Shown here one piece after another: positions 1-63,833 of a DNA stretch of 63,833 bases. A model generated the notes under the pieces. That model worked only from the letters and a program-made list of their open reading frames with translations. It was not told the DNA's origin and did not search any database. Origin of the DNA: Halalkalirubrum salinum. Its GTDB lineage: Archaea > Halobacteriota > Halobacteria > Halobacteriales > Haloferacaceae. Position numbers and translations under genes: made by a program. Numbering within the stretch: position 1 is the stretch's first letter; the number at the start of each line of letters is the position of its first letter. The stretch lies in NCBI RefSeq assembly GCF_005543295.1, contig NZ_SRSG01000022.1, positions 1-63,833 of the forward strand, in the 5' to 3' direction.

Positions 1-195
1 TGTCACAAAACCCTCCTGAACGTTCGTATAGACCGTGTTTGAGGGCCATGTGACTCTTGTACCTTCGCTACAGGTACTAGTAATACTTTCGAGTATAAAT
101 CATACCATTAGATACTGTTTACTTCTACTTTTTGTAGCTGTTACGCAACCCTGAAGCTCATCGTTGGCTGGCCTCGGGGTCGTTTTATAATATTC

Positions 196-540
196 TTAGG
201 TGTGTCCCGAAGTATCGTCTTCTTCAGCGTCGGTAATCTCGTCTGTGTCGGATTTATTCGAGTCAGATTCGTTACTAGCTTCGGCGTCAGTCTCAGCTTC
301 GGTAATATGTGCGTCGGCCTGTACTCGATCGAGGTCGATATCGAGTTCTTCAGCGATCGCAGTGAGTATTGCCCGCTGTTCGACGATCTCTGATTCGAGC
401 GTCTGTACCTTCTCGCCGGTCGTTTGTACCGTTTGTTGTGTGCTTTCGACCTGCACGCGGAGATCATTAAGCCGTTGGTACATCTGTTCGGCGGTGTCGG
501 CGATCGACTGAATCTTTTTTGTCGTGCTTCCAAGCCCCAT
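196..540 (-). CDS. DUF5798-like coiled-coil protein
   Basis: A 114-residue haloarchaeal protein of unknown function. Residues about 8-65 form one long helix with regularly spaced Leu, Val and Ile, as in a coiled coil, and from about residue 75 the chain is a Glu/Asp/Ser-rich tail with no evident fold. I chose the ATG at 540 (protein begins MGLGSTTKK); the longer frame to 615 adds a basic leader of unlike composition. The gene diverges from surE, with 121 bp between the starts. The coiled coil suggests self-association or a scaffold role, but this is inference, and the family number is from memory. Confidence 0.7.
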   Translation of the reverse strand: MGLGSTTKKIQSIADTAEQMYQRLNDLRVQVESTQQTVQTTGEKVQTLESEIVEQRAILTAIAEELDIDLDRVQADAHITEAETDAEASNESDSNKSDTDEITDAEEDDTSGHT

Positions 541-631
541 ACTCCTATTGTCTCGGTGCTCCTTTGTGTTCCTTCCGGGTTTACTTCGGAGACCGCATGG
601 AGGGTTATTTTTCATTTTCAGGTAGCGGTGT

Positions 632-643
632 GTTTTTTATCCC
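632..643 (+). promoter_or_regulatory. probable TATA box of surE
   Basis: A T-rich TATA-like element (tgttttttatcc) lies about 25 nt upstream of the surE ATG at 662. That distance places the transcription start at or very near the start codon, as in the leaderless mRNAs common in haloarchaea. Confidence 0.45.
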
Positions 644-661
644 ACCGTGCAACCGACATAC

Positions 662-1441
662 ATGGACGATCCTCGGATTCTCTTGACTAACGACGACGGT
701 ATCGACAGTGTCGGGTTTGCGGCCACCTACGATGCGCTCTCTGCGGTCGGCGACGTCGTTGCGGTCGCCCCGCTTGACGATCAAAGCGCCGTCGGCCGGT
801 CGATGTCTCACGAAGTACGTGTGCACGATCATCGCCTCGGCTACGCAGTCGAAGGCACCCCAGCGGACTGCGTCGTCGCAGGCCTGAGTACCCTGACACC
901 GGACGTCGACATAGTCGTCTCAGGCTGTAACAAGGGAGCGAATCTCGGTTCGTACGTGCTCGGTCGGTCAGGAACGGTTAGTGCCGCTGTCGAGGCGGCG
1001 TACTTCGGTGTGCCAGCGATCGCCGTGTCGCTGTATATTCCCAGTGATCAAGATTGGGAATCGGGAGCAATAGAGCCAGAGGAGTATCGGAACGCGACAG
1101 ACGCTGCGGCGTATTTTGTTCGACAATCGGCTTCCCGCGGCGTCTTCGAGCAGGTTGACTATCTAAACATCAACGCACCGTTGTACGACGGCGAATCCGC
1201 GCCAATTGCGGTTACCGAGCCTTCTGGATTCTACGATATGGGCGCAGAACGAGACGGTGACGTGATCTCGATCGAAGACCACATTTGGGGCCGAATGCGC
1301 AATGGTAATTTGCCCGACCCAGAGGGGACCGATCGACGCGCCGTCTACAACGGAACGGTTAGCGTCTCACCGCTCACCGCACCACACACCGCCAGCCACC
1401 ACGACGCGCTTGACGAACTGGTCGCAGCGTACCATGCGTGA
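662..1441 (+). CDS. surE: 5'/3'-nucleotidase SurE
   Basis: Survival protein SurE, a metal-dependent phosphatase that removes phosphate from nucleoside monophosphates and some other phosphoesters in the cytoplasm. The 259-residue protein has the N-terminal LLTNDDG motif, whose paired Asp bind the metal, then GTPADCV and SGCNKGANLG, the other signature loops of the family. Length is normal. The ATG at 662 fits both the family N-terminus and the TATA element; an ATG 15 nt upstream would add five residues. The gene is monocistronic as far as can be seen and converges with the endonuclease III gene. Confidence 0.93.
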   Translation: MDDPRILLTNDDGIDSVGFAATYDALSAVGDVVAVAPLDDQSAVGRSMSHEVRVHDHRLGYAVEGTPADCVVAGLSTLTPDVDIVVSGCNKGANLGSYVLGRSGTVSAAVEAAYFGVPAIAVSLYIPSDQDWESGAIEPEEYRNATDAAAYFVRQSASRGVFEQVDYLNINAPLYDGESAPIAVTEPSGFYDMGAERDGDVISIEDHIWGRMRNGNLPDPEGTDRRAVYNGTVSVSPLTAPHTASHHDALDELVAAYHA

Positions 1442-1507
1442 GACGCTTTCCTCGATCGATTTGCGTCCGATCTGGCGACTCGAACTGTGAACTGATTACC
1501 AGCTCGA

Positions 1508-2221
1508 TCAGTCTCCGCTCGTCGGTGCGCAGCCTTCACACTCGCAGTATCGCTCACAAACGGGATTGTCACAGTCTGGGCTCCGCGCTGAACAGTACGT
1601 CCGCCCGTGGCGGATCAACAGCACATGGAGCGGATAGATTAGCTCGTCTGGAACGAGTTCGTCAAGTATGTCGTGTGCTCGCCCGTTCGAGGCGGATTCA
1701 GAGACGAGTCCGAACCGCTTTGAGACCCGCTCGACGTGGGTATCGACCGCCATCGTCGGCTTTCCGAAATGAAAGTTTAACACGACGCTGGCTGTCTTCG
1801 GGCCCACGCCTTTGATATCAGTCAGCCAGTCTTTCGCTTCGGCAGTCGGCATTGCGTCAAGGAACGCAAGCGAGTAGGCCCCACCAGTCTCTTCGCGGAT
1901 CGCCGCCAGCGATCGCTGGATTCGGCGGGCTTTTTGATTGGCAAGTCCGGCGACGCGGATCGTCTCTTTCAGCTCCTCGTGGTCGGCTGCCTCGATCGCC
2001 GCAAAGTCATCATATCTGTTAAACAGCGCTTCGGCCGCGCGGGTCGTGTTCTGATCTGCAACGTTCTGTGAGAGGATTGTTGTCACCAACTGCCGGACGC
2101 CCTCTCCCGGATCGGCGGTCGGATCTGCGCCGTGTTCGGCTACCCGATCGACCGGCTCGTACAGCGATACGAGATCGTCGTGCAGGGCACGAATCTGCGT
2201 CTCGTCACACATCTGAGACAT
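1508..2221 (-). CDS. nth: endonuclease III (HhH-GPD DNA glycosylase/AP lyase)
   Basis: Base excision repair enzyme that removes oxidised pyrimidines and nicks the abasic site. The 237-residue protein has the helix-hairpin-helix IKGVGPKTAS with the expected catalytic Lys (about 142) and VDTHV with the catalytic Asp (about 160). The C-terminus has six Cys (about 210, 217, 222, 226, 228 and 231), enough for the [4Fe-4S] cluster, although the spacing is not the bacterial C-x6-C-x2-C-x5-C. The start could be the ATG at 2221 or at 2212; the frame extends to 2275 but that part looks untranslated. Confidence 0.92.
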   Translation of the reverse strand: MSQMCDETQIRALHDDLVSLYEPVDRVAEHGADPTADPGEGVRQLVTTILSQNVADQNTTRAAEALFNRYDDFAAIEAADHEELKETIRVAGLANQKARRIQRSLAAIREETGGAYSLAFLDAMPTAEAKDWLTDIKGVGPKTASVVLNFHFGKPTMAVDTHVERVSKRFGLVSESASNGRAHDILDELVPDELIYPLHVLLIRHGRTYCSARSPDCDNPVCERYCECEGCAPTSGD

Positions 2222-2372
2222 GCAATTACTAGACCTGCAGGCGACTTCAGAATGACGGCTGTAAGATACGCGCAATTGTACTTACGACTGAAGGGTGACT
2301 ATTCATATCCGATCGTGCGATCAGAATCTGGGCCCCGAACAATGGCGAAAAACTGATTGTCAGATACCGTAG

Positions 2373-3107
2373 TTATTCGTCTTCGCCGTCGTCCTCATCG
2401 CTATCTTCGCCCTCATCCTCATCACTGTCTTCGCCGTCGTCCTCATCGCTGTCTTCGCTATCTTCCTCATCGCTATCTTCGCCATCGTCCTCGTCGCTAT
2501 CTTCGCCATCGTCCTCGTCGCTATCTTCGCCATCGTCCTCGTCGCTATCTTCGCCGTCGTCCTCGTCGCTGTCTTCGCTGTCGTCCTCATCGCTGTCTTC
2601 GCTGTCGTCCTCATCGCTATCTTCGCCGTCAGGATCTTGATCTTCCTCTTCGGAATTTTCTTTGCCGTCTTTTTTGTCCTCGCTTTCTCTGTCTTCCCCG
2701 TCCTCTTCACTCTCATTTCCGTCATCCCCTTCATCATCCTTCTCTTCGCCCTCTAGGCCATCACCATCTTCACTCTCTTCACTCTCTTCATCATCGCCAT
2801 CTTCACTCCCATCTCCGTCCTCTTGGTCACCTTTGTCGCGGTCTTTTTCATCGTCCTTTGTTCTATCTTCGTCATCATCTTCTCCCTCCAGGTCTTTGTC
2901 AGCTTTTTCACTCTCGTTTTGGTTACCCTCTTCGGCGTCTGTTCTTTGATCGGCCTCTTCGGTGGGTTCGAACGAATCGTTTGTCGAGAACTGTATATCA
3001 GTCTGACCGCCATCAGTCAGATACGACACGGTACTGGCACTCCCACCAAACGCAGCGAGAAACAGAATCACCGCTACGGCAATCACACTGATCATCGTGC
3101 GGTTCAT
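2373..3107 (-). CDS. exported acidic Ser/Asp-repeat protein of the SipW-type cluster
   Basis: A 244-residue protein with one N-terminal hydrophobic segment (about residues 3-24) followed by SASTVSYLTDG, which resembles the cleavage region of SipW-dependent proteins. The rest is almost only Asp, Glu and Ser. The last 84 residues contain ten copies of an eight-residue unit EDSDEDD(G/S). No folded domain is visible. Its ATG overlaps the stop of the signal peptidase gene (ATGA), so it is the last gene of a coupled operon. Such a chain would be extended, strongly negative and cation binding, perhaps a matrix or cell-surface filler; that role is inferred. An antisense Arg-rich frame is an artefact of the repeat. 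Confidence 0.8.
   Translation of the reverse strand: MNRTMISVIAVAVILFLAAFGGSASTVSYLTDGGQTDIQFSTNDSFEPTEEADQRTDAEEGNQNESEKADKDLEGEDDDEDRTKDDEKDRDKGDQEDGDGSEDGDDEESEESEDGDGLEGEEKDDEGDDGNESEEDGEDRESEDKKDGKENSEEEDQDPDGEDSDEDDSEDSDEDDSEDSDEDDGEDSDEDDGEDSDEDDGEDSDEDDGEDSDEEDSEDSDEDDGEDSDEDEGEDSDEDDGEDE
2385..2624 (-). repeat. 24-bp in-frame tandem repeat, ten units
   Basis: Ten consecutive 24-bp units encode EDSDEDDG or EDSDEDDS with a few Asp/Glu swaps. The codons vary at third positions, so the repeat is kept at protein level as well as by recent slippage. Copy number is likely to vary between strains. Confidence 0.9.
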
Positions 3108-4216
3108 TTCGGTGCCTCCTCTCTATCCCAGTCCTCTCTCTGTTCGACGACTTCACTGCTCTCCGATTCCTCCTCAGTAGCACCTGCCGTAAAATCGACG
3201 CCTCCATCAGTCGTCTGGGGACTCTGCTCTCCGGCAGCTTGTTCTGCAGGTCTCTGCCGATCGTGGGGCGCCTCAGTAACGTGGTCTAAATCAGACCGAC
3301 TACGTGACTGCATCGCATAGAATATTGACGAAAGACGGACTCCCAACGCGATAAGGAACGTTATCGTATTGCCGACCGCCACACCGATCGTCAGGGCGGT
3401 CGTCACATTGAGCGCGATATACACATTGTATCCGGCGAAGACTCCGAGTATGAGTGTCGAAACCGTGAGATCGGTTGCGGTTATTGTCAGCTCATTAACC
3501 GAGTCGTCGGCCTGGTGTTGGTCTGATTCTACGGGCGTTGGAGCGACCGTCACCTGCTCGGCAGACGGTTCGTACGTGGGTGCGCCGAGGGGTGCCTCGC
3601 CACCTACGTCAGTTGGACTGCCGCCTATCGGAGAATGCGGTGGGTCGACTCCAGCCGGCCGATCGTCATCTGCAGGTGGTACTGATTTGGTGCGCTCGCT
3701 CGATGTGGAATCGCTCGATAAACCTTTGTTTCGCACGATCGACCAAGCCTCAGTGATCAACAAGAGGCCAAACGGCACCACGACGAGAAGCACGAACCCC
3801 AGAGTCGAACTGGCAAACTGAGTCACGTACCCGATGAATGGGATAGTGAGAATTACCGCACCGATGAGCTGTTCAGGTGAAACGGTCCCCGAATCGGGGT
3901 CGTCGTTGGCGTCCCCTTGCGTTTCGAATTCGGGACCGTTGGTGGTTTCCTCAACGTCAATAACGCGGTGGGTTGTGGGTGTGTTCTCATCTCCACGATA
4001 AAACGTAATAACATCACCCTCGGCGATCGTCGCGGGATCCTGTTCAGCAACGATGACGACGTCACCGGGAGAAATCGCTGGCGTCATGCTCGCAGTGAGC
4101 ACGACGTAGCTCGCATCGGCACCGATCACCCACGGAGCCGCGTAAATAACGAACGGAACCACCAGTGCAATCAACAGCAATACTCCAATCGTTTTGGTGA
4201 TCTTCGCGTGATTCAT
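3104..4216 (-). CDS. archaeal signal peptidase I (ER/SipW type) with extended C-terminus
   Basis: Membrane signal peptidase that cuts signal peptides of exported proteins. An N-terminal membrane helix (about 9-27) precedes the catalytic region: Ser43 in LTASMTPAISPGD, His83 in TTHRVIDV and Asp102 in QGDANDDPD. The Ser-His-Asp set, with His in place of the bacterial Lys, is the ER/SipW type. A second helix follows at about 145-165. Then comes an unusual polar linker and two more hydrophobic segments (about 255-305), making the protein 370 residues where plain archaeal enzymes are much shorter. ATGA overlaps link it to the substrate gene upstream and the acidic repeat gene downstream, so it very probably serves this cluster. 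Confidence 0.9.
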   Translation of the reverse strand: MNHAKITKTIGVLLLIALVVPFVIYAAPWVIGADASYVVLTASMTPAISPGDVVIVAEQDPATIAEGDVITFYRGDENTPTTHRVIDVEETTNGPEFETQGDANDDPDSGTVSPEQLIGAVILTIPFIGYVTQFASSTLGFVLLVVVPFGLLLITEAWSIVRNKGLSSDSTSSERTKSVPPADDDRPAGVDPPHSPIGGSPTDVGGEAPLGAPTYEPSAEQVTVAPTPVESDQHQADDSVNELTITATDLTVSTLILGVFAGYNVYIALNVTTALTIGVAVGNTITFLIALGVRLSSIFYAMQSRSRSDLDHVTEAPHDRQRPAEQAAGEQSPQTTDGGVDFTAGATEEESESSEVVEQREDWDREEAPK

Positions 4217-5286
4217 TTCTTTGATCCCCCAGAACAGCTATTTTTCGCCGACGGAGCTACCGAACAGAGCGAATTTCCGTCGGTATCCGCTGCTGAGACG
4301 ACAGTCAGTGTGTAGGTATTCCCATCGTGTTCGCCTGTGATCTGCAGTCCCGGACCGAATGGCGCAGAACAGCTGATATGGAAACAGGCGATCGTCTCTT
4401 GCTCGGCGATGAAATCGATATCTGGGCCATAGTTTGTCTCGCCATGGAAATCAGCAGTAATCGTGTCACCCGACGAAACAGTTTCACTGAGCACCGAATC
4501 TCCTTGACTAGCCCGTTTACCCTTCCCGTTCTTTGAGCCCGTACTCCCTTGGGCTAACTCGACAGTCGTCTCAGGGCCATCGTATTCGAAGGCCGCACGA
4601 GCGATTTTATTCCCGTCACCCTCGCCGCATTCCAGACACGGTTCTTCGCACGAAGACGCGCCGAACGGATTCATCCTCGAGTCGTTGTGCCGACACTGCT
4701 CTGCGCGGAATTCGAACCGTGCACTCGTCTCTGTGCTTTCGAGAGTCGAACGCACCTCGTTGGGAAGGTTGTACTCGATCTGTAGTCCGTACTCGTCGTC
4801 AGCAGTGAGACACTCTTCACCGACGGGGGTAAGCTGGACGCCGTCGGCAAGTTGTTTTTGAACCGTTGATAACGATCCCTCGACATCCTCGCCGTCTGGA
4901 TCTTTGAGGACATGGCCATCGAACAAGAGGCGTATCTCCACATTGTTCGCCAGTCCCGCAGGGTCGGGACAGGCCGTCCGAAGCCACACCCAGCCGTCAT
5001 TGTCTTCGACAGTGATCGTAACGGTCTCGTCTCCCGAATCTCCGGGCGTGAGATCAGAGACACTCAGCACCACCGTCCGCTGATCTATGCCGCAGTTTTC
5101 GCCCTCACAATCGAGTGAGAGCCCAAACGTACCGGTCACGATCGAATTATCGTCAAAACGCTCACGATCGAGAAGGTTCGCACCCGTGGCCGCGCCGGTC
5201 AACGCGCCGGCTGCACTGGCGCTGCCGACAAGCCCGAGAATTTGTCGTCGGCTCAATCCCGATGAATCCGATCCAAGAGGGCTCAT
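4213..5286 (-). CDS. SipW-type exported subunit A (Cys-rich)
   Basis: A 357-residue exported protein of the family served by the neighbouring signal peptidase. The N-terminus has SRRQILGLVGSASAAGAL, a twin-Arg motif plus hydrophobic core, followed by LLDRERFDDNS where paralogs have YFSDEESFEDNS. The shared frame is visible: LTPGDSGDETVTITVEDNDGWVWL, then LQIEYNLPNEV and the motif FRAEQCRHND at about 205. A Cys patch (SSCEEPCLECGEG) separates it from a C-terminal module of about 130 residues with its own Cys and beta-rich pattern (FHISCSAPFGPG). It overlaps both neighbours by ATGA. A role as an extracellular matrix or fibre subunit is inferred from the TasA/CalY-like setting. Confidence 0.82.
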   Translation of the reverse strand: MSPLGSDSSGLSRRQILGLVGSASAAGALTGAATGANLLDRERFDDNSIVTGTFGLSLDCEGENCGIDQRTVVLSVSDLTPGDSGDETVTITVEDNDGWVWLRTACPDPAGLANNVEIRLLFDGHVLKDPDGEDVEGSLSTVQKQLADGVQLTPVGEECLTADDEYGLQIEYNLPNEVRSTLESTETSARFEFRAEQCRHNDSRMNPFGASSCEEPCLECGEGDGNKIARAAFEYDGPETTVELAQGSTGSKNGKGKRASQGDSVLSETVSSGDTITADFHGETNYGPDIDFIAEQETIACFHISCSAPFGPGLQITGEHDGNTYTLTVVSAADTDGNSLCSVAPSAKNSCSGGSKK

Positions 5287-6044
5287 GTGTTGTCTCCGTT
5301 GTTGAAGGGGCTGGTTTGGTCCTCACAGTACGTCAGTCCGAAGTCCAGGGCAAAGTCGACGCCAGTGCCCTGATAGTCGTTCCCAACTGTCTTTGGAAGG
5401 CTCCACGTGAACCCCAGACAGAGCCGCTCGTCCGCCTCAAGACAGGCAAGACGTGCTCCGTTGGACAGGTCGGTAGCGGTAAACACCTCTCGGAGCGTTC
5501 CTGAACTGATCGAATCGTCTCCGATTCCATTCTCGCCGTCACACCCACCAATATCTGCAAAGCCCGTGTCGTACCACAGTTCGACTTTGATGACGTTGGC
5601 AAGTCCACTCACGTCAGTCAACCGAGGACGGAACCACGCGGCGACCTCGTCGGTCTCGTTGGTGTCATCGATCTCAGGAGTGAGGCCGACGTGGAGACTG
5701 CCATTGTCGCCAGGAAGGATGTTCGATTCGTCGATCGCCGGGCCGTTTCGATCGGGTATCTCGATCGGTGATTCAGCCCAGTTGTCGGTCCCGTTGTGTG
5801 CGTCGTCAGGAGTCTCGCTCACAAGCGCGCCGTTGTACTCCTGTCGCCACGCGATCCGCAACGATGGATTACTTCCATCAGAGTCATCCCCGTCAGATTC
5901 CGTTTGGGCGTACGTATAGTGGGTGTGCGTCGGCTTATTCGCAGAGACCTGCGTTAGCAGTGATGTGCCGCCGTACAGGAGTCCACCGGCTGTCGCGGTT
6001 CCCAGCAGTTGGCGGCGAGTGAGTGGCGGTTCCCAGTCAGTCAT
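5283..6044 (-). CDS. SipW-type exported subunit B
   Basis: A 253-residue exported protein, first clear gene of the coupled operon that ends with the acidic repeat protein. The signal has TRRQLLGTATAGGLLYGG and a Ser/Ala-rich end (TQVSANKP). Further on are the divergent shared elements: LPGDNGSLHVGLTP, a WYDTGFAD segment, and FTWSLPKTVGNDYQG near the end, followed by GLTYCEDQTS in place of the paralogs' EQxRHN. The mature N-terminus contains several His and Tyr (THTHYTYAQ). It overlaps the next gene by ATGA. It is the most divergent member of the family, and the assignment rests on position plus these partial motifs. Confidence 0.75.
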   Translation of the reverse strand: MTDWEPPLTRRQLLGTATAGGLLYGGTSLLTQVSANKPTHTHYTYAQTESDGDDSDGSNPSLRIAWRQEYNGALVSETPDDAHNGTDNWAESPIEIPDRNGPAIDESNILPGDNGSLHVGLTPEIDDTNETDEVAAWFRPRLTDVSGLANVIKVELWYDTGFADIGGCDGENGIGDDSISSGTLREVFTATDLSNGARLACLEADERLCLGFTWSLPKTVGNDYQGTGVDFALDFGLTYCEDQTSPFNNGDNT

Positions 6045-6196
6045 CGCTCTCCCTCCGGTTCAACGCAGGTGCCTGCTGACCGACAGTCCGCGATCGCGGT
6101 CTCATTCATTCGTTGAACTGTCTTGATATCGTTTAGGTAACAACTGCCTTCTGGATCTACACCCCGGTTCAGGGCATCATTGTAGCTGTTTAGCAT
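6041..6196 (-). CDS. possible small ORF coupled to the SipW-type operon
   Basis: A 51-residue frame (starts MLNSYNDALNRG, ends EPEGER) whose stop overlaps the next ATG in the same ATGA arrangement as the other genes of the operon. It contains three Cys and no membrane segment. The overlap is the only real support; the sequence matches nothing I know, and the frame could be a leader by chance. It starts directly after a T-rich stretch that may terminate the gene upstream. Confidence 0.3.
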   Translation of the reverse strand: MLNSYNDALNRGVDPEGSCYLNDIKTVQRMNETAIADCRSAGTCVEPEGER

Positions 6197-6200
6197 GTGT

Positions 6201-6218
6201 CTAAAAAGGAAAAAAGAC
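6201..6218 (-). terminator. T-rich terminator candidate
   Basis: The minus strand reads six T, two C and five T (TCTTTTTTCCTTTTTAG) after the 6393-8144 gene. T tracts are typical archaeal terminators; no stable hairpin precedes it. It would separate this gene from the coupled operon at 6044-2373. Confidence 0.35.
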
Positions 6219-6392
6219 GACCGATCAAAGCCGTTCTTGAGGGCATACAGCACTGGTGTGCGATTCATATCGGTTGGGTTGTCTGGATGTGTTCGGTGGA
6301 ATGTCTATTTCCGAGCAGATCCGTTTTATCAGGGTTTGAGTGCAGGTGCTTCGATCCTAGGTGGCGTTGTTCCGGGAATCGGAGTATTGCGG

Positions 6393-8144
6393 TCAGTCAC
6401 TCGACGGTCCACTTGGATCGTCGTTGTGGCGACACTGCTCCGTATAGAATCCGACATCGAAACTCAGCGAGTCTCCCTGAATCTCGTTTTCGACATCTCT
6501 TGGGATCCACCACGCGAAGCCGATATACCGGGTGAACCCGGGTTGGAAGCATTCCTTGATGCCGAGGTCATCAAGCTGAACCCCATCTTCGAGCGCATCA
6601 AGATCGTCTCCAAGCGTTCCTCCATCACCGACTGTGAATTCCTGTTCACAGAGTGCTCCGGTTGTCAGGTCGCCGTAGGTGTGATCGGTGAGATCGCCGT
6701 CAAACTCGTAGCGCTCCTGGACTGTCCCGTCCAGATCGAACTCGATGATTTCAGTATTTTCTGTCACAGATGCGACAAAGTTACCACGCCCTGACTCACT
6801 GATCGCCAGCCCCGTCAGATCTTCGCCGGTTTCGAGTTCGGCGACCTCGATCACATCTCCGGTCAGGAGGTTCACAGTGTAGAGGGCGTTGTCAGCGTTT
6901 GTGTAGAGGTACAGTTGCCCACTGGAGGCGAACACGTTGTCCGCGCCCTCAATATCGATATCCAGGTCAAACTGATCGGTTACCTCGACGGTATCTGCGT
7001 CTGGGTCGGCGATTTCGAACAACGTATCGTCATTATGACTTCCGATCCAGAGCCGTCCGTCGGTATCAACGGCAGCCTGCGTAATCTTGTTAAGCGCCTC
7101 ATCGCTATCGATCGGCACATACTCCAGGTCGCCGTTGTCGGTATCGTATCTCGCCAGCCCCTCACCGGACTCCGCAACCGCGTAGATCGTCGCCCCGTCA
7201 GTCGAAGCCGCAATGTGGGTCTTCGCGAAGTCGAGATCATCCGCATTTTTGTCGTTATCACCAAGATCCACCAGTTTGTCTGTCGTTGCTGTTGCGATCC
7301 CGTTGTCGACGGCGAGTTCCACCTTGTACAGCGTCGAGGGGTCATTCGCGCTGTGATTGGTCATGTAGAGAACGCCCTCGCAGTCCGTGCGGTTGAACAC
7401 GTTGTCGCCGTCGTCGTACCACCAAACGGTCTGAACGTAATCGGCGAGGTTGGCTGTATTATCCGAGTCAACAGCCTCTTCGGGTTCAGTCAGGGTGCCA
7501 CCGTCCTCATCGACGAGTTCGCCGGTGAGCCAGACGTACCCCGGATTGTCACAGATGTGGTAGCTCAGTGTGAGTTCACCGAAGTCACCCGGTTTCACGT
7601 CGTCAAGGTGGACAAGGGGATGGCGCTCTCCGTCGCTGTTTGTATCCGCGTTGTCGGTTCGCCCGATCCCATTGCTGTCCGGTTCGAGATCCTCCGGCAG
7701 GTCTGCGCCGTCTCGGCAGGGATCGAACACGTCGTGCTCGAACGCGTCGCCCACGATCTCCTGTCGCCCGTCGTCGTTCGGGTCCGGGAATGCCTCGATC
7801 GCGGTGTTGGTCATGTAGTCACCAAGATCGTCCTTGTGAATCCACAGCAGCGGATCGGTGGGATTGGGAAGACCGACGTAGTCCTCGTCGTCTCCCGGTT
7901 CCGATCGACGGACGTCGAGCCCCTCTGTCGGATTATCGAAGCCGTACAGCTGTGGGTAGTTGTAGTGTTCTTCCCAGTCGACATTGAGATCGAGCTGGCC
8001 GGCTTCGAGCGAGTTGTCCTCAAAGGACTCCTCGTCGCTGAAGTACGCACTCGTTCCCAATCCGGCGCCCGTCGAAGCGACACCGATCGCTCCGAGGCCG
8101 CCGAGTAATTTCCGTCGTGATAGTCCGTATTTGCCGCTTGTCAT
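6393..8144 (-). CDS. SipW-type exported subunit C with inserted beta-propeller-like repeats
   Basis: A 583-residue exported protein. The signal SRRKLLGGLGAIGVASTGAG ends in TSAYFSDEESFEDNS, the typical SipW-dependent cleavage region. The common frame follows: VKPGDFGELTLSYH, NPGYVWLTGEL and WWYDDGDN. Then about 190 residues are inserted that read like blades of a propeller (YKVELAVDNG, IYAVAESGEGLARYDTDNG, RLWIGSHNDDTLFEIADPD, LYLYTNADNALYTVNLLTG, NFVASVTENTEIIEFDLDG). The frame then resumes with FAWWIPRDVENEIQGDS and FYTEQCRHND. The ATG at 8144 is set by a good Shine-Dalgarno; the open frame extends upstream through a structured leader. Matrix or fibre subunit is inferred. Confidence 0.83.
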   Translation of the reverse strand: MTSGKYGLSRRKLLGGLGAIGVASTGAGLGTSAYFSDEESFEDNSLEAGQLDLNVDWEEHYNYPQLYGFDNPTEGLDVRRSEPGDDEDYVGLPNPTDPLLWIHKDDLGDYMTNTAIEAFPDPNDDGRQEIVGDAFEHDVFDPCRDGADLPEDLEPDSNGIGRTDNADTNSDGERHPLVHLDDVKPGDFGELTLSYHICDNPGYVWLTGELVDEDGGTLTEPEEAVDSDNTANLADYVQTVWWYDDGDNVFNRTDCEGVLYMTNHSANDPSTLYKVELAVDNGIATATTDKLVDLGDNDKNADDLDFAKTHIAASTDGATIYAVAESGEGLARYDTDNGDLEYVPIDSDEALNKITQAAVDTDGRLWIGSHNDDTLFEIADPDADTVEVTDQFDLDIDIEGADNVFASSGQLYLYTNADNALYTVNLLTGDVIEVAELETGEDLTGLAISESGRGNFVASVTENTEIIEFDLDGTVQERYEFDGDLTDHTYGDLTTGALCEQEFTVGDGGTLGDDLDALEDGVQLDDLGIKECFQPGFTRYIGFAWWIPRDVENEIQGDSLSFDVGFYTEQCRHNDDPSGPSSD

Positions 8145-8241
8145 GTGTGTTCCCCTCCTGGGGAAACCCACCGACGGAATCGAACCGCCGAAGCACCAGT
8201 GCTCCACGTTATCCGCGGGGCCGGTACGCACCAGCGTGGGT
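8145..8241 (-). promoter_or_regulatory. structured 5' leader, tRNA T-arm-like, with buried ribosome binding site
   Basis: Read on the minus strand, an outer stem ACCCAC (8241-8236) with GTGGGT (8171-8166) encloses a hairpin CGGCGG-TTCGATT-CCGTCG (8190-8172), whose 7-nt loop matches a tRNA T-loop. Next comes TCCCC-AGGA-GGGGA (8164-8151), a 5-bp stem that contains the AGGAGG Shine-Dalgarno of the gene starting at 8144. The element is repeated before the gene at 9901. The span from outer stem to outer stem is 76 nt. It could be a cis-acting switch or a tRNA-derived leader; no function can be proven from one genome. Confidence 0.6.
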
Positions 8242-8275
8242 GGAAGTGATCGGAAGGCCGTGTGAGCGTGTCAAA

Positions 8276-9901
8276 CTAGTTATCCGCCTCCATATCCCGG
8301 GGATCCGGATTGTCGTTGTGGCGGCACTGCTCGGTGTAGAACGATAAGTCAAACATGACCGAGTCGGTCTGGATCTCGTTGCCGACGTCAGTCGGGACCC
8401 ACCACTCGAAGCCAATGTAGGCGGTTGTTGAGTTCAGGAAGCAGCGATCGCCGTTCTCAACGGGTGGAATCTCGCCGTTGTCACCGTTATCGCCGTTATC
8501 TCCGTTTTCACCGTCTCCGACCGGACAACAGACATCGATGTTGCTGATCTCTTGACCGGTCGGCGTCGAAAACGTCACCGTGTCGAGGATCACAGGCTCG
8601 TCGAAGAGATACACGTTTTCGCCCTTATTGCCGCCCTTTACGCTAACGACGCGAACCGGGCCGGCCGTGGAGAGCGTAATTTCGCCGTTTTCTTGATTGA
8701 AATCAGTAACGGTGAAATTTGTACAACCGCTGTAGGTCGTCTCACTTTCGAGATTCCCCGCTTCGACGGCGGATCCGACGAGATCGATGCCGAAAATCGA
8801 CTCGTAGTGTCCGCAGTCGTAGTTTCGTGGACCGCCTGCACCGGAGATATCCGAATCGGTAAACTCCTCGTCGTCTGTTGTCACATAAAGTGTGTAGTTG
8901 TCCCCGTCGAGGCTTTCAACGACGTTTGTATCGCCGTTGTCTTCGACGCCCTCGTCGGCTTCTTGAATTTTTGACGCTGACATCGGCTCGGGGTCGAGCA
9001 TTAACATTTCGTTTTCGAGAACCGAGAGAACGCTACGCAGGGACCCACTCGCCAGGACGAATTCACCCGCCCCGAGGACGTTATCGCCTTCGCCGGAGTC
9101 CTTGTCATCCGGATCGGCTCCGTAAGCGCCGTCTGCTCCCGTGTCGTACCAGACGGCGGCGTGGATTTCATCGAGCAATTCGACGACATCCTCTTGTTCG
9201 TTCTCACTTTCGCCCTCGGGTTCGGTCACGCCGTTCTCACTGGCGTCCTCGAGTGCACCGGTCAGCCAGACGTAGCCGGGGTTTCCACACAGGTGAAAAC
9301 TAAGAGTGGCCTCGCCGAAGTCGCCGGGCTTCACGTCGCTGATGTTGATCAGCGGATCGCCGGCCACGGTGGTTTGGGGATTCGGGCCGTCGCCGAGGGT
9401 GACCCCGCCGTCGACTCCTGCACCGGTGCGATACGGATGACTCAGAGCATCGTCGAGATCGGCCGGTAACTCACAGATGGAGTCGTCGAGGAAGACCTGT
9501 TGGCCGTCGTAGTCGTCGGCTTCGATCTCCTCTGGGGCTTCCTCCGGGTCGAATTCCGGAAACGCCTCGATCGCTGTGTTGGCCATGAACTGAGCCGAAT
9601 CGTCGACGTATATCGTCTTCTCTTCGTCCGATGCCGCCGACGGAAACCCGATATATCCGGAGTCCGGGTCCGTACTGATATCGACGCCATCCGTTTCGTC
9701 ATCGGACCCGTCGTAGTAGTGCTCTGTCCAGTCGACCTTGAGATCTAGCTCTCCAGCGGTCAGGGTGTTGTTCTCGAATGACTCCTCGTCGCTGAAGTAG
9801 GCACTCGTGCCGAGCCCTGCACCCGCTGAAGCGACGCCGATCGCTCCGAGGCCGCCGAGTAGTTTTCGCCGAGACAGACCGAATGTATTGCCGTTCGTCA
9901 T
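8276..9901 (-). CDS. SipW-type exported subunit D with a different inserted domain
   Basis: A 541-residue paralog of the gene downstream. The signal SRRKLLGGLGAIGVASAGAG and TSAYFSDEESFENNT are nearly identical to those of the 6393-8144 protein. The common frame is VKPGDFGEATLSFH, NPGYVWLTGAL, VWYDTGADG, then near the end FEWWVPTDVGNEIQTDS and FYTEQCRHND. Between these lies a different insert with VRVVSVKGGNKGENVYLF and a Cys pair (DVCCPVG), followed by a short GDNGDNGDNG linker. The inserted module is thus at the same point as the propeller in the paralog. ATG at 9901 follows a GAGGGG Shine-Dalgarno by a few nucleotides. Confidence 0.83.
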   Translation of the reverse strand: MTNGNTFGLSRRKLLGGLGAIGVASAGAGLGTSAYFSDEESFENNTLTAGELDLKVDWTEHYYDGSDDETDGVDISTDPDSGYIGFPSAASDEEKTIYVDDSAQFMANTAIEAFPEFDPEEAPEEIEADDYDGQQVFLDDSICELPADLDDALSHPYRTGAGVDGGVTLGDGPNPQTTVAGDPLINISDVKPGDFGEATLSFHLCGNPGYVWLTGALEDASENGVTEPEGESENEQEDVVELLDEIHAAVWYDTGADGAYGADPDDKDSGEGDNVLGAGEFVLASGSLRSVLSVLENEMLMLDPEPMSASKIQEADEGVEDNGDTNVVESLDGDNYTLYVTTDDEEFTDSDISGAGGPRNYDCGHYESIFGIDLVGSAVEAGNLESETTYSGCTNFTVTDFNQENGEITLSTAGPVRVVSVKGGNKGENVYLFDEPVILDTVTFSTPTGQEISNIDVCCPVGDGENGDNGDNGDNGEIPPVENGDRCFLNSTTAYIGFEWWVPTDVGNEIQTDSVMFDLSFYTEQCRHNDNPDPRDMEADN

Positions 9902-9964
9902 TCATGATCCCCTCTAAGGGAAACCCACCGGCGGAGTCGAACCGCCGAAGTTCCGGTGTGGGTT
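9902..9964 (-). promoter_or_regulatory. second copy of the T-arm-like leader
   Basis: The minus strand has the outer stem AACCCAC (9964-9958) with GTGGGTT (9928-9922), the hairpin CGGCGG-TTCGACT-CCGCCG (9947-9929), and a weaker stem TCCC-TTAGAG-GGGA (9921-9908) that includes the Shine-Dalgarno. Compared with 8145-8241, the hairpin differs by two bases: one loop base and one stem base that turns a G-U pair into G-C, which keeps the stem. The spacer between outer stem and hairpin is shorter. The coding regions downstream have diverged much more than this leader. Confidence 0.6.
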
Positions 9965-9990
9965 AGTAATTGGTCAGGAACCGATTCCAA

Positions 9991-11289
9991 TCAGACGTCG
10001 ACGCGGAACCCGAGTTCCTCACGCGAGGGCTCGTCGTCCCATTCGAACGTCACGTCGCCGGAGATGACGTCACCTTCCTGCAAGGTCGCACCTTCGAGGA
10101 TGATGTGGTTCGTCTCCTCTTCGGCGCTGACGCTCGTCGCCCCTGACGGGGTGCTCCCGTTGACCATGATATTCTCAACAGTCACGATCGCGTCTTCCTT
10201 GGACGATTTAGCCGTCACACCGACGCCATCTGCCATCGGGATCGGGGCATCCTCGACTGTGACCTCGTTACCGTCGACGCTCCAGATCGCGTCGCCGTTT
10301 TCGATCGTCAGCTCGAACGGTACATCTTGGCTGTTGGGCCACGCAAAGTTCTCGTTGCCAGAGTGGACTGGCGTGTCGTCAGGCAGCCGGATATCGAGCT
10401 CCCGGTTCGCCGCACCGCCTCCGTCGCCGTAGATCCCACGCGCGTGCCAGCTGGCGTCCTCAAGCTCGTCTTCAAGCTTGGCGAAGTCTTCACCTTCGCG
10501 GCCAGTAACGCAGGGATTGTTCGTTCCGTCGTTGTGCCGCGACTGCTCAGCGTAGAACGACAGATCGAAGCCAACCGAATCCGTCTGGATCTCGTTCCCA
10601 ACTTCTTCGGGGTCGATTTCCCAGTCGAGTAGAACACAGATATCGTTCTGTTCTCCGTCGGAATCGTTGCCCTCGAACGGGTTGCGATCATCGACCGGAT
10701 TCTCGGCACCCTCGCCGTCGAGTGGAACACCATTGCGGAGTGCAAGCAGTGCCCCCCGGAGCGTCCCGTCGAAGATTTCACTCTCTTCGGAGTCACCATC
10801 CTGGTCATAATAGTACAGCGTCGCTTCGATCGAGTCGGCGAGTTCGCCTCTGCCTTCGCCGGGGTCACCGCCTGTGTCGTCGACCTCCGCTTCCGGCTCA
10901 GTTCTGCCGTTCTCGTTGTTCTCCGTCAGCTCACCGCACATCCACATGTACGCGTCGTTATCGACGATCGAGAAGGAGAACTCGAGCTCACCGGAATCGC
11001 CCGGTTTGACGTCCTCCAATCCGTAGCTGACAGACGCTCCGTCGGACTCATCGCCTTGGACCGTTCCTGAATCAGTGTATTCACCGAGTTTCTCGCCCTG
11101 GTCTGCATAAAAGTCGTAGTGGACGTACAGGTCCAACTCCCCGGCCTCTAAGCTATTGTCCTCGAAGCTCTCCTCGTCGCTGAAGAACGCCGTGGTGCCC
11201 ATCCCCGCTCCCGCAGAGGCAAGGCCAATGATTCCGATTCCACCCAGTGCTTTGCGCCGTGATAGCCCATATCTGTTGTCGTCGTTCAT
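9991..11289 (-). CDS. SipW-type exported subunit E
   Basis: A 432-residue exported paralog. The signal SRRKALGGIGIIGLASAGAG leads into TTAFFSDEESFEDNS. Common frame: LEDVKPGDSGELEFSFS, NDAYMWMCGEL, LYYYDQDGD, then LDWEIDPEEVGNEIQTDS and FYAEQSRHND, where Ser replaces the Cys seen in the other three. Here the extra domain is C-terminal rather than inserted: about 150 residues with beta-strand character (FELTIENGDAIWSVDGNEV, VTVENIMVNG). Start is the ATG at 11289, not the open frame to 11367, because the signal begins there. It has its own promoter and heads the cluster. Confidence 0.83.
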   Translation of the reverse strand: MNDDNRYGLSRRKALGGIGIIGLASAGAGMGTTAFFSDEESFEDNSLEAGELDLYVHYDFYADQGEKLGEYTDSGTVQGDESDGASVSYGLEDVKPGDSGELEFSFSIVDNDAYMWMCGELTENNENGRTEPEAEVDDTGGDPGEGRGELADSIEATLYYYDQDGDSEESEIFDGTLRGALLALRNGVPLDGEGAENPVDDRNPFEGNDSDGEQNDICVLLDWEIDPEEVGNEIQTDSVGFDLSFYAEQSRHNDGTNNPCVTGREGEDFAKLEDELEDASWHARGIYGDGGGAANRELDIRLPDDTPVHSGNENFAWPNSQDVPFELTIENGDAIWSVDGNEVTVEDAPIPMADGVGVTAKSSKEDAIVTVENIMVNGSTPSGATSVSAEEETNHIILEGATLQEGDVISGDVTFEWDDEPSREELGFRVDV

Positions 11290-11302
11290 GGTTTGGATTG
11301 CT

Positions 11303-11339
11303 CGACGGCTCGAACAGGAATCGGTCCTGCTGGCCGTCG
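11303..11339 (-). promoter_or_regulatory. leader hairpin before the first SipW-type gene
   Basis: In the transcript of the gene at 11289, CGACGGC (11339-11333) pairs with GCCGTCG (11309-11303) and an inner stem CAGGA/TCCTG is nested inside. It differs in sequence from the two downstream leaders but also places a stable structure shortly before the start codon. Confidence 0.5.
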
Positions 11340-11368
11340 CAGCACACTTCACCCCCAGTATCCCCACC

Positions 11369-11386
11369 CATATTAGTATAAGATGG
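11369..11386 (-). promoter_or_regulatory. probable TATA box of the SipW-type cluster
   Basis: The minus strand carries ATCTTATACTAATATG about 85 nt before the ATG at 11289, which would give an untranslated leader of roughly 55-65 nt containing the hairpin at 11303-11339. This is unlike the leaderless genes elsewhere in the window. Confidence 0.45.
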
Positions 11387-11660
11387 CTGAAATGTTACTG
11401 TTGAGTACACAGTCGATCGTAACGTGATATCAGCCGATCAGCGGGCAGTCTGAGCGGATCTTCGTGGAAAATAACGACATCTCAGCGGTATTTTTCGGGT
11501 TTCAGGCTTACCCTGTAGACGTCGATCCGCCGGTAGCCAGATGTTTCCAGTATCTTGACTGTCTATAAGACTAACCTATAGCTTCAAGAGAAAATTCAGC
11601 AAATACATAACTAACGGTCCTTGACTAGTACGGTCGTTCGTGATCAAGGGTGTACCAGAC
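11387..11660. other. divergent intergenic region
   Basis: No gene is seen between the promoter of the SipW-type cluster and the divergent regulator. The right half is AT-rich (around 11560-11625) and probably holds the regulator's promoter. Operators for a winged-helix protein would be expected here, but I see no clear inverted repeat. Confidence 0.4.
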
Positions 11661-12203
11661 ATGGGGCTCAAGACAGTAGAGACGATCAGTCTTCCACAGT
11701 TCAAGGTGTATGAAATCCTGGGAAACCGACGGCGGTTCGAGACGGTCCGCGTCCTCGAGGACGCTGGCGGGAGCGTGTCGGTCGCCGAACTCAGCGAGGC
11801 GATCGCCGAGGCTGAAGCCGACGGCGAACCGCCATCGAAGTCCGCCCGCGACAGCGTCTACTCTTCGCTTCACCAGACGCACCTTCCAAAACTCCATGAA
11901 CTCGGTATTATCCATTACAACCGCGACGCACGAACCGTCAAACCGCTTGATCGCGCGCGCGATCTCAGCCGATACATGGAGGTTGTCACCTACTTTGGGC
12001 TAACGTGGGGAGAGTATTACCGGGCTGTTGGTGTCCTCGGACTGTTGACTGTGCTCGCTTCGCTTCTCGAAGTTCCAATTTTTGTACTCATCGACCCGAT
12101 TTTGCTCTGCAGCATCGTCTTGGGGATCTACGCGATCTCCAGTGCGCACCAGCTGTGGAGCCACCCGATGGAATTCCGTGTGCGTGATCTCTGGAGACGC
12201 TGA
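11661..12203 (+). CDS. DUF7344-like winged-helix membrane regulator
   Basis: A 180-residue protein with an N-terminal winged helix (about 8-100: VYEILGNRRRFETVRVLEDAG, VSVAELSEAIAEAE, and the LHQTHLPKLHELGIIHYN recognition region) and two C-terminal membrane helices (about 128-170). This layout matches a large haloarchaeal regulator family. The ATG at 11661 (MGLKTVE) suits the family better than the ATG at 11640. It diverges from the SipW-type cluster, which makes it the likely regulator, possibly sensing something at the membrane; that link is inference from position. Confidence 0.8.
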   Translation: MGLKTVETISLPQFKVYEILGNRRRFETVRVLEDAGGSVSVAELSEAIAEAEADGEPPSKSARDSVYSSLHQTHLPKLHELGIIHYNRDARTVKPLDRARDLSRYMEVVTYFGLTWGEYYRAVGVLGLLTVLASLLEVPIFVLIDPILLCSIVLGIYAISSAHQLWSHPMEFRVRDLWRR

Positions 12204-12429
12204 CCGGCAGAAATTGACACTCCGGGATGCGTGTAAATGACCACGGATCGAGTGTTGAGCAAATTGAAGATTTGCAAAAGGCAAAAACGTTCGGTTTCGG
12301 AAACCCGTGGAACTCTCGCTGTTATCTTTCGACCGATGTGAGTCGACGCGACAGTCTGAGACGAACCACTATCTGGAACACGAAGGGCAGGCGCATGACG
12401 CAATAGTCTTTACTGACTCAGCCGTATCC

Positions 12430-13554
12430 ATGCCAGTGACCGGGCGAATTTACAGCATCGACGCCATGCGAATTATCGCGATCGTTTTCGTCGTTGTGAT
12501 CCACACCGATCCGTTCCAGGGTGTTAGCACGTACGGAAATATGATCAACTTTGGAACGAAGACGATCTCACGGTTCGCCGTTCCCTTCTTTTTCATCACG
12601 TCGGGCTATTTTTTCGCGATCAAAACTGCCGATCGGAATCCCGCAACGTACCTCAAACAGCGGGCCGGCAAACTCACCTCGTTGTATCTCTTTGGGTTGT
12701 TGCTCGCGGCACCGATTTTCTTGGCTGGCCGATTGGCCAGAGCAGAGCTTACCGACGAATCGGTCTGGACGACGGCGATCAGTAGTGCGCGTGAATTCCT
12801 GAACCCTGCCGAACTCCTCTACTACGGCACCTCGGTCTCTGATATTCTCTGGTTCCTCCCCGCGTTATTCTTTTCACTGCTGTTTGTTTCGCTCGTCGAT
12901 GAGGTCGGAACCCCAAGCTACGTTCTCCCAGTTGCGCTGGGATTTCACCTCATCGGACTCCTCGGATCGACGTACACCATGTTCGTTGACATCCCATTCG
13001 AGACCCGAGATGCCCTGTTCTTTGGCTTTTTTTATACGAGTCTGGGCTACACTATTCGTGTCCGCGACTGGGTGCCAACAGAAAAAACAAGCCGTCCTCT
13101 CGTCGGTCTCATCGGATTGTTCATCGCCGTTCAATTCGTCGAGTTCTATCTCCTCGGATACCCACTCCGTGGTGAAGCGTTTGGATCGTACGTGTACGCC
13201 CCGAGCTACGGAGTGTCGACAGCCTTGTTGAGCACCGCATTGTTCCTGTATCTCCTCTCGCGGCCGACACTCTTCGCCGAGACACCAGTTCCCAACTGGG
13301 GCATCTATGCAGTGGGCATCTACGTTACCCATCCAACTACTTTTGCAATACTCGAATCTATCCGCGAGGCGCTGGAAACAATGGGCTATCCGATCGATTC
13401 TCTGGTCAGTTGGCATCTCTTTTTAACACCCGCAACGATCGCTGGCGCACTCGGACTTTACGTTCTTGCACACAGAATTGGACTCATCGAGATCGGCGGT
13501 AGCCATTTGCCTGGGGCACCATGGCTCAGGGCCCGTCGATCTGATACAAAATAA
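12430..13554 (+). CDS. membrane acyltransferase (acyltransferase 3 family)
   Basis: A 374-residue integral membrane protein of the family that O-acylates sugars and cell-surface molecules. After the start (MPVTGRIYSID) comes MRIIAIVFVVVIHTDPF, containing the conserved His of the first helix, and FAVPFFFITSGYFF with the usual R-x-x-VP-F element. About ten hydrophobic segments follow. The ATG at 12430 precedes the conserved N-terminus directly; the open frame to 12307 is unlikely to be translated. Its substrate is unknown; a cell-surface glycan is plausible given the nearby exported proteins. Confidence 0.85.
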   Translation: MPVTGRIYSIDAMRIIAIVFVVVIHTDPFQGVSTYGNMINFGTKTISRFAVPFFFITSGYFFAIKTADRNPATYLKQRAGKLTSLYLFGLLLAAPIFLAGRLARAELTDESVWTTAISSAREFLNPAELLYYGTSVSDILWFLPALFFSLLFVSLVDEVGTPSYVLPVALGFHLIGLLGSTYTMFVDIPFETRDALFFGFFYTSLGYTIRVRDWVPTEKTSRPLVGLIGLFIAVQFVEFYLLGYPLRGEAFGSYVYAPSYGVSTALLSTALFLYLLSRPTLFAETPVPNWGIYAVGIYVTHPTTFAILESIREALETMGYPIDSLVSWHLFLTPATIAGALGLYVLAHRIGLIEIGGSHLPGAPWLRARRSDTK

Positions 13555-13639
13555 CGGCTTCTGTCGAGTACTACGAACCCGCCTGTATGAGTGGTAGGCG
13601 TGAATAGAACACCGATCGAAACACCATTGACCACAAAAG

Positions 13640-14431
13640 TTAACTAGAGGCTTCGTTCCAGTCGATACCTGTCGATCGTTCGAGATACCGGTCCACAGTG
13701 TCGTTCGCCCACGAAACGACGGCTGGGGTCGTACTTTCGAGCAGGCCTTGGGTTTCTCCGTTCTCGTTACACAAAAAGAGGTGAACAATCTCGTCAAGAA
13801 CCAAGAGGACGAACCCGATCGGTTCGTCGTACTCTCGCACCGTTGACGAGCCTTCAGCGATCTCTTGCCAGCGTCCTGTTGACTCCTGATCATCGCCGAG
13901 CGCCTCGAGATACGAAGCATCCAGCACGCACTCCGCAGTAAACCGACCCGTCACGACACCCTCGTGAATCGCCGCAACGTACTGTGGCGTGGCAGTCCGC
14001 GCAACACAGCGAAATTGCGTCGACTCGTGGAGTTTTTTGATGCCGTAGTTGAAGGGCGCGATCGGGTCCATTTTTGTCGGAGTCACGAACTGTGCGTCCG
14101 CGAAATCTTTGACGGTGAGGTCCGTCTCCTCCCGTGGAAGGAGTTCGATCGCATCTCCGAGCAATTGGACTACAGTGATGGTGTCGAGAAGTGGAACGAA
14201 CTGCTCGACGAGGAGCGAACCTGCAGTTGTTATGTTGTAGATGCGTCCGTTCTGTTCGATCCAGCCACGTTCTTCGAGTTCGCGAAGGGTGCGGCCGAGT
14301 GTCGATCGGGGTGTTCCCGTCACAGTCGCAAGGTCTCGCCGCTCGTGTGGGCGCTCCGCAAGGGTCTGTAAAATACTCGCCCGTGTCTCCGATCGCGCTA
14401 CAAAGGCGACGTCGTCGATCGGCGAACCCAT
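13640..14431 (-). CDS. HTH transcriptional regulator of the haloarchaeal MRP-like type
   Basis: A 263-residue regulator. Residues about 1-75 form a winged helix (VARSETRASILQTLAERP, RRDLATVTGTPRSTLGRTLRELEERGWIE). The remainder is the regulatory domain found in archaeal predicted regulators with this HTH, with a DPIAPFNYGIKKLHE segment and a C-terminal VLDEIVHLFLCNENGETQGLLES. The ligand is unknown. It starts at 14431 (MGSPIDD), 111 bp from the divergent acyl-CoA ligase start, and could control that gene. Confidence 0.8.
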   Translation of the reverse strand: MGSPIDDVAFVARSETRASILQTLAERPHERRDLATVTGTPRSTLGRTLRELEERGWIEQNGRIYNITTAGSLLVEQFVPLLDTITVVQLLGDAIELLPREETDLTVKDFADAQFVTPTKMDPIAPFNYGIKKLHESTQFRCVARTATPQYVAAIHEGVVTGRFTAECVLDASYLEALGDDQESTGRWQEIAEGSSTVREYDEPIGFVLLVLDEIVHLFLCNENGETQGLLESTTPAVVSWANDTVDRYLERSTGIDWNEASS

Positions 14432-14542
14432 GGCATGATATTCATGTTCTCTAATATAAATTTCCCGCCGATCGAGCATCTCCTACGCCGTGGGAATTTC
14501 CCGGCAATTGCACTCTTGATGGTTCTCTTCTGTATAATTGGT

Positions 14543-16120
14543 ATGTCTCGAAAGACTGAACCAACCGCAAATACACCCTGGGAACTATTCCGACGAACGG
14601 CCATCAGTGCACGAAAAAGCGAGGCTGTCGTCGATATCCGACGCAACGAGCGATTCACCTATCGAGAGCTGCACGAGCACGTCTGTGGATTCATCGGCGC
14701 GCTGCGCGATCGCGGAGTCGGTCACGGGGACACGTACGCGACCGTCCTCAAAAACGGCCTAGCGCAGACCAGCGCGATCCTCGCCCCGAGCGCGCTGGGG
14801 GCGGTGGTCAACACAGTGAACTACCGACAATCACCAAACGCGATCGCGCACATTATTACCGATTCAGCCGCCCGTGTCGTTGTTTTTGACGAGGCAAATC
14901 GCGAGACGATCGCCAAGATACGAGATGACCTCAAGACAGTCGAGGCGTTCCTGTACGTCGGTGATGACCTGCCGGCATGGGCCGACGACTACGACGACGC
15001 CGTGGCAAGCCACATCGACGAGCGGCCGCCGTCGCCAGCGTTAGGTCCGTCTGATCCGGTGTACCTCGTGTACACCTCCGGGACCACCGGCGCGCCGAAG
15101 GGGTGTCTGTACACGAACCGTCGACTCGTCGAGACGCTCTTGCAGGTCAAAGCACAGTTCCGCCAGCAAGACGAGCGGGCGCTCTCGATCGTCCCACAGC
15201 CCCACGCGGCCGGCAGCTTCGGGGGCGGTACGACACCCGTGTTCTTCGGCGGCACAATTGTCACGCTCGCGGACTTCCACCCCATTCACGCCTTAGAGGC
15301 GATCGAGCGGGAGTCGCTTACCTACATGCTTGCCGTGCCGGCGATGTTGCAGGCGATGATGGACGCGGGCCCGTCGCGGTTCGAGACAGACTCGCTCGAT
15401 CGTGTCGTTTCGTTCGGCTCGCCGTTATCGGCGGATCTCGCCCGTCGCGTCGACGACGCCTTCGAGTTGACGTACTTCGGGAACCACATGGGTGCGACCG
15501 AAATTGCGTGGTTCTTGACCCAGGATGTCCGCGAGGATCGTGGCGGCGCGGCTTCACCGGGAACCGCCGCAATCAACGTCGAAACGCGTGTTGTCAGGCT
15601 AAACGAGGACGGTGACGCTGGGGATCCCGCCGATCGCTGTGCGCCCGGAGAAACTGGAGAGCTCATCGTGAACTCGCCGTACGGCATGGATCGATACCTC
15701 AACAGGCCGGATGCGACTGCTGAGGCGTTCCGCGATGGCTGGTACTACACGGGCGATCTCGGCCGGGTCGACAAGGACGGACGGTTCTGGCCCGAAGGGC
15801 GAAAGACGAACATGATTATCTCCGGTGGCATCAACGTCTCTGATGTCAATGTCGAGCGTATTCTGGGACAGCATCCAGCTGTCGTTGACGTGGCGGTTGT
15901 CGGCGTCCCAGATCAAAAATGGGGCGAGAAGGTCGTCGCGTCGGTTGTCCGAGATCCAGACTCGTCGCTGACAGAAGCGAAACTGCTTGAGTGGTGTCGG
16001 GATCGTGACGATCTCGCGGACTTCCAGCGTCCTAAATCGATCGAGTTCGTCGACGCACTGCCGCGGTCGGCCACGGGAAAAGTCCAGAAGTTCAAACTCG
16101 AGGACGCAGCCGCATTGTAA
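14543..16120 (+). CDS. AMP-forming acyl-CoA synthetase
   Basis: Adenylate-forming ligase that activates a carboxylic acid with ATP and couples it to CoA. The 525-residue protein has the phosphate loop YTSGTTGAPKGCLYTN (about 175-190), an MGATEI motif, YYTGDLGRVDKDG with the ribose-binding Asp, and the C-terminal TGKVQKFKL with the catalytic Lys. The acid cannot be named; length and layout suit a medium or long chain fatty acid or an aromatic acid. Start chosen at 14543 (MSRKTEP) because the sequence before it is AT-rich and not family-like. The DUF4188 gene follows after 3 bp. Confidence 0.9.
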   Translation: MSRKTEPTANTPWELFRRTAISARKSEAVVDIRRNERFTYRELHEHVCGFIGALRDRGVGHGDTYATVLKNGLAQTSAILAPSALGAVVNTVNYRQSPNAIAHIITDSAARVVVFDEANRETIAKIRDDLKTVEAFLYVGDDLPAWADDYDDAVASHIDERPPSPALGPSDPVYLVYTSGTTGAPKGCLYTNRRLVETLLQVKAQFRQQDERALSIVPQPHAAGSFGGGTTPVFFGGTIVTLADFHPIHALEAIERESLTYMLAVPAMLQAMMDAGPSRFETDSLDRVVSFGSPLSADLARRVDDAFELTYFGNHMGATEIAWFLTQDVREDRGGAASPGTAAINVETRVVRLNEDGDAGDPADRCAPGETGELIVNSPYGMDRYLNRPDATAEAFRDGWYYTGDLGRVDKDGRFWPEGRKTNMIISGGINVSDVNVERILGQHPAVVDVAVVGVPDQKWGEKVVASVVRDPDSSLTEAKLLEWCRDRDDLADFQRPKSIEFVDALPRSATGKVQKFKLEDAAAL

Positions 16121-16123
16121 TCA

Positions 16124-16600
16124 ATGGCTGAAATCGACGATCGACGGGTTGCAGCCGAGATGGAGGACGATTTTGTCGTTTTCCGCATCGGAATGCGTGT
16201 TCACAAACTTTGGAAGCTGCATCGGTGGCTCCCGATCTTCCGAGCGATGCCGAAGATGCTCGACGAATTGGAGTCTGACCCGGACAGTGGGTTGCTGGCG
16301 TACGACACAAACCTCGGGATTCGAAACCACGAGTTCGTGCAGTACTGGCGATCGTTCGACGATCTCCGAGAGTACGCGCTCGATTCGGAGGCCCATCACG
16401 CTCCTGCGATGAAGTGGACGAACCGAATCCTCAAGGAGAGCAACGCGGTCGGCATCTGGCACGAGACGTATCTGATCGGAGACGGCGAGTACGAAACCAT
16501 CTACCACAACATGCCCCGCCAGGGGTTGGCGAAAGCAGGAAGCGTATATCCCGCAACGGTGGGCCGAAAAACTGCAACTAGACGACTCGAACAGAAGTGA
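16124..16600 (+). CDS. DUF4188 family protein
   Basis: A 158-residue protein of the DUF4188 group, distantly related to heme-dependent aldoxime dehydratase/monooxygenase-like proteins. Visible features are FVVFRIGMRVHKLWKLHRWLP near the start, YDTNLGIRNHEFVQYWRSFDDL, and WHETYLIGDGEYETIYHNMP with conserved His and Glu. It is 3 bp downstream of the acyl-CoA ligase and almost certainly co-transcribed. The last ten codons lie in the first unit of a 40-bp tandem repeat, so the C-terminus may have been rewritten. Confidence 0.8.
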   Translation: MAEIDDRRVAAEMEDDFVVFRIGMRVHKLWKLHRWLPIFRAMPKMLDELESDPDSGLLAYDTNLGIRNHEFVQYWRSFDDLREYALDSEAHHAPAMKWTNRILKESNAVGIWHETYLIGDGEYETIYHNMPRQGLAKAGSVYPATVGRKTATRRLEQK

Positions 16601-16680
16601 GAGTCGTGAAATCGCAACGAGACAGCTCGAACAGATGTGAGAGTCGTAAAATCGCAACGAGACAGCTCGAACAGAAGTGA
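16571..16680 (+). repeat. 40-bp tandem repeat, 2.75 copies
   Basis: Units begin at 16571, 16611 and 16651, each 40 bp (core GACAGCTCGAACAGAAGTGA); the third is cut after 30 bp. The first unit overlaps the 3' end of the DUF4188 gene and the repeat ends 62 bp before the helicase gene. Units 2 and 3 are nearly identical; unit 1 is more diverged. Confidence 0.9.
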
Positions 16681-16742
16681 GGCCGCAAGTCGAGGCAAAC
16701 ACCTAATTCAGTGTAGTCACATTCTGCGAACAGTCCCGAGTA

Positions 16743-18635
16743 ATGCTCATTTACAAGAACACGGCGAGGGGGTTCCTCCAGGACGTGGTGCAAAATCGAA
16801 TCGTTGACCAAATCCTGGCAGGCTTCGAAGCACAGCGGATCGGCGGCGTCGCACGGAATGAGATACGTGCGTGGAGACATTCGCTGCAGTATATGGCGAA
16901 CCTCTTTTTTGAGCAGGAGCTGCCGGACGACGCGGAGGTGGCGATCGAGTTTCAGATCCCACTCACCTCCCGACGCGTTGATTTCATGATCGCCGGACGG
17001 GACGCTGCTGGCGAACGCACGCTCGTCGTCATTGAACTGAAACAGTGGGGCGGTGAACGAACCGAACCGGTTCCACACAAGGATGGGATCGTGACGACCG
17101 TTTTGGGTGGCGGCCTCCGTGAGACGACTCATCCGAGCTACCAGGCGTGGTCGTATACCCAACTCATCAAGGACTTCAACGTTGCAGTCCAACGCGAGAA
17201 TATCCGGGTACACCCGCTTGCGTACCTGCATAACTTCGATGCGAAGTACCGCGATCGGATCGATAACGAGATTTATCGACCCTATACGGAGCGCGCGCCC
17301 GTCTTCCTCAAACAGGATGTTGATGAACTCAGCGAGTACCTTGCATCGAAGATTACAACGCCAGATACCGGCGACCTGCTCCAGCAGGTGGAGGATGCAG
17401 ACCTCAAACCCAACAAAAAACTACAGGATTCCCTCGAAGGAATGTTGGAAGCCAACGACGAGTTCACGCTTATCGATTCACAGAAAGTCGTGTTCGAACG
17501 GGCCGTTGAACTGGCGAAGCAGGCCAACGAAGAAGACGAAAAGAAGGTACTCATCGTCGAAGGCGGCCCTGGGACCGGCAAAACCGTCGTCGCAGTCAAC
17601 ATTCTCGCCGAACTGATCCAGAACGAATACACGACACAGTACGTTTCGAAGAATCGGGCTCCCCGGGCAGTTTACAAGCAAAAACTCCGTGGCGATATGC
17701 TCGTCAAGGAGATCGATCATCTGTTTACCGGGGCCGGGAGTTACGTGTCGACACCGCCCAACCAATATCCGGCCCTCGTTGCTGACGAAGCCCATCGGCT
17801 CAACGAAGAGTCGACCTTCTTTGGTCGGGGCGAAAATCAGGTTATGGAAATCATCAACGCTGCCAAATTCTCGGTGTTCTTTATTGATGAAAGCCAGCGT
17901 GTGCACATCGACGACATTGGGACAAAACAGGAAATCCACAAGTTCGCTACGGAGATGAATGCGGATATTGAGACAATGGAATTGGACGCGCAGTTCCGCT
18001 GTAGCGGCTCTGACGGATACGTCGCCTGGCTCGATGACGTCTTAGCGATCCGTGAGACTGCCAACGCCGACGGCTTTGATCTACAGTTCGATGTCAGACT
18101 CTACGACGACCCACAGCGGTTACACGAAACGATCGAAGCCAGAAACACCGAGGGGCAACTGTCGAGAGTCGTCGCAGGGTATTGCTGGGAGTGGGACAAA
18201 GACGGTCGCAGCGATCCAGCCTACCATGACATCGAAATCGGCGAGTATCGTCGGAGTTGGAACCTCGATGGCGGCGATCCGTGGGCGGTCGACGAGGGAT
18301 CGATCGACGAGGTCGGCTGTATCCACACCTGCCAGGGATTGGAGTTCGATTACGTCGGCGTGATTATCGGGCCAGATCTCAAATACCGAGATGGCGAAAT
18401 TATCACCGACCACGAGGCACGAGCGACGACCGATCGATCGCTGTTTGGCATCAAGAAAATGCTCGATGAAGACCCCGAGCGGGCACGCGAGATCATCGAC
18501 GAGGTGATCAAAAACACGTATCGGACGCTGCTCAGCAGGGGGCTCAAGGGCTGTTACATCTACTGTTGTGACGATCAGCTTCGAGCGTACATGCGAAAAC
18601 GCCTCTCGAACATCAATGGGACGATCGACTACTGA
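16743..18635 (+). CDS. DUF2075 nuclease-helicase
   Basis: A 630-residue protein with two parts. The N-terminal 200 residues have SLQYM, RRVDFMIAG (Asp about 80) and LVVIELKQW (Glu and Lys about 97 and 99), the pattern of a PD-(D/E)xK nuclease. The rest is the DUF2075 (Schlafen-helicase-like) P-loop ATPase: VEGGPGTGKTVVA about 275, ADEAHRLNE about 349, FFIDESQRV, QFRCSGSDGYVAW and the C-terminal HTCQGLEFDYVGVIIGPDL typical of superfamily 1 helicases. The MazG-like gene follows after 93 bp. Pairs like this occur in bacterial accessory regions, and a phage-defence role is plausible but unproven. Confidence 0.87.
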   Translation: MLIYKNTARGFLQDVVQNRIVDQILAGFEAQRIGGVARNEIRAWRHSLQYMANLFFEQELPDDAEVAIEFQIPLTSRRVDFMIAGRDAAGERTLVVIELKQWGGERTEPVPHKDGIVTTVLGGGLRETTHPSYQAWSYTQLIKDFNVAVQRENIRVHPLAYLHNFDAKYRDRIDNEIYRPYTERAPVFLKQDVDELSEYLASKITTPDTGDLLQQVEDADLKPNKKLQDSLEGMLEANDEFTLIDSQKVVFERAVELAKQANEEDEKKVLIVEGGPGTGKTVVAVNILAELIQNEYTTQYVSKNRAPRAVYKQKLRGDMLVKEIDHLFTGAGSYVSTPPNQYPALVADEAHRLNEESTFFGRGENQVMEIINAAKFSVFFIDESQRVHIDDIGTKQEIHKFATEMNADIETMELDAQFRCSGSDGYVAWLDDVLAIRETANADGFDLQFDVRLYDDPQRLHETIEARNTEGQLSRVVAGYCWEWDKDGRSDPAYHDIEIGEYRRSWNLDGGDPWAVDEGSIDEVGCIHTCQGLEFDYVGVIIGPDLKYRDGEIITDHEARATTDRSLFGIKKMLDEDPERAREIIDEVIKNTYRTLLSRGLKGCYIYCCDDQLRAYMRKRLSNINGTIDY

Positions 18636-18728
18636 GACTGCGCCACACAGTAGTGTGGTTGCTGATCGTATTCTGGAGGCGAGCGGAGTAATGATATTTT
18701 ACGAGCAATCAACCCATGGGTAGGAACG

Positions 18729-19103
18729 ATGACCAAAGACCTGGACTCTCTCCAGCGGCAACAGGAAGCATTCATTCGATCACGAGACTGGGAGCAATTT
18801 CACACCCCAAAGAGCATTGCAATGTCAATTTCTGTCGAGGCGAGCGAACTGATGGAGGTGTTTCAGTGGCACGACAACCTCCCAGCAAGTGCGTACGACG
18901 ACGATCCAGAGATACAGACCGCTGTCGAGGACGAACTCGCAGACATCCTCATTTACGCACTGAGTATGGCTTCGGTGTTCGAAATCGACTTGGGAGCGGT
19001 CACCGCACAGAAATTGGAGGAGAACGTCGATCGGTTTGATGAACAAACAGCGGCAGAGATACACCAGGAACTGTCTCAGTGGAAATCGAATGAGGACTGC
19101 TGA
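18729..19103 (+). CDS. MazG-like nucleotide pyrophosphohydrolase
   Basis: All-alpha NTP pyrophosphohydrolase that turns nucleoside triphosphates into monophosphates plus pyrophosphate. The 124-residue protein has the metal-binding E-x-x-E and E-x-x-D pair: VEASELMEVFQW and DELADILIYALS. The N-terminus QQEAFIRSRDWEQFHTPKSIAMS is the usual one for the small MazG-like group. It lies right after the nuclease-helicase. Acting on nucleotide pools during infection would fit a two-gene defence module; house-cleaning of damaged nucleotides is the other possibility. Confidence 0.9.
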   Translation: MTKDLDSLQRQQEAFIRSRDWEQFHTPKSIAMSISVEASELMEVFQWHDNLPASAYDDDPEIQTAVEDELADILIYALSMASVFEIDLGAVTAQKLEENVDRFDEQTAAEIHQELSQWKSNEDC

Positions 19104-19304
19104 CAGTGGCGCCTCAGTGTATTATTTGTGCATTCATATTAAAATGAAGATACCCACGATCGAATCCAAATATAACGGCGTAGTCCGTCAGTGGAGGACA
19201 ACCCGCTTCGATCGACCCACAGAAACAGCAGCGTGGTCAAAGCGGGTGGGCAGCCGAACGTAGTCAATCAATCCAGATAGCTGATCACGGATACGCAAGC
19301 CAAC

Positions 19305-20669
19305 ATGAGTCAAGATACTGTCACCGTTAAGACAGACGACACCGGACCGTTAGACACCTTCCGGCAGTTCTTCGCGCTGCAGCGGGATGTGCTCGTGTTG
19401 TCGATCGCGATGTTCGCGTTCAGTCTGGGCTTTCAGATGACGAACCGGTTTCTCCCCGAGTACATGGTGGCACTCGGCGCGTCCGGCTTTGTCGTCGGGC
19501 TGTTTGGGACGTTCGGCAATATCATCTCTGCGCTGTACCCGTATCCAGGTGGTGCGGTTTCCGATCGAATCGGGTCGCGATACGCACTAACGGTATTTGG
19601 GTTGATTTCGACGATTGGCTTTGGCGTCTGGTTGGTCGCACCCACGCTCGGCGCGTTCACCGTTGCGGGCGTACCGATCGAGCCGTGGATCTGGATCTTC
19701 GTCGGGCTGATCCTCGCACAGGCGTGGAAGTCCTTCGGCCTCGGGGCGACGTTCGCCGTGGTCAAACAGGCGACCGATCCCTCACGGCTGGCCGCGGGCT
19801 TTGCCAGCACGGAGACGTTCCGTCGAACGGCGTTCCTCATCGGGCCGGTTCTTGCAGCAGTCCTCATTGGCCTGCACCCACAGTTCACCGTGAGCTTCCA
19901 ACTCGTCCTCGCGGTCGCAGTCGGCTTCGGGGTGCTTGGGACGATCGTCCAGCACCTCCTCTACGATGCAAGCGATGACTCGTTCGGCGATTCGTTCGCA
20001 GGCGTCGATCAGATCCGCCAGGATCTCAAGGAGATGCCAGAGCCGCTGCGGCCGCTGTTAGTCGGTGACACCCTCGTTCGGTTCGCCAACGGCATGGTGT
20101 ACGTCTTTTTTGTGTTGGTTGTGACGCAGTTTTTCGAGGTTGGGTTCGACATGACACTAGCGCTGGGTGGGTTCTCCTACGAGGTGAGCCTCTCACCGGC
20201 AGCGTTCTTTGGGTACCTGCTTGGCGTGGAGATGCTCGTCGCCCTGTTGATCATGGCACCAGCGTCGAAGTTCGCCGAACGGGTCGGCCTCAAGCCAGTC
20301 GTTGCCACCGGCTTTGCCGTCTACGCCGTGTTTCCGGTCGTGTTGATTTTTGCGCCGGCGATCGCCGGATCGGTGCTGCCGCTGTCGATGGTCATGATCG
20401 CCGTCTTCGCGTTCTCTGGGATTCGGTTTGCCGGGCTTCCCTCACACAAAGCGCTCATTGTCGGCCCAGCCAAGCGCGGGGCAGGCGGACGGGTCACTGG
20501 GACGTACTACCTGCTCCGGAACACAATCGTCATCCCGAGTGCGGCGATCGGCGGGTATCTCTGGGACTTCGTCAGCCCAGAGGTCGCTTTTAGTATCGCC
20601 GCCATCATCGGCATCATCGGAACTGGCTACTTCCTCGTGTTTGGCAAGGAGTTTGAAGCGTACGCGTGA
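19305..20669 (+). CDS. MFS transporter
   Basis: A 454-residue transporter with about twelve membrane helices in two halves. The loop between helices 2 and 3 reads GGAVSDRIGSRYAL, the MFS signature A motif. The middle loop (about residues 225-245) is acidic and polar. A second A-like element, SKFAERVGLKP, occurs in the C-terminal half. Nothing in the sequence names the substrate. It has no close partner; 200 bp without a gene precede it. Confidence 0.88.
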   Translation: MSQDTVTVKTDDTGPLDTFRQFFALQRDVLVLSIAMFAFSLGFQMTNRFLPEYMVALGASGFVVGLFGTFGNIISALYPYPGGAVSDRIGSRYALTVFGLISTIGFGVWLVAPTLGAFTVAGVPIEPWIWIFVGLILAQAWKSFGLGATFAVVKQATDPSRLAAGFASTETFRRTAFLIGPVLAAVLIGLHPQFTVSFQLVLAVAVGFGVLGTIVQHLLYDASDDSFGDSFAGVDQIRQDLKEMPEPLRPLLVGDTLVRFANGMVYVFFVLVVTQFFEVGFDMTLALGGFSYEVSLSPAAFFGYLLGVEMLVALLIMAPASKFAERVGLKPVVATGFAVYAVFPVVLIFAPAIAGSVLPLSMVMIAVFAFSGIRFAGLPSHKALIVGPAKRGAGGRVTGTYYLLRNTIVIPSAAIGGYLWDFVSPEVAFSIAAIIGIIGTGYFLVFGKEFEAYA

Positions 20670-20711
20670 TCGCCAGCAAAACAAATTCGACTGATCGCTG
20701 TCGGCCGCCCG

Positions 20712-22160
20712 TCAGTGCAACGCTTTGAGGTTGTGGACGACCGAGAGCCGATTGATCAGTTCGGCGGTCGGCGCGAGCGCCCGTTCGATCGCCGCAGTGG
20801 GTTTGTACGCCATCGGCGCTTCGTCGCGGACAGACGGGACAACCGACTCGGAGTAGATTCCCTCCATCGCCGCCTCGAACGCATCGATCGACACTCGATC
20901 GAAGGCATCACTCCGGCTCATCGTTCGGCCCGCGCCATGTGGTGCGCTGTGGTTGTATTCGGGGTTGCCGAGACCGCGAGCAATGATCGAGCCGTCGGCC
21001 ATGTTGAACGGGATGACGAGCCGCTGGCCGTCCCGTGCAGGCGTCGCGCCTTTGCGGATCGTGAGGTCTCGAAAGTCGATGTAGTTGTGGATCGACTGAA
21101 ACGAGTCGATCGGCTCCACGTCGAGGGCGTCACAGATCGTCTCGACCATGAGCGTTCGGTTCCAGCGGGCGTACTGCTGGGCGAACAGCATATCTACGTA
21201 GTAGCCGTGGGCCTCTCGTCCCTCAAGCCAATCGAGGCTGTCGTTTCGGTCTTCGGCTCGGTCAGCCGGCCGCGCGAGTCGATCGAAGGTATCCTCGATC
21301 GCCGAGCCCTCGAAGTCCGCTCGGATCCGATCGCCGTCCAGATGCGACTGGCCCATCCCGCCAGTAACCCACCGATACAGCTCCGCGTCGCTGACCGCGT
21401 CGGGATCGAACTGCAGGTACCGGTCGTAGCCGTCGGGAATCGCCTCGCGGATCGCGTCGGCCGAGCGGTAGTCGTTGGCGTTGCCCTGCCAGAACTCTGC
21501 GACGGACTTACCGAGATACCGCGAGCCGCTGTGGATGACGAGCCAGTACTCGCCGGAGTTCTCTGCGCGGGCGAACTCAATGAAGTGGTTCCCGCCGCCG
21601 AGGGTGCCCGCACTCTTGATGACGTGTCCAATTCCCTGACGCTGGTCACGGAGTACCCGATCGCAGAGCGATTTGAAATACTCCCCGTCGTAGCCGTCGA
21701 AGTTGAACTCAAGCGGGTCGATCGGCTCGCCGAATCGGTCCTCGAACGCCGCGTTGAACCGCTCGAAGACTTCGTTTGCTCGATCGAACGGAAACTCATC
21801 GATCAGGTGCGGCGCATCGTCGTAGTCATGCACATCCCGACCCATTGGGACCGCCTTCCGGACCGCGCGTTCACGATCGGGGCCCGACAGCGGCAGCGTC
21901 TTGCCGAGATTCACCGCAGCCATCCCGCAGCCGACATCGACGCCGACGATGTTCGGGACAATTCGGTCGGCAAGCGACATGGTGAACCCGACGGGTGCAC
22001 CCGCCCCGAGGTGGGTGTCGGGCATCATCCGTATCGGCTCGGTGAACGCGGGGTGATCGACGAGCGTTTGGATTTGCTCGCGGACATTCGGCTCAATCAA
22101 CGACTTGTCGTCGGTCATCACGTGGGCGGTGGTGTACTCGCCTTGAATTTCGATCGGCAT
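20712..22160 (-). CDS. rtcB: RtcB family RNA ligase
   Basis: GTP- and metal-dependent ligase that joins 2',3'-cyclic phosphate or 3'-phosphate RNA ends to 5'-OH ends; in archaea it completes tRNA splicing. The 482-residue protein has MPDTHLGAGAPVG, VGVDVGCGM, GGGNHFIEFA, VIHSGSRYLGK and SAPHGAGRTMSR, the last holding the His that carries GMP. Start chosen at 22160 (MPIEIQGE). The family includes a tRNA-splicing type and a repair type; this one is more divergent than the standard haloarchaeal splicing enzyme as I remember it, so a repair role is possible. A long open frame on the other strand is only a shadow. Confidence 0.88.
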   Translation of the reverse strand: MPIEIQGEYTTAHVMTDDKSLIEPNVREQIQTLVDHPAFTEPIRMMPDTHLGAGAPVGFTMSLADRIVPNIVGVDVGCGMAAVNLGKTLPLSGPDRERAVRKAVPMGRDVHDYDDAPHLIDEFPFDRANEVFERFNAAFEDRFGEPIDPLEFNFDGYDGEYFKSLCDRVLRDQRQGIGHVIKSAGTLGGGNHFIEFARAENSGEYWLVIHSGSRYLGKSVAEFWQGNANDYRSADAIREAIPDGYDRYLQFDPDAVSDAELYRWVTGGMGQSHLDGDRIRADFEGSAIEDTFDRLARPADRAEDRNDSLDWLEGREAHGYYVDMLFAQQYARWNRTLMVETICDALDVEPIDSFQSIHNYIDFRDLTIRKGATPARDGQRLVIPFNMADGSIIARGLGNPEYNHSAPHGAGRTMSRSDAFDRVSIDAFEAAMEGIYSESVVPSVRDEAPMAYKPTAAIERALAPTAELINRLSVVHNLKALH

Positions 22161-22328
22161 GGTGAGAGCGTGGCGGACGGCACAGGACCGTCCCATCAGA
22201 TAATGTGGCTACGTGGTTCGGTCGGATAGCGTCGTTGGTTCGATCCTCGTCGCTACCCCAGTTGCCGTTGTTGGATCGGTGCGAACCGCCGCGGTGATTT
22301 TTTCACCGTGTCCCCCGAAGTTCAACCA

Positions 22329-22712
22329 ATGGTTCGGCTCCCCTGGCGGCAATCGACACCCGACTCAGCGGTGGAACCGGCCGACAGCCAGATCGACGGC
22401 GAGCCGATCGTCTCGTGTTCGTTTCAAGATGGGACGCTTGAGGTGTACGAGTCCATGGTGTCCATTTCTCGCCGATCGGCATCGAAATTCGAGGATAAAC
22501 AGATCGCGATGAGCGAAATCACGGATGTCACGCATACTGATCGACTCGTCATCAGCTACCTCCAGATCCACCAGCGGGAGTTTGAGACCGACGAGGCGAG
22601 TCTGTTGTCCTCGCCGGTCGACGAAAACACGCTTCATGGCGGCCGCGGCGTGAGTGATTGCGCCAAGCGAGCCACCGAGGCGATCCGCGATCGGATGGGA
22701 GAAAAAGCGTGA
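22329..22712 (+). CDS. small hypothetical protein, possibly PH-like
   Basis: A 127-residue protein I do not recognise. The middle has the alternating pattern of beta strands (VSCSFQDGTLEVYESMVSISR, then ITDVTHTDRLVISYLQIHQ) and a C-terminal helix (SDCAKRATEAIRDRM), as in small PH-like domains. It precedes two bacterial-PH membrane proteins on the same strand, which fits, but 235 bp separate them. Start could be 22308 or 22329. Confidence 0.55.
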   Translation: MVRLPWRQSTPDSAVEPADSQIDGEPIVSCSFQDGTLEVYESMVSISRRSASKFEDKQIAMSEITDVTHTDRLVISYLQIHQREFETDEASLLSSPVDENTLHGGRGVSDCAKRATEAIRDRMGEKA

Positions 22713-22947
22713 CACCCTCCAGTCAGAGGTTCGATCGGTCGGCGATCGGCTACATCAAGCGACAGGCGATCGAAACAGCCGAACAGCAAGCGATCGACTG
22801 CACCAACCAGAAAGTGATCCGTCACACTGACCAGAAACCGATCGACCACTCCGAGACACAACAAACCGAAACAACCGATGTTTATGATTCGCCCGCGGCA
22901 AACAACGGTATGATCAGTACGTCGGTCCGGGTCGCGGAGTGGTCCGC
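22713..22947 (+). repeat. degenerate CGATCG-rich periodic stretch
   Basis: From about 22730 to 22860 the sequence is a loose repeat of roughly 24-27 bp, each unit with CGATCG or a close variant followed by an A/C-rich spacer. No gene is convincing; short frames read QAIETAEQQAIDC and similar. A similar periodic pattern, this time coding, is found at the end of the gene at 25079. Confidence 0.4.
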
Positions 22948-23406
22948 ATGAACGCGCTCCAGCCGCGGATCCGCATTTTGTGGGTGGGTAGAGCGATCAT
23001 TAGCGCCGGCATTGTCGGGGGTGTCGGATACGCCGCCGCGACGTACACGGACGTCCCGGTTGAGTGGCCGATCGCGATCGCCGGCCTCCTGCTCGTCGTT
23101 GGCGTGCTCCACGCCCTGTTGCGCTATCGCAACTGGCGCTATGAGATTCGAGAGGATTCGTTGTATCTCGAGCGAGGGGTACTTACTGAGGTCCGAACGG
23201 CCGTCCCACTCGTCCGGATCCAACACGTCGACTCGCGTCGGAGCGCGCTTGAACGTCTTGTCGGGCTTGCGAGCACAGTCGTCTACACGGCCGGGTCACG
23301 CGGCGCGGACGTCCGGATCCCGGGATTGACACCAGATGATGCGTCGGCACTCCGCGAGCGGCTCAAGCGGCTCGCGATCGAAGCCGACGGGGAGGATGCG
23401 GTGTGA
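22948..23406 (+). CDS. bacterial-PH domain membrane protein (YdbS-like)
   Basis: A 152-residue protein with two membrane helices (about 8-28 and 38-58) followed by one bPH2 domain: YRNWRYEIREDSLYLERGVLTEVRTAVPLVRIQHVDSR and VYTAGSRGADVRIPGL. These proteins pair with larger YdbT-like partners at the membrane; their role is poorly known, with protection against certain secondary metabolites shown for bacterial relatives. The gene overlaps the next one by four bases (GTGA), so the two are translated together. Confidence 0.85.
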   Translation: MNALQPRIRILWVGRAIISAGIVGGVGYAAATYTDVPVEWPIAIAGLLLVVGVLHALLRYRNWRYEIREDSLYLERGVLTEVRTAVPLVRIQHVDSRRSALERLVGLASTVVYTAGSRGADVRIPGLTPDDASALRERLKRLAIEADGEDAV

Positions 23407-25079
23407 AGCTGTCGCCGATCTCTGTGCCCTACCGGGCCGTACAGAAGGGCGGTGGCCTGCTCTTCATGCTCGTGTTTTTCAGTTCGACCGGGGCGGCTGG
23501 CCCGGGTGGACTCGTATTAGGCCTCGGAGCGATCGCAATTCTCGCGGTCTCGATCGGCTACGAACTACTGTACTATCGTCGCTTCAGCTACGAACTCACG
23601 GCGGATACGCTCGATCTCAGCTCTGGCGTGTTCAACCGCCGCGAGCGAGAGATCCCGTACGGGCGGATCCAAAACGTCGACGTGAGCCAGAATATCATCC
23701 AGCGCGCGCTCGGAATTGCGGCGGTGAACGTTGAAACCGCCGGCGGGGGCTCGACGGAGGCGGTGATTCGGTACGTCTCCGCAGAGACGGCCGAAACGTT
23801 GCAGACGGACGTCCGCGATCGCAAACGAGGCCGCGATCGCCGAGAAGGCGTGATCGCTGACGAACCCGCGACTGAACCCGAAGCGCTGTTCTCGATCGAA
23901 CCCAGCGAACTTGCGCTCGTCGGCGTGTTGTCGTTCGATCCGCGGGTCCCTGGTGCGATTCTCGCACTCCTCACTGGCTCGGTGCCGTTTGTCTCGCCGA
24001 TCCTCCCTGGCGACGTTAGTGGCATCGGGCTGACAGTGCTCATTGTCGTGGTCGGGGTGGCGATTATCGCCCTGTCGTGGATCGTGGGTGCGATCTCGGC
24101 AGTCGTCAACTACTGGGGCTTCCGACTCACTCAGACCGAGGACGAACTGCAGTACGAGCGCGGGCTGGTACAGCGATACAGCGGAACAATTCCGTTCGAT
24201 AAGGTGCAGACGGTAACGATCGAGGACAATCCGTTGAAACGACGGTTCGGATACGCAACCCTCGGCGTTGAAACGGCTGGCTACGCGCCAGGACAGGCCA
24301 ACGGGAAGGGAAGCGAGGCAGCGGTCCCGCTGGCATCCGTCGATCGCGTCCACCGACTCGCCCACGAGCTGGAAGCATTCGGTGAGCCCGAATTTACCCG
24401 ACCCCCCAAACGGATTCGCCGCCGGTACGCCGTTCGGTACTTGTTGGCGATCGGTGCACTGACGGCGATCGCGTTCGCAATCACGCGGTTTTACACCATC
24501 CCGTTCCCGTGGTACGTCCCCGTGGGTGCGGCCGTATTGACACCGATCGCGGCCCACTACAAGTGGCTCCACCGCGGCTATTGGCTCGGCGAGGACCACT
24601 TCGTCGCTCGCAGCGGCTTTTGGAACCGAGAGGCCAAGGTCGTCCCCTACTACCGGATTCAGACGGTGATCGACACCCGAACAATCTTCCAGCGACGCTG
24701 GGATGTCGGGACAGTCGTCGCAGATACGGCCGGGTCGCTGTCAGTGCTCGGGAGCGATGCCGCCGCCCTCGATATCGATCGGGCTGATGTCGAACGGGTC
24801 CGTGAGGAACTCACCGATCGACTGCAGGCCTCGCTGGAGGAACGCCGCCGCGATCGAAAACCGGCGAGCGGATTTGCGTGGATTGACACGGTCGAAGATC
24901 CTGCGCTTCCGAATCCGGTCGACTTCGACTCGCTCACACCCGCGATCACAGCGGCCGGGAGCGAGGACGCTGATCGGTCGATAGGCAGTACCAAGGCTGA
25001 TCCATCGCCCGACTCTACAAAGGCTGATCGATCGCCCGACGCTACCGACAGCGATCAGCCGGATCGTCCTGAAGAGTAG
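23403..25079 (+). CDS. bacterial-PH domain membrane protein (YdbT-like, three PH units)
   Basis: A 558-residue membrane protein with three bPH2 units, each after a pair of hydrophobic helices: YRRFSYELTADTLDLSSGVFNRR near residue 60, LTQTEDELQYERGLVQRYSGTIPFDKVQ near 240, and WLGEDHFVARSGFWNREAKVVPYYRIQ near 400. It starts with GTG overlapping the stop of its small partner. The C-terminal tail repeats KADxSPD units in frame, built from CGATCG-rich DNA. Likely acts with the YdbS-like protein as a membrane complex. Confidence 0.87.
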   Translation: MKLSPISVPYRAVQKGGGLLFMLVFFSSTGAAGPGGLVLGLGAIAILAVSIGYELLYYRRFSYELTADTLDLSSGVFNRREREIPYGRIQNVDVSQNIIQRALGIAAVNVETAGGGSTEAVIRYVSAETAETLQTDVRDRKRGRDRREGVIADEPATEPEALFSIEPSELALVGVLSFDPRVPGAILALLTGSVPFVSPILPGDVSGIGLTVLIVVVGVAIIALSWIVGAISAVVNYWGFRLTQTEDELQYERGLVQRYSGTIPFDKVQTVTIEDNPLKRRFGYATLGVETAGYAPGQANGKGSEAAVPLASVDRVHRLAHELEAFGEPEFTRPPKRIRRRYAVRYLLAIGALTAIAFAITRFYTIPFPWYVPVGAAVLTPIAAHYKWLHRGYWLGEDHFVARSGFWNREAKVVPYYRIQTVIDTRTIFQRRWDVGTVVADTAGSLSVLGSDAAALDIDRADVERVREELTDRLQASLEERRRDRKPASGFAWIDTVEDPALPNPVDFDSLTPAITAAGSEDADRSIGSTKADPSPDSTKADRSPDATDSDQPDRPEE

Positions 25080-25091
25080 TCCGTCACTGAA

Positions 25092-25427
25092 TCAGTCCAG
25101 AAACGCCTGACACTCAACCGTCCGACCGTCAGGATCGGTCGCAAAGAACTGGTAAATTCCGTACTTCTCGTTGTAGTGTGGTTCCTCTGTGGCCCGATCA
25201 GCAAGCCGTTGATAGAGCTCATCAACCCCCGTTTCGTCCTCGGTGACGAAGGTGATGATCCCACAGCGATCGGTTCGATCGCGCGCACAGAAGCCGAACA
25301 GGAGGTTGTCGTACTGGAGAATGGTACAGTCCGGCTGCTCGCGCCAGACGGTCGCGCCGATCGTTTCGGTGTAAAACTCGACAACTGGTTCGAGCGCCTC
25401 GGTCTCATAAAAGACAATTCCGGACAT
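25092..25427 (-). CDS. VOC (glyoxalase-fold) protein
   Basis: A 111-residue single vicinal-oxygen-chelate domain: IVFYETEALEPVVEFYTETIGA at the start and YGIYQFFATDPDGRTVECQAF at the end, with the usual FxxxDPDGR strand and terminal Glu. Substrate unknown. Start chosen at 25427 (MSGIVFYE), 16 bp after the aldolase stop; the two genes are probably one transcript. The open frame further upstream is a shadow of the aldolase gene. Confidence 0.85.
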   Translation of the reverse strand: MSGIVFYETEALEPVVEFYTETIGATVWREQPDCTILQYDNLLFGFCARDRTDRCGIITFVTEDETGVDELYQRLADRATEEPHYNEKYGIYQFFATDPDGRTVECQAFLD

Positions 25428-25443
25428 GGCGTTTTGATTGAGA

Positions 25444-26091
25444 TTACTCGCGGGCTGCGTCGACGGTTTCTGCGAAGGCGCGAGCCGTCTCCGTGATCGC
25501 CTCGAAGTCGCCGCGTTCGATCGCGTCGTCGTCGACAAGCGCCCCACCGACGCCGATCGAAGACGCACCCGCTTCGATGAACGACGCGGCGTTGTCCAGA
25601 TCCACGCCGCCGGTGGTCATGATCGGCACCTGTCCGAGCGGGCCTTTGATCGACTTGACGTGGCCGGGCCCGAGCGTTGAAGCGGGAAACACCTTCACGA
25701 CGTCCGCACCAGCCTCGTAGGCGGTGATGACCTCTGTTGGCGTCATTGCGCCGGGGACGACAACCGTTCCGTAGCGGTTGCAGAGTTCGATCACGTCCTC
25801 GTGGAGGCTTGGGCTCACGACGAACTCCGCGCCGGCGAGCGTCACCGCCCGGGCGGTCTCGGCGTCCAGGACGGTCCCAACGCCGATGATTGTCTCCTCG
25901 TCGTCGAACGACGCGGTGACGTTCGAGAGCATGTCGGTCACGTTCGGGGTATCGGCAGTGAGTTCGATTGCCGTCACGCCGCCTGCCTTTAGCGCTTCAG
26001 CCACGTCGATCACCGTGTCCGCATCTGCCCCACGGAGGACAGCGACCACGCCGCTATCGTTGATTCGATCGAGATCATCCTGTTTACTCAT
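25444..26091 (-). CDS. KDPG/KHG aldolase
   Basis: Class I aldolase splitting 2-keto-3-deoxy-6-phosphogluconate into pyruvate and glyceraldehyde-3-phosphate, a step of the Entner-Doudoroff route. The 215-residue protein has VVAVLRGADADTVIDVAEAL, GGVTAIELTADTP, IGVGTVLDAETARA, FVVSPSLHEDVIELCNRYG, VKVFPAST with the Schiff-base Lys, and IMTTGGVDLDNAASFIEAGA. All parts of the family are present and length is normal. A hydroxy-oxoglutarate aldolase activity is possible in the same fold. Confidence 0.9.
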   Translation of the reverse strand: MSKQDDLDRINDSGVVAVLRGADADTVIDVAEALKAGGVTAIELTADTPNVTDMLSNVTASFDDEETIIGVGTVLDAETARAVTLAGAEFVVSPSLHEDVIELCNRYGTVVVPGAMTPTEVITAYEAGADVVKVFPASTLGPGHVKSIKGPLGQVPIMTTGGVDLDNAASFIEAGASSIGVGGALVDDDAIERGDFEAITETARAFAETVDAARE

Positions 26092-26169
26092 ATGTTAGTA
26101 GTCTCTCAGGGAGGCTCTTAAGCGTCGGCGATAACGATCGGTATACGACGAATTCGATCAGTCGAGTCG

Positions 26170-26565
26170 TCACTCCGTACTATCTCGGATGACCATCACT
26201 TTCACCCGACGCACGCCATCAAAGTCACGGAGGCGGTACGTGAGTTCTCGGACCGCTTCGGCGTCACCCCGACAAAAGAGTGATTCGAGACACCACTCGC
26301 CCTGGTGGGTATGGCTCGTGTTGAGAATCACGTCTTGGTGGGCGTGTTGGACCGCGTGGAGTTCCTGTATCACCTCGTGGTGGCGATAATCGAAGGCAAC
26401 GAGCGCGACAACGGTACCGCTCGTCTCTTCAAGCCGAGAGTGCGATTCAATATACTCTAACATTGCTTCTCTGACCGCCCGCGACCTGTTTTCGAGGGCT
26501 TGTTCCTGCCAGACTCGATCGAACTCCTCGACGATTTCATCAGGAATGTTGAAGCTCGTTCGCAT
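26170..26565 (-). CDS. nikR: NikR-type nickel-responsive regulator
   Basis: Ribbon-helix-helix repressor with an ACT-like nickel-binding domain. Residues 1-45 (MRTSFNIPDEIVEEFDRVW, NRSRAVREAMLEYIE) form the DNA-binding arm. The C-terminal domain has VVALVAFDYRHHE, HAVQHAHQD and NTSHTHQGEWCLE, which supply the His and Cys expected as nickel ligands, though the His-to-Cys spacing is one residue shorter than in the E. coli protein. It diverges from a nickel/cobalt transporter gene, the usual target. Confidence 0.9.
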   Translation of the reverse strand: MRTSFNIPDEIVEEFDRVWQEQALENRSRAVREAMLEYIESHSRLEETSGTVVALVAFDYRHHEVIQELHAVQHAHQDVILNTSHTHQGEWCLESLFCRGDAEAVRELTYRLRDFDGVRRVKVMVIRDSTE

Positions 26566-26749
26566 ACCAGTAGGCTCGTCGCAACACTACAAGAGTCCCC
26601 GTATCAGCAGTTGGCAATATGACCCATTTTATATACGAATCCGACCGAATAGGATCTGCGGCATTACACGCGTTCCGAACTGAATAAAGACAATCAAATT
26701 ACCAACAACTGGTATGACGATTCGCCCAGATCGGTATTAACAACCATTA
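26566..26749. promoter_or_regulatory. nikR-transporter divergent control region
   Basis: AT-rich spacer between the divergent genes. TATA-like elements are CATTTTATATACG (about 26625-26637) and GGTATTAACA (about 26732-26741). The latter would start transcription near 26762, between the two possible transporter starts. A NikR operator is expected, and GGTATGACG at 26711 resembles one half-site, but no matching inverted half is evident. Confidence 0.45.
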
Positions 26750-26779
26750 TTGGCGTCGTTGGCCGAGTTCTCTGCAAGG

Positions 26780-27652
26780 ATGTTACACGGCGATGCACTC
26801 GGCCTGCTGCTCGGGGCGATCGCACTCGGCGCCATACACGGCATGGAACCGGGCCACGGCTGGCCCGTAGCCGCCTCGTACGCGCTCGATCAGTCGAACA
26901 AGTGGGTCTACGGCTTCGCCGCGAGTTTTATCCTCGGTCTCGGTCACCTCATCAGCAGTATCGCGATGGTTGGGGTGTTCTTCTACGCGAAAAACTATTT
27001 CTCCCTCACTGAGGTCAACGAACCGATTCATCTCGGCTCAGATGTGTTTATTGGCGGGCCAGTCAGCCTGGTTGCTGGCATTTTGCTCATTGGGTTGGGA
27101 ATCCGTGAGTACCGACACGGCCACAGCCATTCGCATGACCATCATCACGATCATGACCACGACGACACGCACACCCACCAAGACGATACTCACAGCCACC
27201 AGGACGATCATAGCCACCACAACGACCACAGCCACCAGGACGATCATAGCTACCACAACGACGACACCCACTCGCATGACCACGACGACAGTAGCGTGAG
27301 CTCCCGGCTGAAAGGGATCATCCCGTTCAGTGGTGAACACTCACATGCAGATATCGATGATGCGGCCGATCGTGGCCTCCTCGGGATTGCGTGGTTCGCG
27401 TTCCTCCTTGGATTTGCACACGAAGAGGAGTTTGAGATTATTGCACTCTGTGCAGGATCGAACTACTGCCTCGAACTGATGAGCGCGTACGCGATCACCG
27501 TTATCGTGGGGATTGTCGGATTTACCATGCTGTTGATCGCAGGATACCAACACTACGAGGAGCAAGTAGAGCAGTACACGCCGTACCTCCCGGCGTTCTC
27601 CGCAGCCGTTCTCATTATTATGGGCACCGGGTTCATCATCGGTGTGTTCTGA
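26780..27652 (+). CDS. NicO-type nickel/cobalt transporter with His-rich loop
   Basis: Membrane transporter of the NicO/RcnA group moving Ni(II) or Co(II). The first helix carries GAIHGMEPGHGWP, the H-x-x-x-x-GH metal motif. Six or so helices are seen, and LGFAHEEEFEI repeats a metal-type motif in the second half. Between them lies a hydrophilic loop of about 60 residues packed with His and Asp, made from repeats of HSHxDD and THSH. I favour the ATG at 26780; a TTG at 26750 would lie upstream of the likely transcription start. NikR is divergent, so nickel control is expected. Confidence 0.87.
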   Translation: MLHGDALGLLLGAIALGAIHGMEPGHGWPVAASYALDQSNKWVYGFAASFILGLGHLISSIAMVGVFFYAKNYFSLTEVNEPIHLGSDVFIGGPVSLVAGILLIGLGIREYRHGHSHSHDHHHDHDHDDTHTHQDDTHSHQDDHSHHNDHSHQDDHSYHNDDTHSHDHDDSSVSSRLKGIIPFSGEHSHADIDDAADRGLLGIAWFAFLLGFAHEEEFEIIALCAGSNYCLELMSAYAITVIVGIVGFTMLLIAGYQHYEEQVEQYTPYLPAFSAAVLIIMGTGFIIGVF

Positions 27653-27661
27653 TCAGTTACA

Positions 27662-27729
27662 CTACTCTGTGTGTGTTCTAACCATGTACGCTACTCTGTG
27701 TGTTCTAATCATGTACGCTACTCTGTTCT
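27662..27729 (+). repeat. 27-29-bp tandem repeat between convergent genes
   Basis: Copy 1 (27662-27690) and copy 2 (27691-27717) share CTACTCTGTGTG...TTCTAA-CATGTACG and differ by two bases of a GT run and one substitution. A third, truncated copy starts at 27718 and contains the stop codon of the ABC permease. The repeats fill the whole space between the convergent genes. Confidence 0.85.
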
Positions 27730-28479
27730 CGGGATCGCGTACGCCCCCGCGAGGAAGAACACCGCAGCAAGTCCCGCGAGGATCGCGATCGCCGGCACGA
27801 GCGTGTCGCCAGCAGGTGGGTAGGTCACCGCACGGACTCCCCGCGAGAAGTACGTCAACGGCGACAGTTCGATCGCCGGCACAAACCACTCGGGCAACAG
27901 TGACAGCGGAATGAAGGTGTCCGAGAGGAACAAAAGCGGCAGCGCGATCGTGTTGCTCGCGGCGATCACGCCGTCTTGGGTCTCTGAAACCCGCCCGAGG
28001 ATCGCCCCGAAGCCACAGAACAACACCACCCCAAGGACGACGAGCGGTCCCAGCCAGAGCAGTCCGATCGAGGGGGCGATCGTCGCGTCAGTGATCGCGA
28101 GTACGAGTCCGAGGATGAGCACGCACGCAATGCCGATGATGGCAATGTTGACGATCGTCTGTGCGAGGAGCCACTCGCCACGAGTGAGCGGCGTCGTCGC
28201 AAGCTTCTCGAATCGGTTGCCGTCGCGATGGCGAGCGATCTCGCTGCCGATCCGCGACAGCGGTGTGAACAAAACGACCGTTGCAAGGTAGCCGGGGATG
28301 TAGTACGCGCCCGGCTCAGCGAAGAGCCCGCCATCTGTCGGCTGGGTCCGAACAAGTGCGCCGAAGATGACGACGAGGATTACCGGGAAAAAGAAGGTGA
28401 AAAACACGGCTGTCCGCCGCCGGAGAAACGAGTGCCACCCAGCAGTTACTTCGGCACGAATCCGACGGGCGCGGCTCAC
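27718..28479 (-). CDS. ABC-2 type transporter permease
   Basis: Permease of a two-gene ABC exporter. The 253-residue protein has six hydrophobic segments; the cytoplasmic N-terminus (RRIRAEVTAGWHSFLRRRTAVFF) and the loop ARHRDGNRFEKLATTPLTRGEWL are typical of ABC-2 permeases, which export drugs, lipids or polysaccharides. It overlaps the ATP-binding gene by ATGA and must work with it. The stop codon is inside a tandem repeat. Confidence 0.9.
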   Translation of the reverse strand: MSRARRIRAEVTAGWHSFLRRRTAVFFTFFFPVILVVIFGALVRTQPTDGGLFAEPGAYYIPGYLATVVLFTPLSRIGSEIARHRDGNRFEKLATTPLTRGEWLLAQTIVNIAIIGIACVLILGLVLAITDATIAPSIGLLWLGPLVVLGVVLFCGFGAILGRVSETQDGVIAASNTIALPLLFLSDTFIPLSLLPEWFVPAIELSPLTYFSRGVRAVTYPPAGDTLVPAIAILAGLAAVFFLAGAYAIPRTE

Positions 28480-29456
28480 GCCGATCCCTCCTCAGCCGAG
28501 ACATCAACTGCGTCACCGTCTCGATCGATCGCGCCCGCACCTGGAGTGCCGACTCCCTCGAACGCTTCGCCCGTGAGTTCAAGATACACGTCTTCGAGTG
28601 TCGGTTCAGTCCACGTGAGCGACCCGTACTCGATGCCGGCGGCCTCGATCGCCTCGACGATTGCCGAGATCTCCACCGGAGAGACGTTCTCGACTACAAC
28701 CGCCTCAAGGCCACCAGCCGCGTCGAAGCCGGCCGCCTCGATCGCCGTCTTCGCCGCTTCGATGACCGCTTCTGCAGTGCCGATCACCAGTCGACTCGAT
28801 CCGCCGTGTTTGGCAATGAGATCAGTTGGTTCGCCGACGGCCACGATCGATCCCGCCTGTATGAGGCCGACGCGATCGGCGAGCCGCTGAACTTCTGTCA
28901 TCGAGTGGCTCGTCAAAAAGATCGTCCGCCCGCGATCGGCGAGCGATTCGAGCAGCCGCCACAGCGATCGCCGTCCCGCTGGGTCGATCCCCGTGGTCGG
29001 TTCGTCCAAAAACAACAACTCGGGGTCGTTCACGAGTGTGATGCCAACGCAGGCGCGTCGTTTCTGCCCACCAGAGAGATTCTCGTACCACGTCTCCGCC
29101 GCCTCGGTGAGCCCAACATCTTCGAGCACCGCGTCGGTGTCGCGGCGATCGTCGTACAGATCGCCATAGTAGTCGATCAGCTCTCGTGGCGTGAGCCGAT
29201 CGGGCGGCGAAAACGACTGTGGCAGGAGGCCGATCCGCGCGTCGTCGACCGCGTCGGCCGCGTCACCGAGCAGTGTCACCGAACCCTCGGCATCTGTCGT
29301 CCCGGTGAGCGCGCGGATGAGCGTCGTCTTGCCCGCACCGTTGGGGCCGATCAGCCCGAAGATCTCCCCACGATCGACTGACAGTGAGACCCCGTCGACC
29401 GCGATCGTTCCGTCGTACTCGCGCCGAATTCCCTCGGCGACGAGAGCGTGTTCCAT
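28476..29456 (-). CDS. ABC transporter ATP-binding protein
   Basis: A 326-residue ATPase that drives the ABC-2 permease encoded next to it. Walker A is GLIGPNGAGKTTL, the Q-loop is LLPQSFSPP, the signature is LSGGQKRRACV, Walker B is LLFLDEPTTGID and the switch His is in FLTSHSMTEVQ. After about residue 220 comes the small C-terminal domain usual in this subfamily, ending at LEDVYLELTG, and a short acidic tail. Substrate not predictable. Confidence 0.93.
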   Translation of the reverse strand: MEHALVAEGIRREYDGTIAVDGVSLSVDRGEIFGLIGPNGAGKTTLIRALTGTTDAEGSVTLLGDAADAVDDARIGLLPQSFSPPDRLTPRELIDYYGDLYDDRRDTDAVLEDVGLTEAAETWYENLSGGQKRRACVGITLVNDPELLFLDEPTTGIDPAGRRSLWRLLESLADRGRTIFLTSHSMTEVQRLADRVGLIQAGSIVAVGEPTDLIAKHGGSSRLVIGTAEAVIEAAKTAIEAAGFDAAGGLEAVVVENVSPVEISAIVEAIEAAGIEYGSLTWTEPTLEDVYLELTGEAFEGVGTPGAGAIDRDGDAVDVSAEEGSA

Positions 29457-29643
29457 ACAAAGTGGTCAGGTCGGTCCACTCGTAAGGATTCTGTTTAGGG
29501 GGTGGGTGGGCGATGCTTCCTTGCTTCCAGCACGATCGCCTTCGATTCCGCCGGGAGATGTACTACCATCCCGCCGAGAGATGTACTATCATTCCGCCGG
29601 GACCCGTATACTGAATAGCCAAACGGGAGTACACCCGATCGAC

Positions 29644-30666
29644 ATGGACTATCGAACCCTCGGCGCAACAGGAACGAAGGTATCGGAACTGTGTTTCGGC
29701 ACGTGGCGCTTCGGTCGAAAAACCGGCGGCGTGCTCGAAACCGACGAGACAGAGGCCCACGAACTGCTTGACGCCTTCGCCGATCGTGGCGGCAACTTCA
29801 TCGACACTGCAAACGTTTACGGCAATCCGAACGGAATGAGCGAAGACTGGATCGGCAACTGGCTCGAAACCCGCGATCGCGAGGATTTCGTGATCGCTTC
29901 GAAGGTGTATTTCGGCTTTGATCCGGACAATCCCAACGGCTCAGGACTCTCACGCACGCACATCCGAAACCAGATCGAGGGCACGCTCGATCGCCTTGGC
30001 ACCGACTATCTCGATCTGTACTACATCCACCGCTGGGACGAGGAGACACCGATCGAGGAGACCCTCTCGACGCTGACTGGACTCGTCGAGGACGGCAAGG
30101 TGAACTACCTCGGCGCGTCGACGATGGCCGCCTGGCAGCTGACGAAAGCGCTCTGGAAAAGCGAGGTCAACGACTACGCGCGCTTCGACGTCACTCAGCC
30201 GCTGTTTCACGCCGCCTACTACGAGGACGTAGCGGACTATCTCGATGTTTGCGCGGATCAAGACATCGCAGTGTGTCCGTACTCGCCGCTGGCAGGGGGC
30301 TTCCTGACGGGCAAATACGAGCGTGCTGATCCAGACGACCCCAAATCCGTCCGTGCACCCGACGGCTCACGCGGGAGCTTCGACGAGCGATTCGAGAAGT
30401 TCTATCTCTCCGCGCGTGGCTGGACCGTGCTGGAGGAGATCAGAGCGATCGCCGAGGAAGTCGACGCCACGCCCGCGCAGGTTGCGCTGCGGTGGCTGAT
30501 GGATCAGTCGCGGTTTACGTGTATTCCGATCGTCGGCGCGCGAACAGTCGGCCAACTCGATGAAAACGTCGGTGCAGCCGAGGTTGACCTCAGTGAGGAC
30601 CAGCACGATCGCATTACACAGGCGCGCTATGACGAGGACGGCAACATCATCAAAACCGGACAGTAA
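29644..30666 (+). CDS. aldo/keto reductase
   Basis: NADPH-dependent oxidoreductase of the AKR fold (TIM barrel). The 340-residue protein has the catalytic set: Asp and Tyr in FIDTANVYGNPNG, Lys in VIASKVYFG and His in LYYIHRWDEETP. GFLTGKY and the C-terminal IPIVGARTVGQLDENV bind the cofactor. The layout is that of the subgroup including YajO/voltage-channel beta-like proteins. Start is the ATG at 29644 (MDYRTLGATGTKV); the frame extends upstream only as a shadow of the ABC gene. Substrate unknown. Confidence 0.92.
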   Translation: MDYRTLGATGTKVSELCFGTWRFGRKTGGVLETDETEAHELLDAFADRGGNFIDTANVYGNPNGMSEDWIGNWLETRDREDFVIASKVYFGFDPDNPNGSGLSRTHIRNQIEGTLDRLGTDYLDLYYIHRWDEETPIEETLSTLTGLVEDGKVNYLGASTMAAWQLTKALWKSEVNDYARFDVTQPLFHAAYYEDVADYLDVCADQDIAVCPYSPLAGGFLTGKYERADPDDPKSVRAPDGSRGSFDERFEKFYLSARGWTVLEEIRAIAEEVDATPAQVALRWLMDQSRFTCIPIVGARTVGQLDENVGAAEVDLSEDQHDRITQARYDEDGNIIKTGQ

Positions 30667-30774
30667 GTCCGAATAGTCACTCGATCTCGTTTTGATCAGG
30701 CGGTCGGAAGTACCTTCGCCGGGAATCGTTCGCGCTGATCGATCGACGAGCTCTCGGTCGCACGTGAGTCAGTA

Positions 30775-31761
30775 CTACTCGAAGCGAACCGTGTGTCCCC
30801 CTTCGGCCGCTTCGTAGGCCGCAAGCGTCAGTTGCGTCACCGCAAACCCGTCTGCTGCTGGGATCTGCAGATCGGCGGTGCCGCGGATCGCATCCACCGT
30901 GTTCTGCAGCTTTCGAGCGGTCAGTTCATCGAAGCCGATGTCTTTCGGTTGTTTCGTCGTTGTCTCGCCCTCGGCAGTGACATGGATCGTCTTCCCGTCG
31001 AAGCGGATCATCCCATCGGAGCCGAGAATCCGGATCGACTCGCCGGGAGCCGGTGTCGACTGACCGGCCCCGCTCACGCTGATCGAAGCGGTGATCTGTG
31101 TCCCGTCGCGATCGAGTGTGGCCGCAAGCGCACTGTTGACATCGACATCGAGGCCGTAGTCGTCGACCATCGCCGCAACGGCAGTCGGCTCACTGCGAGT
31201 CGTCCACAGGACAGCATCAAGCAGGTGTGAACCGGAGTCAGAGAGCTGTCCGCCGCCGGAGAGCGATCGCTTGCCGCGCCAGGAGTTGGCGGCAAACTCG
31301 TGCCACCACTGTTCGAGATGACACGAAACGGTGTGTGGTTTGCCGATCGTCCCCTCGTCGATCAGTTCACGAATCGTCCGATACCGGGGATCGAAGTGGC
31401 GCTGGTAGCCAACCGCGAGGACGAGGTCGCGTTTCTCGGCGAGATCGATAACTTCTCGTCCGTGATCGATCTGGGTCACGAACGGCTTTTCAACGTGAAC
31501 GTGGATGTCTCGCTCTAGACACGCCTTGATCGCCTCGTAATGAAGCGTGTGTGGTGTGACGATATTTGCGAGATCGGCGTCTGTTTTCGCGAGAAGTTTA
31601 CCGTGAGTCTCGTAGGTCGGAACGTCATGGTCGGCTTTGAACGCGCTGCGTGCGTTCTTTGCGGGATCGGCCCCACCCACAATTCTCACACCGTCGATAT
31701 CGGCGAGCGCTGTCGCCTCTCGGCGACCGAGTTCGCCCAGTCCGATCGCGATAGCGTCCAT
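30775..31761 (-). CDS. Gfo/Idh/MocA family oxidoreductase
   Basis: NAD(P)-dependent sugar or inositol type dehydrogenase. The 328-residue protein has an N-terminal Rossmann fold (IAIGLGELGRREATALADI; the usual GxGxxG is here GLGELG), the VHVEKPFV element with the conserved Lys, and the C-terminal alpha/beta domain with SGGGQLSDSGSHLLDAVLW, which holds the expected Asp and His. It overlaps the Rdx gene upstream by one base (TGATG) and is probably in one transcript with it. Confidence 0.9.
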   Translation of the reverse strand: MDAIAIGLGELGRREATALADIDGVRIVGGADPAKNARSAFKADHDVPTYETHGKLLAKTDADLANIVTPHTLHYEAIKACLERDIHVHVEKPFVTQIDHGREVIDLAEKRDLVLAVGYQRHFDPRYRTIRELIDEGTIGKPHTVSCHLEQWWHEFAANSWRGKRSLSGGGQLSDSGSHLLDAVLWTTRSEPTAVAAMVDDYGLDVDVNSALAATLDRDGTQITASISVSGAGQSTPAPGESIRILGSDGMIRFDGKTIHVTAEGETTTKQPKDIGFDELTARKLQNTVDAIRGTADLQIPAADGFAVTQLTLAAYEAAEGGHTVRFE

Positions 31762-32000
31762 CAGTTCTTCCCTACGTGCGCGCGGAGTTCGCGTACGATC
31801 GCGTCGACGTCGTAGTCGTCTTCAGTCTTGTCGAAAACGACTGTGTCGTCCGCCCGGACAACGAATATTCCGTCATCGCCGGTGACGAGTGAGACTCGAT
31901 CGACTGCGTCACCGTACTGTCGTAAAATTGCTTCCTGGACGTCCTGGGCGCGATTCAACATCCCACACGGGACGCAGTATTCGATCTCGATGGTCGTCAT
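31761..32000 (-). CDS. SelT/SelW/Rdx family thioredoxin-like protein
   Basis: A 79-residue thioredoxin-fold protein with the CxxC motif at YCVPCGML near the N-terminus, followed by DAVDRVSLVTGDDGIFVV and VRADDTVVFDKTED. Bacterial and archaeal Rdx proteins share this layout with Cys in place of selenocysteine. Role is a small redox protein with unknown partners. Start at 32000 (MTTIEIEY) gives the family length; the upstream frame has an unrelated hydrophobic segment. Confidence 0.87.
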   Translation of the reverse strand: MTTIEIEYCVPCGMLNRAQDVQEAILRQYGDAVDRVSLVTGDDGIFVVRADDTVVFDKTEDDYDVDAIVRELRAHVGKN

Positions 32001-32085
32001 AGGCTGGCGTTTGCCGTGGTCGATAAAATACCCCGCGATCCCGGCGAGCGAGAGTGCGGTCACCAGCCGGGCAGTCGGTCGGCGC

Positions 32086-32766
32086 TCAGCGACCGCCAAG
32101 CATCGACGTTAGCGTGGGCCGCCAGTACAACAACACGACAGTAAGCAGGAACACTGCGGTTGAGAGCTCATAAGAGAGCTCCAGCGCCGAGGCAGCCACG
32201 ATCGACCCGCCGCCAAAGAGCGTCGAGCCGACAACCGCGATCACCGGCCACGAACAGGAGATGCAGGTAAACAACCCGAGGACGCCGGCTTTCGCAGAGC
32301 CCGCAGTATCGACGATCGCCGCATAGACGAGCCACGCAAGCGCGATGTAGCCGAGCACATACGCCGGCAACAAAGTGATGTTGACGTAGTAGCCGCTGTA
32401 CAGCGGAGCAGGCCCCCAGCCTGGCGGCAAGATCGCGAGCCGAAAGCCGGTCGCCGCCTCGCCAACCCCCGCACTCACGAGACCGCCAGCGACTGCGAGC
32501 AAGAGAAAATATCCAGCCGAAAGTGCGATCGCTCGACGGCGAAGGCGATCGGTCGGCGGTTCGACATTGACTGTCGACAGCACCCAGACGGCGACGTTGA
32601 TCCAGACCAGTCCCAGGAGCAAGAACCCGTACGATTGGATTTCGCCATCAGTGTACAGAACGTAGCCGAGGACAGCTAACAGCTGGGTGTTGAGAAACAG
32701 CGTCCAATACAGCGCCCGTGTGCTCGGGATCGGGATCGAGAACGCAGCCGAATCAGAGTGTGCCAT
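32086..32766 (-). CDS. haloarchaeal membrane protein near cytochrome oxidase genes (DUF7546-like)
   Basis: A 226-residue protein with six or seven hydrophobic helices. It has a TCISCSWPV motif in a helix near residue 160 and a long periplasmic loop rich in Pro, Gly and Tyr (LPPGWGPAPLYSGYYVN). It lies 18 bp downstream of the heme O synthase gene, so a role in respiratory oxidase assembly, perhaps copper or heme handling through the paired Cys, is plausible. The family number is from memory. Start at 32766 (MAHSDS); an ATG at 32772 is also possible. Confidence 0.75.
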   Translation of the reverse strand: MAHSDSAAFSIPIPSTRALYWTLFLNTQLLAVLGYVLYTDGEIQSYGFLLLGLVWINVAVWVLSTVNVEPPTDRLRRRAIALSAGYFLLLAVAGGLVSAGVGEAATGFRLAILPPGWGPAPLYSGYYVNITLLPAYVLGYIALAWLVYAAIVDTAGSAKAGVLGLFTCISCSWPVIAVVGSTLFGGGSIVAASALELSYELSTAVFLLTVVLLYWRPTLTSMLGGR

Positions 32767-32784
32767 GAGCAAAGTGCGTACGGT

Positions 32785-34218
32785 TCAGAACGCGAGTCCT
32801 TCGAGCACGATCGCGAGCAACACGACGCCGAGGTAGGCGTTCGACGCGTGAAACGCCCGAAACGCCGCGCGTTCGGTCTGTTCGTAGTGCAACCGGATAA
32901 CCGCCCAGAGGAACACTGTCCCGACAAGGACCCCGCTGACGCCGTAGAACCACCCGAGCGTCCCTGAAGTCGCGAGTACTGCTGCGGCGATGAGCGTTGC
33001 GCCGAGATACCAGACGATGTGTCGCCGCGTCGTCGTCTCCCCACGGACGACTGGCATCATCGGGAAGCCGCCGCGCTCGTAGTCCTCTTTGTACGCTAAC
33101 GCGAGATTGTAAAAGTGCGCGGGCGTCCACAGGAAGATCACCGTTGCGAGCCCCAGTCCGCCGAGCCCGATCTCACCGGTAACCGCGGCCCAGCCGATAA
33201 GCGCTGGCAGCGCCCCAGCCGCCCCGCCGAGCACTGTGTTCTGGACGGTGTTCGGTTTCAGGATGAGCGTATAGATGACGCTGTAAAAGGCGATCGCAAC
33301 GAGTCCCAAGACCGCGGCGAGCAGGTTGATCGTCGCGAACAACCCCACAGAAATGACGGTCAACGCCAGCCCGAACGCGATCGCATTTCGAACGGGGATT
33401 AGATCGGTGACGATCGGTCGATCACTTGTCCGCGCCATCCGTCGATCGACATCGCGCTCGAGGACGTGATTGAATGTTCCGGATGCACCGATCGCGAGTG
33501 AGCCACCTATCAGTGTCGCGGCCACCGTGTAGACGGTGAGTCCTGGCCCGCCTGCCAGCGCCATCGCGGCCGCGGCGACGAGACAAAGCAGCCACATCAG
33601 CCGCGGCTTCATGAGTCTGAAGTACGCCGCCGCAGTCTGTTTGACACGATCGAGGCCGGTTGCGGTCTCGGCGATCGATGGGCCGGTTGGTTCGGAACTG
33701 GCGATTGGCTCGGCGGGTTCGGACGGGGTTCCAGTTGGTGTTTCGTCTGGATCGCCGGTGTCGGCCTCCAGTTGCCACGCGAGCGCAGCCAGGAGCGTCC
33801 CGAAGATGACGATCCCAACCGCGAGGTGGAGCCACGAGAGGGTGGGCGGCACAATCGCAATCGCTGTTGCCGCGCCGATCGCAGCCTGAATCGGGTAGAG
33901 GGCGAGCGCGATCGTTGTTGCTGTTTTGACGCGTCGCTCAGTGTGGCCTTGCCAGGCGAGCACCGCAGCGAGAAGCACCGTGAGGCCGACGAGCGCTGCC
34001 GCGATCCGGTGGCCGATCGCGATCGCACCCGCGGTGGTTGTCGGCAGGGACCACCCGTCACCACAGGCCGGCCAGCCCGAGCAGGCCGCTGCGGCGTCAG
34101 TGAGCGAGGTGACTGCACCAACAACGAGGAGCAAATACACCCCCATCGCGGCGGCCGCAAGCACGCCAGGGAAGCGTTGCGGTTGCTTCGATCGCTCCTG
34201 CGTGTGATCAGAATTCAC
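32785..34218 (-). CDS. ctaB: heme O synthase with N-terminal CtaA-like half
   Basis: Protoheme IX farnesyltransferase that makes heme O for the terminal oxidase. The C-terminal part (about 195-477) is a full CtaB: FNHVLERDVDRRMARTSDRP supplies the Asp-rich prenyl-diphosphate motif and YKEDYERGGFPMMPV the second. The N-terminal 150 residues form four helices like half of heme A synthase (CtaA/Cox15), including CSGWPACGDGW, GHRIAAALVG and WLHLAVGIVI with heme-type His. A Pro/Glu-rich linker joins them. I understand this fusion to be common in haloarchaea. It diverges from coxB. Confidence 0.92.
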   Translation of the reverse strand: MNSDHTQERSKQPQRFPGVLAAAAMGVYLLLVVGAVTSLTDAAAACSGWPACGDGWSLPTTTAGAIAIGHRIAAALVGLTVLLAAVLAWQGHTERRVKTATTIALALYPIQAAIGAATAIAIVPPTLSWLHLAVGIVIFGTLLAALAWQLEADTGDPDETPTGTPSEPAEPIASSEPTGPSIAETATGLDRVKQTAAAYFRLMKPRLMWLLCLVAAAAMALAGGPGLTVYTVAATLIGGSLAIGASGTFNHVLERDVDRRMARTSDRPIVTDLIPVRNAIAFGLALTVISVGLFATINLLAAVLGLVAIAFYSVIYTLILKPNTVQNTVLGGAAGALPALIGWAAVTGEIGLGGLGLATVIFLWTPAHFYNLALAYKEDYERGGFPMMPVVRGETTTRRHIVWYLGATLIAAAVLATSGTLGWFYGVSGVLVGTVFLWAVIRLHYEQTERAAFRAFHASNAYLGVVLLAIVLEGLAF

Positions 34219-34354
34219 TATCAGTGGTTTGGGAACCGCGCTATTTATCTCCCGCGTTTGTTGCGTCAGTGACCTGCCTGCAGTCGGTGGATCGATGACT
34301 GGCGATCGATCGAGTCAGTAGGTATTTAGGTGCCGATTTCTAAGGGTCGATAAC

Positions 34355-35062
34355 ATGAGTGCAAAGCGCGTCCTATTCGGCTCGTTGCTGGCGATTCTCG
34401 CGCTCGCCGCGCTTGCCCAGCCGGCAGTTGCGCAGTCCACGTCTGCGGAGCTAATCAACGAACTGGACAATAAGCTACTGTTTGTCGCCGTTCCCGTAAC
34501 GCTCGTCACCCAGTTTTTCCTCCTGTATGCGGTGTTGAAATTCCGTAACAACGACGACCCGAAGCCGACCAAAGAGAACCGTCGTCTCGAATTGACTTGG
34601 ACCGTCGCAACCGCCGTCATCTTGCTTTTTGTCGGTGCCGCCTCCTACGGCGTCATGGCGAACGAAGCCGTCACCTACTCCGGCGACGAGGTTGCGCCCG
34701 ATGAGAACGACGTACTCATCGAAGCTGAGGCCTACCAGTGGGGCTGGAATATGTACTACCCAGAACACGACCTCGAAGTCGGCGCTGACGAAATCGTGGT
34801 CCCTGAAGGCCAAGATGTGTACTTCAGAGTATACAGCGACGACGTGATACACGGATTCCACGTGCCCGAACTCGGGTTGAAGACCGACGCCTTCCCCGAT
34901 CAGACTTCCGTGGTTATGACTGAGACGAACGAACAGGGCACGTACCAAGGCTACTGTTCGGAATACTGTGGCCTTGCGCACTCGCAGATGTACTTCTCAA
35001 TCGAAGTCGTGAGCCAAGAAGAGTACGACCAGTGGCTTGACGAACAGCTTGAAGACGAGTAG
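34355..35062 (+). CDS. coxB: cytochrome c oxidase subunit II
   Basis: Subunit II of a heme-copper oxidase, carrying the CuA centre that accepts electrons from a halocyanin or cytochrome. The 235-residue protein has an Ala-rich signal (about 5-26), two helices (about 40-63 and 80-103), then the cupredoxin domain with AYQWGWNMYYPEH, DVIHGFHVPELG and YCSEYCGLAHSQM, which gives the two Cys, His and Met ligands. Subunit I is not adjacent; the next gene is on the other strand. Confidence 0.96.
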   Translation: MSAKRVLFGSLLAILALAALAQPAVAQSTSAELINELDNKLLFVAVPVTLVTQFFLLYAVLKFRNNDDPKPTKENRRLELTWTVATAVILLFVGAASYGVMANEAVTYSGDEVAPDENDVLIEAEAYQWGWNMYYPEHDLEVGADEIVVPEGQDVYFRVYSDDVIHGFHVPELGLKTDAFPDQTSVVMTETNEQGTYQGYCSEYCGLAHSQMYFSIEVVSQEEYDQWLDEQLEDE

Positions 35063-35179
35063 CTCAAAGGCATATCGCTGAAACCTGAGCTGACTGGATC
35101 GATCGCCGTTGTTTTTTATAAATCCGATAGAATTGGGCAGCCACTGGTACTCAACAATACCGAGACTTACGAACCTGAT

Positions 35180-35650
35180 TCAGTCACTCCGCCGTTCAAG
35201 TATTCGATCGATAATTTTGCCAGTCGAGAGAATCTCGTCCTCATACGCGCGCTCACGCGGACCGGCCCGTTCGATCGTACAACTGATGCCCCGATCGGCC
35301 AGCGCAGCGGCGATTGATTCGGGATCGTGGTGCTGGTCGTGTCCGAGGACGATAACGTCAGGATCGATCTGCTCGATCGGGATAAAAATGTCTTCGGTGT
35401 GGCCGAGGTGTGCTTCGTCGACGATCGACAGCGCGTCGACCATCTCACGGCGCTGGCGGTCCGAAATAATTGGTTTTGACTTGTGGGTGACGTTTTCGCG
35501 CCGGGCGATGATAACGTGGAGTTCGTCACCGTAGGCGGCCGCCTCCTCAAGATAGTGAACGTGTCCGGGATGAAGAATGTCAAACGTGCCCTGTGCGACA
35601 ACGCGAGCGGGACTTTTGTCCGGCCGATCGCCGTCTGTCCCGCCGGTCAT
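35180..35650 (-). CDS. ribL: archaeal FAD synthase (nucleotidyltransferase)
   Basis: Adenylyltransferase converting FMN and ATP to FAD. The 156-residue protein has the nucleotidyltransferase HxGH element in [22 protein letters not shown] and the [14 protein letters not shown] motif (the S-x-x-R-x-x-x-V element). [11 protein letters not shown] matches archaeal RibL. It overlaps the JAMM gene upstream by ATGA, so both are translated from one mRNA. Confidence 0.9.
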
Positions 35651-36123
35651 AGCTCGCGATCGATATCTTCTTGGGTAAAATCGAAGAACTGCTCTTCTGG
35701 AAGCTCAACATCAAGGACGTCGAGCGATCGGGGCTCGCCGTGGCTATCAAATGCCTTCCAGTCGCCCCAGCCGTATGGCGCACCAATGATGATGTGAACG
35801 TTCCCCTTCGTGAATGTTCCAAGGTCAGCATTGCTCGGCCGGAGCACACCGTTCGGATGTGAGTGCACTGATCCGACCGCCTTGATGTCATTCGGGACCA
35901 GATTCGACTGAACTGTCGCGCTGACGGGGTTCGACTGGGTCCCAGGGATGACGAGCACATCCGTGATGACCTGCCCTTTTCGATCGAGCCCCAGCGTTCG
36001 GGAATCCTGCGCGCGGAGAAAGCCCATGTACTCGTTCGGGTGCGTCTCCTCGGAGGCCTCGAGCGCGAATCTGAGCGTGTCGCGCGCGATACCGAGGATC
36101 TCGCTCGATCGAAACAGGCGCAT
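35647..36123 (-). CDS. JAMM/MPN+ metalloprotease
   Basis: Zinc isopeptidase-type protein. The 158-residue protein has the complete JAMM motif H-x-H-x7-S-x2-D in [17 protein letters not shown], with the upstream Glu likely in [10 protein letters not shown]. Archaeal members cleave SAMP (ubiquitin-like) conjugates; this could be a second desampylase or a related peptidase. Translationally coupled to the FAD synthase gene, an arrangement without obvious functional link. Confidence 0.88.
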
Positions 36124-36251
36124 ACAGGGTTTCGGTTCGGGCAGTGCCTAAGGCTTCCGGAACGACTGAACGAAACCGACCGAAGGAGGCTGATCGGTCG
36201 TGCCGATCGGAGATAACAAGCTTAACACGTTGGTCCGTCTTAGCTGTGCCC

Positions 36252-38153
36252 ATGACAGCTAACTTCGCCGGGGATTCCGGCGCTGGAGACGATACGCGGC
36301 CGATCGTCTTCGACCTCGCTCCCGAATGCGGCCTCGATACAGTCGAAGAAGGAGCCAACTACCACGCAGTGGTAAATGGGGTCGTCGACTACGGCGTGTT
36401 CGTCGACATCTCCGACTCGGTCTCTGGACTCGTTCACGAAAGTGCGCTTCCAACGACCTACACGGTCGGCGATCGTCTCGTCGTCCGTCTCGAAGAGGTC
36501 AAAGCCAACGGTGACCTTTCGTTTTCGGTCCCGGACCTCGATGCGTACACCACTGAACCGATCGATCATCAGCCATCGATCGACACTGTCGCGTCGCTGG
36601 CCGCAGGAACTGAGGCGACCATCGAAGGCGAGATCGTTCAGATCAAACAGACCGCAGGCCCGACCCTCTTTCATGTTAGCGACACAACCGGTATCGTCAT
36701 CTGTGCGGCCTTCGAGGACGCCGGTGTTCGGGCGTACCCAGACGTTGCGATCGGAAATATGGTCCGTGTTAGCGGACGGATTACGACTCACGACAGCGCA
36801 ATACAGCTCGAAGCCGAGTCAATGGACGCATTGACCGGCGAAGCAGAGAATCGCGCACGCGAGGAGCGTGAGGCCTCGATCGAAGAACGAGCCAGCCCTG
36901 ACGACATTGAACCGTTGATCGACTGGCCGGCGTTCGAGCCGATTCACGAAGAACTCCGATCGGTTGCCACGATGCTTCGACAGACTATCTTCGAAGGACG
37001 TCCAATCAGAGCGCGACACCACGCCGATGGCGACGGAATGTGTGCGTCGATTCCGCTTCAGCTCGCGATCGAAAATCTGATCGCCTCAGTTCATCGCGAC
37101 AGCGACGCACCACAGCATCTGTTCAAACGGCTTCCGAGTAAGGCTCCGTTCTACGAGATGGAAGACGTAACACGGGATCTCAACTTCGCATTAGAAGGGC
37201 AGGCACGACACGGCCAGAAGCTCCCGTTGTTGTTGATGCTCGACAACGGCTCGACTGAAGAGGACGTGCCGGCCTACGAGAACCTCGCACACTACGATAT
37301 TCCAATCGCTGTTATCGACCACCACCATCCTGATCCGGAGGCTGTCGAGCCGCTACTCGACGCGCACGTGAACCCCTACCTGCACGGTGAGGACTACCGA
37401 ATCACGACCGGCATGATGTGTGTCGAACTTGCGCGACTCATCGATCCGTCGATCACCGAGGATCTCGAACACGTCCCTGCAGTGGCAGGGCTTTCGGACC
37501 GATCGAAGGCCGACGCAATGACGAAGTATCTCGACCTCGCTGCGGACGCAGGCTACAGCCGATCGCACATCGAGGATATCGGCGAAGCGCTCGATTACGC
37601 CGCACATTGGCTACGATACAATGACGGCAAAGCGCTCGTCAATGATGCGCTGGATGTCGACTGCGACGATCCAGATCGTCACCATGAACTCGTTGAGTTC
37701 CTCTCGACGCGGGCGGCACGAGATGTCGATCGCCAGCTCAACGCGCTCGAACCCCACGTCGAACACGAACGGCTCGACTCTGGTGCGCATTTGTACCGGA
37801 TCGATCTGGACGACTTCGCCCACCGATTCACCTACCCTGCGCCCGGGAAGACGACCGGAAACCTTCACGATCGGAAGGTCAAAGAAACTGGCGAGCCGGT
37901 CATCACGATCGGCTACGGCCCTGACTTTGCGGTGCTTCGATCCGACGGCGTCCGTCTCGATATCCCGAATATGGTCACAGAACTGAACCAAGAACTGCCC
38001 GGATCGGGCGTCTCCGGCGGCGGTCATCTCGTTGTCGGCTCGATCAAATTTGTCAAAGGCCGACGCGCGGCAGTGATCGACTCGCTCGTCGAGAAAATGG
38101 CAAACGCTGAACTCGACGAAGAGCTGACGACGACACTGACGATCGAAGACTGA
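36252..38153 (+). CDS. DHH-family nuclease with S1 and OB domains (RecJ-like)
   Basis: A 633-residue cytoplasmic protein. Residues about 35-95 are an S1 RNA-binding domain (YHAVVNGVVDYGVFVDISDSV); about 110-185 an OB fold (ATIEGEIVQIKQTAGPTLFHV). The catalytic DHH domain starts near 250: ARHHADGDGMCASIPL, LLLMLDNGSTEED and VIDHHHPDPE give the expected metal-binding Asp and His. The DHHA1 domain ends with SGVSGGGHLVVGSIKF. Haloarchaea have several RecJ-like proteins acting in DNA repair or replication; the RNA-binding domain suggests a role on RNA or Okazaki primers. Start at 36252 (MTANFAGD). Confidence 0.88.
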   Translation: MTANFAGDSGAGDDTRPIVFDLAPECGLDTVEEGANYHAVVNGVVDYGVFVDISDSVSGLVHESALPTTYTVGDRLVVRLEEVKANGDLSFSVPDLDAYTTEPIDHQPSIDTVASLAAGTEATIEGEIVQIKQTAGPTLFHVSDTTGIVICAAFEDAGVRAYPDVAIGNMVRVSGRITTHDSAIQLEAESMDALTGEAENRAREEREASIEERASPDDIEPLIDWPAFEPIHEELRSVATMLRQTIFEGRPIRARHHADGDGMCASIPLQLAIENLIASVHRDSDAPQHLFKRLPSKAPFYEMEDVTRDLNFALEGQARHGQKLPLLLMLDNGSTEEDVPAYENLAHYDIPIAVIDHHHPDPEAVEPLLDAHVNPYLHGEDYRITTGMMCVELARLIDPSITEDLEHVPAVAGLSDRSKADAMTKYLDLAADAGYSRSHIEDIGEALDYAAHWLRYNDGKALVNDALDVDCDDPDRHHELVEFLSTRAARDVDRQLNALEPHVEHERLDSGAHLYRIDLDDFAHRFTYPAPGKTTGNLHDRKVKETGEPVITIGYGPDFAVLRSDGVRLDIPNMVTELNQELPGSGVSGGGHLVVGSIKFVKGRRAAVIDSLVEKMANAELDEELTTTLTIED

Positions 38154-38224
38154 ACGGATACGCGGCGGTCAAAACCCGTCGGTCATTTTCTACGACGATC
38201 AGTTCGCGACATTCTACGTGCAGA

Positions 38225-39931
38225 TCACTCTGCGAACGTGAGGCGTTTTCGCGCAGCGACTAGGGTGATCGTGGCAACCGCGCCGACAAGTACGACCAAA
38301 CCGACCCGTTGATACTCGAATGAATCGTCCGACTGTTGTTCGAAATCACTATCGAACACGCCGCGATAATACGCTGCCGCGTCGGATGAGTTGATCGCCA
38401 CCGCAACTTCTCGATTATTTTGTGCGGCGTTGTCGTTCCAATTCATACTGCCGAGAATCACCGTGTCGTCGGCGATCACCCCCTTTGCGTGGATGCGGCG
38501 GTAGTGATCGCCAGACTCGTCGACGCGCATCTCGAAGGATAGCTCTCGATCCGCAGCGTAGCCGTTGAGTTCTTCGGCTAGCGCGCGGTTTTGATCAATA
38601 TCATACCACGCGTCCGAGACGAGTATCCGGACAGAGACACCACGCTCTGCCGCGCGCAAGGCAGCATCGGTAAACGCCTGATCTGGCCCATCGATCGACG
38701 GCTGGATAACCTCGACACGTGAGTCAGCGGCCTCAATTCGATCGATAACTGCGTTTTCAGCGTTTCCGGGGGCAGTCAGCACCGTTACGTTTGCCCCGTC
38801 AGTCTGCTGTGGCCGATGATTAGTTGGATAATCGCCAACCGCCGGGCGTTGGTCCGTCGTTTCGATCCGGGTTCGGTACTGCTCCCACGAGGTCGTGTCT
38901 TCCCACCCGCCGTCGTGACGAAACACGGCAGCTAGTTCCTCGGCAGTCTCTGGGGAGTCCACAACCACGCCCCACCCACGGCTTGCATTACCGCCCGTCC
39001 CAGACGGCTTCCAGTTTTCGGTGAGAACGATCGCCCGATCGTCGACCACCGCGTACTTTGGATGATGGAACGCGAAGCGTCGCTTTTCGCCTTCGATAAC
39101 CTGCACATCTACGCCGTTTTCGATCAGCCTGTCGAGTACGGCTGCCTGGCGATCGCTAATGCCACCAACGGGTTCTCCTTCGAGCACTACCCGGACGTCG
39201 ACGTCTCGTTCGTGTGCGTCGATAATCGCCGTTGCGACTCGCTCCGAAGAGAGCGTATATCCACCAACGTACACCCGATCGGTCGCCGATTCGATCGGTT
39301 CGATCGCTGCTTCGGGCGAGTCCGGGAGGACGAACGTGGTGATTGTGGCCGATCCTGTCGGCGCCGCACTACGGAGATTGAGCCCAATTGGAACCCAGTG
39401 AGGGTCCGCGCTTTTGACCCACCGTGAGCCCTCTGGGGCACGGCCGTAGGTTACCTCGTCGATGATTGATCCGTTCTGTTCGAGGCGAATCGTCTCACCG
39501 CCCTGTGAGAGCCGAAAGCCATCCGGCGCATCAATCACCGGGACGTCAGTGAGTGTGCGTGCAACGGTTGGATCGGGACTGATCGCGATCGGCCCGCTGT
39601 GGTTTTTCGGGAGCGGTAGGCTCACCGTGTTGTCCCGAACTGTCCAGTTTCCTTCATCTGTTATTGAGACAACGAGAAATTCGCCCTCGTTCCCGTGGCG
39701 GTAGGTGTTTGGGTAGAGTTCGAGAATTCCCGGCTCTGCGGCGGTCGTGTTCGACTCGGTCGTTGCGTTGGCGTGTTCACTATCGTGTATAAACGCATTG
39801 TGTGGGTGCGCTGGATTTGCGTCGTGGTTGAGGTCGGAGTCGGGACTCGCTGCACCGATCGGTGAAACAGCGGCTCCGAGCAATACACAGACGATCGCGA
39901 TCGATCGAAGCGCGTCCCAGGTTCGTGACAC
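38225..39931 (-). CDS. exported phospholipase D-like protein with membrane anchor
   Basis: A 568-residue protein with a Sec signal (about 8-28), a His/Asn-rich spacer and a lamin-tail-like beta domain (about 65-175: GILELYPNTYRHGNEGEFLVVSI). Two PLD domains follow, each with an HxK motif: FHHPKYAVVDDRAIVLTENW near 290 and RIHAKGVIADDTVILGSMNW near 480. The C-terminal helix (about 540-560) would anchor it with the domains outside. Lamin-tail plus PLD layouts suggest an extracellular nuclease or lipase; which one cannot be decided here. Confidence 0.88.
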   Translation of the reverse strand: MSRTWDALRSIAIVCVLLGAAVSPIGAASPDSDLNHDANPAHPHNAFIHDSEHANATTESNTTAAEPGILELYPNTYRHGNEGEFLVVSITDEGNWTVRDNTVSLPLPKNHSGPIAISPDPTVARTLTDVPVIDAPDGFRLSQGGETIRLEQNGSIIDEVTYGRAPEGSRWVKSADPHWVPIGLNLRSAAPTGSATITTFVLPDSPEAAIEPIESATDRVYVGGYTLSSERVATAIIDAHERDVDVRVVLEGEPVGGISDRQAAVLDRLIENGVDVQVIEGEKRRFAFHHPKYAVVDDRAIVLTENWKPSGTGGNASRGWGVVVDSPETAEELAAVFRHDGGWEDTTSWEQYRTRIETTDQRPAVGDYPTNHRPQQTDGANVTVLTAPGNAENAVIDRIEAADSRVEVIQPSIDGPDQAFTDAALRAAERGVSVRILVSDAWYDIDQNRALAEELNGYAADRELSFEMRVDESGDHYRRIHAKGVIADDTVILGSMNWNDNAAQNNREVAVAINSSDAAAYYRGVFDSDFEQQSDDSFEYQRVGLVVLVGAVATITLVAARKRLTFAE

Positions 39932-39967
39932 GCAATCGCTGGGGTCGGCTTTGTATAAAAAGGTGGT

Positions 39968-41263
39968 TCAGGCGGACGCAGCAGCGGCGTTGAGCTCTTC
40001 GGTGGCTTTCTGGATCTCTGTGTCGACGATGAATGCGCTGTCAGATTCAAGATCGACGACCCGTTCAAGCGCGCGCTTGGTGCCGATCTGTCGGAGCGCC
40101 CACGCGGCACTCGCGCGGACGTTGTCGTTCTCGTCAGTACGGAGGGTATCCGCGAGCGGATCGATCGCTCGCGTGTCGCCAATCAACCCGAGTGCACGGG
40201 CCGCGTGCGGCCTGACGTTTCCGTTATCCATGACGAGTTTGTCCGCGAGTGGTTGGGTCGCCGATGCGTCGCCAATCTCGCCGAGGGCTTTGAACGTCAC
40301 CTTCTGTAAGGCGGGATTAGAATCCTCATCGACATACTCGACGAGTGTCTCGACAGCGTCCTCTGCACCCATTTTGCCGAGGATTCGGATCGCCGGCTTG
40401 TCGCGTTTGTTCGCTCGCTGGAGCATCGTCTCGATCGCCTCGTCGGTCGCCGCGCGCTTGCCCATCCGCTCGAGCGCTTCGAGACAGTGACGCTCCATGA
40501 AATCCGACTGGAAGCTCTCGAGCGCGAGGAGGATCATCTCGACGTTCCCACGGGACTCGTATTCTTTGAGCGCAGACCACTCGGGGGGATAGTCCTTGTA
40601 GTGACCCAATATGTCGTAAAATCCCTGTGCCTGAAGCTGTTCGCGGGTTTCGAGGTCGTCCCACTCTTCGGCAGCCTCAAGATCGTCTTCGAGGGTTCCG
40701 GTGGCCTCGAGTAGTGATGCGATCGTTTCGGTGTCCTCGTCAGCGTCGAGATCAGCCGCCTCGATCGCGTCGACTGCGCTCGAAAGCACCTCGTCTGTCG
40801 CCGCAAGCGAAGAGACATCCGTCTCGATTGAGGCGTCGAGGGTCTCCTCAATCTCGGCCGCGAATGTCGCTACTGCCGCGATGACTTCGTCCTCGCCAGT
40901 GTCCGTCCAGCGAGTATCGGTGATAGTTTCGGCGGCCGATTCAACAGCTTCGATCGCCTCAGAGGCGTATGGGCCGCGCTGGGATTCAAGTTCATCGCGG
41001 AGTTCAGAGAGGCGTTCGTCGAGTGCCTCCGCAGGGGACTGTTCGTCCTCGTCGTCCGGTTCGGGCAGGTCCGCGGCCTCAATGTCGGTCTCGATTTCGT
41101 CGAGGTCCGCTTCGATCGCGTCGAGGTCAGCCTCGGTCTCGGCAGCCTCGAGCGCCGCCTCGGCGTCGTCGAGCCGCTCGGTGAGGTCCTCCTCGGTGAT
41201 CGCTTCGGTGGCCGAATCAGATTCATCCTCGGCCGGCGTCTCCTCGTCGTCGCCGTTGCTCAT
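39968..41263 (-). CDS. HEAT-repeat protein with acidic coiled N-terminus
   Basis: A 431-residue protein. Residues 1-225 are highly acidic with Ala/Glu/Asp-rich helices (LTERLDDAEAALEAAETE), probably coiled coil. From about 235 to 415 run five or six HEAT units, each about 30 residues with the pattern A-x-x-L-G-x-x-G-D: IRILGKMGAEDAVETLVEY, FKALGEIGDASATQPLADK, ARALGLIGDTRAIDPLADT, AWALRQIGTKRALERV. Such proteins are scaffolds; partners unknown. Orthologs in haloarchaea look conserved to my memory. Confidence 0.85.
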   Translation of the reverse strand: MSNGDDEETPAEDESDSATEAITEEDLTERLDDAEAALEAAETEADLDAIEADLDEIETDIEAADLPEPDDEDEQSPAEALDERLSELRDELESQRGPYASEAIEAVESAAETITDTRWTDTGEDEVIAAVATFAAEIEETLDASIETDVSSLAATDEVLSSAVDAIEAADLDADEDTETIASLLEATGTLEDDLEAAEEWDDLETREQLQAQGFYDILGHYKDYPPEWSALKEYESRGNVEMILLALESFQSDFMERHCLEALERMGKRAATDEAIETMLQRANKRDKPAIRILGKMGAEDAVETLVEYVDEDSNPALQKVTFKALGEIGDASATQPLADKLVMDNGNVRPHAARALGLIGDTRAIDPLADTLRTDENDNVRASAAWALRQIGTKRALERVVDLESDSAFIVDTEIQKATEELNAAAASA

Positions 41264-41368
41264 ATGTACACACGTCGGCGCGATACTCCTAAGAGCGTTT
41301 CCCTTTCGCAGCGATACAAGCGAGACAGAACAGCCGATTCAGCGCTCTACTGATCCGAACACAGCGAG

Positions 41369-41524
41369 TTACCGCCAGAGTTCGACAGTAAAGTCCGTCG
41401 AAATCCAGCCGTCGCAGTTTCCTTCTTCAGTAAAGACAGTTCGATCCGGCGAGGACCGAAGCGCGGAGACACAGGGGGGTTCCTCGGCGGTATCACCGAC
41501 AGTTCCAGCATGTCGAGCAGCCAT
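41369..41524 (-). CDS. 51-residue haloarchaeal small protein (DUF7511-like)
   Basis: A short gene starting with ATG at 41524 (MAARHAGTVGD) and ending with TAA at 41369. The middle and C-terminus, DRTVFTEEGNCDGWISTDFT followed by VELWR, follow the pattern of a widespread haloarchaeal small-protein family in which a D-x-C/T-x-Y/F strand is followed by W-(I/L)-(S/T)-(A/T)-D. It has an in-frame start and stop and no overlap with neighbours. Function unknown. Family number from memory. Confidence 0.7.
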   Translation of the reverse strand: MAARHAGTVGDTAEEPPCVSALRSSPDRTVFTEEGNCDGWISTDFTVELWR

Positions 41525-41652
41525 ACTTGAGCTTAGGCGACCCTAAAGTTATATAGGTTTTGGTTGACCTAAGCCAGACCGAGGGTCTGCGATCGCCGGC
41601 AAGGCCCTCCGGGGACCGCAGCGGTATACCCACGAGGGATCTATCGCAGGTA

Positions 41653-42741
41653 ATGACGGAGACGCTTTTTGACCCGATCACGCTGGCCGACACACACGTT
41701 CGAAACCGGATTACCGTTTCGCCGATGTGTCAGTACTCTGCCGAGGAGGGAATTGCGACAGAGTGGCACCGTGTCCACCTCGGAAGCCGCGCAGTTGGCG
41801 GGGCGGGGATCGTCCTTAGTGAGGCAACCGCAGTCACGCCTGAAGGACGGATTTCCCCGCAAGATCTCGGGATCTGGAGCGACGAGCACGCCGAAGCGCT
41901 CGAACCGATCACGTCGTTCATTCGCTCACAGGGCAGCGTTCCGGGTATTCAACTCGCCCACGCGGGCCGAAAGGCGGGCACGTATCGTCCCTGGGAAGCC
42001 GAGAGCGGTCCGATTCCGCTGGAGGAAGGCGGCTGGGTGCCAATCGGGCCGAGCGATCAACCATATCCCTACGAGGGTAGCGATCGCGGCGTCACGAAGC
42101 TGAGCCTCAAAGATATTGAGGACCTGATCGACGACTTTACCGCGGCCGCGAGGCGATCGCTCGACGCGGGATTCGAGATCGCAGAGGTACACGCCGCCCA
42201 CGGCTACCTGTTGCACGAGTTCCTGTCGCCGATCGCGAACGATCGCGAGGACGACTACGGCGGAAGCTTCGAGAATCGAGTTCGTCTCCTCGAGGAGGTT
42301 ACTGCGGCGGTTAGAGATATTTGGCCCGACGATAAGCCGGTGTTCGTTCGGATCTCCGCAACCGACTGGATCGACGATCGCCCGTCGTGGGATCTCGAAC
42401 AGTCTGTACGCCTCGCCGACCGGCTGTGCGACCTCAGAGTGGACTTGATTGACGTGAGCTCAGCGGGCATCCATCCGGATCAAAATATCACGAATACCGG
42501 TCCGGGCTATCAGGTGGAGTTCGCTGAACGGATCAACGCTGAAACTGACATTGCCGTCGGAGCGGTTGGTGGGATCACCGACGCGACACATGCGGATGCG
42601 ATCGTCAGGAACGGCCGCGCTGATCTTGCAATTGTCGGCCGTGAACACCTCCGAGATCCCTATTTTGCGCTGCATGCGGCGGACGAGCTCGGGGTTGATG
42701 TCGAGTGGCCGCCGCAGTACCGCCGCGCGAAGCCGCGGTGA
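41653..42741 (+). CDS. NADH:flavin oxidoreductase (old yellow enzyme, YqjM type)
   Basis: FMN-dependent ene-reductase that reduces activated C=C bonds. The 362-residue TIM barrel has LADTHVRNRITVSPMCQYSA with the Cys of the YqjM class, GIVLSEATAVTPEGRISPQD, IQLAHAGRKAG with the substrate-binding His, EVHAAHGYLLHEFLSP, NDREDDYGGSFENRVRLL and AVGGITDATHADAIVRNGRADLAIVGREHLRDPYF. All core motifs are intact. Natural substrate unknown. Start at 41653 (MTETLFDP). Confidence 0.94.
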   Translation: MTETLFDPITLADTHVRNRITVSPMCQYSAEEGIATEWHRVHLGSRAVGGAGIVLSEATAVTPEGRISPQDLGIWSDEHAEALEPITSFIRSQGSVPGIQLAHAGRKAGTYRPWEAESGPIPLEEGGWVPIGPSDQPYPYEGSDRGVTKLSLKDIEDLIDDFTAAARRSLDAGFEIAEVHAAHGYLLHEFLSPIANDREDDYGGSFENRVRLLEEVTAAVRDIWPDDKPVFVRISATDWIDDRPSWDLEQSVRLADRLCDLRVDLIDVSSAGIHPDQNITNTGPGYQVEFAERINAETDIAVGAVGGITDATHADAIVRNGRADLAIVGREHLRDPYFALHAADELGVDVEWPPQYRRAKPR

Positions 42742-42785
42742 GCCGCGATAAGCGATCGCCGTGTTTCCCTCTCAACCTGCGTCCG

Positions 42786-43136
42786 CTATTCGAGGTGATC
42801 CTCAATCCACGCCGTGAGATCGTCTCCCGAAATAAATCCCTCCGCACGTGTGGCCGCGATCTCCCCGTCGATGACCAGTACGAACATGGGGACGCTTGTA
42901 ACGGTGAACCGATCGATGAACTGCGGATCGCCGCGGGCGTTTGCCGTCGCGACGGGAATATCGACTGCCTTGGCTACGTTTGCCACAACCGGTTCCATGC
43001 TCGAGCAGATGCCACACCCCTCGGTGTACAGTTCGAGCAGGGCCGTCCCGTGTCGATCGATGAACGACTCCCAGCCTGCAACGTCTGCGATCGCCGTCGG
43101 CCGAGTGCTGTCGGGTGTCGATGACTGTTGTTCCAT
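42786..43136 (-). CDS. thioredoxin-like protein with CGIC active site
   Basis: A 116-residue cytoplasmic thioredoxin fold. The redox site is TEGCGICSSMEPVV, so CGIC replaces the CGPC of standard thioredoxin, and the conserved cis-Pro is in VTSVPMFVLV. The motif variant is seen in many haloarchaeal thioredoxins. Converges with the old-yellow-enzyme gene. A TATA element upstream suggests a leaderless mRNA. Confidence 0.9.
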   Translation of the reverse strand: MEQQSSTPDSTRPTAIADVAGWESFIDRHGTALLELYTEGCGICSSMEPVVANVAKAVDIPVATANARGDPQFIDRFTVTSVPMFVLVIDGEIAATRAEGFISGDDLTAWIEDHLE

Positions 43137-43153
43137 TATCTAGACTACGCGTT

Positions 43154-43168
43154 CACGTAATAAATATA
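43154..43168 (-). promoter_or_regulatory. probable TATA box of the thioredoxin gene
   Basis: The minus strand reads AATATATTTATTACG about 25 nt before the ATG at 43136. The spacing again predicts a leaderless transcript. Confidence 0.5.
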
Positions 43169-43314
43169 TTGTGTATTTCTCACAAGACCGTCTGCTGGGC
43201 ATGCTTTGTCATCACTCACCGGCACTCACCCACAACCGATCGGCACCCTCCACTGCCGAACTCGGTCGACCATCCGTCACCACGCTTAACCACAATCCGG
43301 TCCTAACAGAGTGT

Positions 43315-44199
43315 ATGAGTTCTCGTTCGCCCCGTGACGACGAGTTGGCCGATCGCCTCGACGAGTTAGAAGAGACGCTTTCAGCGCTTCGCAGCGAACT
43401 CCGATCGGATTCTGCCCGCCGACCGCCGCGGCCACCCTCATTAGGCGAGCTGCTTCGGTTTACCGAGCAGTACACCATTCCAACGCTTATCGCGATGCTA
43501 GAAGCGACGATCAAGTCGCTTGAACTGCTCCGGCGGACGATGCGGCTGGCGGATCCAAAACGGGCAGTCCGCGAGGAGACGTCTGGAGCGCGAACAGAGC
43601 TCGATCGCCTCGGTTCACAGGCCAGCGAAGAGCTGGCTCGTGGGCTTTCTGAGCTCCGAACCGCTCTTTCGGAGGCAAATCTTCCGGAAAACCCCGAATC
43701 GCGTCGACTGGTCGAAGACGCACGATCGCTCACCCGCGAGATCGAAGATCGAATCCGTGAGGCCGAAGGCGACGTCCGAGCGAGTCGCGATCGAACAAAG
43801 CGCGATCAACCAACACAGTCAACCAACGAGATCGATCGATCCCGAACGCGCGACAGCGATGGCGGCGTCTTCATTGACGTCACCGACGACGACAAGGCTG
43901 CCAATTCCACAGAGACTGATGGGAGTAGCGGATCGAACGACGAACAGTTGGACGATCCGACAGCGATCGATGTCGACGCTGAGCTGGAGGCCATCAAGCA
44001 GGATCTCGACCCGGAGGAAGATGTCGACGAGGACGACTCAGGGAGGTCTGAGAGCCAAGACGAGGCCAGCGCGGACTCCCACGGAGCTGATCAAGATGAG
44101 ACTGGCGAGACCGAGGGGGCTGATGAGACTGGCGAGAATGATGCGGCTGCTGAGAGTGGTAAGAATGATGAGACTCCTGACGATCGGAAAACAGAGTAA
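43315..44199 (+). CDS. haloarchaeal coiled-coil protein with acidic tail (DUF7547-like)
   Basis: A 294-residue protein of unknown function. Residues about 8-30 (LADRLDELEETLSALRSELR) and 75-150 are coiled-coil helices separated by a Pro-rich turn (RRPPRPPSLGELLRF) and a hydrophobic stretch (YTIPTLIAMLEATIKSLELL). From about residue 165 the chain is a disordered Asp/Glu/Ser/Thr tail ending in repeated DETGE units. Start at 43315 (MSSRSPRDDE). Family number from memory. Confidence 0.72.
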   Translation: MSSRSPRDDELADRLDELEETLSALRSELRSDSARRPPRPPSLGELLRFTEQYTIPTLIAMLEATIKSLELLRRTMRLADPKRAVREETSGARTELDRLGSQASEELARGLSELRTALSEANLPENPESRRLVEDARSLTREIEDRIREAEGDVRASRDRTKRDQPTQSTNEIDRSRTRDSDGGVFIDVTDDDKAANSTETDGSSGSNDEQLDDPTAIDVDAELEAIKQDLDPEEDVDEDDSGRSESQDEASADSHGADQDETGETEGADETGENDAAAESGKNDETPDDRKTE

Positions 44200-44235
44200 C
44201 GCGTAACGCAAACAGTCGATCCTGGGTCGCAGCTG

Positions 44236-44619
44236 CTATTTGTCGTCCACTGGACGGAGCCGGTAGCCGTCCCACGCCTGACTTTCGGGTTCTCTGATTC
44301 CCGCGTCAGGATCTCGGAGTTCGTTAACGTACACCGCTTCGACACGATCGCCGATCGCAACGTCGTCAGTCGTGAGCTGTCCGATCGCCCGGACCGGTTC
44401 ACCGTCAACATCGAACTCGACGATTGCGAGGTGATTCGGTGCGCGTACGCCCGGTGGGGTCGCCGTGGACGTCGTCCACGTGATGATCTCGGCATTATAA
44501 TCGCTGAGGTCGATCGTCGATTCTGCCTCGCTGCCGTCTGGGCCGCGCGGGTGTGGTGGGTACGTGATCGATCCGTCGCCGTACACCGCGGCTTCCATGG
44601 GTGGATGCTCGTCGGTCAT
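44236..44619 (-). CDS. DUF35 OB-fold acyl-CoA-associated protein
   Basis: A 127-residue OB-fold partner of archaeal thiolases. Features: ITYPPHPRGPDGSEAESTIDL, then a strand pattern typical of the DUF35 OB domain (AEIITWTTSTATPPGVRAP, LAIVEFDVDGEPVRAIGQL, GDRVEAVYVNE). The rubredoxin-like zinc ribbon with four Cys that often precedes the domain is absent. Its start overlaps the thiolase stop by one base (TAATG), so the two proteins are made together; in archaea DUF35 proteins bridge thiolase and HMG-CoA synthase. Confidence 0.87.
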   Translation of the reverse strand: MTDEHPPMEAAVYGDGSITYPPHPRGPDGSEAESTIDLSDYNAEIITWTTSTATPPGVRAPNHLAIVEFDVDGEPVRAIGQLTTDDVAIGDRVEAVYVNELRDPDAGIREPESQAWDGYRLRPVDDK

Positions 44620-45770
44620 TAGTGTGCCTCCATGATCGTCGTCGTAACACAGTTGCCGAACCCACCGACGTTACACGCGAGGCCAACGTCGGCGTCGACC
44701 TGGCGGTTCCCTGCGGTGCGGGTGAGCTGTGCGTAGATCTCATACACCTGTGCGACACCGCTTGCGCCGAGCGGATGGCCCTTCGATTTGAGTCCGCCTG
44801 AGGTGTTGATCGGCAACTCGCCGTCGCGATCGGTCCGTCCCTCTTCGACGGCCTTCCACCCGGTTCCTTTCTCGAAAAACCCAAGATCCTCTGACTGGAG
44901 GAACTCGAGAATAGTGAACATATCGTGGAGTTCGGCGATGTCCATGTCGTCGGGGTCCATATCAGCCATCTCGTAGGCGATCTGGCTCGAATCGACGACA
45001 CCGCCCATTGTCGTCGGATCCGCGCGCTCGTGAACGACGTGGGTGTCTGTCGCGCCGCCAATCCCCTCAATCGTTACATAGTCGTCGGTGTACTCGCGGG
45101 CGATCGACTCCGGACAGAACATGAGCGCTGCTGAGCCGTCGGTAATCGGACAGAAGTCGTACAGCCGGAGTGGGTCAGCGACGATCGGCGAGTCGAGCAC
45201 GGTGTCGAGGTCGACTTCCTTTTGGAACTGTGCATGTGGATTGTCGACGCCGTTTGCGTGGTTCTTGACGGCGACCTTCCCAAGGCTCTCTCTCGGTGCG
45301 TCGTAGGTGTCCAGATACAGCCGAGCGGTGAGTCCTGCAAACGACGGGAGGGTGACGCCGTGTTTGTACTCAACGGGGTGAGTCAGCGACGCGATCACGT
45401 CCGTCGCCTCTGCGGTCGATCGGTGGGTCATCTTTTCTCCGCCAACAAGCATCGTCATGTCAGACGCTCCTGAGGCAACCGATTGCCAGGCGGCGTAGAC
45501 GCCCGCCCCGCCAGATGAGCTGGTCTGGTCAATCCGGGCAGTGTACGCCGGCATCGCGGCTAGGTCGTGCGCGAGAGCATTCGGGATCCCGGTTTGGCCC
45601 TCGAACTCCCCGCTTGCCATGTTCGAAACGTACAGGTGGTCGATCGCCGTCGGTTCGACTCCCGCATCGTCGAGACACGCGAGTCCGGCCTCCGAGAGTA
45701 GCTCTCGGACCCAAGCGTCTCGTTGCCCGAACTGGGTCATCGACGCGCCAATGAGTGCAACGCGTTCCAT
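44619..45770 (-). CDS. thiolase family protein with Ser at the nucleophile position
   Basis: A 383-residue thiolase of the archaeal SCP2/acetyl-CoA acetyltransferase group, coupled to a DUF35 gene. The fold motifs are present: VALIGASMTQFGQ, LVGGEKMTH, ITDGSAALMFC, IAELHDMFTILE, SGGLKSKGHPLGASG with the active His, and ACNVGGFGNCVTTTI. At the place of the catalytic Cys (usually ACASGG) the sequence is TSSSGG, so Ser replaces Cys. Such forms are common in haloarchaea as I recall, which suggests a different reaction or a structural partner role instead of standard thiolysis. Confidence 0.88.
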   Translation of the reverse strand: MERVALIGASMTQFGQRDAWVRELLSEAGLACLDDAGVEPTAIDHLYVSNMASGEFEGQTGIPNALAHDLAAMPAYTARIDQTSSSGGAGVYAAWQSVASGASDMTMLVGGEKMTHRSTAEATDVIASLTHPVEYKHGVTLPSFAGLTARLYLDTYDAPRESLGKVAVKNHANGVDNPHAQFQKEVDLDTVLDSPIVADPLRLYDFCPITDGSAALMFCPESIAREYTDDYVTIEGIGGATDTHVVHERADPTTMGGVVDSSQIAYEMADMDPDDMDIAELHDMFTILEFLQSEDLGFFEKGTGWKAVEEGRTDRDGELPINTSGGLKSKGHPLGASGVAQVYEIYAQLTRTAGNRQVDADVGLACNVGGFGNCVTTTIMEAH

Positions 45771-45892
45771 AGCGAACCCGCGTCTGCCATCGGTTTACCC
45801 GTTTCGACTTTTTGTAGTAATGCGCCCGAGTGACCGTGCCCGCGGCCGAAACGACCGGTATTTAACACCGATCGAGTTCAAGAGCATGTACG

Positions 45893-46309
45893 ATGGATCT
45901 CGCCCGGATTGTGCCGTACATCGGTGCGGTGTCGTGTCTCGTTCTTGCGATCGTGCTGTCGGCTCCATACCTGCTTGTCAACTCCGAAGCCATGTTGCTC
46001 GGGTCATACTATGGGGCTGGGCCAGTCGGCATTGCCGGTGCCGTGTTCCTGTCGCTTTTGGGCGTCGTAATTTTTCTCTCCGGCGAGCGTGGCCAGGCCG
46101 ACCCAGAGCTCATTGCGGGAATCATGGCTGTCGTCGGCGTTGTCCTCTTTGGTATGACGGTGTTGTGGGCAGTGAGCATTACCGATACGATCGTGTTTAG
46201 TTTTCCGTCCGAATACTCGTGGATCGAGTATCATCCCATGTTGAGCGCGGGCACGTCAGCGATCGTCGCCGCGACCGGCGGACTCTACGCGTGGGCTGTC
46301 CTCCGGTAG
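45893..46309 (+). CDS. small haloarchaeal membrane protein (DUF7548-like)
   Basis: A 138-residue integral membrane protein with four helices (about 7-30, 40-62, 72-95, 115-137) and a loop with SFPSEYSWIEYHP between helices 3 and 4. No catalytic motif is visible. It is divergent from the thiolase operon and lies upstream of the SRP RNA gene. Family number from memory; function unknown. Confidence 0.72.
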   Translation: MDLARIVPYIGAVSCLVLAIVLSAPYLLVNSEAMLLGSYYGAGPVGIAGAVFLSLLGVVIFLSGERGQADPELIAGIMAVVGVVLFGMTVLWAVSITDTIVFSFPSEYSWIEYHPMLSAGTSAIVAATGGLYAWAVLR

Positions 46310-46442
46310 TAGCCCCATGGAGTCGGTAGACTACAGTGAGGAGTGCTTGAACGCAGCTGATAGCAGGCTTTTATCAGCCGTAACTGGCCGATTGCACCCT
46401 GACGACCGGGGGCGGACGATCGCCGGACGAGAAGGTGGCGAG

Positions 46443-46458
46443 TCGAAAGGCCCTTATG
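46443..46458 (+). promoter_or_regulatory. BRE/TATA promoter of the SRP RNA
   Basis: TCGAAAGGCCCTTATG, about 25-38 nt before the RNA start, combines a BRE-like TCGAAA with a TATA-like CTTATG. Nearly the same arrangement (TCGAAGGGCTTAATATG) precedes the tRNA-Ala gene, which supports both. Confidence 0.6.
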
Positions 46459-46480
46459 TGACTCGGGTGTACAATCTGAC

Positions 46481-46788
46481 GGACTAGGCCGGGCAGTTAG
46501 GCCCTGCTCGAAACCCGCCATAGAGTCTTTAGCGGGGGCCGAACGCCCTGGGCGTCCGGTCAGACCGACGCGGGCCCCAACAGCCAACAGAGAAGCCTCG
46601 TCCGACGGGGACAGCGGTCCGGCGGCCGCGTCCGAAGGGACGCTTGTCGCCGGTTCGCCGGCGGTATTGGGTCAGGCACGGAAGTGAGCAGCCCACCACC
46701 GGACGTGCGTCGCTCGTCGGGTCGCGGGGTGGAGGAGGCAACTGGGACTACCCACGTCGGCACGCCGGGCAACCTCGGCGACGTCCAC
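46481..46788 (+). ncRNA. ffs: signal recognition particle (7S) RNA
   Basis: About 308 nt. The ends pair: GGAC at 46481-46484 with GTCC at 46783-46786, then GCCGGG with CTCGGC. The universally conserved helix 8 with the GGAAG apical loop and AGCAGCCC is seen in GGGTCAGGCACGGAAG and GTGAGCAGCCCACC (46669-46698). Length and the GGCCGGG start match haloarchaeal 7S RNA. A T-rich stretch (CATTTCCTTTTAC) follows and may terminate it. Boundaries are good to a few nucleotides. Confidence 0.92.
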
Positions 46789-46862
46789 ATTCATACGACA
46801 TTTCCTTTTACAGCCGTAGGCTCGACTAATTGATCACTCCGCCAGATACGGGTTATCCTATA

Positions 46863-48365
46863 TCACTCTGACGCATACGGGTTCTTGGGTGTTTGTGGCG
46901 GATTTTGTACTCTGATATATGGCGGCTCACTGATGTATTCAACGAGTGATGTACTGCCAACAAATCCGCACGGTGATTTTGGGAGAGAAAGATACTGCAG
47001 CCCATCAGGCTTAATCCAAGTTTTCAGAATTTGTTCGGCAGCATCGCCGTAGAACGCGTTAATTTGATCATCGACAACGCTTGCATTCGTAACATGAATC
47101 AACATATCATCCGGAGTGAGCCAGTAGGTTTCATGATATCGGAATCGACGAGCGTCTGCCGCACCAAGGGCGTGGATCACTGCGTCAGCATTGATCAAAC
47201 AGAACTGTTTTTTATCAGAATCGCGTCGGATTGACCCCATTACATTAATGAGTTCATCCGCAGTCCCTTGGGGTCCATAGACGTTGTCGACCGTCTGGTC
47301 CCACGCACCAATGAGATCAACAACATGGAGTCTCTCAGTTTCGAGCAGTTCCTCTAAAGAGATATCATGGCTTGCAAGCAGCGCCTCAACGCGGGTTTGT
47401 CTGAGTTCGATCGTCGGGACCAGCACTATCGAATAACCGTTTCTAATCGCGAAAGCAAGCAGTTGACTAAAGAAGGCACCGAGATTAGCACGGCCATCGT
47501 GCTCGAGAAGAACACCTGAACCACGGACAATACCGCCGCCTGCGAGGTTATCAAGCCCTTCGATCCCAACCGGTTCGTGGGCGTGATTTTTCAATTCGGG
47601 TGGTTGTGACCGCCGACTCGGTGCGCCTCTGAGGCCTTCTGGGGTAAATTCAATCTCGACCCGTCGGCGATCGTGATCGACTCCACGCATCTTTTTAATC
47701 GAAAGATAACGATGTGGATCGTTGTTCACCAACTCGCGATCGAGTTCGATGACGCCGTGGGTCGTAAACTGGAGGACGCTGGTGTGACCATATGTGTCCT
47801 GATCTCCATGATTTTCTGCGGTCAACAGTGCGGTTGCCTCAAGTTCATCGGTAAAAAATCGAATCAGATCGAGTGCGATCCGCCGATACCGGTCTGGCCC
47901 GTCGGTTATTGTCGCAAGTCCTGAAGCACTGTCCAACACGATACGGTCACACGGTTGATACCGTTGTAAGTGCTCGTGAATATACTGGCTGGTGAACGGG
48001 ATATTAAATCCCTCTCCAAACCGCTCACCATCATTTAGTGTTTGCAGGACGAACTGCTCACCGTCTTCCAGTGTTTCTCCTGGCGTCGCATGGATGGAGG
48101 CAAACATGAGATTTTCATGCGCCAGATCAAACTCGAAACTGGCGAACGAATCTGTGAGCTCTTCTATTGTCTGTTCAGTACTGATGTAGAGACACCGATC
48201 GCCTGTATCTAATCCGGCTTGCAGAAACTGCATCGCAAGTGTTGATTTACCAGTCCCTGGACCGCCACTGACAAGAGTTCCACGACGATACGGAAGGCCG
48301 CCATCTAACATTGTATCGAGAACTGTAACGCCCGTAGAGATTTGTTCCGGTGGCTCCGGGGACAT
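46863..48365 (-). CDS. KaiC-like two-domain RecA ATPase
   Basis: A 500-residue cytoplasmic protein of the archaeal KaiC/RadA-like group. The first domain is complete: VSGGPGTGKSTLAMQFLQAG (Walker A, about 34), CLYISTEQTIEEL, and DRIVLDSASGLAT (Walker B). The second RecA-like domain (about 270-460) keeps the shape (GIEGLDNLAGGGIVRGSGVLL) but its P-loop reads EHDGRANLG without the GK(S/T), so it probably cannot hydrolyse ATP. KaiC-like proteins in haloarchaea act in signalling; partner unknown. A single gene facing the SRP RNA. Confidence 0.85.
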   Translation of the reverse strand: MSPEPPEQISTGVTVLDTMLDGGLPYRRGTLVSGGPGTGKSTLAMQFLQAGLDTGDRCLYISTEQTIEELTDSFASFEFDLAHENLMFASIHATPGETLEDGEQFVLQTLNDGERFGEGFNIPFTSQYIHEHLQRYQPCDRIVLDSASGLATITDGPDRYRRIALDLIRFFTDELEATALLTAENHGDQDTYGHTSVLQFTTHGVIELDRELVNNDPHRYLSIKKMRGVDHDRRRVEIEFTPEGLRGAPSRRSQPPELKNHAHEPVGIEGLDNLAGGGIVRGSGVLLEHDGRANLGAFFSQLLAFAIRNGYSIVLVPTIELRQTRVEALLASHDISLEELLETERLHVVDLIGAWDQTVDNVYGPQGTADELINVMGSIRRDSDKKQFCLINADAVIHALGAADARRFRYHETYWLTPDDMLIHVTNASVVDDQINAFYGDAAEQILKTWIKPDGLQYLSLPKSPCGFVGSTSLVEYISEPPYIRVQNPPQTPKNPYASE

Positions 48366-48522
48366 GTATAATGTGGTAACATGACTCGATTAACTTAAAA
48401 TGGGTGCAGAAACTATCAACACTAATATTTACACAGACCACGACGTACATGGGGATCGATATTTGACAGCTACGCAGGTATCGAACCGACAGTTTCGATT
48501 ACGTTGAGTACGTACCCATGGT

Positions 48523-48798
48523 ATGACCGACTCTACGGAAACCACCGGGCAGATTGATTCAACGTACACCGAACGCGACGGTGAGCGAGTGTTGTCTTTC
48601 TCGGGTCAAAATGGATCGGCTGCGATCGCCCAGAACATCGACGGGTACGCGATGGTGAAGGTCAGACCGACTCCAGACGGCGACGAACTCGAACGCTACT
48701 ACGGTTTTGACATGGCGCTCGATCATGTTGCGGAGCTACTCGGCGTGTCTGTTGACGACCTGCCGATCCCTGAGTCAGCCGCAGACATGGGGATGTGA
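48523..48798 (+). CDS. conserved haloarchaeal small protein (DUF7111-like)
   Basis: A 91-residue acidic protein. A strand-rich middle (RVLSFSGQNGSAAIAQNID, AMVKVRPTPDGDELERYYGF) is followed by a helix and turn (DMALDHVAELLGVSVDDLP). No metal or catalytic motif is visible. I recall orthologs in most haloarchaea; the family number is from memory and the function is unknown. Start at 48523 (MTDSTETTG). Confidence 0.75.
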   Translation: MTDSTETTGQIDSTYTERDGERVLSFSGQNGSAAIAQNIDGYAMVKVRPTPDGDELERYYGFDMALDHVAELLGVSVDDLPIPESAADMGM

Positions 48799-48890
48799 GT
48801 GACGCAACTGTCCCACTGACCGTCACAATCGACGTTTGAGCGCTCCCAATTGGGGCGTTTCGACGCGAGTACCGTCGACCAACTCCAAAG

Positions 48891-49604
48891 TCACGAGCGT
48901 CGTCTGAGTGGGCCCCAGTTCAGCCCGTCGCGCCAGTAGTAGATTGGCGACAAAGAAAGATACGCGAGCGAAAGTACCAACAGCGCAACTGCGAAGTCCC
49001 GTCCAACCCAGCCGGGTGCAACGACTGCGACCGCTTGGACAACACCCATCACCAGTGCGTCCTGTGTGTGAAGATCGGGGTACGTCAGCGTCGATACCAT
49101 GAGTCCAGCGAGCAATCCGGTGAGCGCGAGCAAGAACCACGGGTCGGTGTAGCCCGCGAGCACGCTGGCCGCAAGGATCGTCGCCGCGAGCGTAGTCGGT
49201 GCGCCTGCAGTCTGTTTGACATCAGTATCATACGCCGTATAGAGGCCGAGCCGCGTGACCGCCATCGCGACAAACAGCGCGCCGATCGCCAACCCCATCG
49301 CAACCATCCCTGGCTCCGTCTGTGGGTCCCACGTGTCGAAGGTCACTGCTGCGACCAATATCGCCGGAGCCATCCCGAACGAGGCGACGTCCGCAAGCGA
49401 ATCGAGGTACGGTCCTGCGGCCGTTCCGCCTCTGCGTCGTGCGATCACCCCGTCGAGCCCGTCGGCGATCGCGCCCAACAAAATAAGTCGCGAGGCGAGC
49501 CCCGTATCGACGATCGCAACAGCACCGGCAAGAAAGCCAAGCGCCGCATTACCGACCGTCACCGCGTCGGCGAGCCCAAGGCGTCCCAGGAACCGAGGCT
49601 TCAT
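48891..49604 (-). CDS. pssA: archaetidylserine synthase (CDP-alcohol phosphatidyltransferase)
   Basis: Membrane enzyme joining serine to a CDP-activated archaeal lipid. The 237-residue protein has the CDP-alcohol motif D-x2-DG-x2-AR-x8-G-x3-D-x3-D spelled out by DGLDGVIARRRGGTAAG and PYLDSLAD near the N-terminus, and about seven helices. In haloarchaea this protein supports the archaeosortase A pathway, in which surface proteins are moved to a lipid anchor. Start at 49604 (MKPRFLGRLG); the frame extends to 49769 without family support. Confidence 0.87.
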   Translation of the reverse strand: MKPRFLGRLGLADAVTVGNAALGFLAGAVAIVDTGLASRLILLGAIADGLDGVIARRRGGTAAGPYLDSLADVASFGMAPAILVAAVTFDTWDPQTEPGMVAMGLAIGALFVAMAVTRLGLYTAYDTDVKQTAGAPTTLAATILAASVLAGYTDPWFLLALTGLLAGLMVSTLTYPDLHTQDALVMGVVQAVAVVAPGWVGRDFAVALLVLSLAYLSLSPIYYWRDGLNWGPLRRRS

Positions 49605-49713
49605 ACCTCCGCCGATGGACACGATCGATTTACGTGTTGTTATCCAGTGCGACAAAGCCCGGCCAGTGAGAACAATCGGATACCATAAATTTCTCCGACT
49701 CTTAGCCATCTGT

Positions 49714-50130
49714 ATGGATCGACGCCGGTTTTTGCAGGGGATGGGAGGGACGGCAATCGTGTCGGTCACCGGCTGTGTGACGCTTCTCGATGGTGATGAC
49801 GACTACGACATCGGCATGACCGCGAGTGCGTATACGCCGGACCAATTCACAATCGAAGTGGGCGACACTGTTGTCTGGGAGAACACAAGCACGCGAGCAC
49901 ACACGGTGACTGCCTACGGCTCACGGATTCCTGAGGATGCGGCGTTCTTTGCAACAGGTGACTTTTCAAACACGCAAGATGCCCGGGATGCATGGGCCGA
50001 GGATGGTTCCGGTGGAATCGATAACAGCGAACAGTTCTCCCACACGTTCGAGGTACCCGGCGAATTTCCGTACGTCTGTATCCCCCACGAGCAGGGTGGA
50101 ATGATCGGCGAGATTCTCGTCGAAGAATGA
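49714..50130 (+). CDS. halocyanin-type blue copper lipoprotein
   Basis: A 138-residue electron carrier exported through Tat and lipid-anchored: MDRRRFLQGMGGTAIVSV and the lipobox TGC (Cys at 21). The plastocyanin domain has copper ligands His in TRAHTVTAYG and the C-terminal YVCIPHEQGGM, giving Cys, His and Met. It could feed electrons to the terminal oxidase whose subunit II lies elsewhere in the window. Start ATG at 49714. Confidence 0.93.
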   Translation: MDRRRFLQGMGGTAIVSVTGCVTLLDGDDDYDIGMTASAYTPDQFTIEVGDTVVWENTSTRAHTVTAYGSRIPEDAAFFATGDFSNTQDARDAWAEDGSGGIDNSEQFSHTFEVPGEFPYVCIPHEQGGMIGEILVEE

Positions 50131-50170
50131 TGTCAAAAAATGAATGTCTCGATCGTCGATAGCGAGCGTA

Positions 50171-50812
50171 TTACTCGTCGACGGCGACGTCGGATTCGTC
50201 AACGTCAACGGCTGCTTCCTCCTCTGCAGCAACCTCAGACGGTCGCGCACGGAGGCTCAACTTTTTGATCTCGACGCGGCGAAGCGGGTAGATCGTCTTT
50301 GCTTCGCCGTAGATCGCCGAGGAGAGTCGTCCCTCGATTACGCTATCGACGAACTGTTCGAAGGTCCGCTCGGTGCCGGCCTCCTTGACGAGGTCGATCA
50401 TGACGCGGCGGATCGCCGCCTCTTGGCTCCGATCGGCCTTCTTCGTCGTGAACGCCACCGGCTGCACCTGCAGACGGTAGTCGTCCTGTGTCAAGACCGT
50501 AATGCTCGCGTCGACCTTCGACGCACCGCGGCGGACGAGGCTGCGGAGATAATCACGGGTGAGTTCGTGTTGGACGAACTCAGTGTAGGCACTGTCGCTA
50601 CCGACATCTGTGATCTTGAACGTAAGCTTCGTGTTGTTCGCACCGGCGTCACCGCCGAGTTCACCAAGCGTCGTTTCAATCGTTCGACCAAGGACTTGGT
50701 CGGGCTCTTCTGCGACGGTTTCACCGAGTTCCTCGCGATCGAACTGCTCGGGCGCGAGTACGGTGTACCATCGCTTTCCGCGTTTCTGTCGTGATACTGA
50801 TCGTTCACTCAT
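50171..50812 (-). CDS. rps3ae: ribosomal protein S3Ae (eS1)
   Basis: Small-subunit ribosomal protein eS1. The 213-residue protein starts MSERSVSRQKRGKRWYTVLAP and has FDREELGETVAEEP, LRSLVRRGASKVDASITVLTQDDYRLQVQ and IYPLRRVEIKKLSLRARP, all family features, plus a short acidic C-terminal tail. Last gene of the rps15-recJ-like-pcc1-rps3ae operon; its start overlaps the pcc1 end by eight bases. Confidence 0.96.
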   Translation of the reverse strand: MSERSVSRQKRGKRWYTVLAPEQFDREELGETVAEEPDQVLGRTIETTLGELGGDAGANNTKLTFKITDVGSDSAYTEFVQHELTRDYLRSLVRRGASKVDASITVLTQDDYRLQVQPVAFTTKKADRSQEAAIRRVMIDLVKEAGTERTFEQFVDSVIEGRLSSAIYGEAKTIYPLRRVEIKKLSLRARPSEVAAEEEAAVDVDESDVAVDE

Positions 50813-51134
50813 GGGTTTCGTATGTGTTGTTGGGTTGGTTGTCAGTCGGTGCTCCGTTCTCGTTGTGTGCCCCCACAGGCCTCGCGTGTAGCCGTGCAGT
50901 CGCTGCGACCGTTTCGGCGACGCCCAAGTTGACAAGGTAGTCGTCAACGGTCGAGGCAAGTCCGCCAGTCGTGTCACGTTCGATCGCGGTCCGAACGCAG
51001 CCACTGGCAGCGTCGGTACGGATCGATGAGGTGTTGTCCGGCCGAAGCGCGGCCGCAACCGTCACAGGATCGTCGCTTGGCGTCTCGATCGTTGCCGACC
51101 GCCCTCCGTCCGTCGGTCGCACAGGTTCGCTCAT
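50805..51134 (-). CDS. pcc1: KEOPS complex subunit Pcc1
   Basis: Dimerising subunit of the KEOPS complex that makes the t6A modification of tRNAs. The 109-residue protein shows the Pcc1 pattern: ATIETPSDDPVTVAAALRPDN, IRTDAASGCVRTAIERDTTGGLASTVDDYLVNLGVA. A Thr/Asn-rich tail follows. Overlaps the recJ-like gene by ATGA and rps3ae by eight bases. The position between ribosomal protein genes is conserved in haloarchaea. Confidence 0.88.
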   Translation of the reverse strand: MSEPVRPTDGGRSATIETPSDDPVTVAAALRPDNTSSIRTDAASGCVRTAIERDTTGGLASTVDDYLVNLGVAETVAATARLHARPVGAHNENGAPTDNQPNNTYETHE

Positions 51135-52354
51135 GCGATCGCCTCCCGAAGTGCAGCAATGAGGTCGCTGCTTCGGTCTGACTCTGTGTCGATTCTGGCC
51201 ACTGCCGCCGTTTCTGAGCCGGCCGCGTTGCCGTCGATTGACGTCGCAGCAGATCGCAGCGCCTCGACGGCGTCGATCGGACCATCCGAGTAAACCGCTG
51301 CGTGCTGGCGACCATCGATCGGCGATCCCTCGATCGCTACCACGATCGGTTCCGGCGAGATCGATGTCCGTGCCAGGCGAGCGATTGTCGGCAACGTTTT
51401 CGGGTCGTCGAGGGCTGCACGCAAGACAAACAGGCCGTCGTATCGGCCCGTGTGTCCGGACTCAATCGCGGCGTGGGCCCCTGTCGCGATCGATCGCCAG
51501 CGTTCGAGTCCATTTGATCGAATCCCGTCGCTGGCGGGCGAGAGCCCGATCGCGAGTGTCATTCCTGGGTACGCGGGTGCGAGCGTCGCGAGTACATCGG
51601 CAAAGCCGCCGATCGTCGCGAATGGATGCTCGACGGTCGCGTACGGGTACAGCGCACTACCGATCGATTCCGCCGATCGTGCGGGGGAATCAACAGTTGT
51701 TCGATCGGTGACCGCAAGGCTAACCCGACTCGCTAGCCGGGTCCACGCATCCCGGTCAGGCTCGGCAGGCAGATCCAACGCCGCGAGTAGCGACGTTGTC
51801 GCCGCCTCGTCCCCCGAAAACGGCGCGTGAAACAGCGTCGCGTGTGCGAGGCCATCTGTGAGATCGCGCGTCGCAATCGAAACGCCCGGACGACGCACGA
51901 TCGCCTCTTGTTCTTCGATGAGCGATCGGGCCGCTCCGGGGGCGGAATCTACTCCACCGGCGGCGAAGCTTCCAGCGAGCGTTCGAATCGGATCGGGCTC
52001 GACCCCAAGTGACTGGACGATCTCGAAGGCCGTCGCACTCGCAGGCGTCTCTGTTCTCAGCACTGCCAGGGTGTCGATCGATCCTCCGTAGGCGAGTGGA
52101 CCGACGTAGACGTCGACTGTGTCATCTTCGGCTGGGGGATGATCTTCATCCACATCGACCGCGATAGGATCGATCGCTCGTGCGTGAAACGGCACGCCAA
52201 CGGCGTCAAGGCCGTCGACGAGGACGCCAGCGGCGGCGATCGAATCCGCATCAGGTGCGACCCGCATCCGGACGAACGGCGCGCTCGCGAGTGCCTCAGC
52301 AACGCTGCTGGAGCCGTCGGGTTGCGTGCCGGTCGTCGAACGGGTGTCGGACAT
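51131..52354 (-). CDS. RecJ-like DHH-domain protein lacking the DHH motif
   Basis: A 407-residue protein in the place normally taken by the RecJ-like gene of the haloarchaeal rps15 operon. The first DHH-family motif survives as RVAPDADSIAAAGVLVDGL, but the DHH triplet is not found: the region reads DDTVDVYVGPLAYGG. The C-terminal half keeps the layout of the family. It may be a non-catalytic Cdc45/GAN-like factor rather than an exonuclease. Overlaps pcc1 by ATGA and follows rps15 by 33 bp. Confidence 0.75.
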   Translation of the reverse strand: MSDTRSTTGTQPDGSSSVAEALASAPFVRMRVAPDADSIAAAGVLVDGLDAVGVPFHARAIDPIAVDVDEDHPPAEDDTVDVYVGPLAYGGSIDTLAVLRTETPASATAFEIVQSLGVEPDPIRTLAGSFAAGGVDSAPGAARSLIEEQEAIVRRPGVSIATRDLTDGLAHATLFHAPFSGDEAATTSLLAALDLPAEPDRDAWTRLASRVSLAVTDRTTVDSPARSAESIGSALYPYATVEHPFATIGGFADVLATLAPAYPGMTLAIGLSPASDGIRSNGLERWRSIATGAHAAIESGHTGRYDGLFVLRAALDDPKTLPTIARLARTSISPEPIVVAIEGSPIDGRQHAAVYSDGPIDAVEALRSAATSIDGNAAGSETAAVARIDTESDRSSDLIAALREAIA

Positions 52355-52387
52355 GTGCGAGTGCGAGTGCGTGTGGGTGTGTTCGGG

Positions 52388-52852
52388 TTACTCGAGGAGT
52401 CGAACGGCAGCCTCGTACGAGTAGCTGAAGTCCTCATCGAGGACGTCGCCACGGTAATAATTAACCAGGCGGCGAATCTTCGATTCGGTGTTCTGTAGGG
52501 CGCGTTTGTTCTGATGATCCTGGCCGTTTTCTGCGACGTGCTCGCGCAGTCGGATGGCCCGTTCCATCAGGTTTCGGAGGTCCTCAGGAATCTCCGGCTC
52601 AGCGTCGTGAGCTTCGAGTATCTCGGTAACCTTCTTGTCAGTCGCGAGCTTGACGTTCGGAATCGGGACACCTTTGACGCCTTCATCGCGCAGTTTGAGC
52701 CCGATGACGCTCGGGTCGTGGCCCTGTTCGGCGAGCTCGACGACGCGAGCCTCGATCTCCTCGGCATCTACGTCGCTCCACTCCGGGGGTTCGTCTGCCA
52801 CCGGTCGGTCCGAACCGGACGAACCGCGGCGGCGGGTATGCATTCGTGCCAT
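52388..52852 (-). CDS. rps15: ribosomal protein S15 (uS15)
   Basis: Small-subunit ribosomal protein. The 154-residue protein begins MARMHTRRRGSSGSDRP, then an archaeal extension and the S15 core: LAEQGHDPSVIGLKLRDEGV, IPEDLRNLMERAIRLREHV and NTESKIRRLVNYYRGDVLDE. First gene of the operon with recJ-like, pcc1 and rps3ae. ATG at 52852. Confidence 0.96.
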   Translation of the reverse strand: MARMHTRRRGSSGSDRPVADEPPEWSDVDAEEIEARVVELAEQGHDPSVIGLKLRDEGVKGVPIPNVKLATDKKVTEILEAHDAEPEIPEDLRNLMERAIRLREHVAENGQDHQNKRALQNTESKIRRLVNYYRGDVLDEDFSYSYEAAVRLLE

Positions 52853-53082
52853 TGTTTGAATTGGAACGGCACAAGCCGCAAAACGACATGTTCGCCTGTC
52901 GAGACCCAACCGCGATCGGTTTCCGGCCGTTCGACAGGCGACGCACTATCGTAATCCCAAGCCCTCGTGGGCGAGTCAGAGTTACGACTGTGCTGTTCCC
53001 AGTCACGTGTGAGTTGTTCTGGGGTTTAACGGCTTTCATTTCGCAGGGGCGTGCAACTGGGTCACACCCGATCGCGATCGAG

Positions 53083-53100
53083 TCGAAGGGCTTAATATGT
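53083..53100 (+). promoter_or_regulatory. BRE/TATA promoter of tRNA-Ala
   Basis: TCGAAGGGCTTAATATGT ends 28 nt before the tRNA and matches the SRP RNA promoter in arrangement. Confidence 0.6.
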
Positions 53101-53127
53101 GGACAGGGGAAGAATCGGGTGCAGCAA

Positions 53128-53199
53128 GGGCCCGTAGATCAGGGGTAGATCACTCCCTTGGCATGGGAGAGGCCCCGGGTTCAAATCCCGGCGGGTCCA
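53128..53199 (+). tRNA. tRNA-Ala (GGC)
   Basis: 72 nt cloverleaf. Acceptor GGGCCCG pairs with CGGGTCC (one G-U), the anticodon arm is CTCCC-TTGGCAT-GGGAG with anticodon GGC, and the T-arm is CCGGG-TTCAAAT-CCCGG. Discriminator A at 53199. CCA is not encoded. Its last 14 bases recur 90 bp downstream. Confidence 0.95.
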
Positions 53200-53252
53200 C
53201 TTCACTTCGTTTTCGCTGACCTCAAACTCGTTCAGTGGCCCCGCCGACCTTC

Positions 53253-53271
53253 GCAAACCCTTCGGGTTTGC
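53253..53271 (+). terminator. hairpin after tRNA-Ala
   Basis: GCAAACCC-TTC-GGGTTTGC, an eight-base perfect stem with a three-base loop. No T tract follows, so it may be a processing or stop structure, or part of an old integration junction. Confidence 0.4.
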
Positions 53272-53275
53272 TCAG

Positions 53276-53289
53276 TCCCGGCGGGTCCA
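53276..53289 (+). repeat. second copy of the tRNA 3' end (att-like)
   Basis: TCCCGGCGGGTCCA repeats exactly the last 14 bases of the tRNA (53186-53199). Duplicated tRNA ends mark integrase-type insertion events. No integrase gene is visible nearby. Confidence 0.6.
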
Positions 53290-53654
53290 TCGCAGCGATC
53301 GAGTTCTACTAGGAAACGAAAATGAACTAGCCGAGTGAAGCGTGGATTTGTTTCTACTGACGAGTTTTAATCAAGTTCGTGCTGATTCCTGGATTCTGGG
53401 AATTCCCGCCCTCAAATCCACCGCTCATCGAATGAAGGAAAGTCGGGAAAGCCGATCATTTTGCAAACAACCCACAGGCAGAAGACTACAATATACGCGA
53501 GGGATTTCGCCATTCACACACGAATACCCACGAAGTAGGATTCCGATAAAAACATTCACAACAAAAGCTATCTCCTAACATAAATTTACTATTAACATTT
53601 CATAATATTAAATACACTTAGTTACAATCCGGTACGTAGACAACGGGTTCGGGG
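53290..53654. other. gene-poor AT-rich start of the accessory region
   Basis: No convincing gene. GC content falls visibly from about 53330, with AT-rich tracts at 53580-53630 that may serve as promoter for the broken kinase gene downstream. Confidence 0.4.
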
Positions 53655-54806
53655 ATGGGAAACAACGAGGCACGAACGAGGGCCGACGAGCGAATTACCC
53701 GACTCCACGACGCCGTACCGGGGATGCAGTCAGCTTCCAGCGAGACAGCGATTTACGAAGCGATCGTCGAGACCGTGGTCAGCACGCTCGGATTTGATGC
53801 ATGTGCAGTCTCCGTTCCAGACAACGGTGTGTTCGACGAACGAGTAGTGTCTGAGTCTGCTCCGTTCGATGAGGGAACCCGCTCGTTTCGAGTCGATGAA
53901 GTATTATCGGCACATCTTTCCAGAACGGTGAGAGTGTAATTGTTGAGAACGCGTTTGAAAATAGGGAGGCAAAACCGAGCGACCAGTCGATCGTATCGGG
54001 ACTTACCGTTCCACTTGACGACAGAGGGGTGTTTCAGGGATACGCCTCAGAACCCGGGGCGTTCGACGAGCGCGATCTTAAAGTCACAGAGCTTCTCTGT
54101 GCCCACGCAACCGCAGCACTTGATCGTCTTGAAAAAGAGCAGGAGCTAAAACGAAAAAAACAACCAGCTTTCGCAGTGTGCCAACTTTGTCAGCCACGAC
54201 CTCCGGAATCCGCTCGCCGTTGCCAAAGGTTATGTATCTCCTGAACGGGACGCAAACGACAGTGAGCAGCTCACAAAAGTGAGTCACGCGCTCGATCGGA
54301 TGGAGACACTGATTGACGTGCTGTTGGCACTCGCACAAGCTGGGAGCCAGCTCAACGAAACCGAACCCACCGTTCTGGCTGCGCTTGCAGATACCTGCTG
54401 GCAAACCGTCGACACGGCCAACGCAACACTCACACTCCAGACCGAACAAACCGTCAACGCCGACCGAAACCGGCTCAAGCAACTATTCGAGAATCTCTTT
54501 CGGAACGCGATCGAACACGGTTCGACAGACGCCGATACACAGGGTCTAACGGAAGTAGGTAATAGCAATCCGAGCGTGACGATCGAGGTCGGTGATATAG
54601 CAGATAGTGGCTTTTATGTTGCCGACAATGGTCCTGGAATCCCAGAAGACGATCGAGCGAACGTTTTTGAGAGCGGCTACTCGACAGCTGAGGACGGTAC
54701 TGGATACGGTCTAGCGATCGTCAAAGAGATCGTCGAGGCACATGGCTGGTCGGTGACTGTAACAACGAGCGAAGAAGGAGGCGCACGGTTCGAAATCAAA
54801 ACGTAG
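53655..54806 (+). pseudogene. GAF-histidine kinase, broken by two frameshifts
   Basis: A haloarchaeal sensor kinase in three frames. Part 1 (from 53655) and part 2 together give a GAF domain: ETAIYEAIVETVVSTLGFDAC, then after a shift near 53905-53920 FQNGESVIVENAFENREA and GVFQGYASEPGAFDERD. A second shift lies in an A-rich run near 54150-54165; beyond it the frame reads NNQLSQCANFVSHDLRNPLA with the phosphorylated His, then RLKQLFENLFRNAIEHG, DNGPGIPEDDRANVF and GTGYGLAIVKEIVEAHGW, the N, G1 and G2 boxes. All domains are otherwise intact, so the loss is recent or a sequencing artefact. Confidence 0.85.
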
Positions 54807-55658
54807 CCCAGAGTCACGATCGACACGGTTGCAAATTCCAGTCGTTGAGAGATCTGATCTATAGGGGAATACATAGCACGTGAAATTCAGTCTGCAGTAG
54901 TTTCTTCGCCGGTATAAAGAAATAAAAAAATATACTTTTAGTATTTTCTTATATATTTGATATATTGAATTGGTTCGGATTTTGTTGTGTTTGTATCTGA
55001 GATTGAGACTGTGTCTCACCCAGACGCACTGCAACGGGTGTGGTCAGCTGCTAAGAGAGATGGCGTTGTCGGGGAGCGATGCGTATCCTTTGCACTAGGG
55101 ATTGCTACGTGACGGCATCTACATTGTGATTCCCACAGTGGTCGATAACGGCTCCAGAAGGCATTATTTTGGTCGTCACTATTCAGACTTTGCACAGAGC
55201 AATTCGTATATTTCTGGATCAACAACGCGGTATATATGTTGCTGCTTGTCTGCGAGTTGGGCGACAAGGTCGTCGGGGGTGCTGTGATCATGATTTTGAG
55301 CTCAGGCATGTAGATTAGTTTTGTAGTCATGAGTATGGGCAGATGATCGAGCGTATTAGAGAAATATATCAATCTAAAATATTATACTGAGAAATGGTAT
55401 ATTTTGTCTATGGCCGAATACGAAGTTTACAAAAATCGTTGTCTCACTTCTCGTTCAACAGGAGCGACGTATCTGATCGATACTACTGCTGAGTCGTGGG
55501 GGTAGTTTTTATTCAGAAGACACATTACCTCACTCTGACACTCAGTATCTAGCCATTATCATCGGGTGTCCACACTGTAGGTGGATCCGAAGCCTGCTAG
55601 AGGAGATGTTAGACTCCAAACTGCGTCAATTGCGCTACAGATGACGGAGACGGTTGTG
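54807..55658. other. AT-rich stretch without a clear gene
   Basis: No gene passes inspection. On the minus strand a frame ending at 55179 reads STPDDLVAQLADKQQHIYRV and then VDPEIYELLCAKSE; it looks like the C-terminus of a real protein, but no start codon lies in the same frame and a stop precedes it, so it is probably a remnant. The zone 54890-54970 is very AT-rich. Confidence 0.4.
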
Positions 55659-56696
55659 CTAGTTGGCGATCGGTTTCGCGTACTCCCGGGCAAATAGATC
55701 GAGTACGATTTTCGCTCCTCCGAGGACCACAGGGCCGATAAAGAGGCCAATGGCTCCAAACACGATGAGACCCCCAAAGATGCCAACTACGATAGTCGCC
55801 GCATTCATCGCCCCGCTCCGACCGATGATTACTGGCCGGAGGTAGATGTCAGAGACACTAATGATCGACCCGTACACCAGTATCGCGCCCGCTGCTAGGG
55901 GTCGATCGATCAAGAACAGATAGGCTGAAGCCGGCACCCAGACACCGAACGCACCGATGAGCGGGAGCAACGTGAGGACGAAGGTTGCAACAGTCAAAAA
56001 GACCACTCCCGGCATCCCAACAACTGCGAGACCGATCCCCAGTAGTACGGCTTGGATGCCCGCGACAATGACATTACCCACGACAGAGGCCCACATCAGG
56101 TTGTCGAGTTTGACGTACAGATCCCGCTGGACACGATTGTCGATCGGGACAACAGATTCCACCCACGAAACGAACCGATCGCCGTCGTGTAACAGGGCGA
56201 AGAGAACGAAACCGGTCACCGTGAGCCCGATCAGCACGCCCGGGAGGCCGCCGATAATCGAAAGTGTGCCAGTGGCAAGTCGCTGCAGGGTCTGTGTAAT
56301 CGTCCCTTGATACGTTGAGTACAGCAGGCTAAGATCGACGGCGAATCCCATGGTCTCGAATTGGTCTTGGATGTATTCTGGACTGAATGCTCCATCCTCA
56401 ATTGCGGAGATAAGCGCCAGGCCTTGCCGAAATGCGATAGAGAGGACGTAGACGACCGGAATGAAAAACACGACGATCGACATCGTGATCGTGCCGACTG
56501 CGGCCACCTTCGAACTCAGCCGCTGTTCGAGTACCTCTTGGATGGGTGCAAGAACGTATGCGAGTACGATCGCGAACAGGATGTACTGCAAATATGTGAA
56601 AATGAGCAGTCCGGCAAGCACTGTGCTTACTACTGCAAAGATCGTGAGTGCAATTCGGTGTGAAGACTGTTGGGGTGAGTTGCTCTGCGTGGTCAT
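55659..56696 (-). CDS. AI-2E (PerM) family transporter
   Basis: A 345-residue membrane protein with about eight helices. Family features are the paired N-terminal helices (ALTIFAVVSTVLAGLLIFTY, LFAIVLAYVLAPIQEVLEQR), a central amphipathic region (FSPEYIQDQFETMGF), GLPGVLIGLTVTGFVLFALLHDG, and the C-terminal LPLIGAFGVWVPA and ISVSDIYLRPVIIG. Members export signalling or other small molecules or act as Na+/H+ antiporters; the sequence does not decide. It stands alone within the accessory region. Confidence 0.9.
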   Translation of the reverse strand: MTTQSNSPQQSSHRIALTIFAVVSTVLAGLLIFTYLQYILFAIVLAYVLAPIQEVLEQRLSSKVAAVGTITMSIVVFFIPVVYVLSIAFRQGLALISAIEDGAFSPEYIQDQFETMGFAVDLSLLYSTYQGTITQTLQRLATGTLSIIGGLPGVLIGLTVTGFVLFALLHDGDRFVSWVESVVPIDNRVQRDLYVKLDNLMWASVVGNVIVAGIQAVLLGIGLAVVGMPGVVFLTVATFVLTLLPLIGAFGVWVPASAYLFLIDRPLAAGAILVYGSIISVSDIYLRPVIIGRSGAMNAATIVVGIFGGLIVFGAIGLFIGPVVLGGAKIVLDLFAREYAKPIAN

Positions 56697-56852
56697 ACAG
56701 TTCTCTTACACGTCAGGAGTTATTATCTTCGTGTCGTCGTTGATTCGTCACATGAGCCAGCAGATGAAATTCAAGCGGAGTGATATGTTTGAAGCTGTTG
56801 TATTCGTTAGCAAATCATAAACCGAAACCCACGTAGTAAATACAGAGTCCAG

Positions 56853-57415
56853 ATTAATGATGCTATCGAGCAAACAATCACAGACGTAATCGCGTATCTG
56901 CCGACACTCGTTTCGGTACTCGTCATCCTCGTTTTGGGTATATTATCGGTCGAATCGTCGGGAGTGTTGTTACGCCCCTTGTTCGTGGGATCGGGATCAG
57001 TGAGTACGCGAGAGGGACCGCAGTGGAGAATGTCGGGAGCGGTGATGGCGATGCTATCGCGAAAGCGCTTGAGATGGGTGTCGCGTACTACATCTACTTC
57101 ATGGCGTTGCTTGACGCGGCGGATGTGCTGGGGATTCCACAGCTCACAGAGTTGCTTTCAGACTTGGCGACGTTCCTACTGATCGTCTTAGCCGCGCTCG
57201 TCGTGCTTGTCGTCGGCTTCGACATCGCCATTGCCACGAATCTATTCACCGCCTTCATCGCGGCCTTCTTCGGCGCGCTTGCGCTCGCGGTGGCGATCGG
57301 AATCGGCGTGGCCGTTGGCCTTGGCGGACGGGACTATGTTGCTGAGAATATCGACGAGTGGGTAGACTCAGCCGTCAGTGCGATCAAAGAGGACAACGTT
57401 CCCGAGATGGAGTGA
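56853..57415 (+). pseudogene. small MscS-type transmembrane protein, frameshifted
   Basis: Read with one base restored, the gene codes for a protein of about 187 residues with the TM-helix layout of small mechanosensitive-channel-like proteins: NDAIEQTITDVIAYLPTLVS, ILVLG, then after the lesion IIGRIVGSVVTPLVRGIG, MGVAYYIYFMALLDAADVLG and FDIAIATNLFTAFIAAFFGA. The break is at TTGGGTATATTATCGG (about 56934-56949), where one T is missing from the expected GGT-TAT-ATT. The codon in the normal start position is ATT (56853), not ATG, so initiation is damaged too. Frames before and after fit a single-base deletion. Confidence 0.75.
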
Positions 57416-57565
57416 GACCAGTCCGTAAGCCGACTGGATCTCTTACACGAGTAGGGAAAGATCACCTCACAGAGATATTATTATAGGATAGTTGAACCCC
57501 TGTAAAGTGACAGAGTAGAATCGGCGGACGATTATTGGTGAAAAGGTCGGAGGAAAGAACGCTAC

Positions 57566-58375
57566 TTAGACCTCTTCACTGACGGGCTCCCAGATTGAAC
57601 ACCAGTCTTCGACTGCAATGTATCCCTCAACCTTCGCACAGCCGCCCCACATGTCGTCGTTCTTGTCGAGAATAAATTCTGCACAGTTTCCGCAGGACTG
57701 TCCTGGTTGCGCAGGCCCGTCTGCGATCGCCTCGACAGACTCCATCAACAGTACATCCTCTTGACTTTGAAGATCATCAGGATCCCGCTCTTCACCAGCC
57801 TGTGAGGTCGCCGTCCGGTACTCCGCTGGAAGCTGGGCTGTGGCCAACTCCGCTTCGGACATCCCTTCGGGGACGTCAGGTTCGGGTAGTACCTCATAAA
57901 TTACACACCAGTCCTCACCGTCGACGTACCCCTCAACCTCCGAACATGCACCAAAGGTGTCACCGTTTTTGTCCACGATGTAGTCTGCACAGTTCGCACA
58001 GCACGTCCCCGGCTGGTGTGCGTCGTTCTCCTGTGCTTCCTCGTACTCGGAGAAACGAACGTCAGCTTTGATCTCCAACTCGTCGGGATTGCGTTGTTCA
58101 CCCCCAAGTGACATCGCAGAGATGTACACGTCGGGTACGGGGCCGCGTTCGAACTCCTCCGCTGACACCCCCTCCGGGCGTTCCCCGTCTCCATCCCCAT
58201 CGTCGGGGTCGGTTGTCCCGTCTCCATCCCCATCTTCGGGTTCGGTTGTCCCGTCACCATTATCACCGGCACATCCGCTTAACGCTGCGATACCGACCGT
58301 CGCCACGAGGTAATTCCGACGACTCCACATGTCGTAGTTCGATACTCGGTTGTACAGGGAAGTCTCATTGGACAT
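57566..58375 (-). CDS. lipoprotein with two HiPIP-like iron-sulfur domains
   Basis: A 269-residue exported protein (254 if it starts at the ATG at 58330). The signal SRRNYLVATVGIAALSGCAG combines twin Arg with a lipobox, so it is probably Tat-exported and lipid-anchored. An acidic Gly/Asp linker (GDGTTEPEDGDGDG) follows. Two domains of about 90 residues each have the same Cys spacing C-x2-C-x14-C-x12-C: CANCADYIVDKNG...CSEVEGYVDGEDWC and CGNCAEFILDKND...CAKVEGYIAVEDWC. That is the high-potential iron-sulfur protein pattern. It could carry electrons at the outer face of the membrane. Confidence 0.82.
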   Translation of the reverse strand: MSNETSLYNRVSNYDMWSRRNYLVATVGIAALSGCAGDNGDGTTEPEDGDGDGTTDPDDGDGDGERPEGVSAEEFERGPVPDVYISAMSLGGEQRNPDELEIKADVRFSEYEEAQENDAHQPGTCCANCADYIVDKNGDTFGACSEVEGYVDGEDWCVIYEVLPEPDVPEGMSEAELATAQLPAEYRTATSQAGEERDPDDLQSQEDVLLMESVEAIADGPAQPGQSCGNCAEFILDKNDDMWGGCAKVEGYIAVEDWCSIWEPVSEEV

Positions 58376-58423
58376 ACTAGAATAGCCAACTCTTGTATGT
58401 AAAATCATTAAGGATTTTCTCAC

Positions 58424-58938
58424 TAAGTGAAAATTCCTCCCTATTCAGAAACAGAGTTATCAAAAAAAGTACGTTAACTACTGAGGATACAACGACAATG
58501 ACCACACTGTTGGTTGATACTGCGACAGCGCTGTCCATCATTCAGGTGACAGCGACACGAAAGCGCGATCCGAGAATTACGTCCCGAGTCGTGAAACAGA
58601 ACACAGCGACAATCCTGTCCTGAGTAGGAACAGAAGATACGACGACTCAAAGCTCCAGCAGTTCGCCCCTAGCCCCGATATTCGTGCACGTATCAGGCAC
58701 CGAGAGTTCATCCCACTCAACACGACCTAACACCAGTCACATGACTACGATCGAGATTAGTGGGGAGGCAGTCGATCGACCGTACACGACTGACCTGAAC
58801 GGTTCATCCCGTACTCAGATCGTCAGAAACCATATCAACCACGCAACGAAAGAACGCCAGCAGACGAGACGATCGACCGGATAGTAGCCCATAGATTTAT
58901 TCTCTGTCCTTCTGATTTTGCGTACGGAGCAAACAAAT
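58424..58938. other. intergenic stretch with two unsupported short frames
   Basis: Short frames at 58498-58623 and 58741-58884 (the latter MTTIEISGEAVDRPY...) have no recognisable features. The stretch contains repeated ACGACA/GCGACA strings. Nothing else is seen. Confidence 0.35.
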
Positions 58939-59352
58939 ATGACAGAAGTGACACTGGAGACAGCAAAAGCGCTCATCGCAGCGGCAGAAGACAAAGCAGT
59001 TGAGATCGACGTCCCAATGTGTGTTGCGGTGGTGGACAAAGGTTGTAACCTCGTCGGCTTTCACCGAATGGATGAGGCACTCATCGCGAGTATCGATATC
59101 GCACAAAACAAAGCCTACTCGTCGGCATCGTTGAAATTAGACACACAGACCATCCACGAGGTGTCACAACCGGGAGAGTCGTTATATGGACTGGGGAATA
59201 CGAACGACGGGCGGATCGTAACGTTCGGCGGTGGATTTCCGCTCAAAGACGAGGATGGCACCGTCGTCGGAGGTGTCGGCGTCTCTGGGGGCAGTGTCGA
59301 AGAAGACAGGGAGGTCGCACAGGCCGCCGTCGACGTCTTCGAAAACGCATAG
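58939..59352 (+). CDS. GlcG/HbpS-like heme-binding protein
   Basis: A 137-residue cytoplasmic protein of the GlcG/HbpS family, small alpha-beta proteins that bind heme or sense redox state. Typical parts are TLETAKALIAAAEDKAVEI, CVAVVDKGCNLVGFHRMDEALIASIDIAQNKAYS, GGGFPLKDEDGTVVGGVGVSGGSVEEDREVAQAA. Length is normal. It is in a group of stress-type genes; heme sensing for redox stress is possible. ATG at 58939 (MTEVTLE). Confidence 0.9.
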   Translation: MTEVTLETAKALIAAAEDKAVEIDVPMCVAVVDKGCNLVGFHRMDEALIASIDIAQNKAYSSASLKLDTQTIHEVSQPGESLYGLGNTNDGRIVTFGGGFPLKDEDGTVVGGVGVSGGSVEEDREVAQAAVDVFENA

Positions 59353-59997
59353 CCAATTGCCACTGTTTCGCCGGACGGATCGATACTGACGTCAGATTCC
59401 GTACGTCGATCGATAGAATGACATCTGTCGATCGAACCTCGCGTGTACAATTGTCCCAGTCAGGGTGGTAAAGCCGATCACGACTGTGCAGATACTAGAT
59501 TACAAGATCCGCGTCGGCAAACGTATACGATTTTCATTCAAGCACCTCGGTACGATACATTGAGAACGGAGGGTAGTGTCCAGAGCAACTCAGTAACGAG
59601 GTTCGACACCGCTTTTTCAGGCACAAACACGAACCGAGTGAAACCAACGTCTCTGCAGACTGAATTACTGTGCGTGTACCCACCTACGTGATCGACTAGG
59701 TCCGGACCTAGTCGAGAATTGGTATTCGTCACGCAGTTCAAGATCGGAATGTACAGGATTACGCAGATACAATTATACAACTGGCTGTCGTGATCTGAGG
59801 TGAGGGCCGATGCCAATAGAAAATATCGTAGAAACAGGAGTACTCACAGCTCAGCGGGATCGACCGGCGGGGAACGAAGCCACGGTGGTAAAAAAAGAGA
59901 GTCTCGGGAGTGTGATTAGTGATCGGAATCGTTACCGGGTCCGCAATCTGGGCAGCCGAACTCAAAGGAACGATTTCGTTAATAGAGGGGAGAATCC
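59353..59997. other. intergenic stretch with a perfect palindrome
   Basis: No gene is supported. A 63-codon frame (59810-60001) ends in an ATGA overlap with the DUF2267 gene but its composition is not protein-like. The main feature is the palindrome at 59692-59715. Confidence 0.4.
59692..59715. repeat. 24-bp perfect palindrome
   Basis: The half-site TCGACTAGGTCC is followed directly by its reverse complement. No spacer is present, so in RNA it could form only a stem with a small loop; as DNA it could be an operator or recombination site. It contains CTAG twice, a tetramer often rare in prokaryotic genomes. Confidence 0.8.
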
Positions 59998-60459
59998 ATG
60001 AATTTCGACGAGTTCACAGGAGAGATACAGCACCGACTTGAACTTCCGGGTACCGGTGAGACAGTACGCGCAATACGGGCGACGCTCCTGACTCTGGGAC
60101 AGCGAATCCCGGAAGGAAACGCCGAGGACCTTGCCGCGTCACTTCCGATGGAGATCAAATGGTACCTGACCGGAGCCGTCCACGAGCACGGCCAACGATT
60201 CGACTGGACGGAGTTCGTCTCTCGAGTCAGTGAAATAGAGGGAGCCGATCGACCAGATGCGGCCTATCATGCCCAGGTCATTATGGATTTCGTAGGGACG
60301 CTTGTGCCCCCATCAGACCTACAACAGCTCAGGGACCAACTCCCGGAAGATGAAGACGACGAGAACTGGCAGAAACTCTTCGAGGTGATCGATGCCGGGG
60401 GCTGGGGAGACGCACAGGAAGCGCAAACGGGTGGAGGACCACAGCAGGTCGATGAGTAA
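59998..60459 (+). CDS. DUF2267 family protein
   Basis: A 153-residue all-helical protein with the DUF2267 pattern: FDEFTGEIQHRLELPGTGET, VRAIRATLLTLGQRIPEGNAEDLAASLPMEIKW and a second related segment AAYHAQVIMDFVGTLVPPSDLQQLRDQLP. It ends in a short Gly/Gln tail. Members appear in stress gene groups; the role is unknown. Confidence 0.9.
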   Translation: MNFDEFTGEIQHRLELPGTGETVRAIRATLLTLGQRIPEGNAEDLAASLPMEIKWYLTGAVHEHGQRFDWTEFVSRVSEIEGADRPDAAYHAQVIMDFVGTLVPPSDLQQLRDQLPEDEDDENWQKLFEVIDAGGWGDAQEAQTGGGPQQVDE

Positions 60460-60800
60460 TAGTGGATTCTGTATCAAGAGGCGGAAACAAATCGAAGCCA
60501 ACGGAGTGATCCATCGAGGGTTCCTTTGATCGACCTGGGTGACTCGCTCAATCAGTGAGCAGACTCATGAGGCGTACTGACGACAGTTATCCGAGGGATG
60601 CGCTGCGGAATCGATCGAGTCGTCTCAAACGATCGACTCAGGAATAACTACCGCGGTTCCAACTCAGACAAAAACGTCACCCTACAGTCGAATGAGACGT
60701 ACTCAAATTCGTCAACAAGCGCCAATGTTTTGAGCCCCACACTGTGGTACAGAAGGGCGCAACGGTTATACTGTTTACCAGCTTAAACGATCACACGACA
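60460..60800. other. intergenic region before the HdeD-like gene
   Basis: No gene is visible. A TATA-like sequence in the last 60 bp (CGGTTATACTGTTTACC, about 60763-60779) is suitably placed to start the HdeD-like mRNA near its ATG at 60801. Confidence 0.4.
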
Positions 60801-61379
60801 ATGAGCTCCGCGAATAGAAAAATATCAGGAGAACCGATTGCGCCAAGGCGCGCAGTCGTCGGTGGTATCATACTTGCACTCCTCGGGGTGTTGGCGATCA
60901 TGTTCCCGTTCGTTACCGGGTTGTCACTGTCGATCCTACTCGGCGGTGTGCTGATGATCGGCGCACTCGTGCATGCTGCCCACGCTTTCGGGCGCGATCG
61001 GACTCGAGGGTCGCGGCTCTTGCAAATCGTCCTTGGCGTGTTGTATGGGATCGCGGGCATCAGCTTACTTGTTAACCCTCTGTTCGGGCTCGTCACGCTG
61101 ACGCTTCTCGTTGTCACTTTCCTCTTTCTCGACGGGATCGTCGAGATCGCATGGGCGATACAAGCGCGCGGCCAACAGCACTGGGCGTGGCTCCTCGCCA
61201 GCGGCGTCATCTCGCTGGTTGCCGCCGGCCTGCTCTGGATGGGCTTGCCGAGCACCGCGATCTGGGTGGTCGGCTTCCTGTTCGGTGTGAACTTGCTTGC
61301 AACCGGGATCGCTATGGCAGTTTACGGGCGAGGCGTCACAGCCGTCAGCATTGACGATAGGACTTCGATCAGCGGCTAA
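60801..61379 (+). CDS. HdeD-like membrane protein
   Basis: A 192-residue protein with six hydrophobic helices arranged as three related pairs, each ending in a GG or WAI element: LLGVLAIMFPFVTGLSLSIL, VLGVLYGIAGISLLVNPLFG, ISLVAAGLLWMGLPSTAIWV. This is the DUF308/HdeD layout linked in bacteria to acid resistance. Function in haloarchaea is open. Start at 60801 (MSSANRKI). Confidence 0.88.
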   Translation: MSSANRKISGEPIAPRRAVVGGIILALLGVLAIMFPFVTGLSLSILLGGVLMIGALVHAAHAFGRDRTRGSRLLQIVLGVLYGIAGISLLVNPLFGLVTLTLLVVTFLFLDGIVEIAWAIQARGQQHWAWLLASGVISLVAAGLLWMGLPSTAIWVVGFLFGVNLLATGIAMAVYGRGVTAVSIDDRTSISG

Positions 61380-61462
61380 ATCGCGACGACGGATTTTGAG
61401 AGTAATAAAAACTACTAAAATACCGCACGAGACAGAGAGGCGAGTGTCTGGCTACCAGGGTG

Positions 61463-61705
61463 CTACTTCGTCCACCTGATCTCGTATTCGAGTTCGTACC
61501 GTTGGTCTCCAGTTTCCGAATCAGTGAGGCGTTCGAGTTCGACTTCGAATTTCGGATTCTCCGGGATGCTCACTGTCTCTTCGTCGGTATTGTTCGTGAG
61601 TTCGACCGTTCCCGATTCGATTTGATCTGCAGCATCGCGTAACGCTTCTGCGATCTGCGTTCTTGTTTCCTGGTGTTCGGTTTTGTACAGGACTTCTTCT
61701 GGCAT
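61463..61705 (-). CDS. amphi-Trp domain protein
   Basis: An 80-residue protein with the amphi-Trp pattern: LYKTEHQETRTQIAEALRDAADQIESG at the N-terminus and ELEYEIRWTK with the near-terminal Trp. Function not known. It follows the CBS-domain gene by six bases on the same strand and is likely in one transcript with it. Confidence 0.9.
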   Translation of the reverse strand: MPEEVLYKTEHQETRTQIAEALRDAADQIESGTVELTNNTDEETVSIPENPKFEVELERLTDSETGDQRYELEYEIRWTK

Positions 61706-61711
61706 TAGTTA

Positions 61712-62131
61712 TCAGTACTCCGGCCGCTGGGCTCTAATGATATTTCCGAGGTGCTGTTGTTCGTCGGCGAGTAACTCAGTCATGTCATCAGCAGTAATGA
61801 TTCCGACGAGAGAATCACCTTTACAGACTGGAAGCCGCCGGACTCCGTGTTCGGCCATTAGACTAGCCGCTTCGTAGAATCCAGCATCGGGTTCAGCTGT
61901 ACAAAGGTCAGTGGTCATCACGTCCTCAGCAGTCTGACTTGCCAGATCGGCTTGTTCTCCCAGGATACGAACGGTCAGATCTCGATCTGTGACGATCCCA
62001 ACTGGTGTGTTACCGTTCGTAATGACAACACTTCCGACCTTCTCTTCGGCCATGATCGTGGCGAGATCGGTGACCGGCGTTTCAGGAGGCGCTGTTATGG
62101 CATCGCTTCGGGCAAGGTCTTCGATAGGCAT
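61712..62131 (-). CDS. tandem CBS domain protein
   Basis: A 139-residue protein with two CBS domains that would bind adenine nucleotides: SDAITAPPETPVTDLATIMAEEKVGSVVIT with PVGIVTDRDLTVRI, and EDVMTTDLCTAEPDAGFYEAASLMAEHGVRRLPVCKG with LVGIITADDMTEL. No effector domain is attached. It is upstream of the amphi-Trp gene; the pair are probably co-expressed regulators of stress responses, which is inference. Confidence 0.93.
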   Translation of the reverse strand: MPIEDLARSDAITAPPETPVTDLATIMAEEKVGSVVITNGNTPVGIVTDRDLTVRILGEQADLASQTAEDVMTTDLCTAEPDAGFYEAASLMAEHGVRRLPVCKGDSLVGIITADDMTELLADEQQHLGNIIRAQRPEY

Positions 62132-62397
62132 TTTGATTCACCCAGTTGAAAGTTCGAGGTGAACCGTATAATAGATTATTATAGTTCCTGTTTTGTGAGA
62201 ACTGCGAGGCCTACAGCTGTAGCTCATTCGACGACATCCGCCGACGGATCGAAACCGTGGACGAGCAGGTTTTCTCACGGAGTACTGACCAGTAAAGGAT
62301 GGTAGATCGATCCGCTGGCGAAGAGATGCATGTAACTATTCTATTAGGTACCGCTATTACTCCTGCTCGGGTGGGGAAAGTCCGACAAACTGTGGTA

Positions 62398-62413
62398 AGT
62401 ATTTTATAATATG
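62398..62413 (+). promoter_or_regulatory. probable TATA box of the UspA gene
   Basis: AGTATTTTATAATATG, about 25 nt before the ATG at 62431; predicts a leaderless mRNA. Confidence 0.55.
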
Positions 62414-62430
62414 AGCCGACTGGTCGAGTC

Positions 62431-62841
62431 ATGAAGGATGTGTTAGTCCCACTGGATGGGTCCGCAGCATCGGAAGCAGCCCTCACTGAAGCGTTTGAAC
62501 TCTTTCCCGAAGCGAAGGTTCACGTGTTCCACGTGATTCAGGTTACGGAGTTTCCTCGGGACAGAACTAAATCCGCGTACGAGCTTGCAGCTGAAAAGGG
62601 GATAGAGATACAGGAGAAGGCTGAACAGATCGCTGCAGAGCATGGGCGAAATATCGTAACGGACATGACCGAAGGTAATGCTCCACGATCGATCGTACAG
62701 TACGCCACAGAGAACAACATTGACCACATCGTTATGGGCAGTACTGGTCGCTCTGGACTCTCGAAGGTGTTACTCGGGAGCGTTGCTGAGTCAGTAACAC
62801 GGCGGGCACCCTGTACCGTAACGATCGTGCGTAAACGGTAA
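62431..62841 (+). CDS. universal stress protein (UspA)
   Basis: A 136-residue single-domain universal stress protein. It begins MKDVLVPLDGSAASEAAL and contains the ATP-binding motif G-x2-G-x9-G-(S/T) in MGSTGRSGLSKVLLGSVAESV, followed by CTVTIVRKR. Likely nucleotide binding and active in general stress. Last intact gene before the insertion sequence. Confidence 0.94.
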   Translation: MKDVLVPLDGSAASEAALTEAFELFPEAKVHVFHVIQVTEFPRDRTKSAYELAAEKGIEIQEKAEQIAAEHGRNIVTDMTEGNAPRSIVQYATENNIDHIVMGSTGRSGLSKVLLGSVAESVTRRAPCTVTIVRKR

Positions 62842-63737
62842 TGCGATAGCAGAGCGGATATAGCGGCTAACATAGGGTTGATTCACATTCGACTTTCAAC
62901 GACAATGCGCCTCAGGGCTTGTCCTGAATACGGTTCACCATGGCAGGTAGCGTATCGTTTTGTCGTCAACTGTGGGCGAAAATTATTATAGTGTGCCTCA
63001 GATTGCATTGCCAAGTGCACCAGTTAGAACGAGTAACACCGTACTTACCGCAGCAATCGTGATAGTATTATCGAACAACCCAAGCCCAAAGCCACACACC
63101 CGGGAAGTACGAATGGTTGCCACGGTGGAATTCGATCAGGGACGACCCCAGTGTGTAAAACATCCTCCCAAAGATTGGTAAAAAGACTCTCATGAGAGTG
63201 CCTGCAGCGTCACCGGCTCGGAGTCTGGGATCGTTAATTGCTCCAGCACCACGGTAAAGAGACAGTCTGAGAAGAGATAGGTACTGTAAGACATCTACGA
63301 AAACAAGATCACGCATCCGTGGTAATACAAGATTACTCACACTACTCTAGAGATTACATAGATATGTGTGTAATGGAGTTAGTTTTCAATTAATCGGGTT
63401 TACAAGCTGCTTATGTCAGACGAAGATTAAGTGGCCTTTGTGTAAGTTGGGTAAAATGCGTAGAGACTTGCTCAATAAGTTTTAACGAGACGTAAAAGTA
63501 ACATGGCAAAAGGAACAGGCAGCCGTTGGCGAGACGTAGGTGTCTTGTTGTACGCCAGAAATCGGTGATTTCGGGATATTAGCCAATTGTATCACTTTAG
63601 TTACAATTCGGTTATCCATTCTGCAGTCGATTGCCGTTTATATATATATATTTTATTTAATATATACTGAAATATCATTTTTATATTAATTTTTCATAGT
63701 ACACAGCAAAGTATATTATTTGATTCGTATATCTCGC
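62842..63737. other. AT-rich stretch next to an insertion sequence
   Basis: No gene is supported. On the minus strand a short frame with a membrane-like end (TITIAAVSTVLLVLTGALGN) ends near 62990, and a 90-codon frame (63068-63340) is in another frame. Together they may be the remains of a membrane protein, but I cannot name it. From 63640 the sequence is mostly A and T. Confidence 0.4.
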
Positions 63738-63833
63738 GGCACTGTCTAGTTGAGCACCTCCTCAGCAGGAGTTCGTCCATCTAATGCCTGGTTCGGTCGA
63801 TCGTGATTGTAGTGATATCTGAACCGCCGCAGC
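63738..63833 (-). mobile_element. end of an IS6-type insertion sequence (runs off the window)
   Basis: From 63738 the sequence GGCACTGTCTAGTTGAGC begins like the terminal inverted repeat of IS6-family elements, which start GGCACTGT or similar. The transposase stop lies a few bases inside it. Target-site duplication cannot be checked because the other end is outside. Confidence 0.65.
63746..63833 (-). CDS. transposase, C-terminal fragment (cut by the window)
   Basis: The visible C-terminal 28 residues read LRRFRYHYNHDRPNQALDGR then TPAEEVLN and a stop at 63746. The Y-x-Y-N-x-x-R-P-x-Q-A-L-x-x-x-T-P motif is typical for DDE transposases of the rve type, and with the adjacent end sequence points to the IS6 family. 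Confidence 0.75.
   Translation of the reverse strand, partial: LRRFRYHYNHDRPNQALDGRTPAEEVLN

Follow-up and report, generated by a model that had tools for sequence, protein, structure and literature searches.

The closest described systems are those of Bacillus, namely tapA-sipW-tasA of Bacillus subtilis and sipW-tasA-calY of B. cereus, in which an S26B SipW-type signal peptidase is linked to proteins of the camelysin/TasA fold, a linkage that recurs in the locus described here; an A-(Y/F)-x-D N-terminus is common to both, B. cereus has more than one camelysin per locus, and TapA acts via a short N-terminal peptide (PMC9674648, PMC10151520, PMC4292775). In the TasA fiber, residues 28-38 of each subunit, starting AFNDI, insert into the groove of its neighbor, where they take the place of a self-complementing strand (PMC9674648), and secreted TapA residues 44-57 are enough to sustain biofilm (PMC10151520). 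The archaeal bundling pili (AbpA of Pyrobaculum and ABPx of Pyrodictium) are TasA-related donor-strand fibers (PMC9674648, PMC11952670) built from small pilins without inserted modules, and the papers cited describe neither a modular multi-subunit operon nor Tat signals for them. Multi-camelysin operons and archaeal relatives of TasA are already known. A search of the literature on haloarchaea, Haloferax and Halobacteria found no description of a SipW/TasA system, a weak negative, since most subscription papers lay outside its scope.

Here we analyze a 63,833-nucleotide stretch of the Halalkalirubrum salinum genome (the window), in which a cluster of exported proteins, judging from sequence, probably builds a surface fiber of the Bacillus-biofilm kind, with swappable binding-type modules and apparent Tat export. 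It differs from the Bacillus systems in several respects: (i) its proteins A to E carry twin-arginine instead of Sec-type signals; (ii) A-type subunits, of which related loci have up to 7, carry modules as inserts or at the C-terminus; (iii) a box-less frame protein (D), a frame-less protein (F) and a DUF7344 regulator are added, and no TapA homologue was seen in the set. The parts of the system carry labels in public annotation, and the system itself is nameless: A-type proteins are filed under TIGR04088 ("SipW-dependent-type signal peptide-containing protein"), which names the signal only, and the copy in Halorubrum ezzemoulense is annotated with this label, "vWA domain-containing protein," "hypothetical protein" (including D and E) and "signal peptidase I."

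RESULTS

Organization of the locus

The cluster genes at 2373-11289 were confirmed, all on the minus strand, the five exported proteins A to E occupying 4213-11289 (Table 1). Four-base overlaps between D and E (5283-5286), E and the peptidase gene (4213-4216), and the peptidase gene and F (3104-3107) make D-E-peptidase-F look co-translated. Inverted repeats sought between A and the regulator amounted to nothing past short, chance-like arms. The genome holds a second cluster, on contig C35 (L022).

TABLE 1 Positions of the cluster genes and of their predicted functional segments in the window
Feature	Position	Strand	Description
Regulator R	11640..12203	+	Divergent; DUF7344 (PF24035, 3e-24), winged-helix-like; two C-terminal transmembrane segments read from sequence
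Subunit A	9991..11289	-	Twin-arginine signal, SipW box, TasA-like frame, C-terminal choice-of-anchor-W domain
A, predicted mature N-terminus/donor strand	11128..11193	-	TAFFSDEESFEDNSLEAGELDL; putative donor
A, choice-of-anchor-W domain	10000..10488	-	Residues 268-430, C-terminal; NF041928, 8.8e-18
Subunit B	8276..9901	-	Frame with insert after helix H2
B, "KGG" insert domain	8420..9010	-	No library family named
B, predicted donor segment	9740..9805	-	SAYFSDEESFENNTLTAGELDL; putative role
Subunit C	6393..8144	-	Frame with beta-propeller-like insert between H1 and H2
C, propeller-like insert	6624..7373	-	From insert-core analysis
C, predicted donor segment	7986..8051	-	SAYFSDEESFEDNSLEAGQLDL; putative role
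Subunit D	5283..6044	-	Twin-arginine signal and frame, without SipW box; candidate acceptor-only end subunit
D, conserved HYTYAQ motif	5904..5921	-	Beta strand in D model
Subunit E	4213..5286	-	Frame, degenerate SipW box, AEQCRHND, Cys-rich C-terminal domain
Signal peptidase	3104..4216	-	SipW-like, S26B; Ser43-His83 motif; two C-terminal transmembrane segments
F (acidic protein)	2373..3107	-	Sec-type signal, SipW-like N-terminus, acidic low-complexity tail; candidate donor-only initiator
F, predicted donor-like segment	2970..3032	-	TVSYLTDGGQTDIQFSTNDSF, aligned with F family consensus TVALLSDEETVSGTF; putative role

The initial annotation had proposed a dedicated peptidase and a divergent regulator, and both are borne out: a SipW-like S26B signal peptidase adjoins the subunits, and the divergent gene belongs to DUF7344. 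The peptidase scored 99.1 bits against TIGR02228 (cutoff, 51.85) and 95.8 bits (E 2.3e-27) against NF046067, the latter below the curated cutoff of 190, and its profile matched human SEC11C at 2.7e-19.

Shared frame and export signals of A to E

The relatedness of A to E is, by sequence comparison, far beyond chance. In phmmer searches, E-values were 6e-38 for A-B, 5e-36 for A-C, 9e-74 for B-C, 5e-9 to 4e-17 for E against A, B and C, and 3e-6 for D-E; profile-profile comparison over the frame (hhalign) gave 1e-37 for A-D, 7e-38 for A-E and 7e-26 for D-E. The motifs noted in the initial annotation are present as stated, E being divergent and D lacking the box: PGDxG is common to all five proteins, W..P..VxNEIQxDS is found in A to C and altered in D and E, and EQ(C/S)RHND occurs in A, B, C and E and is absent from D. 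The SipW box reads TTAFFSDEES in A, TSAYFSDEES in B and C, and a degenerate TGANLLDRER in E. TIGR04088 (cutoff, 19) matched A, B and C at 27.7, 31.8 and 25.0 bits, respectively, and did not match D and E; A also matched NF041928 at 64.6 bits.

The frame comprises three blocks, namely the signal/box (N), the PGDxG strand block (M) and the NEIQxDS strand block (C), which occur in this order in 277/284 A proteins. Within loci, conservation is highest in the signal/box block (median identity, 0.73). Between subunits of different type, with the caveat that pairs are not independent, median identity was higher within loci than between them for the signal block (0.79 versus 0.69, p 2e-20) and for the donor block (0.61 versus 0.54, p 7e-18), and the M block had no within-locus excess (p 0.23). 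This likeness of signal and donor blocks, but not of M, is in keeping with common processing and common assembly. Gene conversion of the frame was considered and set aside: use of identical codons within loci was slightly raised (0.61 versus 0.55, N block), a rise for which selection or mild conversion may account.

Twin arginines are present in the signals of 275/277 A, 66/68 D and 72/73 E proteins (413/418 in total), and A-type signals combine a twin arginine with a SipW box beside an S26B peptidase; F mostly lacks the twin arginine (10/73 candidates have it). The twin-arginine signals of A to E had not been noticed in the initial annotation.

Fold and relationship to TasA

An AlphaFold2 (AF2) model of A (91 sequences; pLDDT 83.7, pTM 0.81) has two beta domains, the first of them a beta-sandwich, and residues 34-52 are unpaired and mostly coil in the monomer; the N-terminal segment of A (Table 1) aligns with AFNDIKSKDATFASGTLDL of TasA. 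Among PDB structures searched with Foldseek, TasA had the best E-values at probability 1.00 (fiber 8aur_A, 2e-4; monomer 5of2, 2e-3). TM-scores were low (0.46-0.50 on the target), the A model holding a second domain, and legume lectins followed closely behind. Direct sequence comparison of A gave a weak match to TasA (5of1, E 0.17) and none to AbpX, and PF12389 directly matched only B among A to E (23.8 bits), over residues 23-58 in the signal region.

Minimal relatives of 200-250 residues, encoded beside S26B peptidases in other orders of the same phylum, bridge the A frame to TasA. They have plain hydrophobic signals without a twin arginine and match PF12389, some over their full length (3e-15). 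Their profile (A10) matched TasA over the full length (5of1, 6.4e-9; 8aur, 8.2e-9) and AbpX of the bundling pili at 5e-4, and the profile of A (A2) matched A10 at 2e-26. The frame of A to E is thus TasA-like, as judged from the modeled fold of A and these intermediates, and the common frame assumed in the initial annotation corresponds to one fold, in that TasA is the best confident match of the A model and the A profile shows homology to those of D and E. The simplest reading is that a Sec-exported TasA-like ancestor gained twin-arginine signals and modules in haloarchaea.

Conservation of the gene set

Loci were gathered by similarity to the A frame alone, 73 from named haloarchaea (Halorubrum, Halobellus, Natronomonas, Halorientalis, Haloarchaeobius, Halosimplex, Natronococcus, Halobacterium and other genera) and 20 from relatives and the H. 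salinum genome itself, the A loci being the best 80 matches, a selection that may favor canonical clusters. Profiles built for A, D, E, the regulator and the peptidase served to annotate neighboring genes, and 88 loci were non-redundant. Gene order is regulator< (A>)n D> E> peptidase> almost everywhere, with a modal number of three A genes. Among the matches listed, the peptidase is present in 78/88 loci (co-oriented with A and downstream of it in 74), D in 64/88 and E in 70/88, and a DUF7344 gene is divergent from and directly adjoins A in 82/88; the linkage to the peptidase expected from the initial annotation is thus conserved across many genera. Chance is a poor account of it, since only two of the six S26-type hits in the 3.4-Mb H. 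salinum genome exceed the TIGR02228 cutoff, one in each of its two clusters, and DUF7344 genes number 20. Viral contigs were searched, and no relatives were found in them.

Inserts, tails and exchange of subunits

The distance between the M and C blocks is bimodal, being either short (80-150 residues) or insert-holding (at least 200), with no value of 150-200. The insert lies between two frame helices in 113/150 cases and after the second helix in 28/150. Insert cores, clustered after trimming of shared frame segments, formed nine groups at 40% coverage, and a single vWA family accounts for 116/150; at least one vWA subunit occurs in 75/88 loci among the matches listed. The view that the frame is kept while unrelated modules vary therefore holds for the frame (277/284), but the inserts are less varied than it implied. 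Tails fall into approximately 15 groups, among which are anchor-W, beta-helix and vWA domains; Laminin_B-like domains were found in one case.

The window's cluster is unusual in having an anchor-W tail, a KGG insert and a propeller insert, and no vWA. At 40% coverage, the KGG family of B comprises 18 members from 17 loci. The insert of C matched DUF6923 (9.8e-6) and SGL (5.4e-5), both just under the curated cutoffs, and in a related protein from another order of the phylum (L123) the same propeller is C-terminal rather than internal (E 1e-20, a single comparison).

The claim of interchangeable subunits gains direct support from a sister species of the same genus (genome SHRA6), in which A and C are orthologous (N blocks 100% and 98% identical) and the slot of B (slot 2) is filled by a vWA subunit with an unrelated insert and a distant M block (44%). 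Different subunits between orthologous flanks indicate that whole subunits are exchanged at a slot. A swap at the level of modules was rejected for this slot, the ins1, M and mid segments all differing between the two slot-2 genes.

D and F as candidate end pieces

A [YF]F[ST]D-type box was absent from 68/68 D proteins, and 0/50 matched TIGR04088. In the AF2 model of D (pLDDT 74.9), the conserved YTYAQ motif forms a strand that is possibly self-complementing, and the model weakly matched several donor-strand pilins and did not match TasA.

In 70 loci, a member of the F family immediately follows the peptidase gene. These proteins have a signal of Sec type, a start resembling TVALLSDEETVSGTF and a tail of low complexity that is often acidic and bears N-glycosylation sequons; no frame motif was found in the family. 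The tails are composed of a median 92% of DENTSGPQKA, and that of the window's F is a 24-bp tandem repeat. The box motif was found in 29/70 F proteins and in 26/535 controls (odds ratio 14, p 8e-16), and the F N-terminus matched the A N-block with a probability of 84% (hhalign, E 7e-6). TIGR04088 is the most frequent family match of F (17/64 members); the window's F, whose box is a degenerate TVSYLTDGG, is not among them. Hence the description "acidic repeat protein" was right as to acidity and repeats, but it missed the SipW-like N-terminus that makes F a sixth member of the set. The meaning of the box-less D had likewise escaped the initial annotation.

DISCUSSION

The locus, known here from its genes, is fairly probably a SipW/TasA-type extracellular fiber system adapted to haloarchaea, and an adhesive or matrix function is presumed. 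The earlier interpretation as a matrix or pilus of interchangeable subunits draws support from the fold, the linkage and the slot-2 replacement, polymerization being its putative step. A, B, C (and E) would be exported folded via the Tat route, as their twin arginines suggest, and the cognate peptidase would remove the signal by a cut ahead of the A(Y/F)FSDEES box. The freed N-terminal strand could then fill in the open beta-sandwich of a neighboring subunit, in the manner of TasA residues 28-38. The A-type box, TSA/YFSDEESFENNTLTAGELDL, has the same layout as the TasA donor, and the unpaired N-terminal segment in the monomer model of A is consistent with strand donation. Against the fiber reading stand the degenerate box of E, the weak direct match of A to TasA, the low TM-scores with legume lectins close behind, the lack of a TasA match for the D model and the failure of the window's F to match TIGR04088. 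Since A-type subunits have the same box and frame, different subunits may join one fiber, each presumably displaying its own module, which would be anchor-W, KGG or propeller here and mostly vWA elsewhere. D, having the frame without the box, could serve as a strand acceptor only, and F, having a box-like N-terminus without the frame, could serve as a donor only, much as the N-terminal peptide of TapA does. With its low-complexity tail in place of the folded Ig-like domain of TapA, F is an analogue at most. D and F may cap opposite fiber ends, an arrangement that makes best use of the box and frame facts, and expression is likely under the control of the divergent DUF7344 protein, which is probably bound to the membrane. 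The composite picture of a Tat-exported heteropolymeric donor-strand fiber, with D and F end pieces from the same operon, interchangeable displayed modules and subunits swapped between related species, is offered tentatively, as a distinct possibility.

Other explanations were weighed against this one. The frame could be a shared secretion or cell-surface display domain, with the proteins acting as separate adhesins, sensors or enzymes that do not polymerize. Large modules (vWA, propeller, beta-helix, Laminin_B-like) do make up much of these proteins, bulky inserts might hinder a regular fiber, and no direct sequence match between A and TasA fell below E 0.1; however, the conservation of the signal/box block reaches past the needs of cleavage alone, the A model has the TasA fold, and, unless strands are exchanged, it is difficult to see why a box-less D and a frame-less F should be conserved together, all of which make this account unlikely. 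The set might instead be a mating or kin-recognition aggregation factor, in which swappable modules of fibers or surface proteins decide which cells stick together, as the subunit swap between sister species, the several clusters per genome and the variable modules at conserved slots would suit; this is compatible with a fiber rather than separate from it, and as an explanation of its own we hold it to be highly improbable.

Within a fiber system, F could also be no more than a secreted acidic protein, and D an accessory protein of the surface, their box/frame complementarity being coincidental and neither setting an end. The degenerate box of the window's F and its failure to match TIGR04088 point that way, many secreted haloarchaeal proteins are acidic, and an uncleaved signal could keep D in place. 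Such a coincidence nevertheless appears rather doubtful, given that F occupies the same slot in 70 loci with a box enriched over controls, that TIGR04088 is the commonest family match of F, and that D is homologous to A over the frame at 1e-37.

Because the D profile has members in 107/243 haloarchaeal genomes and 51/73 genera, the fiber may be a principal adhesive or matrix fiber of salt-lake archaea. If the donor-strand fiber proposed here is correct, it extends TasA-type fibers from uniform scaffolds to modular displays and poses the question of how a strand-exchanging subunit leaves the cell already folded, while the split of box and frame between F and D makes fiber initiation and termination directly testable.

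A further pilin of haloarchaeal type, the DUF1102 pilin (PDB 9p0a), has an RR-type signal and resembles A only in the signal region (E 0.005), no shared frame being detected by sequence; a homologue of it (E 2.5e-9) lies elsewhere in the H. salinum genome, beside an S26 peptidase and a DUF7344 gene.

Related gene clusters and variable modules

The genome of Halalkalirubrum salinum encodes a second complete cluster of the putative fibre type on another contig, and it also harbors a locus in which an S26 peptidase, a DUF1102 protein and a divergent DUF7344 regulator gene are grouped (L115). The DUF1102 protein is a homologue of 9p0a, a "Pilin" of solved structure (E 2.5e-9). This gene group seems to form a second pilin system of haloarchaea, distinct from the putative fibre cluster, with which it shares the kind of regulator and peptidase. 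In Natronocalculus amylovorans (L040 / L044), one locus carries two adjoining clusters in opposite orientation.

Coordinates of the features discussed
Feature	Location	Position
Second complete cluster: vWA subunit, D, E, peptidase, F	G000 contig C35, locus L022	7544-16979
S26 peptidase, DUF1102 protein, divergent DUF7344 gene	G000 contig C12, locus L115	7919-11046
TasA-like protein with propeller, another order of the phylum	L123	6357-7763
24-bp tandem repeat of F	window	2380-2630
Peptidase	window	3104-4216

The propeller inserted within the frame of subunit C recurs in the L123 protein, but is C-terminal there. The acidic tail of F, the protein directly after the peptidase, is encoded by 10.5 tandem copies of a 24-bp unit (91% matches), and the length of this tail may therefore vary from strain to strain. 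At its C-terminus, the window peptidase carries an extra conserved region that includes an invariant Tyr263 and two transmembrane segments, whereas some minimal archaeal S26B peptidases (~165 residues) lack this extension.
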